64,000 nt of DNA from Bacillota bacterium (lineage in GTDB: Bacteria > Bacillota_I > Bacilli_A > RF39 > UBA660): positions 31,004-95,003 of the forward strand of contig SVAM01000004.1 of the NCBI GenBank assembly GCA_015059425.1, read 5' to 3'. The notes under the pieces are model-generated. The model was given only the letters and a program-made list of their open reading frames with translations, ran no database searches and had not been told where the DNA came from. A program made the position numbers and the translations under genes. How positions within the stretch are numbered: the first letter of the stretch is position 1; each line of letters begins with the position of its first letter. Positions 1 through 64,000 of this stretch are shown here, piece by piece.

Positions 1-68
1 TGAAGCTGAAGTAATGATATATAATGTGGCAACTCAATAGTTGCTATTTTATAATAAGGAGGTTTAAT

Positions 69-617
69 ATGTCACATATAAAAAAATTATTAGGAGAAAA
101 AATTTATTTATCACCAATGAGTTTAGAAGATGCAGAAGACTTTACAAAATGGATTAATGATCGAAGTGTTAGTGATAATACACATTCTACTGCTAAAACA
201 TATAATGTTGAAACTGAAAGAGAATGGATAAAAAATATATTAGATAATAAAGAACCGACTTTTTCAATTGTTTTAAAAGAAAATGATAAACTAATTGGTA
301 ACTGCGGTTTAATGAATGTTAAAAATATTGATGGAACTGCTGAGATAGGAATAATGATTGGTGAAGAAGAGAATAGAGATAAAGGTTATGGTAGTGAAGC
401 TATAAAATTATTATTAGATTTTGGTTTTAATGTGTTAAAATTACATAATATAGATTTAAAGGTATTTGATTTTAATAAAAGAGCAATAGCTTGTTATAAA
501 AAAATAGGCTTTAAAGAGTACGGTATAAAACATGAAAGCTATTATTTAAATGGTAAATATCATAATGAAATATTACTTGAAATGTTAGAAAGTGATTATA
601 GAAATATTGAAAAATAA
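69..617 (+). CDS. GNAT family N-acetyltransferase (RimJ/RimL-like)
   Basis: ATG at 69 after AAGGAGG; translation has GNCGLMNV..AEIGIMIG.E.RDKGYGSEAIKLLLDFGF acetyl-CoA binding pattern. Confidence 0.88.
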   Translation: MSHIKKLLGEKIYLSPMSLEDAEDFTKWINDRSVSDNTHSTAKTYNVETEREWIKNILDNKEPTFSIVLKENDKLIGNCGLMNVKNIDGTAEIGIMIGEEENRDKGYGSEAIKLLLDFGFNVLKLHNIDLKVFDFNKRAIACYKKIGFKEYGIKHESYYLNGKYHNEILLEMLESDYRNIEK

Positions 618-705
618 AGGTGTTTAGAAAACATCTTTTTTAAATGTTAAATTTCTTTATTTAATAATATATTTATGCTAAAATAATTATGAAAGAGGTG
701 TATGT

Positions 706-1140
706 ATGATAAAAAAATATTTAGAGGAATTTAAAACTTTTATAGCTAGAGGGAATGTACTTGATTTAGCAGTAGGAGTTATTATTGGTGGAGCTTTTTC
801 TAAAATTGTAACTAGTTTAGTAAATAATATTTTAACTCCAATAATAGGTTTAGTTTTAGGCGGAGTTGATTTTTCTAATTTAGCCATTACTTTTAGAAAC
901 GCAAGAATTGAATATGGTGCATTTATTCAAGCAATTATTGATTTTTTAATTATTGCTGCATGTATATTTATATTTGTAAAATTTATAAATGGTATTATAA
1001 ATAGAAATAAAAAAGAAGAAAAAATAGAAGTTAAAGAAGTATCTAAAAAAAGTGATGAAGTAATTTTATTAGAAGAAATAAGAGATTTACTAAAAAAAGA
1101 TATAAAAAAAACTACTAAAACTGTTAAAAAGGAAAAATAA
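706..1140 (+). CDS. mscL: Large-conductance mechanosensitive channel
   Basis: [38 protein letters not shown] is characteristic of MscL TM1. Confidence 0.95.
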
Positions 1141-1997
1141 TGATTCTTTGTGTAGTAGGCCCAACAGGGGTGGGAAAAACTAAATTAAGTGTTGCATTAG
1201 CTAAAAAATATAATGCTATTATAATTAATGCAGATGCTATGCAAGTATATAAAGGTTTAGATATAGGAACAGCTAAAATAAAAGAAAGTGAAAAAGAAAG
1301 TGTTCCTCATTTTCTATTTGATATAAAAGATGTAAAAGAAAATTATACTGTTTATGACTATCAAAAAGATGCTAGAAAAATACTTGAAGAAAATAAAGAC
1401 AAAAATATAGTTTTTGTGGGGGGAACAGGGCTTTATTTAAAGGCAGCTTTATATAATTATGTATTTAATGAAGAAGAAAATAATAATAATTATGATATGT
1501 TAACTAATGAAGAGTTATATAAATTATGTAAAGAAAAAGATGAGAATATGGATATTCATCTAAATAATCGTAAAAGGTTAATAAGGTTTTTAAATAAAGA
1601 AAAAGTTGAAAAAGAAGATTGTTTTCAAATATATGATGCTACTTTTATAGGTTTAACTACAAACAGAGAATTATTGTATGAAAGAATTAATAATCGTGTA
1701 GAAGAAATGTTTGATGAAGGCTTACTAGAAGAAGTTAAATATTTTTATGATAATAATATATATTCAAAAGCTATTAATACTGGTATAGGATATAAAGAAT
1801 TGTATAAATATTTTAATAAAGAAATTAACTTAGATGAAGCTAAAGAATTAATCAAAAAGAATAGTAGACATTATGCTAAAAGACAATATACATGGTTTAA
1901 TAATCAAATGGATGTTATTTGGTTTAATGTGGATTTTAAAAATTTTGATAACACAATTAATGAAGTAATAAATTATATTGATAACAATAAAATTTAA
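1140..1997 (+). CDS. miaA: tRNA dimethylallyltransferase MiaA
   Basis: GPTGVGKTKLSVALAKKYNAIIINADAMQVYKGLDIGTAK, VGGTGLYLKA, RQYTWFNNQ. Confidence 0.95.
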   Translation: MILCVVGPTGVGKTKLSVALAKKYNAIIINADAMQVYKGLDIGTAKIKESEKESVPHFLFDIKDVKENYTVYDYQKDARKILEENKDKNIVFVGGTGLYLKAALYNYVFNEEENNNNYDMLTNEELYKLCKEKDENMDIHLNNRKRLIRFLNKEKVEKEDCFQIYDATFIGLTTNRELLYERINNRVEEMFDEGLLEEVKYFYDNNIYSKAINTGIGYKELYKYFNKEINLDEAKELIKKNSRHYAKRQYTWFNNQMDVIWFNVDFKNFDNTINEVINYIDNNKI

Positions 1998-2007
1998 AGG
2001 TGATATT

Positions 2008-3090
2008 TTGAATAAGGTAATAAAAAACGTTTTAATAAAAATAGAGAATAGTGGGTATGAAGCATACTTAATAGGTGGGTATGTTAGAGATCTCTTAGTT
2101 GGAAAATCTTCATACGATATAGATATATGTACAAATGCTACACCTAGAGAATTATTAACAATATTTCCAAATAGCAATACAAAAAATTTAGGTGGAATAG
2201 ATTTTAAGATTAAAGAATATCATTTTGAAATAACTACTTATCGTGAAGAAATAAAATATAAAAATAGAAAACCTATTGAATATAATTATATAAATAGCTT
2301 AATTGAAGACTTAAAAAGAAGAGATTTTACTATAAATGCAATATGCATGAATAGTAAAGGTGAAATAATAGATCTATTAGATGGGACAAAAGATATAAGT
2401 GATTTAAAAGTACGAATGATAGGAGATATAAATACTAAAATAAAAGAAGATCCTCTTCGTATTCTAAGAGCTATACGTATTGCAACTACATTAAATTTTT
2501 CGTTAGATCATATATTATATAAAGAAATACAAGCAAATAAAAAAGAAGTTTTAAAATTATCTAATACTAGATTAAAAGAAGAATTAGATAAAATATTACT
2601 ATCAGATAATGCAAAAAGAGGTTTAAAATTATTAGAAGACTTAGGAATTAATAAACTTTTAAAAATTAGTAATTATAATGATTTGATATTAATAAAAAAT
2701 CTAGATGCAATGTATGCTCAAATATCTATTATGTATGAATTGCCTTTTTCGAAAGAAGAAAAGAATAATATAGAAATTATTAGAAAATTAATAGATAAAA
2801 AAGTAATTACAAAGGAAGACTTATATAAATATGGATTATATTTATGTGGGATTGGTGCTGAATTATTAAATTTTAATAAAAAAGAATTAACCAAAATGTA
2901 TAAAGAATTATCAATACATGATAAAAGTGAGATAAATATTAAAGCAGAAGAAATACATAATACTTTAAATATTGATTATAAAGAAATAAATAGTATAATG
3001 AAAGATGTAGAAAAAAGCATTATAAAAGGTTATTTAAAGAATAAAAAAACAGATATTATTAAATATATTAAAGATAAAAGAAAAGAGTGA
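2008..3090 (+). CDS. cca: CCA tRNA nucleotidyltransferase / poly(A) polymerase family
   Basis: YLIGGYVRDLLVGKSSYDIDICTNATP, RRDFTINAI; TTG start at 2008 after AAAGGTG. Confidence 0.92.
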   Translation: MNKVIKNVLIKIENSGYEAYLIGGYVRDLLVGKSSYDIDICTNATPRELLTIFPNSNTKNLGGIDFKIKEYHFEITTYREEIKYKNRKPIEYNYINSLIEDLKRRDFTINAICMNSKGEIIDLLDGTKDISDLKVRMIGDINTKIKEDPLRILRAIRIATTLNFSLDHILYKEIQANKKEVLKLSNTRLKEELDKILLSDNAKRGLKLLEDLGINKLLKISNYNDLILIKNLDAMYAQISIMYELPFSKEEKNNIEIIRKLIDKKVITKEDLYKYGLYLCGIGAELLNFNKKELTKMYKELSIHDKSEINIKAEEIHNTLNIDYKEINSIMKDVEKSIIKGYLKNKKTDIIKYIKDKRKE

Positions 3091-3095
3091 TTATA

Positions 3096-3731
3096 ATGGA
3101 TAAAACAATGTTTAAAAGTAAGAAATATGTTACTAATAGTATATTTATAAAAAAAGCATTATCTTTAAAATTAACTTTAGAAGAATTTTTAATGTTAACA
3201 TATTTTGATAATGATTTAAATAATTATTTAAATATTGAATTACTTAGTCAAAACATTGGTTTGTCTATTGAAGAATCTTACAAAATATTTAATAATTTAT
3301 TATCAAAAAAACTTATAACAATTGAAACAGATAAAGATATTGAAGGCAGAATGATAGAAAAAGTAAATTTAGATAATTTTTATGAAATGATATATGAAGA
3401 AAAAGAAATAGAAAAAAAAGCAGAACAAAAAACAGACATATATCATATATTCGAAACAGAATTTGGAAGAACTATAACAAGTATGGAATACGAAATAATA
3501 AATGCTTGGTTAGAAAAAAGTTATAGTGAGGAAATGATTATTGGAGCTTTAAAAGAAGCAGTATATAATGGAGTAAATAATTTACGATATATTGATAAAA
3601 TACTTTATGAATGGAATAAAAAAGGTTTAAAAAACATGAATGATGTGAATAATCATTTAATTAATAAAGAAGAACCAAAAGAAAGAAAAGAATTATTTGA
3701 TTATAATTGGTTAGAAGATATAGATGAATAG
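3096..3731 (+). CDS. DnaD-like replication initiation protein
   Basis: N-terminal winged-helix-like region and C-terminal DnaD-like segment FETEFGRTITSMEYEIINAWLEKSYSEEMIIGALKEAVYNGVNNLRYIDKILYEWNKKG. Confidence 0.85.
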   Translation: MDKTMFKSKKYVTNSIFIKKALSLKLTLEEFLMLTYFDNDLNNYLNIELLSQNIGLSIEESYKIFNNLLSKKLITIETDKDIEGRMIEKVNLDNFYEMIYEEKEIEKKAEQKTDIYHIFETEFGRTITSMEYEIINAWLEKSYSEEMIIGALKEAVYNGVNNLRYIDKILYEWNKKGLKNMNDVNNHLINKEEPKERKELFDYNWLEDIDE

Positions 3732-4347
3732 TGAATATATAATTAAAGAGCTAGATAATATATTTCCTGATGCTAGATGTGAGTTATATTATGAAAAGGA
3801 TTATGAACTTTTAATAGCAACAGTACTTAGTGCACAGTGTACTGATAAGAGGGTTAATATTGTTACAAAAGAATTGTTTGGTAAGTATAATCTTTATGAT
3901 TTAAAAAATATTTCTATAAAAGAAATAGAAAATATTATAAGAACATGTGGCTCATATACTAAAAAAGCTTATTATATCAAGACTATAGCAAATAAATTGT
4001 TAAATGATTATAATGGTAAAGTACCAAATAATCGTGAATATCTAGAAAGTCTACCTGGAGTGGGTAGAAAGACATGTAATGTAGTTTTATCAAATTTATA
4101 TAATGTACCAACTATCGCTGTAGATACTCATGTTAGTAGAGTATCAGTAAGACTTGGTTTAGCTAAAAAAGAAGATAATGTTTTTACTATTGAAAAGAAG
4201 TTAATGAAAAAATTTCCTAAAGATAAGTGGAGTAGAATTCATCATCAATTAGTATTATTTGGAAGATATAATTGTACTGCTAGAAAACCAAAATGTAATA
4301 ATTGTCCATTTATAAACAAATGTAAAGAATACAAAAAATACTCATAA
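3724..4347 (+). CDS. nth: Endonuclease III
   Basis: LLIATVLSAQCTDKRVN, LPGVGRKTCNVVLSN, AVDTHVSRVSVRLG, C-x6-C-x2-C-x5-C Fe-S loop. Confidence 0.95.
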   Translation: MNSEYIIKELDNIFPDARCELYYEKDYELLIATVLSAQCTDKRVNIVTKELFGKYNLYDLKNISIKEIENIIRTCGSYTKKAYYIKTIANKLLNDYNGKVPNNREYLESLPGVGRKTCNVVLSNLYNVPTIAVDTHVSRVSVRLGLAKKEDNVFTIEKKLMKKFPKDKWSRIHHQLVLFGRYNCTARKPKCNNCPFINKCKEYKKYS

Positions 4348-4356
4348 TGAGTATTT

Positions 4357-4917
4357 TTACATTGACCTAATATTTTGTTCTTTAAGTAGATTTTCAAAAT
4401 CTTTAGAATTATTTACACTATTAATTAATTCGCCATTTTTAAAATAAAGAATTACTGGAATATTATTGATATAATTATTTCCAATCTTAAGCTCTTTTGC
4501 AATTTCTTCTTTATAGTTTTTATTTTTATCTTTTATATTTGTAATATTTATAAAGTAGAAATTATTTTGTAAATCATAATTATCTATTATTGGTTTTAAA
4601 TTTTTTTCTAAATTATAAACTTTTTTATCTTGGGTATAACTTATATAAACAAAATAATAATTTGGAGTTTCTGATAAAACAGAATCTATAGCATTTATAT
4701 CAGTTATTTCTAAATTAATAGTGTTATTACTCATTAAATAACTATTTAAATATTTTTCTTGTTCTTTAACTTGATGCCATTTATTGATATATAGAATTAT
4801 AAAAATAATTCCTAGTACAACACCAAAGCCTAATAAATAATTTTTATAATAAATGGCTTTGTTTTTATATTTAGCTTTTGACATATAACCATATCCTTTC
4901 ATAAAATATTTTAACAT
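4357..4917 (-). CDS. Membrane-anchored thioredoxin-like protein lacking an obvious CXXC
   Basis: N-terminal TM; YYFVYISYTQDKKVYNLEKNL...FYFINIT...NIPVILYFKNGELI resembles a thioredoxin fold. Confidence 0.6.
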   Translation of the reverse strand: MLKYFMKGYGYMSKAKYKNKAIYYKNYLLGFGVVLGIIFIILYINKWHQVKEQEKYLNSYLMSNNTINLEITDINAIDSVLSETPNYYFVYISYTQDKKVYNLEKNLKPIIDNYDLQNNFYFINITNIKDKNKNYKEEIAKELKIGNNYINNIPVILYFKNGELINSVNNSKDFENLLKEQNIRSM

Positions 4918-4975
4918 ATAATAATTATATTTGCAAACTAGATACTATATACATTTACATCAAAAAAAGATAATA

Positions 4976-7219
4976 CTAATTTGTATTATCTTCAAGTTTA
5001 ACTAAAACTTCACGAGGTTTAGAACCGTTTTGAGGTCCTACAATACCACGTTCTTCTAATAAGTCTACAACTCGAGCTGCTCTATTATATCCTAATCTAA
5101 ATCTTCTTTGTAATAAAGAAGTACTAACTTTGCCGGTTTGGATAGCAAATTCAACTATTTCATTATATAAAGGATCATCATATTCTTCTTTTTCATTTGG
5201 AAGTCCATGAATACCGGCACCAGTAGCATTTAAGTTTTCCATAGCTTCATCATATCTCGCACTTTGTTGTTTACAAGTATAATCTATAATTCTTTTTATT
5301 TCGTTATCATCAATAAAACAACCTTGAATACGTGTAGGAACATTTTCACCCATAGGTAAATATAACATATCACCTTTACCTAAAAGTTTTTCAGCACCAC
5401 TGGCATCAAGAATAGTACGAGAATCTATATTTGATGCTACAGCAAATGCTATACGTGATGGAATGTTTGCTTTAACAACCCCTGTAATAACATCTGTAGA
5501 AGGTCTTTGAGTAGCAACAATTAAATGTATACCAGCCGCTCTAGCCATTTGGGTAATTCTCATTATAGAATCTTCAACTTCTTTAGAAGCTACAAGCATT
5601 AAGTCTGCTAACTCATCGATTATTGCTACGATATAAGTCATACGTGGTATTTTAGTATCATTATTTTTATTTTCTTTATCAACCCAATCATTATATCCAC
5701 TTATATTTTTAACATTTTTATCACTAAATAAATCATAACGTTTTTCCATTTCCTCAACTAATTTTTGAAGAGCTATACTAGCTTTTTTCGGATCGCTAAC
5801 TACTGGACATAGAAGGTGAGGAATACCATTATAATTAGATAACTCAACTTTTTTAGGGTCTACTAATATGAGTTTAACTTCATCAGGTTTGTAACGCATA
5901 AGTATTGAACAAATAATAGTGTTAGTACAAACTGATTTACCAGAACCAGTAGAACCTGCAATTAAAAGATGAGGCATTTTAGATAAATCAGCTAACTGTG
6001 GCCTACCCATAATATCTTTACCTAAAGCAACTAATATTTTAGCATTATTTGAATTCTTATCTTGCATTGTTAAAACTTCTTTAAATTTAACCATACTTAT
6101 TGATGGATTAGGTATTTCAACTCCAATAGTACTTTTTCCTGGAATAGGAGCTTGTATTCTGACATCTTTAGCAGCTAAAGCTAAAGCTATCTCTTTATTA
6201 ATACCTACAATACGGCTAACTTTTGTACCACTAGGTACTTTAACTTCATATTGAGTTACGGCAGGTCCAATATGAATTTCTACAACTTGACCATTTATTT
6301 GGAAATCTCTTAAAACTCTTTCTAAATTTTCTTTATTACTCCTAATATAATTATTTGAATTATTTTTCTTAATTTCTTTAACATCATCTAAAAGAGATAA
6401 AGGTGGTAAAGTATAGCTTGAATTAACTTCTATATTATCTTTACGAGGCATTTCTAAACTTTCTGTTTGAGGTTGTTCTTTTAAATTTTTAAGTTGATCC
6501 ATACTAGTTATTATAATTTTATCATCTTTAGGTTGCAATTCTTCTTCATCATTATAATCAAAAACTTTAACTTCTGATTTCTTTTCTTCTTTATTATCAT
6601 TCTCTTCTGAATTATTATTTTTAAGAGATTTAATAAATGATTTAATAGCTTTTAAAACATCTGCAAGTGTTATATTAAATAATAGAATTAAACCAAATAT
6701 TGTAAATATTACACATACTATTTTGGAACCAGTAAGGCCAAATAGAGAACTGAATGCTATAGCAAGTAAAGAACCAATCATTCCGCCACCAATTTCAATT
6801 GATGTATCACCACTAGTAAATAAAGCAGTGTTACTTCCTATTGTGGAAATTCGCTCCATATATTGATCAACAGTAGACTGGAATATATCACCGGCGCCTT
6901 TACATTGTTCTATAAAACCAAAATGACTAGCTACTAGTATAATCAGTATTAAAACATATAAACCTATAAGTCTTTGACTTAAAAATTTAGGAAGTTTTCT
7001 TTTAAATAACATATATGCCCCTAAAAATAGCATGAGTAATAAAAGAAATATCCAAGCCCATCCACCAACTAAAAACATTGCAAATTTCTTAATTATTGAA
7101 CCTACCGGACCAAATCCGAAACCTATTAATCCTATTAATATTAAAATAAGGCCTGTAAGTTCTACACTATATTCTATATTTTGTTTTTCACTTGATTTTG
7201 ATTTTTTCTTCTTTGCCAT
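4976..7219 (-). CDS. ftsK: DNA translocase FtsK/SpoIIIE
   Basis: N-terminal TMs; HLLIAGSTGSGKSVCTNTIICSILMR, IDELADLM, C-terminal gamma winged helix. Confidence 0.95.
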   Translation of the reverse strand: MAKKKKSKSSEKQNIEYSVELTGLILILIGLIGFGFGPVGSIIKKFAMFLVGGWAWIFLLLLMLFLGAYMLFKRKLPKFLSQRLIGLYVLILIILVASHFGFIEQCKGAGDIFQSTVDQYMERISTIGSNTALFTSGDTSIEIGGGMIGSLLAIAFSSLFGLTGSKIVCVIFTIFGLILLFNITLADVLKAIKSFIKSLKNNNSEENDNKEEKKSEVKVFDYNDEEELQPKDDKIIITSMDQLKNLKEQPQTESLEMPRKDNIEVNSSYTLPPLSLLDDVKEIKKNNSNNYIRSNKENLERVLRDFQINGQVVEIHIGPAVTQYEVKVPSGTKVSRIVGINKEIALALAAKDVRIQAPIPGKSTIGVEIPNPSISMVKFKEVLTMQDKNSNNAKILVALGKDIMGRPQLADLSKMPHLLIAGSTGSGKSVCTNTIICSILMRYKPDEVKLILVDPKKVELSNYNGIPHLLCPVVSDPKKASIALQKLVEEMEKRYDLFSDKNVKNISGYNDWVDKENKNNDTKIPRMTYIVAIIDELADLMLVASKEVEDSIMRITQMARAAGIHLIVATQRPSTDVITGVVKANIPSRIAFAVASNIDSRTILDASGAEKLLGKGDMLYLPMGENVPTRIQGCFIDDNEIKRIIDYTCKQQSARYDEAMENLNATGAGIHGLPNEKEEYDDPLYNEIVEFAIQTGKVSTSLLQRRFRLGYNRAARVVDLLEERGIVGPQNGSKPREVLVKLEDNTN

Positions 7220-7371
7220 TTTTATTCACCATAATAATTATAACTTAAAGAAGTATTTAATGCAAACCATTATTTGACAAAAACTAAGATATAAACTAAT
7301 AAAAAACTAATAATTTCTTTAATAATTTAGAAAATTATGATATTATTTACTTACATTAAAGGAGAATTTAT

Positions 7372-8367
7372 ATGGGATTATTTGACAAATTTAAAAAAAC
7401 TTTTACTAAAAAAGTAGCAATAGAAGAAAATAAAGAATTAGATGCATATGACAAAGGACTTGAAAAAACAAGAAATGAATTTGTAAATGAATTAAGTATT
7501 TTAGGGCATAAATATACAAAAGTAAGTGATGAATATTTTGAAGAATTAGAAAGTATTCTTATTATGGCAGATATTGGGGTTAATACTGTTATGAAATTTA
7601 TAGACGAGTTAAGAAGTAGAGTAAAAAAAGAAAACATCACTGATACTAAGTATTTACAAGAAGTCATAGTAGATGAATTATTTATTATCTATGTAAACGG
7701 TGAATCATTAAGTGATAAAATAAATATTAATTATGATGGCCCAACTGTAATATTAATGGTTGGAGTAAATGGTGTAGGGAAAACTACTACTATCGGAAAA
7801 CTTGCTTATAAGTATAAAAGTGAAGGTAAAAAAGTTATGCTTATTGCAGGTGATACTTTTAGAGCAGGGGCTGTTCCTCAATTAGAAGAGTGGGCAAATC
7901 GTACTAATTCATTATTTTATGGTAAAGAAAATACAGATCCAGCAGGTGTAATATATGATGGTTTAATTAAAGCTAAAGAAGAAAACGTTGATATAGTCTT
8001 AGTAGATACTGCAGGAAGATTACAAAATAAAACAAATTTAATGAAAGAATTAGAAAAAATCAATAAAGTAATTGGAACTCACATACCTAATGCTCCTCAT
8101 GAAACATTATTAGTAATTGATGCTGCAACAGGACAAAACGGTATATTACAAGCAGAAGCTTTTAAAGAGATTACTAACATTACAGGGATAGTACTTACTA
8201 AACTTGATGGAACAGCAAAGGGTGGAATAGTTTTAGCTATAAAAGAAAGTGTTAATATTCCAGTTAAGTTTATTGGTTTAGGTGAAGGAATGGAAGATTT
8301 AAAAACATTTGATATAGAGAGTTATATATATGGTTTATTTAAGGATATGATTAACGATGGAAAATAG
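7372..8367 (+). CDS. ftsY: Signal recognition particle receptor FtsY
   Basis: GVNGVGKTTTIGKLAYK, DTFRAGAVPQLEEWA, DTAGRLQNKTNLM, TKLDGTAKGG. Confidence 0.96.
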   Translation: MGLFDKFKKTFTKKVAIEENKELDAYDKGLEKTRNEFVNELSILGHKYTKVSDEYFEELESILIMADIGVNTVMKFIDELRSRVKKENITDTKYLQEVIVDELFIIYVNGESLSDKININYDGPTVILMVGVNGVGKTTTIGKLAYKYKSEGKKVMLIAGDTFRAGAVPQLEEWANRTNSLFYGKENTDPAGVIYDGLIKAKEENVDIVLVDTAGRLQNKTNLMKELEKINKVIGTHIPNAPHETLLVIDAATGQNGILQAEAFKEITNITGIVLTKLDGTAKGGIVLAIKESVNIPVKFIGLGEGMEDLKTFDIESYIYGLFKDMINDGK

Positions 8368-8662
8368 AGAATATTTAAATAGTTTATTTGATATATATAA
8401 AGAATTATTAACAAGTATAGAACAAGAAACATTTATAAATTATTATGAAGAAGATTTATCTTTAAGTGAAATTGCAGAAATAAGAAAAGTTTCAAAAAGT
8501 AGTGTTGGTAAAACTTTAACAACTGCTGAAGAAAAATTAAAAGAATATGAAAAGATTTTAAAAGTATATACTACAAAAGAAAGATTAGCAAATATATTAG
8601 AATTAAATGACACAAGTCAGATAAAAGATAATATAAAAAAAATAATTGAAGAAAAGTTTTAA
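8357..8662 (+). CDS. YlxM/p13-like helix-turn-helix protein
   Basis: Overlaps ftsY; ~100-aa sigma-factor-like HTH (QETFINYYEEDLSLSEIAEIRKVSKSSVGKTL). Confidence 0.85.
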   Translation: MENREYLNSLFDIYKELLTSIEQETFINYYEEDLSLSEIAEIRKVSKSSVGKTLTTAEEKLKEYEKILKVYTTKERLANILELNDTSQIKDNIKKIIEEKF

Positions 8663-8745
8663 ATAATTAAATTTAGGGCTTTTCTTTTTTTATATTTTGT
8701 AGTAAAATCAAAATCTATGTCTTTTTTTGAAAGGGAAAATAAAAA

Positions 8746-10149
8746 ATGAAAAAAACAAAAATAATATGTAGTATAGGACCTGCTAGTAGTGATTACGAAG
8801 TTTTTAAAGATTTGGCACATGCAGGTATGAACGTAGCAAGAGTAAATTTTAGTCATGCAACAATTGAAGAAAGAAAAACTGTAGAAAATCTAGTAACGAA
8901 AATTAATAAAGAAGAAAATCTAAATATTGGCTTATTATATGATACAAAAGGTCCAGAATTCCGTAATGGAGAAGTGCAAGTTGGTGGAATAAATTTAGTG
9001 TCTGGTAAAACTATTCGTGTAGTAAAAGAAAATGTTATTGGCACAGAAGAAAGTTTTAGTGTAAACCATCCTGAAGCATTAAATAGTTTAGAGGTAGGGA
9101 ATGTTATTCAATTAGAAAATGGTTTAATGAAAATAGAAGTTGTTTCTAAAGAAGATGATGGTGTAACATGTAAAATTATAAATGGAGGAATATTAGGTAG
9201 CAAAAAGAGTTTATTTGTTCCTGGTGTAAAATTAGATATTCCATTTATTAGTGAAGAAGATAAAGAAGATATTAAATATGCATGTAAGAATAATGGAGAC
9301 TTTTTAGCTTTATCATTTGTATCTACGAAAGAAGATGCTTTAGAAGCAAGAAGAATTATTGACAGTGAAAAAAGCAATATCAAAATAATATCAAAAATAG
9401 AAAGTATGACAGGTATTAACAATTTAGATGAAATACTAGATGTTAGTGATGGTGTAATGGTAGCAAGAGGAGACTTAGGTGAAGAAGTACCTATTTCTTT
9501 ATTACCAGTATATCAAAAGTTAATAATTAAGAAAGCAAGAGAACATGGTAAGATTTGTATTGTAGCAACAGAAATGTTAGAAAGCATGAAGAAGAATTCT
9601 CGTCCAACTAGAGCGGAAGTTACTGATGTAGCAAATGCTATTTTAGATGGAACAGATGCTATTATGTTAAGTGGTGAAACAACTGTTGGAGCATATCCTG
9701 TAGAAGCAGTAAGATTTATGGCTAATATTGCAAGAGATACGGAAGAACATGCTCATAAAAACTTTGAATACAAAGGTAAAATTGGTCGAACTGAATGTAT
9801 TGCAAAAGGTGCAGTTGACTTAACAAATTATGTTGATGTAAAAGGTATAGCATGTGCAAGCATCAGTGGCTATACTGCAAGATTTATAAGTAATTTTAGA
9901 CCACATTGTCCAATTGTTGCAACATGTACAAGTGAAGTTGTAGCAAGAAGTTTAGCACTTAATTACGGCGTTTATACAAGTATAGTTCCAGTGTTTAAAA
10001 GTACTGATGAAATGATTAATATTGCTAAAACTAAAACTAAAGAATTTCTGAATTTGGATAAAGAAAATAAAATAATTATTACTGGTGGCATTCCAATAAC
10101 ATCTGAAGGAAGAATTACTAATTTCTTAAAAATAGAAGAAATAGATTAA
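8746..10149 (+). CDS. pyk: Pyruvate kinase
   Basis: TKIICSIGPAS, MNVARVNFSHA, DGVMVARGDLGEE, EMLESM.....PTRAEVTDVANAILDGTDAIMLSGETT. Confidence 0.97.
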   Translation: MKKTKIICSIGPASSDYEVFKDLAHAGMNVARVNFSHATIEERKTVENLVTKINKEENLNIGLLYDTKGPEFRNGEVQVGGINLVSGKTIRVVKENVIGTEESFSVNHPEALNSLEVGNVIQLENGLMKIEVVSKEDDGVTCKIINGGILGSKKSLFVPGVKLDIPFISEEDKEDIKYACKNNGDFLALSFVSTKEDALEARRIIDSEKSNIKIISKIESMTGINNLDEILDVSDGVMVARGDLGEEVPISLLPVYQKLIIKKAREHGKICIVATEMLESMKKNSRPTRAEVTDVANAILDGTDAIMLSGETTVGAYPVEAVRFMANIARDTEEHAHKNFEYKGKIGRTECIAKGAVDLTNYVDVKGIACASISGYTARFISNFRPHCPIVATCTSEVVARSLALNYGVYTSIVPVFKSTDEMINIAKTKTKEFLNLDKENKIIITGGIPITSEGRITNFLKIEEID

Positions 10150-10228
10150 ATTATTAAAGTTGTGAAAGCAACTTTTTTTCTTGCATTTAATTAAGTATTT
10201 TAGTATCTTATAATTGAGGTGTATTAAA

Positions 10229-10696
10229 ATGGATATAAATATTAAAATAGAAGACAAAGTACTTAATTATCGTGTTGCAGGGATAATAAAAAAAGATGAT
10301 AAAATACTAGTAAATGAAAGAGTAGATGTAGATTATGTAAGTTTAATTGGTGGCAGAGCCAAAATAGGAGAATCATCTATAGAAGCTTTGATAAGAGAAT
10401 TAAAAGAAGAAAGTGGCTATGATTTTAAATATGTTAAGACTTTAGGTATTATTGAAAATTTTTTTGTATCAAGATATGATAATAAAGAATATCATGAAAT
10501 ATTAATTATTCATGAAATGGAATTTAATGATAAAGAATTATATAATTTAGAAAAAATTCAAAATTATGAAGAAGAAAATGTAAAATTTGTATGGAGAACT
10601 TATGAAGAATTAGCAAATGTAAACTTTGTACCAAAGATTATCTTAAATTACTTAAAAAAAGATGAATTGTTTCATTTAATAAACAAAGATAACTAG
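10229..10696 (+). CDS. NUDIX hydrolase
   Basis: GGRAKIGESSIEALIRELKEESG Nudix box. Confidence 0.92.
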   Translation: MDINIKIEDKVLNYRVAGIIKKDDKILVNERVDVDYVSLIGGRAKIGESSIEALIRELKEESGYDFKYVKTLGIIENFFVSRYDNKEYHEILIIHEMEFNDKELYNLEKIQNYEEENVKFVWRTYEELANVNFVPKIILNYLKKDELFHLINKDN

Positions 10697-10777
10697 TTTA
10701 ATACTAGTTTTTTAATGCTCCCATCATTCGACAAATTAATATAAAAAATTATGTTATATTACATTTGGAGGTTTTGA

Positions 10778-11695
10778 ATGCAAGAACAAAAATATTATGA
10801 TGAAATAAAAGATTTAATTGAAACAAAAGAAATAAATGGTAAAGCTAGATATTTAAAAGATAATAAAGACACAATTTTAATTAATTGGAATATAGGAAGA
10901 TTAATTGTTGAAGCTCAAGGTGGAGAACTAAGAGCAAAGTATGGAGATAATTTAATAAAAAAGTGGGCTATAGAATTAGAAGCTAAATATGGAAGTAATT
11001 ATGGAGTCAGAAATTTAAATTTGTATCGTAAGTTTTATATTACTTTTCTAATTGTGCACGCACTGCGTGCACAATTAACATGGACACATTACAAAATAAT
11101 ATTATCTATAAAAAATGAAAGTGAAGGAAATTATTATATAAATCAAGTAATACTTAATAATTTATCAAGTAGAGAATTAATTAGTGAAATCAAAAATAAA
11201 TTTTTTGAGAGATTAAGTTATGCCGATAAAACAAACATTAAACTATTAGAAAATAGTAATGATTTAACTATTAATGACATGATAAAAGATCCTATATTGA
11301 TAAAAAGTAATAACAACATAATAAATGAAAAAGCCTTACACAAATATATAATAGAAATGCTTGAAGAAAGATTTCTAGAATTAGGAACTGGGTTTGCGCT
11401 TATAGGTCATGAATATAAAATACAAATTGAAGGGCACACATATTCTTTAGATTTATTATTTTTTAATTATAAACTTAATTGTTTTATTGTAGTAGAATTA
11501 AAATTAAAAAGTGCAAGTATAAAGGATATAGATCAAATTAAGTTTTACACTAAATTAGTAGATAAAAATTTAAAAGAGAATAATCACAATAATACTATCG
11601 GTTTACTAATAGTAAAGAAAAAAGATAAATATGTTATTGAATATGCTACAGATAGTAATATATATTTAACTAATTATGAGTTAATAAATGTATAA
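10778..11695 (+). CDS. DUF1016/YhcG-like PDDEXK nuclease (copy 1)
   Basis: NWNIGRLIVEAQGGELRAKYG, QLTWTHYKIIL, C-terminal TGFALIGHEYKIQIEGHTYSLDLLFFNYKLNCFIVVELKLKSAS (PD-(D/E)XK-like). Confidence 0.9.
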   Translation: MQEQKYYDEIKDLIETKEINGKARYLKDNKDTILINWNIGRLIVEAQGGELRAKYGDNLIKKWAIELEAKYGSNYGVRNLNLYRKFYITFLIVHALRAQLTWTHYKIILSIKNESEGNYYINQVILNNLSSRELISEIKNKFFERLSYADKTNIKLLENSNDLTINDMIKDPILIKSNNNIINEKALHKYIIEMLEERFLELGTGFALIGHEYKIQIEGHTYSLDLLFFNYKLNCFIVVELKLKSASIKDIDQIKFYTKLVDKNLKENNHNNTIGLLIVKKKDKYVIEYATDSNIYLTNYELINV

Positions 11696-11745
11696 AAAAC
11701 TTCTTTTTTTAACATAATCAACATAGATATTAAAAGGAGGACAAT

Positions 11746-13881
11746 ATGTTTAATAACTTTGGATTTATAGGAAGTAAGATATTAAAAACTGCGGAAGAAG
11801 AAAGATACAACATGCACCATCCATATGTAGGAAGTGAACATTTATTGCTTGCAATATTAAAAAGCAATAGTGATTTAAAGAAAAAATTAAATGAATATAA
11901 TTTGACTTATAAAAAATTTAAAGATGAACTTATAAGGATTGTTGGTGTACCAAAGAAAAATATTGAAGTTAATTTATATACACCATTATTAAAAAGAATA
12001 ATATCTAATGCGTTAGATGATGCCAAAGAAAATAATAAAGGTGAAGTAACACCAAATCATTTGTTAATTGCTATGCTTGATGAAGGAGAAGGTATAGCAA
12101 TACGTATAATGATTGGTTTAGATATAGATATAGATTCATTGTATGATGAATTAAAGATTAAACCTAATGATATAGCAAAAGATAAATTAGAAATATTTAA
12201 TGTTGGGACAATACTTAATAATAAAGTTGATAATGATGAAAAAGTTATTGGGAGAAATTCTGAAATAAACAATTTAATTGAAGTATTACTTCGAAAAAAG
12301 AAAAGTAATCCATTACTTGTAGGCCCTGCAGGAGTAGGGAAAACTGCGATAGTAGAAGAACTAGCAAGACGAATAAAAAATAAAGAAGTACCCACTATAT
12401 TAGAAAATAAAATTATAGTTGATTTACCAATGGGCGATTTAGTAAGTGGCACAAAGTATCGAGGAGAATTTGAAGAAAGACTTACTAAAATAATAAAAGA
12501 AGTTATTAAAAATAAAAATATTATTTTATTTATCGATGAAGTTCATACAATGGTTAATGCTGGTGGAGCAGAAGGAGCTATAAATGCCGGAGATATATTA
12601 AAACCATATTTAGCTAGAGGAGATATTCATGTTATTGGAGCAACAACAATTAAAGAATACGAAAAGTTTATTGCTAAAGATAAGGCTTTAGAACGAAGAT
12701 TTGAACTTATACAAGTAAAAGAGCCAAATCTAGAAGAAACAAAAGATATATTACTAGGTATTAAAAAAAGTTATGAACATCATCATGGAATAAAAATAAG
12801 TAATAAAAATATTGAGGATATATGTAATCTTAGTAATAAATATTTATATAGTAAGAAAAATCCTGATAAAACTATAGATTTATTAGATAGTATTTGTGCT
12901 TATATAAAAAGAAAAAATACTAGTAATGAAGAAATTAAAATTATAAATGATAATTTAATACAATTAACAAAAGAAAAAGAGAATTATGTGAAAAATAATG
13001 AGTATGAAAAAGCATTAGATGTATGTTTAAAAATAAATGATTTAGAAAGCCAAGGGAAAAATATTAAAAACACTAAAAAAGATATAATAACTTACAATGA
13101 TATTTTAAAAGTAATAGAACAAAAAAGTAATATTCCAATGTTTAATAATAAAGATGAGTTAATTTATAAAATATCTAATAGTCTAAAAACTAATATATAT
13201 AGTGAAACTAAAGCTATAAATAAAATTATTAACAATTTAAAAACTTATTTTAATACAGAAAGTAATTTAAAATTATTATTATTAGGTCCAAGTGGTGTAG
13301 GTAAGACTAGTTCTGTTAAACTAATAAGTAAAGAATTAAAAAATAATTTAATAAGATTAGACATGAGTGAATATAACTTAGAAACATCTGTTAATAAGCT
13401 TATTGGTGTATCCCACGGTTATATTGGCTATGATGATGAATATATATTTAAAAAAGTTAGTTATAATCCTTACAGTATAATTTTAGTAGATGAAATAGAA
13501 AAAGCTCATCCAAGTGTATTAAATTTATTTTTAACAATAATGGATGAAGGATTTATAACTGATGCTCATGGTGAAATAATAGATTTTTCGCATACTTTAA
13601 TTTTTATGACTTCCAATGCTATAAAAAATAATAGTGTGGGCTTTACTAACAATGAAAATAATTTAACAGAAAACTTTAGTGAAGAGTTTTTAGGTAGATT
13701 TGATGATATAATATATTTTGATACATTAACAAAAGAAGAAGTACTAAATTATTTAAAAGAAAAAATAAACAATAACACTATAGATTATGAAAGTATTTTA
13801 AATGAAATTAATTATCAAAAATATGGTTTTAGAAATATAAATAGAGTTATAAATAAATATAAAGTAAAGATAAATAATTAA
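11746..13881 (+). CDS. clpC: ClpC-like AAA+ chaperone/unfoldase
   Basis: Clp N domain; two Walker A motifs (GPAGVGKT, GPSGVGKT); second AAA with MSEYNLETSVNKLIGVSHGYIGYDDE. Confidence 0.9.
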   Translation: MFNNFGFIGSKILKTAEEERYNMHHPYVGSEHLLLAILKSNSDLKKKLNEYNLTYKKFKDELIRIVGVPKKNIEVNLYTPLLKRIISNALDDAKENNKGEVTPNHLLIAMLDEGEGIAIRIMIGLDIDIDSLYDELKIKPNDIAKDKLEIFNVGTILNNKVDNDEKVIGRNSEINNLIEVLLRKKKSNPLLVGPAGVGKTAIVEELARRIKNKEVPTILENKIIVDLPMGDLVSGTKYRGEFEERLTKIIKEVIKNKNIILFIDEVHTMVNAGGAEGAINAGDILKPYLARGDIHVIGATTIKEYEKFIAKDKALERRFELIQVKEPNLEETKDILLGIKKSYEHHHGIKISNKNIEDICNLSNKYLYSKKNPDKTIDLLDSICAYIKRKNTSNEEIKIINDNLIQLTKEKENYVKNNEYEKALDVCLKINDLESQGKNIKNTKKDIITYNDILKVIEQKSNIPMFNNKDELIYKISNSLKTNIYSETKAINKIINNLKTYFNTESNLKLLLLGPSGVGKTSSVKLISKELKNNLIRLDMSEYNLETSVNKLIGVSHGYIGYDDEYIFKKVSYNPYSIILVDEIEKAHPSVLNLFLTIMDEGFITDAHGEIIDFSHTLIFMTSNAIKNNSVGFTNNENNLTENFSEEFLGRFDDIIYFDTLTKEEVLNYLKEKINNNTIDYESILNEINYQKYGFRNINRVINKYKVKINN

Positions 13882-13991
13882 CTGGTACTAAGTATCAGTT
13901 TTTTAAATTAAAAAAGTATGTAAAATTTGTGTAATAAGATTAACAGATTAAAAATCATTTGTTATAATCAGTTAGAAGGGAAGTGCAGAAA

Positions 13992-15302
13992 ATGAAAATA
14001 ATTTTGGATCCTGAATCAGGATTTTTAACAGAGGATAAAAAGAAGTATGATGTTAGAAAAGCGTTATTAAATGCGGGAGTTAAAGCAGGGGTTTGTTTTA
14101 AGCCAGGAGAAGTAACTCCAGAAGTAGTTCGTGAAACTGAAACAGAAGAGCAAAGATTAAAAAGAGGACTAGATACTATATTTAGTGAACATACTTCACC
14201 TAGTGAACAACCACAAGTTTCATTAGAAATAGTAGGAATACCAAAAATAATGTGTATGGTATTAAATAATGAACAACAATATAACGCTGATGAAAGATCT
14301 TTAAGATATACAGCAGTTAAACCAAATGATTACATAAGTGAAGAAGAAACAACACTTTATAATAAATGGTTAGAAATATTTATTAATTTATTAAATAAAG
14401 AATATTTAGATTTTTTTAAACGATTCAATCAAGGTGATACAGAAGAAAAGACTAACAAAAAAACTCAAAGTGCAATTAAAAAGATAGCGCAAGAAAATGC
14501 TAGATATATGGTAAGTGTATTTATGCCAACAACATTAACATATACAGTACCATTTGCCCAAATAAATAAAATATGTTTATATATGGAAAGAATAATAAAT
14601 AAACCTTTAAATGAATTTGAAGAATTATTAGTTCCATACTTTAAAGAATTTATCCACTCTTTAAAAGATTTAGATGTAGCATTAACCAACAATAAAGTAA
14701 AAGAAATTTTTCCTAATATTAAAAATGTACCAGATAATAATGAACTTACATACACCAATAATAAACAAACTGAACTATCATTATTTTCAGAAAGAAATAA
14801 ATTTTCTGGTATTAACTTACCAAATGAATATGGTGTAACATTTAGTTATAATATGGAATTATCATTAGCAAGTTATGCTCAATTTCATAGACATCGTACA
14901 ACAAATTTTGAAATTGAAGTTCCAAAATTATCAGAAGAAAAATTTTATATTCCGCTTCTTTTAGATGGTAAAGAAGAATTAATTAAAGAATGGTTAAAAG
15001 ATATAAAATCTGTTAACAAATATTATCCACAAGGAAAAATAATAAGAGCTAACGCTAATGGATCTTTGAAAAGATTAGTACAATATGTAGGTAAAGAAAG
15101 AGCTTGTGATAGAGCATTTTTAGAAACAGAAGATTTATTTACTAATGAAATGTTACCAGGAATATATGAAGGTTTATTAGCAAGTGGTAAAATTGAACTT
15201 GCAGAAACTTTAAAACCTTATGTAGGAAAGTTAAGATGTATGTATCCAGATTATAAATGTCCAGGAGTATGTGGACATCCAAGAATTAGGAGAAAATTTT
15301 AG
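13992..15302 (+). CDS. Divergent, apparently two-domain ThyX-like (FAD-dependent thymidylate synthase) protein
   Basis: EHTSPSEQPQVSLEIVGIPKIMCMVLNNEQQYNADERSLRYT and SLASYAQFHRHRTTNFEIEVP both resemble the ThyX core; followed by a tmk-like gene. Confidence 0.7.
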   Translation: MKIILDPESGFLTEDKKKYDVRKALLNAGVKAGVCFKPGEVTPEVVRETETEEQRLKRGLDTIFSEHTSPSEQPQVSLEIVGIPKIMCMVLNNEQQYNADERSLRYTAVKPNDYISEEETTLYNKWLEIFINLLNKEYLDFFKRFNQGDTEEKTNKKTQSAIKKIAQENARYMVSVFMPTTLTYTVPFAQINKICLYMERIINKPLNEFEELLVPYFKEFIHSLKDLDVALTNNKVKEIFPNIKNVPDNNELTYTNNKQTELSLFSERNKFSGINLPNEYGVTFSYNMELSLASYAQFHRHRTTNFEIEVPKLSEEKFYIPLLLDGKEELIKEWLKDIKSVNKYYPQGKIIRANANGSLKRLVQYVGKERACDRAFLETEDLFTNEMLPGIYEGLLASGKIELAETLKPYVGKLRCMYPDYKCPGVCGHPRIRRKF

Positions 15303-15331
15303 TTAATAAATTTTAAAATAGGAGAGATATG

Positions 15332-16021
15332 ATGCAAGGTAAATTAATAGTTATTGAAGGAACAGATTGTTCAGGAAAAGAAACACAAACTAATTTATTA
15401 TATGAAAGATTAAAAAGTGATGGAGTAAAAGTAGCAAGAATGGCATTTCCAATGTATGATACTCCAACAGGACAAATTATTGGGGCTTGTTTAATTGGTA
15501 AGCCATATATGTGTGAAAAATTATTAAAAAATAATCATAGCTTTTTCCCTGAAGGTGGAGGCAATGTTGATTCTTTAACAGCATTAAGTTATTATGCTGC
15601 AGATAGAAGATATAACTTACCAACTATAAATAAATATTTAAATGAAGGTTATACTTTATTGATTGATAGATATGTAACAAGTAATATGGCTCATCGAGGT
15701 GGTATGATTAAAGATGATGTAATGAGACATAAAATGTATAAAAAAATAGATATGTTAGAATATGAAATAATGGAATTACCAAGACCTGATAGAGTAATAC
15801 TTTTATATATGCCTTATGAACAAGCTTGTGTTTTAAAAGCTAAAAGAGAAGAATTACCTGATGAAACTGAACAAAATGAAGAATACTTGCGTTTAGGCGA
15901 AAAAGCATATTTAGAGTTAGCTAGTCTTTATAATTATGATGTTGTTAACTGCACTATTAATGAAGAAATAAGAAGTATAGAAAGTATCCATGAAGATGTT
16001 TATAAATTAGTGAGAAAATAA
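15332..16021 (+). CDS. Thymidylate kinase-like (dTMP kinase/deoxynucleoside kinase family)
   Basis: LIVIEGTDCSGKETQTNLLYERL, LIDRYVTSNMAHRG. Confidence 0.88.
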   Translation: MQGKLIVIEGTDCSGKETQTNLLYERLKSDGVKVARMAFPMYDTPTGQIIGACLIGKPYMCEKLLKNNHSFFPEGGGNVDSLTALSYYAADRRYNLPTINKYLNEGYTLLIDRYVTSNMAHRGGMIKDDVMRHKMYKKIDMLEYEIMELPRPDRVILLYMPYEQACVLKAKREELPDETEQNEEYLRLGEKAYLELASLYNYDVVNCTINEEIRSIESIHEDVYKLVRK

Positions 16022-16049
16022 TTAGAATGACTTTATAGTTATTCTTTTA

Positions 16050-16176
16050 AATTTTACTAATTTTAATAAATCTGTTAAGCAGAAATATGAATATTTGCTA
16101 AGCAGATTTTGATGTTTTAGTATAACCAATTTATATAAATCTGTATTTTGACTTTATTTTATAAAACTGTTAGGAT
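16050..16176 (+). promoter_or_regulatory. Promoter with four 23-nt-spaced CAGA-type half-sites (copy 1 of a shared regulatory array)
   Basis: Half-site positions 16057 (CTAA), 16080 (CAGA), 16103 (CAGA), 16126 (CCAA), all 23 nt apart; TCTG at 16140; TTGACT 16148-16153, 17-bp spacer, TAGGAT 16171-16176. Confidence 0.7.
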
Positions 16177-16195
16177 AAGCCTAAGAGGTGATAAA

Positions 16196-17101
16196 ATGGA
16201 CTATTTTAAAGAAATTGAACAATTTATTATAAGAAATGAGGTTAATAAAAAATCAAGAAGAATAGAAGAGAATAACGATATATTATTTAATTATTGGAAT
16301 ATAGGTAAATTAATAATGAAAGCTCAAGGTGGAGAGGCTAGAGCAAAATATGGTAACAAATTAATAAAAGAATGGTCTTTGGAATATACCGAAAAATATG
16401 GTAAAGGCTATGATTATACAAACTTATCTAGGGCAAGACAATTATATTTAGCTTTTCCAATTCTTGGGCCAGTGGCCCAACTATCTTGGACAACAATATC
16501 GAAATTATTACCAATAAAAGATGTTAATAAAAGAAATTACTATATTAATTTGTGTTTAGAAAATAATTTATCTAAAAGAGAATTAATTAAAGAAATAAAA
16601 AATAATTCTTATGAACGTTTATTAGTTAAAAAAGATGAAATTAAAATAAATAATCCTAATAAAAAATATAAATTGATAGAAAATATAAAAAATCCAATAA
16701 TAATTGAACTAACAGAAAATGAAAGAATTAAAACAGAAAAAGATTTAGAAATTATGATTTTAAGTAAATTAAAAAGTATTTTTAAACAATTAGGTGAGGG
16801 TTTTGCATTTATAGATAATCAATATAAAATTACTTATAATAAAAGAAATTATTATATAGATATTTTGTTATTTAATATTAAATTAAACTGTTATGTAGTA
16901 GTAGAATTAAAAACAAGAGAGTTGAAAAAAGAAGATAAGTCACAAATAGAATTTTATATGAATATTATTAATGAAAAAATAAAAGAAATATTTCATAATA
17001 AAACTATTGGTATAATAATATCTAAAGAACAAGATAAATTTATAGCAAATTTTGTGAGCGATGAAAGTATAATACCTATAACTTATATAATAAAATCTTA
17101 A
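16196..17101 (+). CDS. DUF1016/YhcG-like PDDEXK nuclease (copy 2)
   Basis: YWNIGKLIMKAQGGEARAKYG, YTNLSRARQLYLAF, AQLSWTTISKLL, GFAFIDNQYKITYNKRNYYIDILLFNIKLNCYVVVELKTRE; ATG 16196 after AGAGGTG. Confidence 0.9.
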   Translation: MDYFKEIEQFIIRNEVNKKSRRIEENNDILFNYWNIGKLIMKAQGGEARAKYGNKLIKEWSLEYTEKYGKGYDYTNLSRARQLYLAFPILGPVAQLSWTTISKLLPIKDVNKRNYYINLCLENNLSKRELIKEIKNNSYERLLVKKDEIKINNPNKKYKLIENIKNPIIIELTENERIKTEKDLEIMILSKLKSIFKQLGEGFAFIDNQYKITYNKRNYYIDILLFNIKLNCYVVVELKTRELKKEDKSQIEFYMNIINEKIKEIFHNKTIGIIISKEQDKFIANFVSDESIIPITYIIKS

Positions 17102-17218
17102 AAGTGAAATATAATTCATATATTATAATGTAAACTTTATTAGGCAATTGCTTGACAATATTACTAGCCAAAAGATATACTTAACTTAAGAGATTATGTT
17201 GTGTTTAAGGAGGTAAAA

Positions 17219-18397
17219 ATGAAGAATTTTACAAATTACACAGTTTATGATAAGAAAGAGAATTTGAGTGATGAAACAAAGGTTGTAAGAGGAGCACTAG
17301 GACATGATCCGGTAACAGGCGCCATAAGTTTTCCAATCTTTCAATCATCAACATATAGACATATAGGTATAAAAGAAAATACTAATTTTAATTATAGTAG
17401 AATAATTAATCCAACTAGAGAAGAATTTGAGCGTACTATGGCTATGTTAGATCATGGGTATAGAGCTTTTGCTGTTTCTTCTGGTATGGCCGCAACATCA
17501 CTTGTATTAACAATGTTAAAACCAAAAGAACACATATTAATATCTGATGATGTTTATGGTGGTACAGTTAGAGCATGTGATGAAGTATTAAAATATAATG
17601 GAGTAGAATATAGTCAAATAGATTTTACTGACTTAGAAAATGTTAAGAAAAGTATAAGACCAAATACAAAAATGATGTTTATTGAAACACCAACTAATCC
17701 AATGATGAAAGTTGCGGATATTGCATCTATTTGTGAATTTGCTCATTCTAAAAGTATTACAGTTGTTGTAGATAATACTTTTTTAACAAGTTATTTTCAA
17801 AAACCATTAGATTTAGGAGCGGATTTAGTAGTTTATAGTGCAACAAAATATATTGGTGGACATAATGATATTTTAGCAGGAGTAGTTGTTGTAAAAACTA
17901 AAGAACAAGCAGATTATTTAAATTTACAAATGGCTATTTATGGAGCCTGTTTAGCACCTATGGAATCATGGTTAGCATTACGTGGATTAAAAACTCTAGC
18001 GGTTCGTATGGATAGACATTCATCTAATGCTAAAGAAATAGCTGAATTCTTGCGGAATCATCCTAAGGTTAATAAAGTATATTATGCAGGATTTAAAGAT
18101 CATCCACAATATGAAATTAGTTTAAAACAATCAACTGGCTTTGGAGGAATGATTAGTTTTGAATTAGACAGTATGGAAACTGTTAATAAATTCTTAGAAA
18201 GAATAAATTTAATATTATTTGCAGAAAGTCTAGGAGGGGTTGAATCATTAGTAACTCATCCGGCTTCTAGAACACATACTGAAGTATCAAAAGAAACGAA
18301 AGAAAAACTGGGAATAACTGATACTTTATTAAGACTTTCTGTAGGAATTGAAAATGTAGAAGATTTGATAAATGATATTAAACAGGCATTAGAATAA
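17219..18397 (+). CDS. PLP-dependent trans-sulfuration enzyme (cystathionine gamma-synthase/lyase family)
   Basis: YSRIINPTREEFERTMAMLDHG, SSGMAATS, SATKYIGGHNDILAG; TTGACA/TATACT promoter at 17152-17181. Confidence 0.93.
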   Translation: MKNFTNYTVYDKKENLSDETKVVRGALGHDPVTGAISFPIFQSSTYRHIGIKENTNFNYSRIINPTREEFERTMAMLDHGYRAFAVSSGMAATSLVLTMLKPKEHILISDDVYGGTVRACDEVLKYNGVEYSQIDFTDLENVKKSIRPNTKMMFIETPTNPMMKVADIASICEFAHSKSITVVVDNTFLTSYFQKPLDLGADLVVYSATKYIGGHNDILAGVVVVKTKEQADYLNLQMAIYGACLAPMESWLALRGLKTLAVRMDRHSSNAKEIAEFLRNHPKVNKVYYAGFKDHPQYEISLKQSTGFGGMISFELDSMETVNKFLERINLILFAESLGGVESLVTHPASRTHTEVSKETKEKLGITDTLLRLSVGIENVEDLINDIKQALE

Positions 18398-18422
18398 GAT
18401 TATATATTATAGGAGGTAAATA

Positions 18423-19883
18423 ATGAAATTAGAAAGTATTTTAAAGAAAATTGATTATAGTTTATTAAGTGGATCATTAGATACACTTATAAATGATATT
18501 AAATATGATAGCCGCAAAGTAGAAAAAGATGATATTTATGTAGCATTAAAAGGTTTTACAAGTGATGGACACGATTATATTCCAGAAGCTATAAGCAAAG
18601 GTGCAAGTGTTATAGTTTTATCTAAAATGGTGAGTATTCACGGTGATGTAACAGTTATTAAAGTTGATGATACTAGAATTGCACTTTCATACATGGCGGA
18701 TAATTATTTTGGTAATCCAAGTGATGGTTTAACTACTATTGGGGTTACTGGAACAACTGGTAAAACAACTACTACTCATATGATAAGAGATATGTTAGAA
18801 TCTGTAGGAGTTAAATGTGGCTTAATAGGAAGTATTGGAATTAAGTATAATGATATAGTAGAACATACAGATAATACTACACCAGAATCATATGAAGTGC
18901 ATAAAGCGTTTAAAAAGATGTTAGATGCTGGAATGACTCATGTTGTAATGGAGTGTTCTAGTCAAGCATTTAAAATGCATAGACTTTCTGGTATTACATT
19001 TGATTTAGGAGTACTTACAAATGTTACAACAGATCATATAGGGCCTGGAGAACACGAAAGTCAAGAAGAGTATGTAGCATGCAAAAATATGCTATTCTTA
19101 AATAGTAAAAAAGTTATATCAAATAATGATTCAGAGTATTTAAATGATGTATTAAAAGATGTTAAAGTGCCTATTATAACATATGCTCTTGATAATGAAG
19201 CGGATATAAAAGTATCAAAAATAAAACTTATTAATGATTCAGATTTCTTTGGTTCTGAATTTAATACTACAGGTCTAATAAGTGATACGTTTAGAACAAG
19301 TATTCCAGGAGAATTTAATATATATAATTCATTATGTTCTCTAACAGTTATTAATGCTTTAGGAATAGATTCAAGTAAGGCTAAGGAAGCTTTATTAAAT
19401 GTAAAGGTACGAGGACGTATGGAAACTGCTCTAGTAACATCAAAATTTAAAGTATTAATAGATTATGCTCATACTGAAGATGGGATGAAAGAATTAGTTA
19501 AAACTTTAAGAGCTTATAAGCCAAAAAGATTAGTAAGTATTTTTGGTGGTGGGGGAAACCGCCCGAAAGAGAGAAGATATAGTTTAGGTGAAATAATTGG
19601 TGGTTCTAGTGATTTATGCATAATTACTATGGATAATCCAAGGTTTGAAGAAATAAGTTCTATTAATAAAGATATTAAAGTTGGGTTAGATAAAGTAAAT
19701 GCAAAGTATATTGAAATTGAAGATAGAAGTGAAGCAATTAAATATGCTTGTATGAATGCCCTAGATGGAGATTTAATATTATTAGTAGGAAAAGGCCATG
19801 AAGAATATCAAGATATTAAAGGAACAAAATATTATTTTAATGAATTAGATGTAATAGAAGAAGTTAAAGTTAGTTTAAAATAA
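18423..19883 (+). CDS. murE: UDP-N-acetylmuramyl-tripeptide synthetase (MurE family)
   Basis: DSRKVEKDDIYVALKGFTSDGHDYI, GVTGTTGKTTTTHMI, MECSSQAF, DNPRFEE. Confidence 0.93.
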   Translation: MKLESILKKIDYSLLSGSLDTLINDIKYDSRKVEKDDIYVALKGFTSDGHDYIPEAISKGASVIVLSKMVSIHGDVTVIKVDDTRIALSYMADNYFGNPSDGLTTIGVTGTTGKTTTTHMIRDMLESVGVKCGLIGSIGIKYNDIVEHTDNTTPESYEVHKAFKKMLDAGMTHVVMECSSQAFKMHRLSGITFDLGVLTNVTTDHIGPGEHESQEEYVACKNMLFLNSKKVISNNDSEYLNDVLKDVKVPIITYALDNEADIKVSKIKLINDSDFFGSEFNTTGLISDTFRTSIPGEFNIYNSLCSLTVINALGIDSSKAKEALLNVKVRGRMETALVTSKFKVLIDYAHTEDGMKELVKTLRAYKPKRLVSIFGGGGNRPKERRYSLGEIIGGSSDLCIITMDNPRFEEISSINKDIKVGLDKVNAKYIEIEDRSEAIKYACMNALDGDLILLVGKGHEEYQDIKGTKYYFNELDVIEEVKVSLK

Positions 19884-19937
19884 CTTCTTTTTTTGTATAA
19901 TTATGTATTTTCTATTCACTCTAATAATGGTGATATA

Positions 19938-20678
19938 ATGAAAAAAACTTCCATATCTTTTGGTTTAGTAAATATACCAGTTAATATTAATCCGGTTATA
20001 AAAAATAATGATATATCTTTTAATCAACTTCATAAAAAGTGTTTATCAAGAATAAAATATGTAAAATATTGTCCACATTGTAAAAAAGAAGTTAAACAGG
20101 CTGATATTATTAAAGGTTATCAATATGAAGAAGATAATTATATAACTTTAACAGAAGAAGAATTTGATAAATTAAAAAGTGAAGATGAAAAAACAATTGA
20201 AATAATAGGTTTTGTTGATTTAAAAGAAATAGATCCAGTATATTATGAAAAAAGCTATGTAGTTAATGCAAATAGTAAAAGTAAAGCTTATAGTTTATTT
20301 AAAACAGCACTTGCTAGAACAAAAAAAGTTGCTTTAGCTAAAACAGTTATTGGTACTAAGTTTTATTATGTTATTTTGAGATTTAATGATAATAATATAA
20401 TAATGAATACTTTATATTTTTTAGAGGAAGTAGTAATACCTGAAAATGTCGTAGATGTGAAATTTACAGCAAAGGAATTAGATTTAGCTATAGAACTTAT
20501 AACTTCTTTAAATATGAAATTCAAACCAGAAGAATTAATTGATGAATATCAAACTAAAATTAAAGACGCTATCGATGATAAAATTGATGGTAAAACTATT
20601 AAGAAACCTCGTAAAAAACAAGAAAAAAACATCAAAGATTTAATGACAGCCTTAGAAATGAGTTTAAAAAATGTTTAA
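19938..20678 (+). CDS. ku: Bacterial Ku protein
   Basis: ISFGLVNIPVNI, C-x2-C zinc-like CPHC, Ku core; followed by LigD-type ligase. Confidence 0.92.
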   Translation: MKKTSISFGLVNIPVNINPVIKNNDISFNQLHKKCLSRIKYVKYCPHCKKEVKQADIIKGYQYEEDNYITLTEEEFDKLKSEDEKTIEIIGFVDLKEIDPVYYEKSYVVNANSKSKAYSLFKTALARTKKVALAKTVIGTKFYYVILRFNDNNIIMNTLYFLEEVVIPENVVDVKFTAKELDLAIELITSLNMKFKPEELIDEYQTKIKDAIDDKIDGKTIKKPRKKQEKNIKDLMTALEMSLKNV

Positions 20679-21552
20679 TTCTAAAAAATTAAAACCAATG
20701 CTTTTAAAAGAAGTTGATAAACCATTTAATGATAAGAATTATATTTATGAATTGAAATTTGATGGGATTAGAGCAATTATTTATGTTGATAAAAACAGTT
20801 TAAAAATAACAAATAGATATGGCGTTGATATAACTCGTTTGTATCCAGAACTTCAAAATATAAAGAAAAATATTGGTAATAATAAAGTAATATTTGATGG
20901 TGAAATAATTACTTTTGATAATGGGGTGCCTAGTTTTAGTAAATTACAATTACGAAGTCATTTAAAAGATATAAATAAAATAAATAATTTAAGTAAAGAG
21001 ATACCTGTAGTATTTATAGCCTTTGATATTCTGTATTTAAATAAAGAACTAATTAACATGAAGCTTATTGATAGAAAAAAATATCTTAAAAAATTTAAAG
21101 ATACGGAATATTTTATTAAAACTAAAGAATATGTTGATGGTAAAAAATTGTTTTCTCAAGTTAAAAAATTAAAACTTGAGGGTATAGTTGCTAAAGAAAA
21201 AAATAGTTTATATATTCCTGGTAAAAGGGTATATTGTTGGCTTAAAATTAAGAATTTTAAAGTTGGTAATTTTATAATTCATGGCTATATAAAAAATAAA
21301 AATAAATATAGTTTGCTTCTTGGTGAATATAAAAATAATATGTTATATTATGTTGGTAAAGTTAGTGTAACCTCAAAAAATGAAACTTTAAAAAAAGCTT
21401 TAAATTCTAGAAAAATAGATAATAAATTTATTAATAGTAATGAAAAGGGGTTGTATGTAGAACCTATACATAAAATAAAAGTACATTATATGGAAAGAAC
21501 TAGTACTAACATGCTTAGACAACCTTTTGTTAAAAACAAAAATAAAGCTTAG
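20671..21552 (+). CDS. ATP-dependent DNA ligase (LigD ligase-domain type)
   Basis: YELKFDGIRAIIYVD (KxDG), FDGEIITFDNGVPSFSKLQLR, EGIVAKEKNSLYIPGKR..WLKIK. Confidence 0.93.
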   Translation: MFNSKKLKPMLLKEVDKPFNDKNYIYELKFDGIRAIIYVDKNSLKITNRYGVDITRLYPELQNIKKNIGNNKVIFDGEIITFDNGVPSFSKLQLRSHLKDINKINNLSKEIPVVFIAFDILYLNKELINMKLIDRKKYLKKFKDTEYFIKTKEYVDGKKLFSQVKKLKLEGIVAKEKNSLYIPGKRVYCWLKIKNFKVGNFIIHGYIKNKNKYSLLLGEYKNNMLYYVGKVSVTSKNETLKKALNSRKIDNKFINSNEKGLYVEPIHKIKVHYMERTSTNMLRQPFVKNKNKA

Positions 21553-21567
21553 TTGTTAAGCTTTATT
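21541..21567. terminator. Bidirectional terminator between convergent ligase and RNase J genes
   Basis: AATAAAGCTTA-gttgt-TAAGCTTTATT; both stop codons lie inside the hairpin. Confidence 0.8.
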
Positions 21568-23229
21568 TACTTCCATAATAACTGGTAAGATAATTGGATG
21601 TCTGCCAGTTAATTCGTTTATAAATGGATATAATTCTAAAATAATTTGATTTTTTAAATCAGTATGACTGTAACTAGAATTTGCTAAAGTTTTATTAACA
21701 ATTTCTGTTATTTTATTTTCTATCTTACTTATCAATTCAGGGTTTTCATTAACCATTATAAATCCGCGTGTTGTAACATTTGGTTTAATTAATAGCTTTC
21801 TGGTTAAAGTATTAATATTTAATATAGTTACTAATATTCCATCATTACCCATTAATTTACGGTCTTTTATTACTTGGCTACCTATATCACCAATACGTGA
21901 ACCATCTACATATACATCGCCACTTTTAATTGATTCACCACGAGTTACTATACCATTATTTAAATTAATTACATCACCATTTTTACATATAAATATATTT
22001 TCTTTAGGTATGTCACAAGATTCTGCAATTTCGCCATGTTGTTTTAACATTCGATATTCACCGTGCATTGGCATAAAATATTTAGGTTTAATTATTCTAA
22101 GCATCCATTTTAATTCTTCTTCTTTAGCATGTCCTGATGTATGAACATCATTAAAAGTTCTATTAGTGTAAACTTTTACACCTTTTAAATATAATTTGTT
22201 TATAACTCTGTTAATGCTGGCAGCATTACCGGGAATAGGAGATGAAGAAAATACTACTAAATCATCTGGCATTAATGTTATTTGTTTATGAATACCATTT
22301 GCTATTCTAGATAAAGCTGCTAGAGGTTCTCCTTGAGTTCCTGTACATAAAATGCAGATTTCTTTTTTCTTTAAATTCTTAGCTTGATTATTATCAATAA
22401 ATATTGTTTTATCTTCAATTAAGCCATTGTTCATAGCAAGTTCAATACTTGTTTCCATTGAACGCCCAAATATAATTATTTTACGATTATTTTTGCGACA
22501 TGTTTCTACTATATGTTTTATACGATAAATATTTGATGCAAATGTGGCTATAATTACACGCCCATGATGGCGAGATACAATATCATTTAAAGCTTCGTCA
22601 ACACTTGATTCGCTTTTTGAAAATCCTTCTGATAAAGCATTTGTAGAATCACTTAATAGTAATGTAACACCTTTACTTCCTAATTCAGCCATTTTATGAA
22701 TATTTGCCATTGGGCCAATTGGTGTTAAATCAAATTTAAAGTCTCCAGTTTCAAATATTGTTCCATTAGGTGTATGAATTGCAATACCAAAAGAACCTGG
22801 AATAGAGTGGGTAGTTCCAACAAATTCTATTGTAAAATATTTAGTTTTTAATACTGTTTCTTCTGTTACTAATTCAATGTTATTATAATTGATATTTTTG
22901 TCTGTTAATTTTTTTACTATTAAATCAGCGGCAATTTTAGAAGCATATATTTTTGGAATATTTACTGTGTTAAGTAAAAAAGATATTCCACCAATATGGT
23001 CTTCGTGTCCGTGAGTTATAACTAAACCTTTAATTTTTTCTTCATTTTGTTTTAAATATGTAACATCTTGAATAACATAATCTATACCTAGCAAGTCATC
23101 TTCAGGGAACATTACACCAGCATCTATTACAATAATTTCATCATTATGAGTTACAACATACATATTTTTACCAACTTCGCCTAAGCCACCTAAGGCTACA
23201 ATGGACGTAGTCTCATTATTATTTTTCAT
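21556..23229 (-). CDS. rnjA: Ribonuclease J (canonical active site)
   Basis: THGHEDHIGGISFLL, GTTHSIPGSFG, ETGDFKFD, MPMHGEYR. Confidence 0.95.
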   Translation of the reverse strand: MKNNNETTSIVALGGLGEVGKNMYVVTHNDEIIVIDAGVMFPEDDLLGIDYVIQDVTYLKQNEEKIKGLVITHGHEDHIGGISFLLNTVNIPKIYASKIAADLIVKKLTDKNINYNNIELVTEETVLKTKYFTIEFVGTTHSIPGSFGIAIHTPNGTIFETGDFKFDLTPIGPMANIHKMAELGSKGVTLLLSDSTNALSEGFSKSESSVDEALNDIVSRHHGRVIIATFASNIYRIKHIVETCRKNNRKIIIFGRSMETSIELAMNNGLIEDKTIFIDNNQAKNLKKKEICILCTGTQGEPLAALSRIANGIHKQITLMPDDLVVFSSSPIPGNAASINRVINKLYLKGVKVYTNRTFNDVHTSGHAKEEELKWMLRIIKPKYFMPMHGEYRMLKQHGEIAESCDIPKENIFICKNGDVINLNNGIVTRGESIKSGDVYVDGSRIGDIGSQVIKDRKLMGNDGILVTILNINTLTRKLLIKPNVTTRGFIMVNENPELISKIENKITEIVNKTLANSSYSHTDLKNQIILELYPFINELTGRHPIILPVIMEVNKA

Positions 23230-23370
23230 AAAATCTTCCTCTCAATAAAATAAAAAAAGTTGTAAAACTTGAGTTAATTATACTATTTTTTTTAATTTTT
23301 GTCTACTATAACTTATTTTAGTGTCAAACTCGCTTGATTAAATATATTTTAAGAGTTACAATGTATTTAG

Positions 23371-24111
23371 GTGATAGAAGTGAAAGATTTAGATAAAAAA
23401 AGACTTGTTGGAATAATATTAGGGGCTTTATTAGTGCTAGCTATGGGAGTGAAATTTTATTTAGATTATAAAGAAAATAATAATACTATAGAAAAAATAG
23501 CTACTGCGGATGCTAAAAAATTTAAAAAGGAATATGAAGATTTAAATGGTACAACTGCTTATGGTGAAATTAAATATAAAGATTTAAAAATTAGCGAATA
23601 TATTCCAGTTGTTTATAAAACAGATAAAGAAATAGTTAATATTTTAAATAATGGTACTGGGGTAATTTATTTTGGCTTTAATTCTTGTCCTTGGTGCCGT
23701 AGTATGGTAGAAACTTTATTAAAAGTGATAGAAGATTATGAAGTAGAAAATTTCTATTATACTGATATTAAACATATTCGTTCTAGTTTTAAAGTAGAAA
23801 ATAAAAAGTTAGTGGAAACTAAGGGTACAGAAAGTTATTATGATATATTAGAAAAATTAGATGGATATTTAACGGATTATGTTATAACAGATAATAATAA
23901 AGATTATGATACTAATGAGAAAAGACTTTATGCTCCAACTGTTGTTGTTGTAAAAGAAGGAGAAATTCTTGGAGTTCATGAAGTTACTGTTGATAGTCAA
24001 ACAAATCCTTTTGATGGTTTAAATGATACTCAAAAAGAAGAACTTTATGGTATTTATGAAGAAATGATAAAAAAACTAGATGAAAATACTTGTTCAAAAG
24101 CTGGATGTTAA
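23371..24111 (+). CDS. Membrane-anchored thioredoxin-like protein with CPWC motif
   Basis: TM followed by GVIYFGFNSCPWCRSMVETLL. Confidence 0.75.
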   Translation: MIEVKDLDKKRLVGIILGALLVLAMGVKFYLDYKENNNTIEKIATADAKKFKKEYEDLNGTTAYGEIKYKDLKISEYIPVVYKTDKEIVNILNNGTGVIYFGFNSCPWCRSMVETLLKVIEDYEVENFYYTDIKHIRSSFKVENKKLVETKGTESYYDILEKLDGYLTDYVITDNNKDYDTNEKRLYAPTVVVVKEGEILGVHEVTVDSQTNPFDGLNDTQKEELYGIYEEMIKKLDENTCSKAGC

Positions 24112-24121
24112 TCCAGCTTTT
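24096..24121. terminator. Bidirectional terminator
   Basis: AAAAGCTGGAT-GTTA-ATCCAGCTTTT between convergent genes. Confidence 0.75.
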
Positions 24122-24632
24122 AGTTTGTGTCTTCAATAAATGTTTTGCTTTTGTGTGGCTCATCAAATAATAAATCTTCATAATTTTTTTGCCTTAATAC
24201 TTCATATAAACAGATTGCTACAGTGTTTGATAAATTTAATGATCTAACATTATCAGTCATAGGTATTCTATAACATCTATCAATATATGGTTTTAATATT
24301 TTGGTTGGTATACCTGTAGATTCTTTTCCAAAAAATAAGTATATATCATCTTTAATATCTTTATAATTGGGAGTAGAATGTGGTTGATGACCATATCTTG
24401 TAAAAAAGAAATATTCTCCTTTATTTTTATTAAAAAATTCTTCAATATTTTCGTATACTTGGTATACACATTTATCTATATAATTAACACCACTTCTTTT
24501 AATATATTTTTCGTCTAACGAAAAACCTAATGGTTTAATTAAATGTAGTTTTGTATTACTTGCTACACAGGTACGCATAATATTTCCAGTGTTTCCAGGT
24601 ATTTCAGGTTCAAATAAAACAACGTTTAACAT
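24120..24632 (-). CDS. trmL: tRNA (cytidine(34)-2'-O)-methyltransferase
   Basis: LFEPEIPGNTGNIMRTC, FFGKESTGIP, RSLNLSNTVAICLYEVLRQ. Confidence 0.94.
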   Translation of the reverse strand: MLNVVLFEPEIPGNTGNIMRTCVASNTKLHLIKPLGFSLDEKYIKRSGVNYIDKCVYQVYENIEEFFNKNKGEYFFFTRYGHQPHSTPNYKDIKDDIYLFFGKESTGIPTKILKPYIDRCYRIPMTDNVRSLNLSNTVAICLYEVLRQKNYEDLLFDEPHKSKTFIEDTN

Positions 24633-24743
24633 AATTTCACTTCCAAATCTATTAAAAATTATAAATCATATTTAATTTATTGTAAATCAAATTGACAATT
24701 ATTTTTAGATATTTTATACTTTATTTATATTGGAGGGTTTTGT

Positions 24744-25442
24744 ATGAAACAATTAATTACGTTTGATAATCTTTTAAATGCTGCATTATTAAAATTTGAT
24801 GGTATTGTCGATAATAAAGATTTAGCTATACTTATTGAAATGCTAAAAAAAGAAAATATATTTTTAGAGGATTGTGACTCTATTATTAATAAATTGAAGA
24901 AAAAAGGTTATGAATCTTGGGGAATTTATGATTTAGAAAATTTTAATGGCTTAAGTTTAGAACAAATACAAGTTGAATTAGAGAATCAACAAGGTATTAC
25001 TATGAAACATTTTATGGAAAATTTAGACTTAAATGAATTAATTTTGCGTAAAATTTTTCCAAGAATATTTACGCATGTTGTTTATCATAATTATAGTAAT
25101 GTACTTGTAAAACATATTAAACTATTAAATTTAAATGGTTTTGTTGATAATTTATATTGGCAGGGTAGTACAAGGATTTTTAATATTACTTATAAGGGTG
25201 TGGCTTATTTGTTTATCAAAGATAATCCTGAACTAATAAACTCATTTAAAGATATAATAATAAATCAAGGTTTGGATGTTCAATATTTAAATGATTTTAT
25301 TTTAGATACTTATCCTAAATGTAAATATAATTTAAATATTATAGATTATCAAAAATATTGTCTTCAAAAAATAACAGAAGAAGAAATGGCTTTAACTAGA
25401 AAAAAGAAATTATCTTTGTCTGGATCTGAACTTCCTTTTTAA
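24744..25442 (+). CDS. Conserved-looking hypothetical protein
   Basis: 233-codon ORF with SD (GGAGGGTTT) and no confident family assignment. Confidence 0.7.
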   Translation: MKQLITFDNLLNAALLKFDGIVDNKDLAILIEMLKKENIFLEDCDSIINKLKKKGYESWGIYDLENFNGLSLEQIQVELENQQGITMKHFMENLDLNELILRKIFPRIFTHVVYHNYSNVLVKHIKLLNLNGFVDNLYWQGSTRIFNITYKGVAYLFIKDNPELINSFKDIIINQGLDVQYLNDFILDTYPKCKYNLNIIDYQKYCLQKITEEEMALTRKKKLSLSGSELPF

Positions 25443-25526
25443 TTATTTTTAAAAATGTAGATTACTCTACATTTTTTCTTGATAACTTTTTTAATTTTTC
25501 TTATAATTAATTAGAGGTAATAATTT

Positions 25527-26045
25527 ATGGCAGAAAAATTAGCAAAATTTGTAGTAGGTTTATTTGGAAGTATTACAGCAGTATGGTGGGGTAAATATTT
25601 AGTTATGTTTATTATATCTTTAATGCCTATTTTAGAGCTTAGGGGAGGACTTATTGCTGCAAGTTTAATGGACGCTCCAATGGTTACAAGCTTTATTGTT
25701 TGTTTTATAGGTAATATTATTCCAATACCTTTTATTTTATGGTTTATTACGGAAATATTCGATTTTATGAAAAGAAAAAGTCCTAAGCTTGCAAAAATAG
25801 TGGATAAGATGGAAAAGAAAGCAGATAAACAAAAAGAACAGATTGAAAGATTAAAATATTTAGGTTTAATGCTTTTTGTAGGGATACCTCTTCCTGGTAC
25901 TGGTGCTTGGACTGGTTGTTTAATAGCGGCACTTCTTGGTATGGATAAAAAGAAATCTTGTATTGCTGCAATACTTGGAGTTATACTTGCAGGTATTATC
26001 ATGCTTATATTTTCTTATGGTATTTTAGGAGGGATAATTAGATGA
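25527..26045 (+). CDS. Small multidrug export protein (COG2426-like)
   Basis: PILELRGGLIAASL, FVGIPLPGTGAWTGCLIAALLGM. Confidence 0.85.
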   Translation: MAEKLAKFVVGLFGSITAVWWGKYLVMFIISLMPILELRGGLIAASLMDAPMVTSFIVCFIGNIIPIPFILWFITEIFDFMKRKSPKLAKIVDKMEKKADKQKEQIERLKYLGLMLFVGIPLPGTGAWTGCLIAALLGMDKKKSCIAAILGVILAGIIMLIFSYGILGGIIR

Positions 26046-26659
26046 CAACAATATATTTGATTAACAATAGTTTAACTATGAATAATTTAGCTTTTCCTAA
26101 CAATGAAACATTAGAATCCAAAAGAGAAAAAAGATTACTTAGTATTGAAGGGGAAATGGAAGCTAAAAAATTAGCAAAAAGCGATTATATGCAAAATATT
26201 AACGTCATTTATGCATCACCATATGTTATGAGTATTGGAACAGCTAAATATTTGGCAAATGAATTGCAATTAGATATAAAAATAGATTCTTTAATTGGTG
26301 AAAGAAAAATTGGTAATTTAGGGGATAAAAAAATTAGTATGATTACTGAACTTCAAGAAAGCGATTTTAATTATAAGTTAGTTGGTGGAGAATCTTTAAA
26401 TGAAGTAAAATTGAGAATGCTAAAATTCTTAAAAAGTATTTTAATAGAAAATGAAGCTAAAGAAATTGCTATATTTACTCATAATGTTGCAATAACTTGT
26501 TTATTAAGCGAATATTGTACTAAAGGATTTAATTTAGATAATAGATTAATTCTTAATTATAATGATGATGCTGTAGTTGATGGAACTTGGCATGGAATAA
26601 ATATTATTGAGCTTAAATTCGATAATAATGAACTTGTTTCTATAGTAAGAAAAAAGTAG
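26042..26659 (+). CDS. Histidine phosphatase superfamily-like protein
   Basis: SIEGEMEAKKLAKS...VIYASPYVMSIGTAKYLA...ERKIGNLG...GGESLNEVKLRMLKFL...IFTHN. Confidence 0.7.
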   Translation: MTTIYLINNSLTMNNLAFPNNETLESKREKRLLSIEGEMEAKKLAKSDYMQNINVIYASPYVMSIGTAKYLANELQLDIKIDSLIGERKIGNLGDKKISMITELQESDFNYKLVGGESLNEVKLRMLKFLKSILIENEAKEIAIFTHNVAITCLLSEYCTKGFNLDNRLILNYNDDAVVDGTWHGINIIELKFDNNELVSIVRKK

Positions 26660-26684
26660 AAAAATAGTTAATTTTCTACTTTTT
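26651..26684. terminator. Bidirectional terminator
   Basis: AAAAAGTAGAAAA ... TTTTCTACTTTTT between convergent genes. Confidence 0.75.
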
Positions 26685-26879
26685 ATCTTCTAAAGAGTCA
26701 ATTGTTTTCCATTCTGTCGTTCCACATGTAGTACAAATAAATGGTACTAAAACCTTTAAACCTTCTGGTTTATCGTATTTTTCTTCTAAGCTTACACATA
26801 ATAGACCAGTTTTTTCGTCTATGTATGCTTTTCCTTGGCGTGTAGTTTCTGCACATTTGTTGCATCCTGGTTTTTTCAT
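26676..26879 (-). CDS. Small zinc-ribbon-like protein
   Basis: 67 aa with CNKC and CTTC cysteine pairs; AGGAGG upstream. Confidence 0.7.
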   Translation of the reverse strand: MKKPGCNKCAETTRQGKAYIDEKTGLLCVSLEEKYDKPEGLKVLVPFICTTCGTTEWKTIDSLEDKK

Positions 26880-26949
26880 TTTTTTCCTCCTTATACTTTA
26901 TTATTTTCATTTTTTGTGTTATAATACCTTTCATTGGGAGGTTTTTGAT

Positions 26950-27480
26950 ATGATACGTAATGAATATGATGCTTATGATGTATGTATAAATGATCAAAAT
27001 GAACGTTTTATTGTAATATATAAAGTAACATTGGAAAGTGAAGATGCTGATTATTATGTAAAAAGATCAGTTAACTGTTTTGAATCAAATAATTTAAAAG
27101 AAGATATTAAAAAACTTAGAAGTGAAGGCTATTATAGTATTTCAGAATTTGGTTTTCTTCATGATCCAATTGACAGTAATAACATATTAGCTACTATGTA
27201 TTTTACATTTAAAGGTAATAGAGTTGTTACTTTAGAAAAAATTTATTATCAAGAAATAATAAATGATATGACTTATATTATGGGGTGTGTTAATTTTGTG
27301 GATTTAATCACAGGTAATGAATATATAGTAAGAACAAATAATTTTGGCATACAATCAGATGAAACTATACGATTTGCTGAAAGTCTTGGCTATATACATA
27401 TATCTGATTACAATTTAAAAAATGACTTTAATAAACTTAATGATTATTTTATTCATAAATTAGTTCCAAAAAAGAAGTAA
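26950..27480 (+). CDS. Hypothetical protein
   Basis: ATG 26950 after GGGAGG; TTTTTTGTGTTATAAT promoter-like upstream. Confidence 0.65.
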   Translation: MIRNEYDAYDVCINDQNERFIVIYKVTLESEDADYYVKRSVNCFESNNLKEDIKKLRSEGYYSISEFGFLHDPIDSNNILATMYFTFKGNRVVTLEKIYYQEIINDMTYIMGCVNFVDLITGNEYIVRTNNFGIQSDETIRFAESLGYIHISDYNLKNDFNKLNDYFIHKLVPKKK

Positions 27481-27499
27481 TATTAATGTTACTTCTTTT

Positions 27500-27946
27500 T
27501 TACTTTATAAAATTAACTTTACATTTTGATAATCTTCTATATATTACAGCTTTTCTTTTTCTGTTAATTTGTTTAAATAAAATATCATATAACATTTCCC
27601 ATATAAATACCCAACCAGCTATTAGTGATATTTCACTAATAAAAGATGACGTTTCCTGTGAAATAGATATTAGAAAAACACCTAATAAAAGTAAAATTAA
27701 ACGTAAATAATCATCATATTTATCTATTAGTTTTAAATCTTTAAATTTTAAATTATAATTATTATGTATAGCGTTTATTAATAAATCTTGTTCATCTTTT
27801 CCTAAATTACTTTTTATACTTAGTTCATTTATATTTTTAGAACTTTTAATAATTTCTGATATCAGATAATTATCTAATTCAGGGTTTAATAAATTGTTAT
27901 TGTATTTATTTAAAGCATCATTTATATTATTAATTTCTATATTCAT
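27500..27946 (-). CDS. Hypothetical protein with C-terminal TM segments
   Basis: Translation; hydrophobic LRLILLLLGVFLISISQ...ISLIAGWVFIWEMLYDILF. Confidence 0.6.
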   Translation of the reverse strand: MNIEINNINDALNKYNNNLLNPELDNYLISEIIKSSKNINELSIKSNLGKDEQDLLINAIHNNYNLKFKDLKLIDKYDDYLRLILLLLGVFLISISQETSSFISEISLIAGWVFIWEMLYDILFKQINRKRKAVIYRRLSKCKVNFIK

Positions 27947-28028
27947 AGTATCACCTTAATTTATTTTAACATAATTTGTTATTTTTTAAAACTCGAACCA
28001 TTTAAAAGTTCGAGTTTGTTAACAAAAT

Positions 28029-28400
28029 TGGTGGAGTAGAGGAGAATCGAACTCCTGTCCAAAACATCCTATCATACAACATCTACAAGTTTAGCTTGAT
28101 TTAAAATTCATTTTTTTAATGGCTCAAGACTAACCTATAAAAAAACTAAGTTTAGTTAATATTCATTCTTTTAACCTAAACAATTAAAAGGATATATCTT
28201 ATATTTATGAACCTCAAATTATCCTATAAGCAAAATAAAGTGAAGCTTGCTATTCCTATATTATTCTAAATTAGGCAAATGCATAAGCATTTGAAGCAAA
28301 AGAATTTTCATTCTTGTCATTTAATTTTAATTGTAGACTTAAGGCGTCACTTCCACTTGCAGTCATATTTAGTAATATCTGTCGAAACCTGAGCTACCCC
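28029..28400 (-). ncRNA. ssrA: Transfer-messenger RNA (tmRNA)
   Basis: Minus strand 5'-GGGGTAGCTCAGGTTTCGACAG ... GGACAGGAGTTCGATTCTCCTCTACTCCACCA-3'; GGGGUAG pairs with CUACUCC; tag ORF ends NDKNENSFASNAYAFA*. Confidence 0.96.
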
Positions 28401-28446
28401 ATGTGTTATGTATTATAGCATAAAAATATAAAAAAAGAAAGTGTTA

Positions 28447-29127
28447 CTACTTTCTTAATAATGCTGTTGCTATAATAAAACCAATATTTAATATACCATA
28501 TAATAATATAGCAAAATTTATAAAACCAGCTTTTGTTTTTGGTGGTACATCTTCAATAAGTGATGGTAAATTTTTATTTTTTAATTCTCTTATCATTGCT
28601 TTACCTTGAGTATCTCCAATAGTTTGTGTTAATCTAAAATATTCATCTAATTTATTATTAACAATAGTTCCCATTATTGTTTCTTTAGGCATGCTAGCAA
28701 TCATAATTTCAATATTTGTTATTAACATTTTATTATCATCAGTTAATTTATTAAAATTTTCTTTTGCTTCAAAATATAATTTCATATATGAGTTAATATT
28801 ATTTTCTAAGTCTTCTTTATTTATTAAAATATTATCATATGCGTTTTTGTTTAAAATTTGGCTAAAACTATATAGATTATTGCAATTTTTGTTTAATTTA
28901 ATAATTTTCATAAATTCTGCAGGATTAGTATTCCAAACTTCTCCTGGTAAAGTCCTTAAGTCAAAAGTAAGTAATTCGCTGGCTATAATTTGATTATAAT
29001 TAATATAAGTTATTGTGTTATTTTCACATGTTAATCCATTTAAATTTGGATAAAATTCCAAATTTTGTCGAAATATAAAATCGTTAATATTAATAATTTT
29101 GCTTTTATATAAATCGGTATCACTCAT
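28447..29127 (-). CDS. Hypothetical tail-anchored protein
   Basis: ATG (minus) at 29127; single C-terminal TM FINFAILLYGILNIGFIIATALLRK. Confidence 0.6.
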   Translation of the reverse strand: MSDTDLYKSKIININDFIFRQNLEFYPNLNGLTCENNTITYINYNQIIASELLTFDLRTLPGEVWNTNPAEFMKIIKLNKNCNNLYSFSQILNKNAYDNILINKEDLENNINSYMKLYFEAKENFNKLTDDNKMLITNIEIMIASMPKETIMGTIVNNKLDEYFRLTQTIGDTQGKAMIRELKNKNLPSLIEDVPPKTKAGFINFAILLYGILNIGFIIATALLRK

Positions 29128-29230
29128 AGTATCCAGCCTCTCTAGTTTATTTAATTGTAACAAAAAAAGAAATAAAAAACAACACTAAACAAAAACAAAT
29201 TTATGTTGTATAATATTTTTGGGGATTTTT

Positions 29231-30526
29231 ATGAAAAAAATTGATAAAAAGTTTGTCATAGATTTAAGTAATAAAAAAAATGAGCCATCTTGGATGCTTG
29301 ATTTTCGCTTGTATTCGTTAAAAAAGTTTAATGAATTAGATAACCCAAATTTTGGTCCAAAACTTAATATTGATTTTGATAAAATTGTTTATTATAAAGA
29401 AAATAAAAATAAGATGACAGATAATTGGGATAATGTGAGTAAAGATATTCGTGGTACATTTTGTGATTTAGGAGTTATTAAAGCTGAACAGGATTATTTA
29501 TATGGTGTAACTAATCAATATGAAAGTGAAGTTGTTTATCATAATATTAAGGATAAAGATAGCAAAGTTATATTTACAAGTACTGATGATGCTTTACAAA
29601 AATATCCGGAGTTATTTAAAAAATACTTTAATAATTTAGTTAAATATGATGAAAATAAATATACTGCTTTAAATGGTGCTTTTTGGAGTGGGGGCTCTTT
29701 TATATATATTCCTAAAGGAGTTAAACTTGATAGACCCTTACAAAGTTATTTTAGAATTGATACTGAAAATTTAGGACAATTTGAAAGAACTATTATAATT
29801 GTAGATGATTATGCAGAACTTGAATACATAGAAGGATGTACGGCTCGCAGTTATTCGTCTACTAGTTTACATGCTGGAGTTGTTGAAATATATGTTGGAA
29901 AACATGCTAAGTGTAAGTATTCTACGATCCAAAATTGGAGTAAAGATGTTTATAATTTAGTTACTAAAAGGGCTATAGTAGAAGAATCTGGAGTTATGGA
30001 ATGGATTGATGGCAATATTGGTTCCGGTATTACAATGAAGTATCCATCATGTATTTTAAAAGGCGATAATTCTAGAGGAAATTCTATTAGTATAGCATAT
30101 GCTAATGAAGGACAAATAATTGATGCTGGCGCTAAAATGATTCATTTAGGTAAAAATACTAAAAGTAATATTGTGAGTAAATCAATTTCGTTAAATGGCG
30201 GAGTTAGTAATTACAGAGGCACTACTAAAATAACTAAGAATGCAATAAACTCTTATGCAACTGTTAAATGCGATACTATTATTTTAGATGATAAAAGTAA
30301 AAGTGATACAATACCAGATAATATCGTTTGTAATAATTCTTCAACTATAGAACATGAAGCAACAATTTCAAAAGTTAATAAAGAGAAATTATTTTATTTA
30401 ATGAGTAAAGGTTTAAGTGAAAATTTAGCTAAAGAATTGTTAATAATGGGTTTTATTAATGATTTTAAACATGAACTTCCTTTGGAATATGCAGTAGAAC
30501 TTAATAGATTATTAAAGAATTATTAA
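29231..30526 (+). CDS. sufB: Fe-S cluster assembly SufB-like protein
   Basis: WSGGSFIYIPKGVKLDRPLQSYFRI, YIEGCTARSYSSTSLHAGVVEI, TIQNWSKDVYNLVTKRA, EHEATISKVN. Confidence 0.88.
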   Translation: MKKIDKKFVIDLSNKKNEPSWMLDFRLYSLKKFNELDNPNFGPKLNIDFDKIVYYKENKNKMTDNWDNVSKDIRGTFCDLGVIKAEQDYLYGVTNQYESEVVYHNIKDKDSKVIFTSTDDALQKYPELFKKYFNNLVKYDENKYTALNGAFWSGGSFIYIPKGVKLDRPLQSYFRIDTENLGQFERTIIIVDDYAELEYIEGCTARSYSSTSLHAGVVEIYVGKHAKCKYSTIQNWSKDVYNLVTKRAIVEESGVMEWIDGNIGSGITMKYPSCILKGDNSRGNSISIAYANEGQIIDAGAKMIHLGKNTKSNIVSKSISLNGGVSNYRGTTKITKNAINSYATVKCDTIILDDKSKSDTIPDNIVCNNSSTIEHEATISKVNKEKLFYLMSKGLSENLAKELLIMGFINDFKHELPLEYAVELNRLLKNY

Positions 30527-30651
30527 TTTTACAGATTTTAATGTTTTGGTTAAGCAGATTTATATAAATTCTCTAGGCAGATTTTTGTGTTTTTGCTAAG
30601 CAGAAATAATAAAATCTGTACTTTGACACTATTTATTATAAGTGATATATT
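30525..30651 (+). promoter_or_regulatory. Promoter with four 23-nt-spaced CAGA half-sites (copy 2)
   Basis: CAGA at 30532, 30555, 30578, 30601 (exactly 23 nt apart); TCTG at 30615; TTGACA 30623-30628, 17-bp spacer, TATATT 30646-30651. Confidence 0.75.
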
Positions 30652-30676
30652 GCTCCCTGGAAGGGAGGAATATCAT

Positions 30677-31006
30677 ATGAATAATGTGACTTTAGTTGGT
30701 AGACTTACACAAGATCCTGAGATTAAAGAACTTAATGATGGAACTTTTAGAACTATTATTAATGTTGCAGTTTCACGTGATTATCGTAATAGTGAGGGAG
30801 TTTATGATGCTGATTTTATAAAATGTGTTTTATGGAATGGCATTGCAAGTGCTACTAAAGATTATTGCCGTAAAGGTGATGTGGTTGGAATAAAAGGAAA
30901 ACTGCAATCACGTAATTATGAAACTGATAATAAAGAAAAAAAATATGTATTAGAGGTTATTGCAGAAAAAGTAACATTTTTATCTAGTAAGAAAGCAGAT
31001 GAATAA
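30677..31006 (+). CDS. ssb: Single-stranded DNA-binding protein
   Basis: MNNVTLVGRLTQDPEIK...FRTIINVAVSRDYRN...DFIKCVLWNGIASATKDYCRKGDVVGIKGKLQSRNYE; ATG after AGGGAGG. Confidence 0.93.
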   Translation: MNNVTLVGRLTQDPEIKELNDGTFRTIINVAVSRDYRNSEGVYDADFIKCVLWNGIASATKDYCRKGDVVGIKGKLQSRNYETDNKEKKYVLEVIAEKVTFLSSKKADE

Positions 31007-31133
31007 TCTGTTTTTTATTTTGTTCTTTTCTTGTTATAATAGTAAAATTAAATGGTAATTTTTACCAGAGGTGAAAAAATTACATTTATATTATAAGTAA
31101 AGTTATAATCTGTAATAGATGAGGGTGAAGCAG

Positions 31134-31493
31134 ATGTTAAATGGAAGTAGGCTTAGAGAAGCTAGAAAATCTAAAGGTTTAACCCAAGAAAAATTAGGAG
31201 ATTTAATTGGTGTGGGAAAATCTGCTATATGTTGTTATGAAAAAGAAACTAGAAATCCAACACTTGAAGCAGTTATTGAAATGATGCATGTTTTTGGTGT
31301 AAGTGCGGATTATCTTTTAGGTTCTGATTTTTTAATTAAAACTGTTGATAAAGATAATAATATACAATATGTAGCTATGACTAAAGAAGAAATTATTTTT
31401 ATTGAAGAACTAAAAAAGAATAAAATGGTTTATGATATTTTGTTACAAGATCCAAAAAGAGGAGCGGATTTAGTAAAAAAAGAAATTGGCTAA
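31134..31493 (+). CDS. XRE-family HTH transcriptional regulator
   Basis: LREARKSKGLTQEKLGDLIGVGKSAICCYEKETRNPTLEAVIEMMHVFGVSADYLLG. Confidence 0.92.
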   Translation: MLNGSRLREARKSKGLTQEKLGDLIGVGKSAICCYEKETRNPTLEAVIEMMHVFGVSADYLLGSDFLIKTVDKDNNIQYVAMTKEEIIFIEELKKNKMVYDILLQDPKRGADLVKKEIG

Positions 31494-31541
31494 CTGTACT
31501 AGTCTATTTTTTTTTACATATAATTTTTTAGGTGATTATTT

Positions 31542-32324
31542 TTGAAAAAATATTATCAATATTTTGGTTTAGCTTTAATAATGGTTTTTAGCTTTTATTA
31601 TACGGAAAAAATAGCTGCTATAATTTTAAATAAAAATCCTTTAATGGTTACCATAAATAATGAAAAAGCAAGTTATAATGTAGAGGCTGTAAATGCTGAG
31701 ATTAATGGGGATTATATAACACCGGGAATTAATGGTTTACAAGTAAATGCTCGTGAATCATTTTATAAAATGCAAGAAGCTGATGTTTTTAATAAATATT
31801 TTTTAGTTTTTGAACAAGATAAACCTGATATTTCTTTAGAAGATAATAAAGATAAAATTATAAAAAATGGTAATAAATTATTAAATAAAGTAAGTATTAT
31901 TTTAGAAACTGAAAATGAGGTTAGTGATTATTTAAAAGCTAATAATATTAAAGCTTCAATGTTAACAAATTTAGATGATTATCAATATAATAATTATTTT
32001 GAAGTAATAAACAATGAGGTTGAAGGGTTTAAGTCTTTAGAAAACACTTTAAATCTTAATAAAGAAAATAAACATATATGTGTTATTAATGATTATAACA
32101 TGGATATTTGTTTAAAACATAAGAATTATTTAATAGATCCTACACTTAAGCTTAATACTAGTAATTTAAAAGATATTAAAAGTAAAATTGGTAAGGGTAG
32201 TATTATATTAATTAATAAAAATGTTAGTTTAATAGATGTTAAACTTTTGTTAAAAGAAATTAAATTTAAAGATTTAGAAATAGTATATGTTAGTGAAATT
32301 ATAAGCGAAATAAATAATAATTAG
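31542..32324 (+). CDS. Membrane-anchored hypothetical protein, possibly degenerate polysaccharide-deacetylase-like
   Basis: TTG start after AGGTGA; N-terminal TM; weak resemblance only. Confidence 0.5.
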   Translation: MKKYYQYFGLALIMVFSFYYTEKIAAIILNKNPLMVTINNEKASYNVEAVNAEINGDYITPGINGLQVNARESFYKMQEADVFNKYFLVFEQDKPDISLEDNKDKIIKNGNKLLNKVSIILETENEVSDYLKANNIKASMLTNLDDYQYNNYFEVINNEVEGFKSLENTLNLNKENKHICVINDYNMDICLKHKNYLIDPTLKLNTSNLKDIKSKIGKGSIILINKNVSLIDVKLLLKEIKFKDLEIVYVSEIISEINNN

Positions 32325-32433
32325 TGTTTGTTGGTTAAGCTTGTAATATAAAAAGTTTTTTGGTATAATTGGAAATGCCTTAAAACTTTTTTATTTTAAA
32401 TAATTAAATTTTTTTGAAACGGAGTTGATTAAA

Positions 32434-34068
32434 TTGAGTAAAATAAAGATTTTTAGTTTGGGTGGATTAGATGAAAATGGTAAAAACATTTATTGTGTAG
32501 AAGTTGATAAAGATATTTTTATATTTGATTGTGGATTAAAATATGCTAGTGGTAATATGCTTGGTATAGATTATATAATCCCTGATTTTTCTTATTTAGT
32601 TAATAATAAAAAAAGAATTAAAGGGTTGTTTATAACTCATGGACATTATGAAAATATGGGAGCTACTTTAGATTTATTAAGCGTTATTCCTAACTTAAAA
32701 GTATTTGCTACTAAATTTACTAAATATGTTTTAATGGAAATGGGAGTTAATGAATCAAATATTTATGAAATTAAAGCTCATAAGAAAATGAATTTTTCTC
32801 ATGTAAGTATTTTCCCAATAAGCGTATCTCATAGTTCTCCAGATTCAGTTATGTATGTAATTAATACTAAAGATGGTGCGATATGTTATACAGGTGATTT
32901 TATATTTGATCCATCAATGATGGGTGCTTATGATATGGATTTAGGTAAAATAGCATATGTTGGTAAACAAGGAGTATTATGTTTATTAAGTGAATCTTTA
33001 TTTAGTGAAAATGTTGGGCATACTTCTCCAAATCATAAATTAGAAGATTTATTTAAGAAAACTATTAAAAATGCGCAAGGTAGAATTATGTTTATGGTTT
33101 TACCAACACATTTATACACAATAGATGAAATATTTAGGGCTGCCCAAAATTCACATCGTAAAATTGTTGTTATGGGTAAAAGACTTCAAAATATGATTAA
33201 TTTTGGGTTAAAAGAAGGATACTTAAATATTGAAGAAGGTATGATGGGTGATTTATCTAATATAAATGATTCTAATGCAATACTTTTAATTTGTGATGAT
33301 AAATCTAGTCCATATTCTGCGATGAATAAAATATATAATGGTTATGATAAGTTTATTAAATTAAAAAATAATGATACTATAGTTTTTGCAGAACCTAGAT
33401 ATGATAGTAATGAGAAAGTTTTAGTAAGACTTGAAAATGATTTAGCAGAGCTTGGGTGTGAAATAGTTAACATTCCTAGTGATAAGTCTATTTTACATCA
33501 TGCTTCTAGTGAAGATTTAATGCAAATGATAAAACTTATGAGACCTAAATATTATATGCCAGTAAAAGGTGAATATCGTTATATGGTTGGTAATGCTGAT
33601 TTAGCTTATAGCTTAGGTATACCTCGTGAAAATATTATTTTAAAACAAAATGGGGAAGTTATAGAATTTGATAATGGAACACTAATAGATAAAAATGAAA
33701 AAATAAAGGTTAATGATTGTTTAATAGATGGTACTTCAAGTGAAGATGTTGGAGAATTAGTTATTAAAGATAGAGAAATGTTAAGCGAAAATGGTATAGT
33801 TTTAATAAGTGCCACTATTTCTCGTCAAGATAAAGTATTACTTGTTGGGCCTGAAGTTACAACAAGAGGATTTATTTATATTAAAGATTCTGGAGATTTA
33901 ATTTTAGAAATTAAAAAGATTTGTTCTAATGTTATTGAAAGAAATATTACACCTAATTATGTCGATTATAATAAAATTAAAACAGAGATTAGAGATGAAC
34001 TTTCAAAATATTTATATGAAGAGACTGAATGTAAACCGATGATTATTGCGGTTGTACAAGAAGTGTAA
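32434..34068 (+). CDS. RNase J paralog with degraded metal-binding motif
   Basis: Co-linear with the 21556-23229 RNase J but THGHYENMG replaces THGHEDHIG and MPVKGEYR replaces MPMHGEYR. Confidence 0.9.
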   Translation: MSKIKIFSLGGLDENGKNIYCVEVDKDIFIFDCGLKYASGNMLGIDYIIPDFSYLVNNKKRIKGLFITHGHYENMGATLDLLSVIPNLKVFATKFTKYVLMEMGVNESNIYEIKAHKKMNFSHVSIFPISVSHSSPDSVMYVINTKDGAICYTGDFIFDPSMMGAYDMDLGKIAYVGKQGVLCLLSESLFSENVGHTSPNHKLEDLFKKTIKNAQGRIMFMVLPTHLYTIDEIFRAAQNSHRKIVVMGKRLQNMINFGLKEGYLNIEEGMMGDLSNINDSNAILLICDDKSSPYSAMNKIYNGYDKFIKLKNNDTIVFAEPRYDSNEKVLVRLENDLAELGCEIVNIPSDKSILHHASSEDLMQMIKLMRPKYYMPVKGEYRYMVGNADLAYSLGIPRENIILKQNGEVIEFDNGTLIDKNEKIKVNDCLIDGTSSEDVGELVIKDREMLSENGIVLISATISRQDKVLLVGPEVTTRGFIYIKDSGDLILEIKKICSNVIERNITPNYVDYNKIKTEIRDELSKYLYEETECKPMIIAVVQEV

Positions 34069-34126
34069 GAAATTTGACATTTTAGTGTAAATATGATACA
34101 ATTTCAGTAATTAAGGGGGATATATT

Positions 34127-34546
34127 ATGAATTATTTAGAAGAGTATAATAATATTTTGGCAGAAGATGAAATACGAAGCAAAAATTGTAGGGATTATTC
34201 GTGTGATTGTACTTATAGTATTTTTGAACAGTTTATTATGGATGTGTTACCTATTGTAATCGAAAATGCTTTAAGAAATAAGCGAAAAGAAGTGGTAGTT
34301 TATTATAAAATTATTAATAAATTTACGAATTACAAAGCTGGTTATAAATATGGTACTTTAGAAGCTTATAATAAACAATATGGTGAAATAAACCTAGAAG
34401 AATTTAATTTGTTTTTAAATCAAATTCCAATAAAGTGTTTTTCTGATTCTGGAATGAGTTATTTTCAATGTGAATTAAAAGATATTATTATTTATTATTA
34501 TGAAGAACTTCAAAGAATAGAATATCAAACAGGAAAGTCTAGATAG
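34127..34546 (+). CDS. Hypothetical protein
   Basis: ORF with GGGGGATATATT upstream of ATG. Confidence 0.6.
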   Translation: MNYLEEYNNILAEDEIRSKNCRDYSCDCTYSIFEQFIMDVLPIVIENALRNKRKEVVVYYKIINKFTNYKAGYKYGTLEAYNKQYGEINLEEFNLFLNQIPIKCFSDSGMSYFQCELKDIIIYYYEELQRIEYQTGKSR

Positions 34547-34591
34547 TATAAAAAAATATAAATCATCCATAATATAAATGGGTGATTTTTA

Positions 34592-35035
34592 ATGAAAGAA
34601 AAACAAAATGATAATATTATATTTCTAAATCTTTTGTATAAAAATGCAGCGATGGGGATTATAAGTATTGATATTGTTTTAAAGAAAATTGAAAATGAAA
34701 AGTTAGCTAAATTAATTAGTGAACAAAAAGAAGAATATGAATCATATTGTGAAATGGTTCAAAAAGTATTAATTAAGTTTGGTGCTAAAGAAGAAGAAAT
34801 TAGTAAATTAAAAGAATTAAGTACTAAAATGATGAGTGAAGCTATGACTATGGGTAAAAGTGATAATGAAATAGCTAAAATGATGATGCAAGGTAATGAA
34901 AGAGGCGCTTTAGAAGTGCAAGAAAAAATTAATTTATATGAAAAAGAAAATATAGATGAAGAAGTATTAGAACTTGCAAGAAAACTTATCGCAACTGAAG
35001 AGCATAATAGAGAAGAATTAAAACAATTTTTATAG
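34592..35035 (+). CDS. Hypothetical helical protein (four-helix-bundle-like)
   Basis: Helix-rich ORF; no confident family. Confidence 0.6.
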   Translation: MKEKQNDNIIFLNLLYKNAAMGIISIDIVLKKIENEKLAKLISEQKEEYESYCEMVQKVLIKFGAKEEEISKLKELSTKMMSEAMTMGKSDNEIAKMMMQGNERGALEVQEKINLYEKENIDEEVLELARKLIATEEHNREELKQFL

Positions 35036-35116
35036 GAGTACTAGTATCTAGTCACTCTTTTTTATTGATTTTTAAATTATTATTGTTTATAATTATGAAT
35101 TGTAGGAGGACTTTAA

Positions 35117-35749
35117 ATGAAGAAAATATTCCTACTATTTATGCTAGTTCTTTTGTTAACAGGATGTACTAGTATCGAAAATAGTAATTTAAATAATATA
35201 ATAAATGATGTTGTTAATAGTAAAGTTAAAACAACAAATGTTAATAGAAATGGTTATAATTATTATATTCCTAAAGGTTTAAGTATTATAGATAGTACTA
35301 GATTTAATGAAGTATTTAAAGATCAAAAATATAAATATTATTTATATGTTGATATTGTAAGCTATAATAGTAAAACTGATTTTAATTATACAAAAAATGA
35401 TAATGCTTATTATTCTACTAATATAAATAATAAAGAAAAAAAAGGGTATATAGAGATAAATAATTATAAAAATAATCAATATTTAATTGAAATTATGTAT
35501 AATTATGCTAAAATAGAAGTGATAGTGTATGAAGAAGATATTAATAAAGCTGTGACATATGCTATAGTTGTACTTTCATCAGTTACATATAATGATAATG
35601 TAATTAAAAATTATTTATCTAGCACAGTAATTGATTCTGTTGAAGAAAGCTTTGATATATTTGAAATAGTTGGTAGTGATAATTATTTAGAATTTACTGA
35701 AGAAGAAGATTCTGTTGAAGAAGTTAGAGACCCTGATTATATAAACTAG
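35117..35749 (+). CDS. Putative lipoprotein
   Basis: MKKIFLLFMLVLLLTGCTS lipobox; AGGAGG upstream. Confidence 0.75.
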   Translation: MKKIFLLFMLVLLLTGCTSIENSNLNNIINDVVNSKVKTTNVNRNGYNYYIPKGLSIIDSTRFNEVFKDQKYKYYLYVDIVSYNSKTDFNYTKNDNAYYSTNINNKEKKGYIEINNYKNNQYLIEIMYNYAKIEVIVYEEDINKAVTYAIVVLSSVTYNDNVIKNYLSSTVIDSVEESFDIFEIVGSDNYLEFTEEEDSVEEVRDPDYIN

Positions 35750-35763
35750 GAAGGTGATTATTA

Positions 35764-36606
35764 ATGAGCTTAGTTAGTAAACTTAAAAATATTTTATTTG
35801 AGGAAGAAGAGGTAGAAATTCCTGTTATTGAGAAAAAGGAGAAAAAAGAAGTACCTATTCAAGAAGTTAAAGAAATTAGAAAAGATGAGGAGAGAACTGT
35901 AAAAGATTATAGTGGTTTTTATGAGGATTTAGAACCTGCTATAAATGAAGAAAGAAAAATGGAAGAAAAGAATAATTATCAAAAAGAAGTTTCTGAAAGA
36001 GAAATTTTTAAAAGCGATAATACTTTTAATTTTCCAGCTTTTGATGAAGAAGAATTTGAAAGTGTAATGCCTAAAAGAACTAATAACGTAATGGATTATG
36101 AAAGAAAAAAACAAGAAAAAAGAATAGAATATAAAAGAGTTGAAAGAAAAGAGGAAACATCTACTCCTAAAGCTAAATTTAAACCATCTCCTATTATAAG
36201 TCCAGTTTATGGTATTTTGGATAAAAATTATACTCCTGAAGATATAACAAGCAGAACTGATACTATCAATAGAACATTGGATGTAGACAGTGTAAGGAAA
36301 AAAGCTTTTGGTTCTTTAGAAGAAACACCTAAAGTTAAAGAAGTAGAAGATAAAAAAGTTAATGATGATAAATTATTAGAAGAAAACTTAGAAAAATCTA
36401 GAACAATAGATGAACTCTTAAAGGATAGTAGCGATGAAATTATTGAAGTTAAAGAAGATTTTTTTGAGGAAAATACTTATAACAATATTGATTCTTTAGA
36501 AAATGTTGAGCCTGAACATGTAGAAGATTTTGAAGAAGATACTTTAGAAAGTGATTTATTTGATTTAATAGATTCAATGTATGAGAATAGAGAGGATGGT
36601 GAATAA
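35764..36606 (+). CDS. Highly charged hypothetical protein
   Basis: Acidic/lysine-rich ORF with good SD, first gene of a compact cluster. Confidence 0.6.
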   Translation: MSLVSKLKNILFEEEEVEIPVIEKKEKKEVPIQEVKEIRKDEERTVKDYSGFYEDLEPAINEERKMEEKNNYQKEVSEREIFKSDNTFNFPAFDEEEFESVMPKRTNNVMDYERKKQEKRIEYKRVERKEETSTPKAKFKPSPIISPVYGILDKNYTPEDITSRTDTINRTLDVDSVRKKAFGSLEETPKVKEVEDKKVNDDKLLEENLEKSRTIDELLKDSSDEIIEVKEDFFEENTYNNIDSLENVEPEHVEDFEEDTLESDLFDLIDSMYENREDGE

Positions 36607-36896
36607 TGGACTTTTGGTTATCATTTTTACCAATTATTATTTATATTTTATTAATAATTATTTTAATTATTGGTATAATATTAGGGATAAAGTCAATTAT
36701 TACAATTAATAAGGTTGAAAAAGTTGTAGATGATGTTAATGAAAAAGTGGAATCGTTAAATGGATTGTTCCAAATAGTAGATTTTACTACAGATAAAATA
36801 GTTACGTTAACAGATAAATTTGTTGATGGATTGTCTGGTTTTGCTACAAAATTATTTTTTAGAAAATCAAAGAATAAGGAGGAAGAAAATGAGTAA
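36606..36896 (+). CDS. Small single-TM protein (DUF948-like)
   Basis: N-terminal TM followed by coiled region; overlaps neighbouring genes. Confidence 0.6.
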   Translation: MDFWLSFLPIIIYILLIIILIIGIILGIKSIITINKVEKVVDDVNEKVESLNGLFQIVDFTTDKIVTLTDKFVDGLSGFATKLFFRKSKNKEEENE

Positions 36897-37335
36897 AAAG
36901 GGTTGTGGGTTAGGTAAGTTTTTACTTGGTACAGGTATTGGTGTTGGACTAGGTTTATTATTTGCTCCTAAAAGCGGCAAAGAAACTCGTGAAGATTTAA
37001 AAAAGAAAATGGATGAACTTTTACTGTTAGCTAAAAATATTGATGTAGAAGAAGTAAAAATATATATTGAAAATAAAGTTAATGATATTAAAGACGATTT
37101 AAAAAATATAGATAAAGAAACTGTTGCTGAAACTATTAAATCGCAAAGTAAAAAAATAAAAAAAAAGACAGATGAATTAGTGGATTATGCGGTAAAAAAA
37201 GGGACTCCAGTTATTGAAAATGCAGCTAAAGAAGTTAAAAAAAGTACAGTAAAAGCATTAGAAAGTATTACTGAAAAATTAAAAGAAGAAGAGCCGAAAA
37301 AAAGTACATCAAAAAAAAACACTAAAAACAAGTAA
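36889..37335 (+). CDS. YtxH domain-containing protein
   Basis: LGKFLLGTGIGVGLGLLFAPKSGKETREDLKKKMDEL. Confidence 0.85.
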   Translation: MSKKGCGLGKFLLGTGIGVGLGLLFAPKSGKETREDLKKKMDELLLLAKNIDVEEVKIYIENKVNDIKDDLKNIDKETVAETIKSQSKKIKKKTDELVDYAVKKGTPVIENAAKEVKKSTVKALESITEKLKEEEPKKSTSKKNTKNK

Positions 37336-37412
37336 ATAATTACTTGTTTTTTTTCTTAAATGCATATATAATAGGGGGCGTAAATCTTTGTATGCAGCAT
37401 TTTTTGATTTTC

Positions 37413-37441
37413 TTGACAATATAAAATATAAAAGATATACT
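37413..37441 (+). promoter_or_regulatory. Sigma-A-type promoter
   Basis: TTGACA 37413-37418, 17-bp spacer, TATACT. Confidence 0.8.
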
Positions 37442-37466
37442 AAGCATATACAGAAAGGGCGGTATT

Positions 37467-39710
37467 ATGGAAAAAGAGTATAGGCTAAGTTTATTAAAAC
37501 TTGTTGGAATTGTTGCGTTAATAGCAATAATTATAGCAATAATTTTTATGGTATATCCTAAAAATAAAAATAATGGAAATACTGGTTCATCAAATTATAT
37601 TAATAATATTAATATGATGAAGGAAGCTGGGTTAGATTATTTTAAAGGAAATAATTTACCTGATAGAATAGGAGAAACTAATAAAATTACATTATATGAA
37701 ATGGTTACTAGTAATTTAGTATTAGATATAACTGATGATAATGGTAAATCATGTAATGAAACTGATAGTTATGTTCAAGTTACAAAAACATTAAAAGATG
37801 AATATACTATGAAAGTATATTTAAATTGTGATGGTAAATCTGACTATATTATAACCTCTATTTTTGATGAGGAAAATAAAGAAACAAATGAAGAAGTAAG
37901 CGAAAATGTTAGTAATTCAAATTCTAATGTAACTAACAATATTAATAATAACTCGTCTAATTCTAGTAATAATTCAGGTTACACTGCATCTACACCTACT
38001 TATGTAACAAAATATAATATCAATTATGTAGATACTTGTACAAACTGTACTGTGAATAAAACATTTTATACTGTTAGTTTTAATTCAAATGGTGGAACTA
38101 ATGTAGAAAGTCAAACTGTAAAAAGTGGAGAAAAAGCTAAATATGAAGTATCTAGTCGTGATGGATATCAATTTATTGGGTGGTATTTAGATGGTGAGTT
38201 ATTTGATTTTAATACTCCTATTACTAAAAAAATAACATTAATAGCAAAATGGGATAAAAAAGATAATGATACTTATGTTGTTTCATTTAATTCAAATGGA
38301 GGTTCATATATAAGTTCACAAGTTGTAGAATATGGTGAAAGTGCATATCAACCTAATGATCCTACTAAAGATTGTTATAATTTCGTTGGATGGTATACAA
38401 ATAGTTCATTAACACAAAAATATAATTTTAATAAGGTAGTAACTAAAGATATTACTTTATATGCAAAATGGGAAGATAATGGTTATTGCAACGATACTCA
38501 TTATGTAAGATTTGATTCAAACGGTGGAACATCTGTTAGAACACAAGAAGTTGCTGATGGTGGTAAAGCTACTATACCTACAAATCCAACAAGAAGTGGT
38601 TATACATTTGATGGATGGTATTTAGATGGTGAAGAATTTAATTTTAATACTAGAATATATGAAGATATTACTTTAGAAGCAGAATGGATAAAAAAATCTT
38701 ATACTTATTATGATACTTATAATGTAAGATTTGATTCAAATGGTGGTACATCTGTTAGAACACAAGAAGTTGCTGAAGGTTCAAAAGCATATAAACCAAC
38801 AAATCCAACAAGAAGCGGATATACATTTGATGGATGGTATTTAGATGGTGAAGAATTTAATTTTAATACTAGAATATATGAAGATATTACTTTAGAAGCA
38901 GAATGGATAAAAAAATCTAATATCAATACTAATTCTGATAAATATAATGTTTACTTTAATTCAAATGGTGGGTCAAGCGTAGGATATCAAACTGTATATG
39001 AAGGAGATAGAGCGCATGAGCCAAAAGAACCAACAAGAACAGGCTATGAGTTTATGGGTTGGTATTTAGATGGTGAAGAATTTGATTTTAGTACAAGAAT
39101 TTATAGAACTATAACTTTAAAAGCACAATGGGTTTCAAATAAAGATGTTAGAAAAACTTATTGTACAAAAGTTGAAGAAAGAATTTATTCAACAGGTTTT
39201 GCTGGTAAAGTTGATATTGAAAATAAAAATAGTTTAGATTATACTTATACTTTAGATTTTGAAAGAAAAAATATTTCTAATATAAAAGTAGTTGATTATG
39301 GGAATTTAACATATACAACAAGTGAATATAGAAATGCTTATAATTATTTAGTAGGATATAATAAACCTATAGAAATGGTTGGTAATACTAGTGGTGTAGA
39401 TCCAATTAATTACTCTAATTTAATGAAACATTCATTTAAAAATACAAATATGACACCATACGTATCATATTTATATAACAGAGGAAATAGCTATTACTTT
39501 AATGTAGATATTAGATTACGTAATTTATATAATGTAAAAAATGCTGAAAAATTCTATACTAGTGAAGATTATTGGGTATATTTTGTGCCATTATACTTTG
39601 ATATAGAATATGCTGATTTAACTGATTGTAAAGACGTAACTTCTACTAATGAATATAAATATAAAAATAACGATAATTATATTTTAGTAGATACATATTA
39701 TAATTATTAA
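37467..39710 (+). CDS. Membrane-anchored surface protein with five InlB B-type (Listeria-Bacteroides) repeats
   Basis: N-terminal TM; repeats of pattern V.F.SNGG..V..Q.V..G..A..P..PTR.GY.F.GWYLDGE.F.F...I...ITL.A.W. Confidence 0.85.
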   Translation: MEKEYRLSLLKLVGIVALIAIIIAIIFMVYPKNKNNGNTGSSNYINNINMMKEAGLDYFKGNNLPDRIGETNKITLYEMVTSNLVLDITDDNGKSCNETDSYVQVTKTLKDEYTMKVYLNCDGKSDYIITSIFDEENKETNEEVSENVSNSNSNVTNNINNNSSNSSNNSGYTASTPTYVTKYNINYVDTCTNCTVNKTFYTVSFNSNGGTNVESQTVKSGEKAKYEVSSRDGYQFIGWYLDGELFDFNTPITKKITLIAKWDKKDNDTYVVSFNSNGGSYISSQVVEYGESAYQPNDPTKDCYNFVGWYTNSSLTQKYNFNKVVTKDITLYAKWEDNGYCNDTHYVRFDSNGGTSVRTQEVADGGKATIPTNPTRSGYTFDGWYLDGEEFNFNTRIYEDITLEAEWIKKSYTYYDTYNVRFDSNGGTSVRTQEVAEGSKAYKPTNPTRSGYTFDGWYLDGEEFNFNTRIYEDITLEAEWIKKSNINTNSDKYNVYFNSNGGSSVGYQTVYEGDRAHEPKEPTRTGYEFMGWYLDGEEFDFSTRIYRTITLKAQWVSNKDVRKTYCTKVEERIYSTGFAGKVDIENKNSLDYTYTLDFERKNISNIKVVDYGNLTYTTSEYRNAYNYLVGYNKPIEMVGNTSGVDPINYSNLMKHSFKNTNMTPYVSYLYNRGNSYYFNVDIRLRNLYNVKNAEKFYTSEDYWVYFVPLYFDIEYADLTDCKDVTSTNEYKYKNNDNYILVDTYYNY

Positions 39711-39840
39711 CAGTGAAGGAATTTACGACTCTGGAGTTAATCGTAAACTTGCGTTAAAAGTATAAAGCGTATGAATTAAAAGTTCATAAATAAAGGTGGT
39801 ACCGCGCGGAATGCGTCCTTTGTTTGTGGACTTTTTATAT
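39711..39840 (+). promoter_or_regulatory. T-box riboswitch leader (compact) upstream of aminopeptidase-tyrS
   Basis: T-box sequence AAGGTGGTACCGCG at 39793-39806, followed by GCGTCC...GGACTTTTT; hairpin TTTACGA...TCGTAAA at 39722-39747. Confidence 0.88.
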
Positions 39841-39857
39841 TATAGAAAGGGATAAGA

Positions 39858-41066
39858 ATGGAAAAGAAGAAAAGAAAATATGCAAATTTTTTGCTAAAAG
39901 GGTGTTTAAGGCTAAGAGAAGGAGATAAACTTTTTATTATAGGTTATGACATAATTGAAGATTTTATTAATATAATTATTGAAGAAGCTAAAATTATGGG
40001 GATAAATGATATTGAAACTTTGATTAATTATCCTAAAGAACAAAAAGAATTATATTTAACTAAAAATTATGAAGAAATTATTGGGTCTCCTTTAATGGAT
40101 AGAACTAAATATAATGAAATGGCGCGTAATGGATATGCATTCTTAAGTTTATCTTCTACTATGCCAGATTATTATAAAGAAGTAGATCCTGAATTACTTG
40201 CTAAAGTAAGTAGACATCAAATGGAAACTATAAAAGAATATAAACATTATCAACATAAAGGGTTAATTAAATGGAATATATCTGCAGTACCAAATGAATA
40301 TTGGGCTGTAAGTTTATTTGGTAATAATGATGTTAATAAGTTATGGAATTTAATATTTGATATATGTTTAATTAATGAAGATAATCCAGTAGAAGCTTGG
40401 AATAATAAAATGAGTAATCTTAAAAATAGAGCAGAATACTTAAATAGTTTAAATATTGATAAATTAATATATGAGAATTCTTTAGGAACTAATGTTGAGA
40501 TAGGTTTACCAAATGGATATTTATTTCAAAGTGCAGATGGTGATAATATAGTTAATATGCCTACGGAAGAAGTATTTACTTCACCAGACAGATTAAGAGT
40601 AAATGGAAAAGTTTATTCTAGTAAAGTATTAATACATAATAATAGTCCAATTGAAGAATTCTGGTTAGAATTTAAAGATGGTAAAGTAATAAATTATGAT
40701 GCTAAAGTAGGTAAAGAAATTTTAAAAAGTATATTGGATACAGATGATGGAGCTAAATATTTAGGTGAAGTAGCATTAGTAGATTATGATTCACCTATAT
40801 CTAAAACAAATGTAATATTTAAAAATACTTTGTTTGATGAAAATGCATCTTGTCATTTGGCATTAGGGGCTAGTTTTGCAGAATGTATAAAGGGTGGTTT
40901 AGAAATGAATAATGAAGAATTACTAGAATTGGGTCTTAATTATTCAAAAGAGCATGTTGATTTCTTTATTGGAACACGAGATTTAAAAATAACTGCTGTC
41001 TTGAAAGATGGTTCAAAAAAAGTTATAATGAATAATGGAAATTTTATAATGGAGGATAAAAAATGA
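39858..41066 (+). CDS. M29-family aminopeptidase
   Basis: AmpS/PepS-like: LRLREGDKLFI, GLPNGYLFQSADGDNIVNMPTEEVFTSPDRLRVNGKV, FDENASCHLALGASF. Confidence 0.9.
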   Translation: MEKKKRKYANFLLKGCLRLREGDKLFIIGYDIIEDFINIIIEEAKIMGINDIETLINYPKEQKELYLTKNYEEIIGSPLMDRTKYNEMARNGYAFLSLSSTMPDYYKEVDPELLAKVSRHQMETIKEYKHYQHKGLIKWNISAVPNEYWAVSLFGNNDVNKLWNLIFDICLINEDNPVEAWNNKMSNLKNRAEYLNSLNIDKLIYENSLGTNVEIGLPNGYLFQSADGDNIVNMPTEEVFTSPDRLRVNGKVYSSKVLIHNNSPIEEFWLEFKDGKVINYDAKVGKEILKSILDTDDGAKYLGEVALVDYDSPISKTNVIFKNTLFDENASCHLALGASFAECIKGGLEMNNEELLELGLNYSKEHVDFFIGTRDLKITAVLKDGSKKVIMNNGNFIMEDKK

Positions 41067-42295
41067 AATTATATGAAGAATTAAAATGGCGTGGAGTTAT
41101 TAAGGATGAAGCGGGAGAAGATTTAGAAAAAAAATTAAATGATGAAATAGTTACTTTTTATTGGGGAACTGATCCTACTGCGGATAGTTTGCATTTAGGA
41201 CATTATTCGTCTTTAGTAACTGCTAAGAGACTTGCTAAATATGGACATAAACCAATTCTTTTAGTAGGAGGTTCTACTGGATTAATAGGAGATCCTAGAC
41301 CTACAAGTGAAAGAGAGATTATTTCAAAGGAAACTTTAAATAAAAATTTAGAGGGTATATCTAAACAAGTTAGTGATATTTTTGAAGGTAAAGCTGAAAT
41401 GGTTAATAACTATGATTGGACTAAAGATTATACTTTATTAGAATTTTTAAGAGACATTGGTAAATATATTAATGTTAATTATATGCTTAATAAAGATATA
41501 ATAAGTAGAAGATTAGATACTGGTATTACTTTTGCAGAATTTACTTATACATTATTACAGGGTTACGATTTTTTATGGTTATATGAAAATAAAAATTGTA
41601 TTATGCAAGTTGAAGGCTCTGATCAATGGGGAAATATTACAACTGGTATAGAACTAATAAGAAAAAAATTAAATAAAGAAGCTTATGCTTTTACAATGCC
41701 TCTAATATTAGATAAATTTGGTAATAAATTTGGTAAAAGTGCTGGAAATGCATTATGGCTTGATAAAAATAAAACTTCTAGTTATGAATTATATCAATAT
41801 TTAATTAATACCGATGATGAAATGGTTATACATTACTTAAAAGTATTTACATTCTTAACAAAAGAAGAAATTGAACAAATAGAAAAGGAACAATTGAGTG
41901 CTCCAGAATCTAGAGTTGCCCAAAAAGCTTTAGCAAGAGAAATTATTACGGATATACGAGGCAAAGAAGAATATGAACATGCTAAATATATTAGTGAATG
42001 TTTATTTAGCGAGAAAGTAACAGAACTATCAAGTGAAGATATTATAAATTCTTTAAAAGGTGTTCCAACAGTTGAAGTAGAATTAGATGTAAATATTTTA
42101 GATTTCTTAGTAAATAATAAAATTGTTAGTAGTAAAAGGGAAGCACGTGAATTTGTTAGTGCTGGTGCTATAAGCTTAAATAATAAGAAAATATCTGATT
42201 TAGAATATATAGTAACTAATAAAGACACTATTGAAGATAAACTTATTATTGTTAAAAGAGGTAAAAAGAATTATTATTTAGCAAAGGTTAAATAG
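41063..42295 (+). CDS. tyrS: Tyrosyl-tRNA synthetase
   Basis: FYWGTDPTADSLHLGHY, EGSDQWGNITTGIELIRK, KFGKSAGNALWLD. Confidence 0.96.
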   Translation: MKLYEELKWRGVIKDEAGEDLEKKLNDEIVTFYWGTDPTADSLHLGHYSSLVTAKRLAKYGHKPILLVGGSTGLIGDPRPTSEREIISKETLNKNLEGISKQVSDIFEGKAEMVNNYDWTKDYTLLEFLRDIGKYINVNYMLNKDIISRRLDTGITFAEFTYTLLQGYDFLWLYENKNCIMQVEGSDQWGNITTGIELIRKKLNKEAYAFTMPLILDKFGNKFGKSAGNALWLDKNKTSSYELYQYLINTDDEMVIHYLKVFTFLTKEEIEQIEKEQLSAPESRVAQKALAREIITDIRGKEEYEHAKYISECLFSEKVTELSSEDIINSLKGVPTVEVELDVNILDFLVNNKIVSSKREAREFVSAGAISLNNKKISDLEYIVTNKDTIEDKLIIVKRGKKNYYLAKVK

Positions 42296-42298
42296 ATT

Positions 42299-42895
42299 AT
42301 GTTTAAAAAAATATTTGTTTTAATAGGGATTTTATTAATGGTTGTTGGTTGTTCAAGTAAAGGAAGTGATAAAGTGGACTTATTAAGTGGTAAACATTAT
42401 GTAGAAATATCTGTTAAAGATTTGGGGTTAATTAAATTAGAACTTGATGCAGATGTTGCTCCAATAACGGTCACAAATTTTATGAATCTTGTTAATGATA
42501 AATTTTATGATGGCTTAACTTTTCATAGAATCATTGATGGTTTCATGATTCAAGGTGGAGATCCAAGTCATGATGGTACTGGAGGATCTCCTAAAAAAAT
42601 AAAAGGTGAATTTGCTCTTAATGGTATAAATAATACTATAAGTCATGTTAGAGGCGTTATTTCAATGGCTAGACGTGGTGATAGCTATGATAGTGCATCT
42701 AGTCAATTCTTTATTGTTCATGAAGATAGTACTTTTCTTGACATGCAATATGCAGCATTTGGCCATGTAATAGAAGGAATGGATGTTGTAGATGAAATAG
42801 CAAAAACTGCTATTGTAGAAGATGATAATGGAACTGTATTATTTGATAATCAACCTGTAATTGAATATATAAATAAAATAGCTAAAGAGAATTAA
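42299..42895 (+). CDS. Cyclophilin-type peptidyl-prolyl cis-trans isomerase lipoprotein
   Basis: Lipobox VVGCSS; FHRIIDGFMIQGGDPSHDGTGGSP, SSQFFIVHED. Confidence 0.93.
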   Translation: MFKKIFVLIGILLMVVGCSSKGSDKVDLLSGKHYVEISVKDLGLIKLELDADVAPITVTNFMNLVNDKFYDGLTFHRIIDGFMIQGGDPSHDGTGGSPKKIKGEFALNGINNTISHVRGVISMARRGDSYDSASSQFFIVHEDSTFLDMQYAAFGHVIEGMDVVDEIAKTAIVEDDNGTVLFDNQPVIEYINKIAKEN

Positions 42896-42976
42896 TAAAC
42901 GTTAATTCTTTTTTTAGGCTTTAGTCTATATCATTATTTAATTTACACATAAAATATTTTAGAAAGGTGATTATTC

Positions 42977-43207
42977 ATGAATAATTATAACTATAGACCT
43001 AATGATGATAGATTAATATTTCCTTTTTTAACTGGAGCTTTAGTAGGTGGAGCAGCAGTAGGTTTAACTCGCCCTAGACCAATTTATAACGTAGCACCAT
43101 ACCCAAATTATGGTTATGGCCCAGGATATGGACCGCGTCCGCCTTACCCAAGACCTTATTCTTATTATTCTTATGGAGGATATGTTCCAGGTCCTTATGG
43201 ATATTAA
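42977..43207 (+). CDS. Small Gly/Pro/Tyr-rich protein (spore-coat-like composition)
   Basis: GYGPGYGPRPPYPRPYSYYSYGGYVPGPYGY; SD AAAGGTGA. Confidence 0.65.
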   Translation: MNNYNYRPNDDRLIFPFLTGALVGGAAVGLTRPRPIYNVAPYPNYGYGPGYGPRPPYPRPYSYYSYGGYVPGPYGY

Positions 43208-43228
43208 TTTGACACATTTTATGTCTTT

Positions 43229-43256
43229 AAACAGGTGTAAACTATACACTTGTTTT
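43229..43256 (+). terminator. Terminator-like hairpin
   Basis: AAACAGGTGTA-aacta-TACACTTGTTTT. Confidence 0.6.
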
Positions 43257-43341
43257 AAAATGTGTTAAAATTTATTTGAGATTTATAATAAATCGACAAT
43301 TAACTTGTTTTATTTGTGCTAATATTTTTGTGGTGAATATT

Positions 43342-43515
43342 ATGCAAGTTAAAATATTTGATGAATCTCATGAAAAAGATTTAGAAAATAGTATAAATAA
43401 TTTTTTATTAACTTTAGAAGGAGAATTAATTGATATAAAATTCCAAACATCAATTGCAATGTTTGGTGAAGAACAAGTATATTGTTTTTCTGCGATGATT
43501 ATTTATTTAAAATAG
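43342..43515 (+). CDS. Cse60-like small protein
   Basis: MQVKIFDESHEKDLENSINNFLLTLEGELIDIKFQTS resembles Cse60 family; RBS TGGTGAAT. Confidence 0.65.
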   Translation: MQVKIFDESHEKDLENSINNFLLTLEGELIDIKFQTSIAMFGEEQVYCFSAMIIYLK

Positions 43516-43530
43516 AAAAGAGTGGTAGAA

Positions 43531-45174
43531 GTGAAAAAAGAAAGCTTTATGGAAAGTACTATTATTGCAACTATATCTTTGATAATTATTAAAGTACTTG
43601 GTGTTTTATATGTAATTCCATTTTATGCAATAGTAGGCGTTCAAGGGGCTGCATTATATGCTTATGCTTATAATATTTATGGTTTATTTTTAGAAATTTC
43701 AACAATAGGTATTCCTAATGCTATAAGTAAACTTGTTAATGAATATAATACTTTGAATAACCAAGAAGCTAAAATTAGAACTTTTAATTTTGGTAAAATG
43801 ATTTTAGGGTTTATATCAGTTATTTCATTTATAATATTATTTATTTTTGCTCCACAAATTGGGGAATTGATTTTAGGAGATTTAACTGGTGGTAATACTA
43901 TTGAAGATGTCAGTTTTGTAATTAGATGTGTTTCTTTTGCTTTACTTATTTTTCCATTTTTAAGTGTAACTAGAGGTTTTTTTCAAGGACACAGAGTTAT
44001 ACATGTTTCAAGTTTTTCACAAGTTATAGAACAGTTTGTAAGAGTATTTTTTATAATTGTTGGAAGTTATATTGCTCTTAAATGGTTAAAGTTAGATCTT
44101 ACTTATGTTGTAGGTGTGTCAGTTTTTAGTGCTTTTATTGCTGGTGTTGTTGCTTTATTATATGTAACTAAGAAATTAAATAAAAATAAAAAAGATTTTA
44201 ATTTAGATAAAAAGTATTCAGAAAAAGATAATGTTTCTAGTAAAGAAATTATTAAAAAAATTTTTATTTATGCTGTACCTGCAGTAATAGTTAGTATAGC
44301 ATTTTCGATTTATAATAATATTGATATGATTTTAGTGCTTAGAACAATGGATTATTTAGGTTTTGATGCTATAGAAGTAGAATTTATATCAACAGCTATA
44401 AGTACTTGGTGCTCCAAAATAAGTATAATTATTACTACTATTGCAATGGGAATGATGCCAGGGTTAATTGCTGCTATGGTAGAAGCATTTACTTTAAAAA
44501 ATTATAATGAAGTAAATAATAAGTTTAATAAAGCAATGGAGATTAATATATTTATTACATTACCAATGTGTGTAGGTATTTCACTTTTAAGTTCGGCTGT
44601 ATGGACTATATTTTATGGTTATAATCCTTTGGGTACCAATATTTTAGCAATGTGTATTTTTGCACCATTCTTTTCTAATATGTTTACTATTTCAAACTAT
44701 ACATTACAAAGCATTAATAGGTTTAAAATGGTGTATATATGTGCAATAGGTGGGATTTTAGTTAATGCACTACTTGATGTACCTTTTATGCTTTTATTTG
44801 ATATACTTGGAATTCCTGCTTATTTTGGGGCTACTTTTGCTTCTATCGTTGGTTTTAGTGTAACTGTAATAGTTACAATGTTAGTGTTAAGAAAATCTTA
44901 TAACTTTAAATACGGAAATATTATAAAAACTATTAAATCTTGTTTAGTTCCATTAGGAACAATGATTGCTGTTGTTTTACTTATGAAATGTTTCTTACCT
45001 GTAAATTATGATAGTAGATTTTCTTCATTAATATATTTATTTGTAATTGCATTAATTGGGGCTTTATCTTATTTTATAGTTGCAAAAAAAATGGGATTAG
45101 TTAATCATATTTTAGGTGATGATTTTATTGATAAAATTAAAGATAAATTTATTAAAAATAAAAAAGAGGTCTAA
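43531..45174 (+). CDS. Polysaccharide biosynthesis/MATE-type flippase (SpoVB/MurJ-like)
   Basis: Multi-TM; GLFLEISTIGIPNAISKLVNEYN, RGFFQGHRV. Confidence 0.88.
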   Translation: MKKESFMESTIIATISLIIIKVLGVLYVIPFYAIVGVQGAALYAYAYNIYGLFLEISTIGIPNAISKLVNEYNTLNNQEAKIRTFNFGKMILGFISVISFIILFIFAPQIGELILGDLTGGNTIEDVSFVIRCVSFALLIFPFLSVTRGFFQGHRVIHVSSFSQVIEQFVRVFFIIVGSYIALKWLKLDLTYVVGVSVFSAFIAGVVALLYVTKKLNKNKKDFNLDKKYSEKDNVSSKEIIKKIFIYAVPAVIVSIAFSIYNNIDMILVLRTMDYLGFDAIEVEFISTAISTWCSKISIIITTIAMGMMPGLIAAMVEAFTLKNYNEVNNKFNKAMEINIFITLPMCVGISLLSSAVWTIFYGYNPLGTNILAMCIFAPFFSNMFTISNYTLQSINRFKMVYICAIGGILVNALLDVPFMLLFDILGIPAYFGATFASIVGFSVTVIVTMLVLRKSYNFKYGNIIKTIKSCLVPLGTMIAVVLLMKCFLPVNYDSRFSSLIYLFVIALIGALSYFIVAKKMGLVNHILGDDFIDKIKDKFIKNKKEV

Positions 45175-45180
45175 TGACCT

Positions 45181-45504
45181 TTATACCATGTATATATTAT
45201 TATTTTCTATATCATCAGTAGTGTAAAAGCTACTGTTTTCTAATTTATTTAATCTAGCATCAATTCTATTTATTTGTCTTTCTATTTTGGATAATCTTGA
45301 TTCAATATCTGAATAATCATAAGTAATATTTGTATTAAGAGGCACTTGTGTGGTATAATTCATTGGGACTCCTGGTCCAGCATAAAATCCTTGATTTGAG
45401 TAGCTACTTGTTGCGAATGGTTGATTAGCAACTTGAGGAGTAGGATAATTTGTTTGGCTCATAAAATTGGATTCTTGAAAAAATGTGTTGCGATCTTTTT
45501 TCAT
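45181..45504 (-). CDS. Hypothetical protein
   Basis: 107-codon ORF with QPF/SNQGFYAGPGVPMNY low-complexity N-terminus and short coiled C-terminus; AAAGGAACG upstream. Confidence 0.55.
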   Translation of the reverse strand: MKKDRNTFFQESNFMSQTNYPTPQVANQPFATSSYSNQGFYAGPGVPMNYTTQVPLNTNITYDYSDIESRLSKIERQINRIDARLNKLENSSFYTTDDIENNNIYMV

Positions 45505-45565
45505 TTATACACGTTCCTTTCAATTTTATTATATGCATATTTAAAGAAAGTAGTGATTTTTGTCT

Positions 45566-46192
45566 ATGAGATTAAGAAATTTAAAAGAAACAGATAATTT
45601 ACTTAATGAATGTACTTATTTAATTAGAAAGCCTGAATTATTAAAAGGTAAATGGGAAAATGAATTTGGTAATTCAAATCCTATTAATTTAGAGATAGGT
45701 ATGGGAAAAGGAGATTATATTTATAATATGGCTCTTAAATATCCTGATATTAATTTTATTGGTGTTGAAAAATATTCTGGAGTTATTGCAAGAGCAATAA
45801 AAAAATATCCTAATGCTTTACCAAATCTTAGAATTATTAATATGGATGCTTTAAAGTTAAATAATGTTTTTAATAAAGAAATTAGTACAATATATTTGAA
45901 TTTTTCTGATCCTTGGCCTAAAAAAAGAACAGAAAAAAGAAGACTTACTAGTGATATTTTCTTATCTATTTATGATAATTTATTTATTAAGAATAAAAAA
46001 ATAGTTATGAAAACTGATAATATTATTTTATTTGCAAGCTCTTTAGTCAGTTTAAGTTGTTATGGTTATATTTTAAAAGATGTTAATTTAGATTTAGCTA
46101 ATTATGATATTCCTAATGTTTTAACAGAATATGAATCAAAGTTTATGAAAAATGGAGTTAAAATAAATTATTTAGTTGCTGAAAAAGATTAA
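45566..46192 (+). CDS. trmB: tRNA (guanine(46)-N7)-methyltransferase
   Basis: LEIGMGKGDYIYNMALKYPDINFIGVEKYSGVI, NFSDPWPKKRTEKRRLTSDIFLSIY. Confidence 0.95.
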   Translation: MRLRNLKETDNLLNECTYLIRKPELLKGKWENEFGNSNPINLEIGMGKGDYIYNMALKYPDINFIGVEKYSGVIARAIKKYPNALPNLRIINMDALKLNNVFNKEISTIYLNFSDPWPKKRTEKRRLTSDIFLSIYDNLFIKNKKIVMKTDNIILFASSLVSLSCYGYILKDVNLDLANYDIPNVLTEYESKFMKNGVKINYLVAEKD

Positions 46193-46209
46193 AATAGCGA
46201 GCCTTGTTT

Positions 46210-47853
46210 TTAAGGTTCGCTTGTTTCATTTATTAATACGGCATGAATTACTAATCTTTTTGTTCCATTATTAGAGCAAGTTGATAGTGTAATTATTTTA
46301 TCTTCTGGTTTTATTTCAATATTGAAATTATATATACTTCTTTTTGTTAACATACTAATAAAATTTAGAAAGTCATTATCATCTTTAAATAGTACTCTTA
46401 AATAATCATTTGTTACAGGTATACGATATATTGAAAATATTTGAAATTTCATATTATCATATAGTGTATTATAAGTTATAATTTGATTTTCAGGATTAGT
46501 ATACCAAGATTCATTTGCAGTTTTATGCAAAGTTCCAAACATTACACCACTATAATACATATTGTGACCATAAATTATATTATTCTTATCAATACTCATA
46601 GGATTATTTCGATAATCCATAAATATCCATCCGTTAGCATTTTTTTCTTTATTTATATTATGCTCTAAATAATAATCATTATCTTTACTTTGAACAACAG
46701 GATAATCAATATTAGTATTATTTACTTTTAATTCACCAATAACATCTTCATTAACAGTTAATAAGGCTGCTAACTTTTCATTTGTTATTAATTTTATTTC
46801 TTCTTTTGGTTCTTCACTATTTGATTCGTTTTCTTCATTTTGTTTTATGTTTTCTTCATTTTTGTTCTTAATAATTTCTGTAGGGTCGGTAATTTCTATT
46901 ACTTTATTAAGATTTTCTTTTATTTCATTTACTTGTATTAAAGCTCTATAATTAAAAATACCAATATAGGTTATTACTAGGATAACTAAACTTGAAATGA
47001 TTAATCCACATACTTTTAAAGTGTTAACTAAAGTTTGAGAAAAAATATTTTTATCTAAATATTCTTTAGAATATTCTAAAGTTAAAACAATTTTTTCTTT
47101 TTTCTTATATCGTTTATTTATTTCTTTTAAATGATTAATTATTTTTTCATCATTTATATTTTCATGTATTATAATTTTTATATTATGTTTGTTATTATTT
47201 ATTAGTATTTTTATAATATTTTCTAATTCTGTTATTAATAATTCATCTATGTGAATGTTTTTTAAGTATTTATTAATTTTACAAAAATCATTATAATCAT
47301 TTAAATCTTCTAAAGAGAATGGCATTTTTATTCTAATATTAGTTTTGTAGTATATATTTGAATAACTTAATAAATTGTTTTTCTCCATAAAATTACTAAT
47401 ATATAATATTTCGGAACGGCATTCACATTTTATTGATTCTTTGTCTAATAATTCTATCATAAAAGGTTGGATAGAGTAACAATTGATTAATTTTATGTGT
47501 TTAATATTTATTAGTGCTTCACATATAGCATATGAAATTGATTCTTCTTCTTTTATGTAAACTTCATTTATATTTGTAGATTTAATAAGTAAATTTATAA
47601 TTAGTGGTGCCATATCTATTTTTGATATAATAGCTTTATTAACATTGTATTGAATTATTAATTCTTTTATAAAAGAAGTTAATATTTTAAAATTTTCTTG
47701 TATGTATTCATCACTGAATATTAATTCATTGTCACTTATAATATTTGTATTTATTAAATCTTTGTTAATACTACTATTATTAGTTTTATAAGAAAATATA
47801 ATATTATTATCTTTAATACTTATTAAAATCTTTTTCACATTAGCCACCATCAT
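46210..47853 (-). CDS. Class-B-like sortase with large N-terminal cytoplasmic region
   Basis: C-terminal NIDYPVVQSKDNDYYLEHNI...IIYGHNMYYSGVMFGTLHK...ITLSTCSNNGTKRLVIHAVL; TM near residue 285. Confidence 0.88.
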   Translation of the reverse strand: MMVANVKKILISIKDNNIIFSYKTNNSSINKDLINTNIISDNELIFSDEYIQENFKILTSFIKELIIQYNVNKAIISKIDMAPLIINLLIKSTNINEVYIKEEESISYAICEALINIKHIKLINCYSIQPFMIELLDKESIKCECRSEILYISNFMEKNNLLSYSNIYYKTNIRIKMPFSLEDLNDYNDFCKINKYLKNIHIDELLITELENIIKILINNNKHNIKIIIHENINDEKIINHLKEINKRYKKKEKIVLTLEYSKEYLDKNIFSQTLVNTLKVCGLIISSLVILVITYIGIFNYRALIQVNEIKENLNKVIEITDPTEIIKNKNEENIKQNEENESNSEEPKEEIKLITNEKLAALLTVNEDVIGELKVNNTNIDYPVVQSKDNDYYLEHNINKEKNANGWIFMDYRNNPMSIDKNNIIYGHNMYYSGVMFGTLHKTANESWYTNPENQIITYNTLYDNMKFQIFSIYRIPVTNDYLRVLFKDDNDFLNFISMLTKRSIYNFNIEIKPEDKIITLSTCSNNGTKRLVIHAVLINETSEP

Positions 47854-47963
47854 AATAATAACATATCTTTACATTTTTTTTTAGTATTTTTCAAAAATAT
47901 ATTTATTTTTTACATTTTTATGCTATAATTGAAGCATAATAGTAATGATAGGGAGTGTATTAT

Positions 47964-48659
47964 ATGAAAAAATTATTGATACTAGTAGGTTTTGTGGTGA
48001 TAAGTTTATTGCCAGTTGTAGTTAAGGCAGATTCAGTTAGTTTCGTACAAAAAGGAAATGCTTATGTTACTGAAAAAGATATATCAGGTGGTATTTATGG
48101 TACTTTTAAAGCAGGTGATATAACTTATGAATATACTGATGCAACTAATGGGTTAAAAGAATGGAATTTTTATTTAACTGCTGGTAGTGATTTAAATAAT
48201 ATATATATTGCTTTACAACCAATAAAATTAGAAATTCAAAAGGTTAAAGAAGGTTCAGAGTTTGTTAAGGAAAGTCAAACCAAGGATACCGATGGTAGTA
48301 CTGTTATATTATTACGTTCTGGAGATGGAGTAAAAAAAGGTGAAAGAGTTTTACTTTTTACGGTTACTACAAAAGATGATAGAGATGCTACTGGATGTCA
48401 ATTAAATATTGTTCCTAAAAAGATTGCATGTCTTGAATTAGAAAGTTCATATTTTGATGATAATGGAAATGAAGTTTCTAAAGAAGAATATGATAAAGTT
48501 TGTTCAAATGTAGGGCCTACCGATGAACCTTTAGAAGATGTGCCTAATAACTCACAAACTGGTATTCCTGTACCATATATTGCTTTAGGTGGAGGATTAA
48601 TTGCTCTTGCAGGTGTTTATTTCTTAAATAAGAAAAATACAAAAATGTTTAAATTATAA
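47964..48659 (+). CDS. Secreted protein with C-terminal sorting-signal-like tail (NSQTG)
   Basis: Signal peptide MKKLLILVGFVVISLLPVVVKA; C-terminus NNSQTGIPVPYIALGGGLIALAGVYFLNKKNTKMFKL. Confidence 0.8.
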   Translation: MKKLLILVGFVVISLLPVVVKADSVSFVQKGNAYVTEKDISGGIYGTFKAGDITYEYTDATNGLKEWNFYLTAGSDLNNIYIALQPIKLEIQKVKEGSEFVKESQTKDTDGSTVILLRSGDGVKKGERVLLFTVTTKDDRDATGCQLNIVPKKIACLELESSYFDDNGNEVSKEEYDKVCSNVGPTDEPLEDVPNNSQTGIPVPYIALGGGLIALAGVYFLNKKNTKMFKL

Positions 48660-48734
48660 GCTTTTAAGCTTATTTTTTTATTTGATTAATATAAGTATTT
48701 ATGGTATATTATGGTCTATAGGAGTGATGCGTGT

Positions 48735-50216
48735 ATGCGTGAATTTACAGAACAAGAATTAGTTAGAAGAGAAAAACTTAATAGAATAAAAGAATTAGGT
48801 ATTGATCCTTTTGGTCATAAATATGATATAAGTGATTTTTCTTTAAATATAAAAGAAAAATATGCCGATAAAACTCATGAAGAATTAGAAGAATTAAATG
48901 CTCTAGTTAGTGTTGCCGGTCGTATTATGTTTATTCGTAAAATGGGTAAAGCAAGTTTTTTCTCAATTAAAGATAAATTAGGTAATATTCAAGTTTATAT
49001 TTCAATAAATGATATTGGTGAAGAGGCTTATACTTTATTTAAATCTGCTGATTTGGGAGATATTGTTGGTGTTAAAGGTACAGTAATGAAAACTGGGACA
49101 GGTGAAATTACAATTAAATGTAAAGAATATACACATTTAGTAAAGGCTTTAAAACCATTACCAGAAAAATTTCATGGTCTTACAGATGTTGAAGAAAGAT
49201 ATAGAAGAAGATATGTTGATTTAATAACTAACGATAACTCTAGAAGAATTGCTTTTTTAAGACCTAAGATTATTCGTACAATTCAAAATTTTATGGATAA
49301 TAGAGGATTTACAGAAGTTGAAACTCCAATTTTAACAACTCTTTTAACTGGAGCTTCTGCTAGACCTTTTGCTACTCATCATAATGCGCAAAATTTAGAT
49401 ATGTATTTACGTATTGCTTTAGAATTACCTTTAAAAAGATTATTAGTTGGTGGAATGGATGCTGTATATGAAATAGGTAGAACATTTAGAAATGAAGGTA
49501 TGGATCCAAAACATAATCCAGAATTCACTTTGATGGAAGCATATTTAGCTTATTCTGATTTGGAAGGTATGATGGAAATGACAGAAGCTATGTTTCAAGA
49601 AGTAGCTAAAGCTGTTGGAAAAATGACTTATAATTGGAGTGGTTATGAAATCAATTTAGAGGGCCCTTGGAGAAGAGTTAGTATGACAGACGCTATTAAG
49701 GAACAAACAGGAATAGATTTTAAAACTATTACAACTGATGAAGAAGCTATTAAAATAGCAGAAGAACATCATATTGAAATGGAAGATCATCAAAGAAATT
49801 ATGGACATATAATTAATTTATTCTTTGAAAAATATGTAGAAGAAACTTTAATTCAACCTACATTCCTTTATGGGCATCCAATCGAAATTTCACCGCTTAC
49901 TAAGAAAAATCCTGAAGATCCAAGGTTTGTAGATCGTTTTGAACTATTTATTGGTGGAAAAGAATTTGCTAATGCTTATACAGAACTAAATGATCCGATT
50001 GATCAATTAGAGAGATTTGAAGCTCAACTAAAAGAAAGAGATTTAGGTAATGAAGAAGCTAATGATATAGATATGGACTTTATTGAAGCTTTAGAATATG
50101 GTATGCCTCCAGCTGGTGGTATTGGTTATGGTATTGATAGATTATGTATGCTATTTACAGAAAGCGAAACAATTAGAGAAGTTATTTTATTTCCTACAAT
50201 GAAACCAAGAGATTAA
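48735..50216 (+). CDS. lysS: Lysyl-tRNA synthetase (class II)
   Basis: RYRRRYVDLI, IRTIQNFMDNRGFTEVETPIL, RTFRNEGMDPKHNPEFTLMEAY, GIGYGIDRLCML. Confidence 0.97.
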   Translation: MREFTEQELVRREKLNRIKELGIDPFGHKYDISDFSLNIKEKYADKTHEELEELNALVSVAGRIMFIRKMGKASFFSIKDKLGNIQVYISINDIGEEAYTLFKSADLGDIVGVKGTVMKTGTGEITIKCKEYTHLVKALKPLPEKFHGLTDVEERYRRRYVDLITNDNSRRIAFLRPKIIRTIQNFMDNRGFTEVETPILTTLLTGASARPFATHHNAQNLDMYLRIALELPLKRLLVGGMDAVYEIGRTFRNEGMDPKHNPEFTLMEAYLAYSDLEGMMEMTEAMFQEVAKAVGKMTYNWSGYEINLEGPWRRVSMTDAIKEQTGIDFKTITTDEEAIKIAEEHHIEMEDHQRNYGHIINLFFEKYVEETLIQPTFLYGHPIEISPLTKKNPEDPRFVDRFELFIGGKEFANAYTELNDPIDQLERFEAQLKERDLGNEEANDIDMDFIEALEYGMPPAGGIGYGIDRLCMLFTESETIREVILFPTMKPRD

Positions 50217-50279
50217 AAGAAGTTTTTCTTCTTTTTTCTTTGTAAAAATGTTAAAATATTTAAGGAAGGATTTGATAAA

Positions 50280-50852
50280 ATGAATAATGAAAAAATATAT
50301 GCAGAAATTGCAATTAGTAATAGACATGTACATTTAACTGAAGAAGTTTATAATATGCTTTTTGATGAACCAATTACTGTTAAGAAAAATTTAATGCAAG
50401 TAGGAGAGTTTGCATCTAATCAAACATTAACTTTAAAAACTGAAAAAGGTATATTAGAAAATGTTAGAGTTTTAGGCCCATTTAGAAAATATAGTCAAGT
50501 CGAACTATCTTATACAGATGCTTATCTTTTAGGTTTAAAACCGCCAGTTAGGGAAAGTGGAGCTTTAGAAAATAGTGAAGCTATTACATTAATAGGTCCT
50601 AAAGGAGAAGTGTACTTAGAAAATGCGTGTATTATTGCTGAAAGACATATTCATATGAATGAAGAAAAAGCAAAAGAACTAGGTTTTAGTAATAGAGATA
50701 TTGTTAAAATAAAAGTTAATAATGATAAGGGTGGAATTATGGAAGCTTATGTAAAAATAAGTCCTAATGGATATTATGAAATTCATATTGATAGAGATGA
50801 TGCTAATGCTTTTTTACTTAATAATGGGGATTTAGTAGAAATTGAAAAATAG
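50280..50852 (+). CDS. pduL: Phosphate propanoyltransferase/acetyltransferase PduL
   Basis: ISNRHVHLT, LGPFRKYSQVELSYTDA, IIAERHIHMNEEKAKELG. Confidence 0.94.
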   Translation: MNNEKIYAEIAISNRHVHLTEEVYNMLFDEPITVKKNLMQVGEFASNQTLTLKTEKGILENVRVLGPFRKYSQVELSYTDAYLLGLKPPVRESGALENSEAITLIGPKGEVYLENACIIAERHIHMNEEKAKELGFSNRDIVKIKVNNDKGGIMEAYVKISPNGYYEIHIDRDDANAFLLNNGDLVEIEK

Positions 50853-51831
50853 TTTTTATATAGGTAATGTTTTAATACCTAATAGAATTGTTTTAGCTCC
50901 AATGGCAGGTATATCAAATACTAGTTATCGAAAAATAGTTAAAAGTATGGGAGCAGGTTTAATTTTTGCAGAAATGGTTAGTGCAAATGCTATAAGTTAT
51001 AGGAATGATAAAACTTTTAATTTACTTAAAATGAGTGATGAAGAAAGGCCTATAGCGCAACAAATTTTTGGTAGCGATGTCGAAACTTTTGTGAATGCTG
51101 CAAAACTCGTTGAAGAAACTATGCATCCAGATATCATTGATATAAATATGGGTTGTCCAGTGCCTAAAGTAGCACTTAGAGCACAAGCAGGTAGTGCATT
51201 ATTAAAGAATCCGAAAAAAATAGGCGAAATAGTTGAAGCTGTTGTAAATGCAGTTAAGGTTCCCGTTACTGTTAAAATTAGAAGTGGTTGGGATGAGGCT
51301 AGTATAAATGCAGTTGAAGTAGCTAAAATTTGTGAAAAAGCTGGAGCTAGTGCTATTACTATTCATGCTAGAACTAGAGCTCAAGGTTATAGTGGCAAAG
51401 CAGATTGGAATATCATTAAAGAAGTTAAAAAGAATGTTAATATACCAGTTATAGGTAATGGTGATGTAACAAGTGCAATACTTGCAAAAAAAATGCTTGA
51501 TGAAACAAATTGTGATGCCATAATGATAGGGAGAGCAGCTTTAGGTAATCCTTGGATATTTAAAGAATGTTATGAATATTTAATAAATAATAAAACTATT
51601 GATAAACCAACTGATTTAGAAAAATTGGATATGATAAAAAAACATTACAAATTATTATGTGAAGATAAAAATAGTAAAGTAGCACTTTTAGAAATAAGAA
51701 CTCATGCATTAGCATATTTAAAAGGAATGCCTGAATCTAAATTATATAAAGCAAAACTATGTAAAGCAAAAACAGAAGAAGAATTTTTTGATATTTTAAA
51801 TGAATATAAAAAATATTTAAGTGTAGAGTGA
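50842..51831 (+). CDS. dusB: tRNA-dihydrouridine synthase
   Basis: NRIVLAPMAGISNTSYR, DINMGCPVPKV, HARTRAQGYSGKADW, MIGRAALGNPW. Confidence 0.95.
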   Translation: MKNSFYIGNVLIPNRIVLAPMAGISNTSYRKIVKSMGAGLIFAEMVSANAISYRNDKTFNLLKMSDEERPIAQQIFGSDVETFVNAAKLVEETMHPDIIDINMGCPVPKVALRAQAGSALLKNPKKIGEIVEAVVNAVKVPVTVKIRSGWDEASINAVEVAKICEKAGASAITIHARTRAQGYSGKADWNIIKEVKKNVNIPVIGNGDVTSAILAKKMLDETNCDAIMIGRAALGNPWIFKECYEYLINNKTIDKPTDLEKLDMIKKHYKLLCEDKNSKVALLEIRTHALAYLKGMPESKLYKAKLCKAKTEEEFFDILNEYKKYLSVE

Positions 51832-51849
51832 CAAATACTTTACACTTTT
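51819..51849 (+). terminator. Terminator of dusB
   Basis: AAGTGTAGAG...CTTTACACTTTTTT hairpin plus T-run. Confidence 0.7.
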
Positions 51850-51862
51850 TTATATTTCTTGA

Positions 51863-51996
51863 AATTTTACAGATATTAATAAATCTGTATAAAAAAACAA
51901 CAGAAATATATAAATTAGCTAAGCAGATTTTAACTTTTTTGTTAGCAGATTCAACAAAATCTGTAATTTGCCTAACTTTATAATTTATGATAATTT
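51863..51996 (+). promoter_or_regulatory. Promoter with CAGA half-site array (copy 3)
   Basis: CAGA at 51870, 51901, 51924, 51946; TCTG at 51884 and 51960 (both +14 from a CAGA); TTGCCT 51968-51973, 17-bp spacer, TAATTT 51991-51996. Confidence 0.7.
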
Positions 51997-52052
51997 TATG
52001 AAGCGAGACATAAGTCTCTGGTGTTTGCCACTTTCGAGATGGAGGTGGTCAC

Positions 52053-52121
52053 ATGAAGAAATGTGATTTGTTAATCATAGCTCTTATCGTGATAATTATT
52101 CTCTTAATTATCTTTGGATAA
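52053..52121 (+). CDS. 22-aa hydrophobic peptide, candidate Fst/holin-like type I toxin
   Basis: MKKCDLLIIALIVIIILLIIFG with GGAGGTGG SD; start codon inside TCACAT-GAAGAA-ATGTGA hairpin. Confidence 0.7.
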   Translation: MKKCDLLIIALIVIIILLIIFG

Positions 52122-52145
52122 AAATATTCAGGGGGATTTTGGTAT

Positions 52146-52216
52146 AAAAAAAGCACCATCTACTAAGTAGAGGTGCAAACCACAATGTGGCAAGCACTTA
52201 TGATAAGTGTCTCGCT
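52146..52216 (-). ncRNA. Candidate antisense antitoxin RNA (~70 nt)
   Basis: Minus-strand promoter TTTACA (52251-52246), 17-bp spacer, TAAAAT (52228-52223); terminator GCACCTCTACTTAGTAGATGGTGC+TTTTTTT ending ~52146. Confidence 0.6.
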
Positions 52217-52261
52217 AAATTAATTTTAATATAAAAAATAAAAAATGTAAAGGGAGGAAAT

Positions 52262-52470
52262 ATGAAAAGTGATATGCTTGAAGAGACAAGTTTAGAGAAG
52301 GAGTAAATTATTTATCAAAAGTTGAAAATGTTTTTCATTAAGAAATTTAAAAAAATGCGTAAATTTTATAATTTTTATCAATTTGGCAGACAGTGTCTAC
52401 CAAATTAACTTGGACTCATTATTTAGAATTAATGAAATGAAATAAGAAAAATTTAAGATTAATAGATGAA
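52262..52470 (+). pseudogene. Decayed DUF1016 nuclease fragment (copy 3)
   Basis: Out-of-frame pieces IKKFKKMRKFYNFY and WQTVSTKLTWTHYLELMK match DUF1016 region NLxxxRKFY...QLTWTHY of the intact copies; frame shifted and stop-interrupted. Confidence 0.65.
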
Positions 52471-52496
52471 GATTAGCTAAATAAAAAAAGTGAAAA

Positions 52497-53876
52497 CTAT
52501 TCATTTTCACTTAAAAGTATATTTGCAACTTTATTTATTGGACCTGCACCAATAGTAATAATTAAATCATTTTCAGAAATATTTTCTTTTAAATAATTTG
52601 CAATTTTCTCATATGTAGGAATGTGAATAACATTCTTATTTTTTTTGCTTATTAATTCTACTAATTCTTCTTCTTTAACTCCCCATATATTTGTTTCACG
52701 AGCAGGATATATATCACAAACTATAATATTATCAAATTTAGATAGTACTTCTGCAAAATCACTTAAATGGTCATAAGTTCTACTATAAGTATGCGATTGA
52801 AATACTGCCCATGATTCATTATGTTTAATACTTTGACTTGAGTTATAAGTTGATTCTATTTCAGTAGGGTGATGTGCAAAATCATCAAATATATGAGCAT
52901 TTTTATATTCACCTAAATATTCAAATCTTCTTCCAACTCCACTAAATTCTTTTAATGCTTTTTTAATTATATCAACTTTAATATCATAATTAATAGCCAT
53001 AGCAATTGTTGCTAAAGCATTTAAAATGTTGTGTCTTCCTAATACTCCTAATGTTATAGTATCTATAAATTTATTATTAATATATAAATCAAAAGTAGGA
53101 AAACCAAGAGTGCTATAATTAATATTTTTTGCTTTATAAATAGCATCTTCATTTTCAATTCCATATGTTATAATATTACAATTGTTATCTAATAATTCTT
53201 TGGTATTTTCATCATCTATATTAACAATTAATAAACCATCATTAGGTAACAATTCAGTATATTTTTTAAATGATTTTTTTATATTATCTAAAGAACCAAA
53301 ATAATCTAAATGATCATTATCAATATTTAAAATTATTTCACTTGTTGGATAAAAATGTAAAAACGAATCTACATATTCACATGCTTCTAAAATAAAGTAT
53401 TTTTTATCACCAATATAATAATTACCATTAATCCTTTTTAGTGAAGCGCCAATTTGAATAGTAGGGTTAAGTTCAGCTTCTAGAAATACTTGCGCTACCA
53501 TTGATGTAGTAGTACTTTTACCATGAGTTCCACTTATACAAATTAAATTTTCATAATCTTTAGTATATTCACCTAAAAATACTGCACGTTCGACACATTC
53601 GATACCATTTTCTTTAGCAGTAACAAGTTCAATATCATCTTCAGTAATCGCAGCAGTATATATTACTAAATCCGCATTTTTAACATATTCTATGTTATGA
53701 CCAATAGTAATATCAATACCAATACTTTTTAAGTAGTTAGTATTGTTGTTTTCGGAAATATCACTACCTGTAATATTTTTACCATCATTTTTAAGTTGGG
53801 CGGCAATACAATACATACTAGCGCCACCTATACCTATTAAATGAATATTATTATATTTACTAATTTCTTGTTTCAT
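52497..53876 (-). CDS. murC: UDP-N-acetylmuramate--L-alanine ligase
   Basis: NIHLIGIGGASMYCIAAQLKNDGKNITGSDI, ICISGTHGKSTTTSMVAQ, FDDFAHHPTEIEST. Confidence 0.95.
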   Translation of the reverse strand: MKQEISKYNNIHLIGIGGASMYCIAAQLKNDGKNITGSDISENNNTNYLKSIGIDITIGHNIEYVKNADLVIYTAAITEDDIELVTAKENGIECVERAVFLGEYTKDYENLICISGTHGKSTTTSMVAQVFLEAELNPTIQIGASLKRINGNYYIGDKKYFILEACEYVDSFLHFYPTSEIILNIDNDHLDYFGSLDNIKKSFKKYTELLPNDGLLIVNIDDENTKELLDNNCNIITYGIENEDAIYKAKNINYSTLGFPTFDLYINNKFIDTITLGVLGRHNILNALATIAMAINYDIKVDIIKKALKEFSGVGRRFEYLGEYKNAHIFDDFAHHPTEIESTYNSSQSIKHNESWAVFQSHTYSRTYDHLSDFAEVLSKFDNIIVCDIYPARETNIWGVKEEELVELISKKNKNVIHIPTYEKIANYLKENISENDLIITIGAGPINKVANILLSENE

Positions 53877-54030
53877 AATCCACCTCTAAACTTAATTATA
53901 TTATATACTAAAAAAATGATAATAAGCAACAAAAAGTAATTATTTGGGCTAGTTTTTTAATATGAAGAATGTTATAATTATTATGGTTAATTTTAATATA
54001 AAGATTTTTATATATAAAGGAGTTAGTTAT

Positions 54031-55299
54031 ATGAAATATTTTAAATATATAGTATTTTTAGTTTTAATGTGTTTGGTTGGTATGATAAATGCAAAAGCAG
54101 AATATCAATTGGATAATAATGGTAATTATTATGTTGTTGATGCTGTTTGTACATATGTAACAGAAAAAATTAATAATTGGGTAATTCCTTATAAATTTAA
54201 AATTAATTTCAAAGATGCAAAGGTTAGTAATTTTGAACCTGTTAAAGAGGATGAATATTATGGTTTAAATGTTAATAAACTATCAATAGCTTATAGCTCT
54301 TTTTTTGCTAATAAAAATTTTGGATGTCCAAGAGTTGTTTTTCCTTGTGATATGGGGATGATGCAGTATGATATACGTTCTGAACTTTTATATTTTGACG
54401 GAGAAGGCATGGATACTCTAGGTTATCAATGTGGAGTAGCATATAATGTAGTTTCAGAATCTAGTGTTAAATATAAAGAAGTAAGTGGCTCTGATTCGCA
54501 ACCTATTGTAAAAGAAGAAGATTTTACTTGTGCGTATATTAGACAGTCACTTAATAGTTCTGCGCTTCAAGCAAAAGCTCATGAAAAAATAAGTTACAAA
54601 GCTTTTAAAGATGGGAGTAAATTAATTATAGATGGTAATAATTATGAATATTCATTGCCTGATGGTTCTTTAACATTGACAAAGGATGCTAACAACGATT
54701 GTGCAAAAGATTTATATGTAAATTTAATTACAGATTCTAAAAATAATCTTACAGGATATAAGATTGTGAAATCGTGTGTTGATACTGCTGATGCTGCTTG
54801 TGTACACTATAAAAGAATTGATTTATCTGGTATGTCTGGTGATGGTATGCAACAAGATGGTACTCCAAATACTACTCCTGATTTAGTAAATCCAGATGAT
54901 ATTACATCAAGTGGAGAAAGTGGTAATGGTATTGTAGGTGGTAATGAAGATAAAATAGATTTAGAACATTTTTGTCAAGGTCCAGTTATGGGGGTATTTA
55001 CTACACTAGGTTGGATAATTTTTATAATAAAAATATTAATTCCAATATTATTAATAATATTTGGAAGTGTTGATTTTGCTAAAGCGGTATTAGCTGGTAA
55101 AGATGATGCAATAAAAAAATCTGCTAAAACTCTTGCTTTAAGAGCAGTTGCTGGTATAATAATATTTTTTATACCAACAATTTTAAATGCAGTTGTAGGT
55201 GTATTTGATGATAGTAATGTATTTAACGGTACTTTTGGTGATTGTACTAGTTGTATGCTAAAACCAGGAAATTCATCATGTAAAGGGTTAGGTGAGTAG
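54031..55299 (+). CDS. Secreted ectodomain protein with C-terminal VirB2/TrbC-pilin-like double TM
   Basis: Signal peptide; C-terminal ILIPILLIIFGSVDFAKAVLAGKDDAIKKSAKTLALRAVAGIIIFFIPTILNAVVGVF. Confidence 0.75.
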   Translation: MKYFKYIVFLVLMCLVGMINAKAEYQLDNNGNYYVVDAVCTYVTEKINNWVIPYKFKINFKDAKVSNFEPVKEDEYYGLNVNKLSIAYSSFFANKNFGCPRVVFPCDMGMMQYDIRSELLYFDGEGMDTLGYQCGVAYNVVSESSVKYKEVSGSDSQPIVKEEDFTCAYIRQSLNSSALQAKAHEKISYKAFKDGSKLIIDGNNYEYSLPDGSLTLTKDANNDCAKDLYVNLITDSKNNLTGYKIVKSCVDTADAACVHYKRIDLSGMSGDGMQQDGTPNTTPDLVNPDDITSSGESGNGIVGGNEDKIDLEHFCQGPVMGVFTTLGWIIFIIKILIPILLIIFGSVDFAKAVLAGKDDAIKKSAKTLALRAVAGIIIFFIPTILNAVVGVFDDSNVFNGTFGDCTSCMLKPGNSSCKGLGE

Positions 55300-55300
55300 T

Positions 55301-57055
55301 GTGAAAAAGATATTATTTTTAGTAGTATTATTTTTGTTTAATGCTAATAATGTTTTTGCTGAGTGGGATGGTGGTAATGAAGAAAATACAACTTGTATTT
55401 ATGAACTGAAATATGAAAATGCAAATGATTTTGATAGAAATATTTTGAATTCATTAGGCATAAAAGCATCTGATGGTGGGCCTCTAACTTATAATTCTCT
55501 TATACTAGAATTAACTTATCCTTTAAAAGGTGGTGACTTAACATTTGCTATAGCAAATGAATATAAGCCTTTAAGATTAGAAATTTTTTCTCTAGATGCA
55601 ACTGAGAAAAGAGCACCAGTTTTTAATTCTGATAATCTTGATTGGGCAAATGAGGAACTTAATTTTTTTAATAATGGAAAGTCAAGAAAATATGAAGATT
55701 CTAGTGTTCAAATTAGAAGAAATTATAATTTTGATTTATTTAGAGATATAGACGGAAATGAACGATTTAATACAGATTTTAAGTATGGCAATGAGGGATA
55801 TATGGTTAAATCGATTGCTTCTCAATTAGGTACGAAAGCATCATCAATTAAATATTTAGCTTATACAATAGAAGATGCTCTATCGTCTGTATATGCTCTA
55901 AATGAAGATGTGATAGAGGCAAAATTTTGTGGAAATGAATTACATTTAATGACTGCTTATATTTATGATGATAATAAATTAACAGAAAGTTATTTAATGC
56001 CAATGGTTTGTGGGGATAATGCAAATCATGAAGAAATAAGAATGGTTAATACCTGTAATGCTATGTATAAAAATTGGGAGTATTATAGCAAATCAGGGAA
56101 TGTTGTTTTTCGTAACTCTGAAAAAAATAATCGTTCTGTTATAATATATGGACCTTCGAGATATATTTTTAAAGCTGCTGGTACTGTTGATTATGCAGAA
56201 CTATCGGCTAATTTAGAAAAAGAATTTGTTAAATATTATCAATATTGTAATTATAGTAAATCTAATGAAAAAAATTATGATATGGAAAAATGTCGTTCAC
56301 AATATGGAGTTGTAGATGGAATTATTTCAGCGGCGATTCCATTTGGTTATACCAGAAACGAACTACTTGAGCCTATTCAAAATGATGCTGAGCAAGCTTC
56401 AGAATCTTGTTTAGATAAAAATAATTATTCGGAATGTGAAAAACAATTAATAAACCAAATTTTAAGTAAGTTTGAAAAAGTAGAAACTACTATAGAAGAA
56501 GCGAAAGAATATAATGCCAAAGGTGTAGAGTATTTTTGTGATCAAAAAGATACATGTATATCCGAATGTTTAGATAGTAATTCAGATACTTGTAAAGGTT
56601 TATCTATAAATAGTAATGAAGATGCCACAAATTATTGTACAGAAATGTGTAACTTATCTAAAGGTACACTTGAACATTACGAGGAAGCTGAGAAAGAAAG
56701 AGATAAATTTGAGATAAGAGATCTTTTAGTTAATATAGGCTTGGATTTTAATGTTGGTGGATGTGATTCTTATTTAGGAAATCCTAATGATAATATAAAT
56801 AAACCGCCAGCTTATTATTTACAATTTATATTTAATTTAATGAAATATGCATCAATAATATTATTGTTTGTTTTATCTATCGCTGATTTTGCAAAAGCAG
56901 TTACTTCAGATAAAGATGATGCAATTAAAAAAGCTAGTATAAATGCTGTAAAACGATTGGGTATTGTAATAATTATATTCTTTTTGCCAATATTAATAGA
57001 ATTTATACTTAAATTATTAGGTATTTATAGTGCTAGTACTTGTGGAATAAAATAG
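55301..57055 (+). CDS. Second Cys-rich ectodomain protein with the same C-terminal double TM
   Basis: Signal peptide; C-terminal YASIILLFVLSIADFAKAVTSDKDDAIKKASINAVKRLGIVIIIFFLPILIEFILKLLG. Confidence 0.75.
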   Translation: MKKILFLVVLFLFNANNVFAEWDGGNEENTTCIYELKYENANDFDRNILNSLGIKASDGGPLTYNSLILELTYPLKGGDLTFAIANEYKPLRLEIFSLDATEKRAPVFNSDNLDWANEELNFFNNGKSRKYEDSSVQIRRNYNFDLFRDIDGNERFNTDFKYGNEGYMVKSIASQLGTKASSIKYLAYTIEDALSSVYALNEDVIEAKFCGNELHLMTAYIYDDNKLTESYLMPMVCGDNANHEEIRMVNTCNAMYKNWEYYSKSGNVVFRNSEKNNRSVIIYGPSRYIFKAAGTVDYAELSANLEKEFVKYYQYCNYSKSNEKNYDMEKCRSQYGVVDGIISAAIPFGYTRNELLEPIQNDAEQASESCLDKNNYSECEKQLINQILSKFEKVETTIEEAKEYNAKGVEYFCDQKDTCISECLDSNSDTCKGLSINSNEDATNYCTEMCNLSKGTLEHYEEAEKERDKFEIRDLLVNIGLDFNVGGCDSYLGNPNDNINKPPAYYLQFIFNLMKYASIILLFVLSIADFAKAVTSDKDDAIKKASINAVKRLGIVIIIFFLPILIEFILKLLGIYSASTCGIK

Positions 57056-57068
57056 AAAGGATGATATT

Positions 57069-59279
57069 ATGTATTTAGGAGTTTGGTGGAACCCGTTTTC
57101 GTGGGGACAAGATTTTATAGATGGTATAGTATCATTTTTCTATGGTATTTTATTAACTATAGATTGTATTATTTATTCATTTGTTAGTTATGTGTATCAA
57201 ATATTTTTAGTGCTTGCTCAAGGTGGAGAAATTTTTGATGATAAAATAATAAATGGATTTGTTAACCGTTTATATATTATTTTAGGTGTTGTAATGTTAT
57301 TTATAATAGCATATTCTTTACTTAAAAATATGGTAAACCCTGATGAAACATTAAAAGGTAAAAAATCACCTATAAGTATTGTTAAAGATGTCATAATTTC
57401 TGTTGTATTAATTGCATTAGTTCCTACAATATTTGATTTTGCTTTTGCTTTTCAAAATTCGTTATTAATTAATAATACTATAGGTAAAATAATAGTTGGT
57501 GAAGGAGGAAGTGGCACTACTACTGATGACATACGTAAAGGTGGATACATTATGGCATCGGGAGTATTTAAAGCATTTTTGCATGCAGAACATCCTTATT
57601 GCGATTCAAAAAATCAAGAAAATAATGGAGTCTATGATGATGGAACAGAATGTAAAACTTTATATGTAGATAATTCTGAAACTACTACATATGGTGATCT
57701 TTGGAATGAAGCATATGATTCAACAACCTTTTGGGCTTTAGCCAGATTAGGGCCAAGTATTGTTAGTGGTAACGTATCTTACTATATTTTAATAGCTCCT
57801 GCAGCGGGTGTATTCGTTTTATTAGTATTATTGAACTATTGCTTAGATATGGCTTTAAGATTAGTTAAACTTGCTGTTTATGAATTAATTGCACCTATAC
57901 CATTGTTTGCTAGGATGGTTCCGAATGATCAAGCGAAAAAAGTTTTTGATAATTGGCTAAAAGCAACAATGTCAACTTTTGCGGAAGTTTTCATTAGAAT
58001 AGCAATTTTATATTTTAGTGTTATGCTAATAAGTGCTGCAACATCAAGCATTAATAATTTATTTTCGCCATTAGTCAGTGGTTCAGCAAGATTAGACTTA
58101 TTATTATTTGCTCAAGCATTAATAATTATAGGAATAATTCTCTTTGTAAAACAAGCTCCAGAAATTATTAAAGAAATCACTGGTTTAGATAGTGGAAAAT
58201 TTAATGTACTAGGAAGTGCTATGAAATCTGCAGCTATGATAGGTGGTGCTGTAACAGCTGGTGTTAATAATTGGAATGATAAATTAGATGAAAATGGCAA
58301 ACCAAAAACTTCTTTTAACAGGTTTAAAAGTGCTTTAGGTGGTGCAGGTAGTGCAGCTGCTAGGTCTACATGGAATAGAGATAATATTAAAAATTTTGGA
58401 GATATGTTTTCAAATGCTAATAAAGCTTCTTCAGAAGCTATGAAGGCACACAGTCAACGTGCTGCTCGAAATGCTCGTTATAAAGCTAATGGTCAAAATG
58501 CTTTAACTGGACATTGGGAGGATTTCAAAGATGCTGCAAGCAAACATTTTGGATTTGACCAAGGTAGAGAAATTCTTGAAGCTAGAAAGAAAATTTATGA
58601 TGAAGCACAAGGATTCCAAAAACAATTATTTGATTTGGCTTCTGATGATAAAACAGTTTTAGCGTTAGAAGGACAAAAAAAAGCTGCTGCTGAAAAAATT
58701 ATTGATAGAGATGCGATTAGAAAAGAGTTATTAGAAGCTAGAAAAGAGCAAATAAGAAGAGAAGCGCCAGCAATGACTGAATCTCAAATAGCTGATCAAT
58801 TAGAATACGAGAGAGAAGAATTAGAAAATCAAGTTAATCAAACTTTAGTTGAAAGAAGAAAAGAACAAGCTGCTACTATTGATATGTATGATAATCTAAT
58901 AAAAGTTGCTAAATTAAAAGTAATTCAAGAAAAAATGGCAAAGAGAGACGGAAGATATTTAGCAGTTGCTGAAACTGCAAAAGTTTTTAAAAGTCAACAC
59001 ATGGATGATCCTACTATAGCGAAGATGGAAGATATTTTTATTACGCCTGAACAAGCAAAACAATTAGAAGGAGTTTTAGATTTAACTGATCCTAAAGCGG
59101 TTGAAAGACAAATGGATATAATAAAAGGAAAAGTTGTTGCAAGTGATTCAGATATAATAAAAGGCTCAATTGGTGTAACAGCTGATAACGAAAAATTGAA
59201 GATGAAATCTGGTGAAACTCAAGTTGAGATTGCAAAATTAGTTCAAAAAGAAAAAGGAAAAGAAGCTGAGAAAAAATAA
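57069..59279 (+). CDS. VirB6/TrbL-like polytopic membrane protein
   Basis: Multi-TM N-terminal half (VYELIAPIPLFARMVPN..AKKVFDNWLKATMSTFAEVFIRIAILYFSVML) and charged cytoplasmic C-terminal half. Confidence 0.78.
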   Translation: MYLGVWWNPFSWGQDFIDGIVSFFYGILLTIDCIIYSFVSYVYQIFLVLAQGGEIFDDKIINGFVNRLYIILGVVMLFIIAYSLLKNMVNPDETLKGKKSPISIVKDVIISVVLIALVPTIFDFAFAFQNSLLINNTIGKIIVGEGGSGTTTDDIRKGGYIMASGVFKAFLHAEHPYCDSKNQENNGVYDDGTECKTLYVDNSETTTYGDLWNEAYDSTTFWALARLGPSIVSGNVSYYILIAPAAGVFVLLVLLNYCLDMALRLVKLAVYELIAPIPLFARMVPNDQAKKVFDNWLKATMSTFAEVFIRIAILYFSVMLISAATSSINNLFSPLVSGSARLDLLLFAQALIIIGIILFVKQAPEIIKEITGLDSGKFNVLGSAMKSAAMIGGAVTAGVNNWNDKLDENGKPKTSFNRFKSALGGAGSAAARSTWNRDNIKNFGDMFSNANKASSEAMKAHSQRAARNARYKANGQNALTGHWEDFKDAASKHFGFDQGREILEARKKIYDEAQGFQKQLFDLASDDKTVLALEGQKKAAAEKIIDRDAIRKELLEARKEQIRREAPAMTESQIADQLEYEREELENQVNQTLVERRKEQAATIDMYDNLIKVAKLKVIQEKMAKRDGRYLAVAETAKVFKSQHMDDPTIAKMEDIFITPEQAKQLEGVLDLTDPKAVERQMDIIKGKVVASDSDIIKGSIGVTADNEKLKMKSGETQVEIAKLVQKEKGKEAEKK

Positions 59280-59803
59280 TGTTAAGGAAATATTTTAAGC
59301 CTGATTTTCAAAATGAATTAGAAAGTTATAATACATTAAATTCTTATATAGCAAATATGAAAAATCTTTTGGATGAATGGATAAATAACAATAAATATAA
59401 ACGAAATGAAAATTTATCTGATATTTTAGATGAACTGTTACAAATTGAATTAGATATAAATTGTCTAAAATCAAAAAATGATATATCTAAAATTAAAGAG
59501 ATAAGTTTGCTTTATGAAAAACTTGAATTATGTTTGAAAAAATTAAAAAATAGAATATTATATTTAAGTACAATTTCTAATGATGATTATGATATGTTAT
59601 TAATAAATGCAGAGATAATTAATATTAGAAATTGTGTTGCGGCTAATATAAGCCTAAAAGGGGTAAGTGAAGCAATTCAAAAAATAGGATATGTAAATTT
59701 TATTAAAGATGATTCTGAATTGTTTAGTAAGTTAATTATATTAGAAAATGAAATTTATATTAGAAAAAATAAAATTTCTCAAACTGATATGTTATACCGT
59801 TAA
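59279..59803 (+). CDS. Hypothetical helical protein in T4SS-like cluster
   Basis: Overlaps the preceding stop; no family recognised. Confidence 0.6.
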   Translation: MLRKYFKPDFQNELESYNTLNSYIANMKNLLDEWINNNKYKRNENLSDILDELLQIELDINCLKSKNDISKIKEISLLYEKLELCLKKLKNRILYLSTISNDDYDMLLINAEIINIRNCVAANISLKGVSEAIQKIGYVNFIKDDSELFSKLIILENEIYIRKNKISQTDMLYR

Positions 59804-59907
59804 TATTTAAAGATGTTGTATAAAACTGTACAGCATCTTTTTTATTTTTCAAAATACCACTACCACTTATATTTTATTTATGATATAATGAATAAGTAAA
59901 AATAGGA

Positions 59908-60228
59908 GTGATAGGTGTGAATAATTATTTAATTCCTGCTAACTCTAAGAAATCACAATTAATATTAGGTTTTTTTACCCCTGTAGATTTAATATTATTT
60001 GGTTCTGGAGTAGGATTAACATTAATATTGCTATTAATAATTGAAAGTTCTAGTTTAGGTTTAATACTATTAATTTTAGCTCCAGCATTAATTACATCTT
60101 TTTTAGTATTACCTATACCAAATTATCATAATGTATTACAGTTTATAGTTAACGTTTATACGTTCTTTAGTGAAAGAAAAAGATATATATGGAAAGGTTG
60201 GTGTTATAAACATGGCGAAGACAAATAG
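59908..60228 (+). CDS. PrgI-family protein
   Basis: ~105 aa, YLIPANSKKSQLILGFFTPVDLILFGSGVGLTLILLL...LPIPNYHNVLQFIVNVYTFFSERKRYIWKGW. Confidence 0.8.
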   Translation: MIGVNNYLIPANSKKSQLILGFFTPVDLILFGSGVGLTLILLLIIESSSLGLILLILAPALITSFLVLPIPNYHNVLQFIVNVYTFFSERKRYIWKGWCYKHGEDK

Positions 60229-60760
60229 TGGATATTCAGAAGATTGGTTACCAATTAAACAAATATTAAATGGAATGATTCAACTAGATAATGGAGAATA
60301 TGTAACAGGTATTAAAGTACATCCTAGAAATATATTTATAGTTGATCAAGGATTACAAAATGCTATAATTGGAAATTTAAGAAATTTTTATAATTCTATT
60401 AATTTTGAATTTTGGTTAATTATTGCAGATCGTCCTGTAGATATAAGTGTATATTTATCACAATTACAAATTTTATATAATAATACAACAAGCCCTATAG
60501 GTAAAAAATTAATAATGGAAGATATTAATAAAGCTAATATGTTTATGAGCGCAGAATATAATGTAGTTGATACAGAATATTATATTTTATTTAAAGAAAA
60601 AAGAATGGAGTTAATCCAAAAGAAATTACATACTTTAATAAGTGGACTTGCTAATTCAGGACTTAATTCTACACAAACATCTAATGATGATTTAAGAATG
60701 ATATTAGATAATTTCTTAAATGGCGGAACACATACTAATTTTGGGACGGTGATGAGTTAA
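60212..60760 (+). CDS. VirB4-like N-terminal domain protein
   Basis: EDWLPIKQILNGMIQLDNGEYVTGIKVHPRNIFIVDQ; directly precedes the ATPase ORF. Confidence 0.75.
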   Translation: MAKTNSGYSEDWLPIKQILNGMIQLDNGEYVTGIKVHPRNIFIVDQGLQNAIIGNLRNFYNSINFEFWLIIADRPVDISVYLSQLQILYNNTTSPIGKKLIMEDINKANMFMSAEYNVVDTEYYILFKEKRMELIQKKLHTLISGLANSGLNSTQTSNDDLRMILDNFLNGGTHTNFGTVMS

Positions 60761-62544
60761 TGAGCGTTAAAAGTGAAATAGCTCCAAAAGGGATGGAGTT
60801 TAAACCAACAGAGTTTACATTAGGTGGTAAATATTGTACTATCATGACTATTATTAGTTTTCCTAAAAGTGTATATGTAGGATATTTATCTGATATAACT
60901 AGTATAAGTGGTGTTAAAGTTGCTATAAAACATATACCGATAGAATTTAGTACATTACAAAAAATGTTAAATAAAGAAATTGCGGATTTAAAAACAAGAT
61001 ATCAAAATGAAAGAGATAAAACTATTCAAGAACGTATTCGTCAAGATTATGAATCTTTAGAACAATTTATTTCAATGCTTGCCGCTACTCAAGCAAGAAT
61101 ATTTGATTTTCAAATGCATGTTATGATTTCAGCTGATTCTAAAGAAGATTTAGAAATTAAGAAAATGCAAGTACGTACTTACTTAGATGCTTTAGGTATG
61201 CGTGGAATAAGCTTAATGTTTGAACAAGAAAAAGTATTAAAATCAATTATTCCAATATTCCCTAAACAAGATATTGAAGAAAGAGTAGGTACTCCAATAC
61301 CTTCAGTATCTATCGCTGCTATGTATCCATTTGTATTTGATAGTGTTAAAGATCCAGGAAATGCTACATTGTTCGGAGTAGATTTCTCAGGCGGCGTTGT
61401 ATTATTTAATCAGTTCTTATATCAGATAAAAAAAGAACATAATAGAAACAATGCTAATATGATACTTCTTGGTACATCTGGTTCAGGTAAATCAACTGCA
61501 GCAAAATTACTTTTAAGAACTCACTTACGTAATGGATGTAAAGTAGTATGTATTGACCCTGAAGGAGAGCTAGAAGAAATGACTTATTCTTTAGGTGGTG
61601 ACTTCTTAGACTTAGGAAAAGGTGGAGATTTTGGTATGGTTAATCCACTTGAAGTTATAGTAGATGCTGATGAAGAAGAAATTGCGCAAGGTTTAGGTTA
61701 TACAATTTTAACTAGAACTTTACAACAATTAAAAGCATTTATGAAATATCTATATCCTGATATTGAAGAAGATGTACTTACTATGTTTAGTGAAATAGTT
61801 CAAGATACTTATAAGAGATATAAAATAGATTTTGATACAGATTTTACTAATTTAACTAGAGAAGATTATCCAACATTTGATGATGTATATGCAACTATTA
61901 AAGGTAGAATATTATCTATGCCTGATGCAACTAGAGAAAAAGATGTAATTGAAAGATTAGAGTTAAAAATAAGACCTTTAATAAAAGAACTTAGATATTA
62001 TTTTACAGGTCATACAACATTAAAATTTAATAGTGATTATATAGTATTTAATATAAAAGAATTAATGAATAGTGATGAAAATATTAAAAATGCATTATTC
62101 TTTAATATTTTAAAATATGCATGGGGCTTATGTTTAGATAAAAGTGTAAATACTGTAATGATGGTTGATGAAGCTCACGTATTACTTTCAAGTAGAAATG
62201 AATTAGGAGCAGAATTCTTAGCACAAATTCAAAGACGTTCTAGAAAATATAATACTGGTACAATAATTATTACTCAACAACCAACTGACTTTGCTGCTCC
62301 AAACTTAATTATGCATGGTAAAGCAATATTTGATAATGCATCATATTATTTAGTAATGGGACTAAGAAAACAAGCAGTCGATGATTTATCTAAATTAATT
62401 GATTTAAATGAATCAGAAAAAGATAGTATTAAGTATTATAATCAAGGTGAAGCATTATTTATCTGTGGTAATAGAAGAATGAGAATAAATGTTGTAGCAA
62501 CTCAAGAAGAACTTGATTCATTTGGCTCCGGAGGAGGTTTATAG
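60760..62544 (+). CDS. VirB4/TraE/ConE-like T4SS ATPase
   Basis: LLGTSGSGKSTAAKLLLR Walker A, VMMVDEAHVLLS Walker B, IITQQPTDF. Confidence 0.9.
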   Translation: MSVKSEIAPKGMEFKPTEFTLGGKYCTIMTIISFPKSVYVGYLSDITSISGVKVAIKHIPIEFSTLQKMLNKEIADLKTRYQNERDKTIQERIRQDYESLEQFISMLAATQARIFDFQMHVMISADSKEDLEIKKMQVRTYLDALGMRGISLMFEQEKVLKSIIPIFPKQDIEERVGTPIPSVSIAAMYPFVFDSVKDPGNATLFGVDFSGGVVLFNQFLYQIKKEHNRNNANMILLGTSGSGKSTAAKLLLRTHLRNGCKVVCIDPEGELEEMTYSLGGDFLDLGKGGDFGMVNPLEVIVDADEEEIAQGLGYTILTRTLQQLKAFMKYLYPDIEEDVLTMFSEIVQDTYKRYKIDFDTDFTNLTREDYPTFDDVYATIKGRILSMPDATREKDVIERLELKIRPLIKELRYYFTGHTTLKFNSDYIVFNIKELMNSDENIKNALFFNILKYAWGLCLDKSVNTVMMVDEAHVLLSSRNELGAEFLAQIQRRSRKYNTGTIIITQQPTDFAAPNLIMHGKAIFDNASYYLVMGLRKQAVDDLSKLIDLNESEKDSIKYYNQGEALFICGNRRMRINVVATQEELDSFGSGGGL

Positions 62545-62565
62545 GAAGTTTAAAACTTCCTTTTT
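62544..62565 (+). terminator. Terminator of T4SS-like operon
   Basis: GGAAGTTTAAAACTTCCTTTTT. Confidence 0.8.
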
Positions 62566-62572
62566 CTATACG

Positions 62573-62601
62573 TTGACAGACGTACAAATGTATTATATAA
62601 T
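62573..62601 (+). promoter_or_regulatory. Sigma-A-type promoter of ORF6N gene
   Basis: TTGACA 62573-62578, 17-bp spacer, TATAAT 62596-62601; inverted repeat TACGT-N6-ACGTA overlaps the -35. Confidence 0.8.
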
Positions 62602-62623
62602 TATAATGTCAGGGGGAATAAAA

Positions 62624-63541
62624 ATGAATGAATTAATAGAAAAAGAAAATAAAATAAGAAAAATGATTTATGAAATACGTGGAAAAGAAGTAATGCTTGA
62701 TAGTGATTTAGCATTACTTTATGGAGTTGAAACAAAAAGAATTAATGAAGCAGTTAAACGTAATCCAAATAAATTTCCAGAAAGATTTTCTTGGAAACTA
62801 ACTGAAGAAGAAAGTAAACTTTGTTTGGTCGCAAAATGCGACCAAAAAATTGAAACTCGTGGTGGAAAATATAAAAATCCACAAGTTTTTACGGAACAAG
62901 GTGTTGCAATGTTAGCTACAATTTTAAAATCACAAAAAGCAATAGAAGTTAGTATCGCGATAATGGATGCTTTTGTAGCCATGAGACATTATTTAATAGA
63001 AAATAAAGATATATATCAAAGTTTAAATAATTTAAACAATGAAATAATGAATCATAAACAAATTTTAATAGAACATAATCATAAATTTGAAGAACTTTTT
63101 TCTAATTTTAAACAAACGGAGTTAAAAGAAAAAATATTTTTTAATAGACAATTTTACGATTCTTATTCTAAATTAATTGACATTATGAATGAAGCGAAAG
63201 AAGAATTAATAATCATAGATAGCTATGCAGATAAAACAGTATTAGATATGATATCTAAAATAAATAGTAAAGTGGTTTTAATAACTAAATCCAAAGGATT
63301 ATTAAAAGATATAGATATAAAGAAATATAATGCACAATATAATAATTTAAAAGTAATTCATAACAATGATTTTCATGACAGATTTATAATAATTGATAAA
63401 GAAATTATATATCATTTAGGAACATCTTTAAATAGTGTTGGTAAAAAGATATTTGCTATAAATAGATTAGAAGAAGAAAGTATAAAACAAAATTTTTTAG
63501 ATAAAGTTAAATTTGTAATAGGTGATAAAAAGCGGTTATAA
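62624..63541 (+). CDS. ORF6N-domain protein with PLD-like C-terminal domain
   Basis: IRGKEVMLDSDLALLYGVETKRINEAVKRNPNKFPERFSWKLTEEE...NPQVFTEQGVAMLATIL; C-terminal HDRFIIIDKEIIYHLGTSLNSVGKKIFAI. Confidence 0.85.
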   Translation: MNELIEKENKIRKMIYEIRGKEVMLDSDLALLYGVETKRINEAVKRNPNKFPERFSWKLTEEESKLCLVAKCDQKIETRGGKYKNPQVFTEQGVAMLATILKSQKAIEVSIAIMDAFVAMRHYLIENKDIYQSLNNLNNEIMNHKQILIEHNHKFEELFSNFKQTELKEKIFFNRQFYDSYSKLIDIMNEAKEELIIIDSYADKTVLDMISKINSKVVLITKSKGLLKDIDIKKYNAQYNNLKVIHNNDFHDRFIIIDKEIIYHLGTSLNSVGKKIFAINRLEEESIKQNFLDKVKFVIGDKKRL

Positions 63542-63588
63542 AAATAAAAAAGTAATTGAATTAGTTAAATTCAATTACTTTTTGTATA

Positions 63589-63807
63589 TTAAGCGTCTTC
63601 ACCAGCAGGTCCAGTAGGTCCCATTTCTCCTTGAACACCTTGAATACCTTGAACACCTTGTACACCTTGAATGCCTTGTGCTCCAGTAATGCCTGCTTCC
63701 CCTTGAATACCTTGTATCCCTTGAACACCTTGAATACCTTGAGGTCCAGTTGCTCCGGTTGCTCCATTGTATAAATCTTCTTTATATATTAAATTTGAAA
63801 GTTCCAT
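63589..63807 (-). CDS. Short collagen-like (Gly-X-Y) repeat protein
   Basis: [58 protein letters not shown]. Confidence 0.75.
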
Positions 63808-63995
63808 ATTATCCTTATATCTCTTGAATTTGTTTCTTTGTCATAATGACCGATTAAAACTTTATCAATAAAATCGCCAACAATTTCAATATCAAGTTTA
63901 TCTATATGTCTGTACTTCTTAAAGATATTCTTTTTAGATTTTAAACTTTCTTTCATAGTTGTAGTAGTAGCTATGTCTTTTTTTATAATCTTCAT
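63789..63995 (-). CDS. Hypothetical protein at window edge, possibly partial
   Basis: ORF overlapping the start of the collagen-like gene; may begin outside the window. Confidence 0.45.
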
Positions 63996-64000
63996 TCTAT

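Follow-up and report, generated by a model that had tools for sequence, protein, structure and literature searches.

Palindromes within the coding sequences of DUF1016 genes as probable DNA sites of the proteins encoded by the same genes

A coding palindrome is a general property of the DUF1016 (YhcG) family in Bacteria and Archaea. Its anatomy is fixed (i.e., a CA-N-TG core, a center on codon position 1, and a position usually 18 nt 5' of a conserved Trp codon), while its sequence varies from gene to gene. Computational comparison revealed a conserved dyad, a DNA-level constraint, locus specificity, and a residue-base code that links the palindrome to the protein. On this basis, the best overall explanation is probably that the palindrome is a specific double-stranded DNA (dsDNA) site of the protein of its own gene, with autogenous control as the likely role. 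Considered separately, recognition by the DUF1016 protein of its own coding sequence is very likely, and the chances that repression is the purpose of this recognition appear evenly balanced.

RESULTS

Palindromes in the window and in the rest of the genome

Both intact DUF1016 genes of the window (i.e., the whole 64,000-nt stretch of DNA analyzed; Table 1) scored above the Pfam cut-off for DUF1016_N followed by YhcG_C (E-values for copy 1, 2.5e-28 and 1.3e-32, respectively). Copy 1 consists of an N-terminal helical domain and a C-terminal PD-(D/E)XK nuclease domain (Pfam and AF2); D225 and K242 are invariant across 45 aligned DUF1016 members, and the ExK element is visible in the motif VVELK of the window protein. 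PADLOC lists DUF1016/YhcG proteins as the phage defense candidate PDC-S02.

TABLE 1 Positions of the DUF1016 features in the window
Feature	Position	Strand	Basis or remark
DUF1016/YhcG copy 1, 305 aa	10778..11695	+	Pfam PF17761 and PF06250; PADLOC PDC-S02; AF2 model
Codons of residues 74-87, proposed recognition helix (model based)	10997..11038	+	AF2 helix 77-89; covariation with outer arm
Copy 1 coding palindrome, 29 nt, TAATTGTGCACGCA-C-TGCGTGCACAATTA	11049..11077		Proposed site of the encoded protein
Codons of residues 102-109 (WTHYKIIL)	11081..11104	+	Thr103 with G at k3, Lys106 with C at k4
Codon of residue 131 (Ser)	11168..11170	+	Second residue covarying with the k3 base
DUF1016 copy 2, 301 aa	16196..17101	+	Pfam
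Copy 2 coding palindrome, 17 nt, perfect, TTGGGCCA-G-TGGCCCAA	16464..16480		Fits the code
Decayed DUF1016 copy, imperfect 27-nt palindrome	52380..52406		12/13 pairs, one C.A mismatch

The first-pass annotation of this DNA had described a perfect palindrome in copy 1, and the description is exact (14 of 14 arm pairs around a 1-nt center), as is that of the palindrome in copy 2. The third palindrome that it described is present in the decayed copy but is not perfect. A center of the form CA(C/G)TG had been proposed as common to all three; the core is indeed shared, but its central base may be any base and not C or G only. Two further intact DUF1016 genes elsewhere in the genome carry perfect palindromes of their own (GTCACACA-T-TGTGTGAC and GTGTCGCCA-A-TGGCGACAC).

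A separate set of related inverted repeats (AAATCTGT...AGCAGATTT; window positions 16068 to 16109 and 51880 to 51970 and locus L003, about 1960 to 2050) sits upstream of three DUF1016 copies (the decayed one, copy 2, and the C15 copy) and possibly represents an associated small element.

The four palindromes of the intact genes are specific to their loci. In a scan covering 1.118 of the 1.148 Mb of the genome, odd palindromes that combine a CANTG core with arms of at least 8 numbered five, and four of these were those of the four intact DUF1016 genes. The 17-mers of the four palindromes had no second match at up to 3 mismatches in the 1.118 Mb, each matching its own gene only, and this uniqueness indicates that the palindrome is not a dispersed repeat.

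Conservation across the family

The DUF1016 sample comprised same-genus genomes, about 80 contigs across phyla, and one more phylum; the groups covered include Woesearchaeota and ANME archaea, cyanobacteria, Bacteroidetes, Planctomycetes, and spirochaetes. Methanosarcina acetivorans and Bacteroides ihuae, which have a DUF1016 gene, served as positive controls. A total of 231 distinct homologous sites were placed by profile alignment, and same-length segments elsewhere in the same genes served as controls. The best palindrome before the conserved Trp codon reached a score of at least 7 at 81% of the 231 sites (4.4% of the controls) and an arm score of at least 9 at 54.5% (1.0% of the controls). 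In the comparison with codon-shuffled controls that the first-pass annotation had proposed, no more than 2 of 200 synonymous shuffles equaled the palindrome at 70% of the 231 sites. Nearly all odd palindromes were centered on codon position 1 (193 of 195), and 141 of the 195 lay exactly 18 nt before the Trp codon. Some members carry two to four palindromic units, in tandem and in frame.

Homologs without a palindrome had been named in advance as evidence that would count against selection on the dyad. They do occur, in one clade of Bacilli in which the gene is intact (L082-L091, L100, L102, and L103), while about 80% of the 231 homologs have the palindrome. The clade has lost the palindrome and thereby provides a natural control. 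It, too, consists of solitary genes, and no gene context accounts for the loss.

Copy number and arrangement vary. The same-genus genomes (L008-L070) contain up to 25 DUF1016 copies per 1.1- to 1.3-Mb genome, some in head-to-tail tandem arrays with differing palindromes. Where palindromic units are repeated within DUF1016 and ORF6N genes (L207, L215, L216-L219, L222, L225, L230, L232-L234, and L340), the 5'-most unit is usually perfect and the downstream ones are decayed, as if units had been added on one side. On enterobacterial plasmids (L377 and L378), the DUF1016 gene and the end of a site-specific integrase gene overlap, which suggests that the two form an operon. Palindrome-pattern scans of viral contigs gave 0 and 1 matches, and DUF1016 itself was found in 1 viral contig and in 15 of 50,697 phage records; thus, the scans revealed no target in phages. 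With the query used, no match was obtained in E. coli genomes.

Constraint on double-stranded DNA

Arm positions are given as k, the distance from the center base in the left arm. At 48 non-redundant sites, the k3-k9 arms paired at 90%, compared with 32% when arms were swapped between genes (standard deviation, 2.8; maximum, 42% in 2,000 shuffles). Of the 82 sites with exactly two differing arm positions, 34 showed symmetric differences (about 5% expected), and 29 of the 34 were compensatory. The earlier suggestion that palindromy is kept while the sequence diverges, under selection on a coding dyad, is therefore supported, and compensatory covariation between the arms, for which a test had been proposed, is far above chance. 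Third-codon bases matched the opposite arm in 794 of 837 cases (95%), in a test that shares overlapping sequence sets with the arm-swap, base-residue-rule, and independent-contrast tests. The deviations at third-codon positions included 10 of 333 of the G.U type (3.0%) and 20 of 504 of the A.C type (4.0%), so that the arms lack the G-U tolerance expected of a structured RNA helix. Since G-U pairs are not preferred at matched third positions, we place the constraint on dsDNA and not on an mRNA hairpin.

A base-residue code in DUF1016

Since phylogeny confounded the mutual information computed across all columns, the association between palindrome and protein was assessed with independent contrasts and held-out sites. 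In the AF2 model of copy 1 (moderate confidence; pLDDT, 80; pTM, 0.52), the residues encoded by the palindrome (91 to 100) form a low-confidence loop between helices 77-89 and 102-109. In identity-matched triplets (n = 88), residues 74-87 and 102-110 differed more when the palindromes differed (P < 1e-4, sign flips); the signal was weaker at residues 129-140 and absent from the nuclease domain, and restricting the comparison to the 20 triplets with wide separation left a weak helix signal (P = 0.07). A putative helix-turn-helix in the N-terminal domain is assigned from this moderate-confidence model.

Within these regions, individual residues follow individual bases. An A at k3 occurs with Ser103 (62 of 62) and a G with Thr103 (20 of 21), while a C at k3 occurs with Lys or Arg at 131 (34 of 34). 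A C at k4 goes with Arg or Lys at 106 (counts, 32,0/0,56); further rules pair G at k6 with Arg or Lys at 82 and G at k7 with Arg78. Basic residues are aligned with guanine on either strand, as base contacts would predict. Copy 1 fits the code (Arg78 with k7 G, Thr103 with k3 G, Lys106 with k4 C, and Ser131 with k3 G), its helix 74-87 also pairing Leu82 with C at k6, and copy 2 fits as well (Lys131 with k3 C and Ser106 with k4 G).

On a tree built without the covarying columns, the phylogenetically independent contrasts were 15/0, 11/0, 12/0, 8/0, and 19/0 (concordant/discordant), i.e., 65 versus 0 in total, with 11 contrasts showing no residue change. The rules also hold for palindromes displaced to 24 to 150 nt from the Trp codon (18/18, 6/6, and 9/9), although displaced and non-coding copies are fewer than canonical sites. 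With the rules fixed beforehand, 49 held-out sites, mainly from two other phyla but also from plasmids and including displaced sites, confirmed four of the five rules: k4-106 (17,0/0,29), k3-131 (16,0/0,27), k3-103 (12,0/0,10), and k7-78 (17,2/0,27). The k6-82 rule was weak (P = 0.07).

Copies of the palindrome outside the coding site

Some loci carry further copies of their own palindrome. Promoter copies were found at two loci (L136 and L142); the former lies directly after a -10-like TATACT hexamer, and its sequence and that of the intragenic site are the same over 17 nt. Another locus (L017) has three copies upstream and one after the stop codon, and copies after the stop codon were also found at L092, L098, and L099. 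Near-matches at the own locus numbered 31, part of them being tandem units within the site, versus 9 in a swapped control with threefold comparisons. With promoter copies in the minority, most genes show no direct indication of repression.

Coding palindromes in ORF6N and RhuM genes

The other long coding palindromes of the genome led to ORF6N (PF10543) and RhuM (PF13310) genes, in which the cores differ by family. Arm scores of at least 9 were reached at 88% of 32 ORF6N sites (1.8% elsewhere) and at 67% of 12 RhuM sites (0% elsewhere). At the ORF6N sites with a paired k4, one helix residue followed the k4 base without exception, i.e., Gln with A (8 of 8), Glu with G (C on the other strand; 10 of 10), and Arg or Lys with C (G on the other strand; 9 of 9). 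The resulting pairs (Gln-A, Glu-C, and Arg/Lys-G) would be textbook contacts. The ORF6N palindrome encodes a low-confidence loop after two putative helix-turn-helix helices, and most ORF6N genes have no evident nuclease domain. The flanks of ORF6N and RhuM genes showed no enrichment of the own palindrome over swapped controls.

The ORF6N palindromes have the core CAAWTTG right after the helix-turn-helix (L246:8598 and L289:18588 in the same genome as the window; L314-L343), and the RhuM palindromes have cores such as GAAATTC or CCAAAATGG (L243:4561 and L279:18045 in the same genome; L344-L373). A small helix-turn-helix-type open reading frame of this genome (L263:154) also contains a palindrome with 14-bp arms (NRKNQKRRIFFSDEF).

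DISCUSSION

Among the roles that the first-pass annotation had considered, a self-target or operator is strongly favored, because the arm bases covary with the likely DNA-contacting residues of the encoded protein. We infer physical binding, dimerization, and repression as follows. A DUF1016 dimer, suggested by the dyad, would read both arms with helices of the N-terminal domains, with residues 78 and 82 facing the outer arm (k6 to k7) and the inner arm (k3 to k4) being read by residues 103, 106, and 131. Each paralog would have its own orthogonal site, and the recognition residues and the site would thus evolve together within about 200 bp. The bound protein would block transcription of its own gene through an intragenic operator, and at some loci repression may be helped by additional copies located in the promoter or past the stop codon. 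Autogenous control is our first choice on two grounds: the feature is also present in ORF6N genes with no evident nuclease, and some loci have promoter copies. Recombination or diversification, which had also been proposed, may be a consequence of the palindrome.

Self-recognition could instead serve a self-directed nuclease, in which the PD-(D/E)XK domain would cut or nick other copies of the same allele, whether incoming or extra. Its variants (allele exclusion, defense against related elements, or stimulated gene conversion amounting to a drive) would select ever new palindromes. The nuclease domain, whose modeled fold is closest to NucS/EndoMS (2vld) and other DNA endonucleases, is consistent with such a role, as are the listing as a phage defense candidate, the many orthogonal paralogs and tandem arrays per genome, the confinement of each palindrome to its own gene, and the frequency of DUF1016 genes on plasmids. 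However, the feature is shared by ORF6N genes, most of which have no evident nuclease domain, the targets would include the resident gene, and the loci inspected contain no protecting methylase, except for one methyltransferase neighbor (L374). We therefore consider this purpose unlikely. If it were true, ORF6N and RhuM genes would belong, as further branches, to a general class of self-reading genes, in which target and reader would be the same stretch of DNA. Homing was rejected, as a homing target is disrupted by the gene, whereas most members here have an intact site within the gene.

The covariation could also be internal to the protein, with the palindrome-coded loop contacting helices 77-89, 102-109, and 131-139 and the dyad arising by, e.g., hairpin-templated mutation. 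The arm bases of canonical sites do fix the loop peptide (residues 93 to 99, which adjoin the helices in the model), so part of the covariation could have this origin, and template switching can yield symmetric double changes. Yet the displaced palindromes keep the code where the encoded peptide is unlikely to make the same contact, non-coding copies retain the same arms, and the pairs follow Arg/Lys-G, Gln-A, and Glu-C chemistry, which makes a purely internal origin quite improbable.

Three other readings have very little probability. A selfish palindromic element (Rickettsia RPE-like or REP-like) inserting at a tolerant loop would account for the extra tandem units (L215, L230, L234, and L207) and the copies in flanks, but every palindrome of the genome analyzed is unique there, each family has its own core, and the bases track recognition residues; the inserted-element option of the first-pass annotation is thus disfavored and hardly credible. 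Its RNA hairpin option, which could act through pausing, stability, or protein-mRNA autoregulation, fares no better: an inverted repeat in the transcript would pair as RNA and the arms do covary, but with no excess of G-U pairs, a base-residue covariation that fits base contacts in duplex DNA, and a promoter copy directly after a -10-like hexamer, we regard it as very improbable. An operator for another host regulator is scarcely likely: a dyad with a conserved core is operator-like, but its arm bases track the encoded protein's residues across unrelated phyla.

In the open literature, subscription papers being outside the scope of the search, we found no reports of palindromes in DUF1016, ORF6N, or RhuM genes, and the DUF1016/YhcG papers found mention neither a coding palindrome nor a recognition code. 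A coding sequence that doubles as the cognate site of its protein, the two changing together across Bacteria and Archaea, thus appears to be undescribed in that literature. The code is a base-by-base one for a family of unknown function with a candidate phage defense role; it allows the target of any member to be predicted from the gene itself, and the family is a source of many natural protein-DNA pairs that are orthogonal. With a specific DNA substrate now proposed, the function of YhcG/DUF1016 becomes directly testable.

Among known systems, REP sequences are palindromes tied to a DNA-processing protein, the RAYT (a Y1 HUH transposase), and they sometimes flank its gene. The association with a DNA-processing protein is common to both, but the DUF1016 palindromes are undispersed and lie inside the open reading frame, and the enzyme is of the PD-(D/E)XK type, not Y1 HUH. 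Intragenic operators, such as the autogenous second operator of E. coli purR and lacZ O2, are alike in being the dyad site of a DNA-binding protein within a coding sequence, as proposed for DUF1016. They differ in that the DUF1016 site occupies codons of the DNA-binding domain itself, occurs in most of the family in both Bacteria and Archaea, and diversifies along with the recognition residues; for DUF1016, repression is a proposed role.

Nematomorpha mitochondrial genes contain perfect coding inverted repeats of up to 284 bp (PMC6649704). Both are perfect inverted repeats within protein-coding genes, but those of Nematomorpha are much longer, mitochondrial, and without a link to a reading protein. 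Rickettsia palindromic elements (RPE) are repeated sequences of about 100 to 150 nt scattered over unrelated genes (PMC4316617). The four palindromes of the genome analyzed here lack the dispersed related copies that mark RPE and REP sequences. Both RPE and DUF1016 palindromes are palindromic DNA translated in frame inside protein genes; a DUF1016 gene, however, usually carries one short palindrome, unique in its genome and located at one homologous position.
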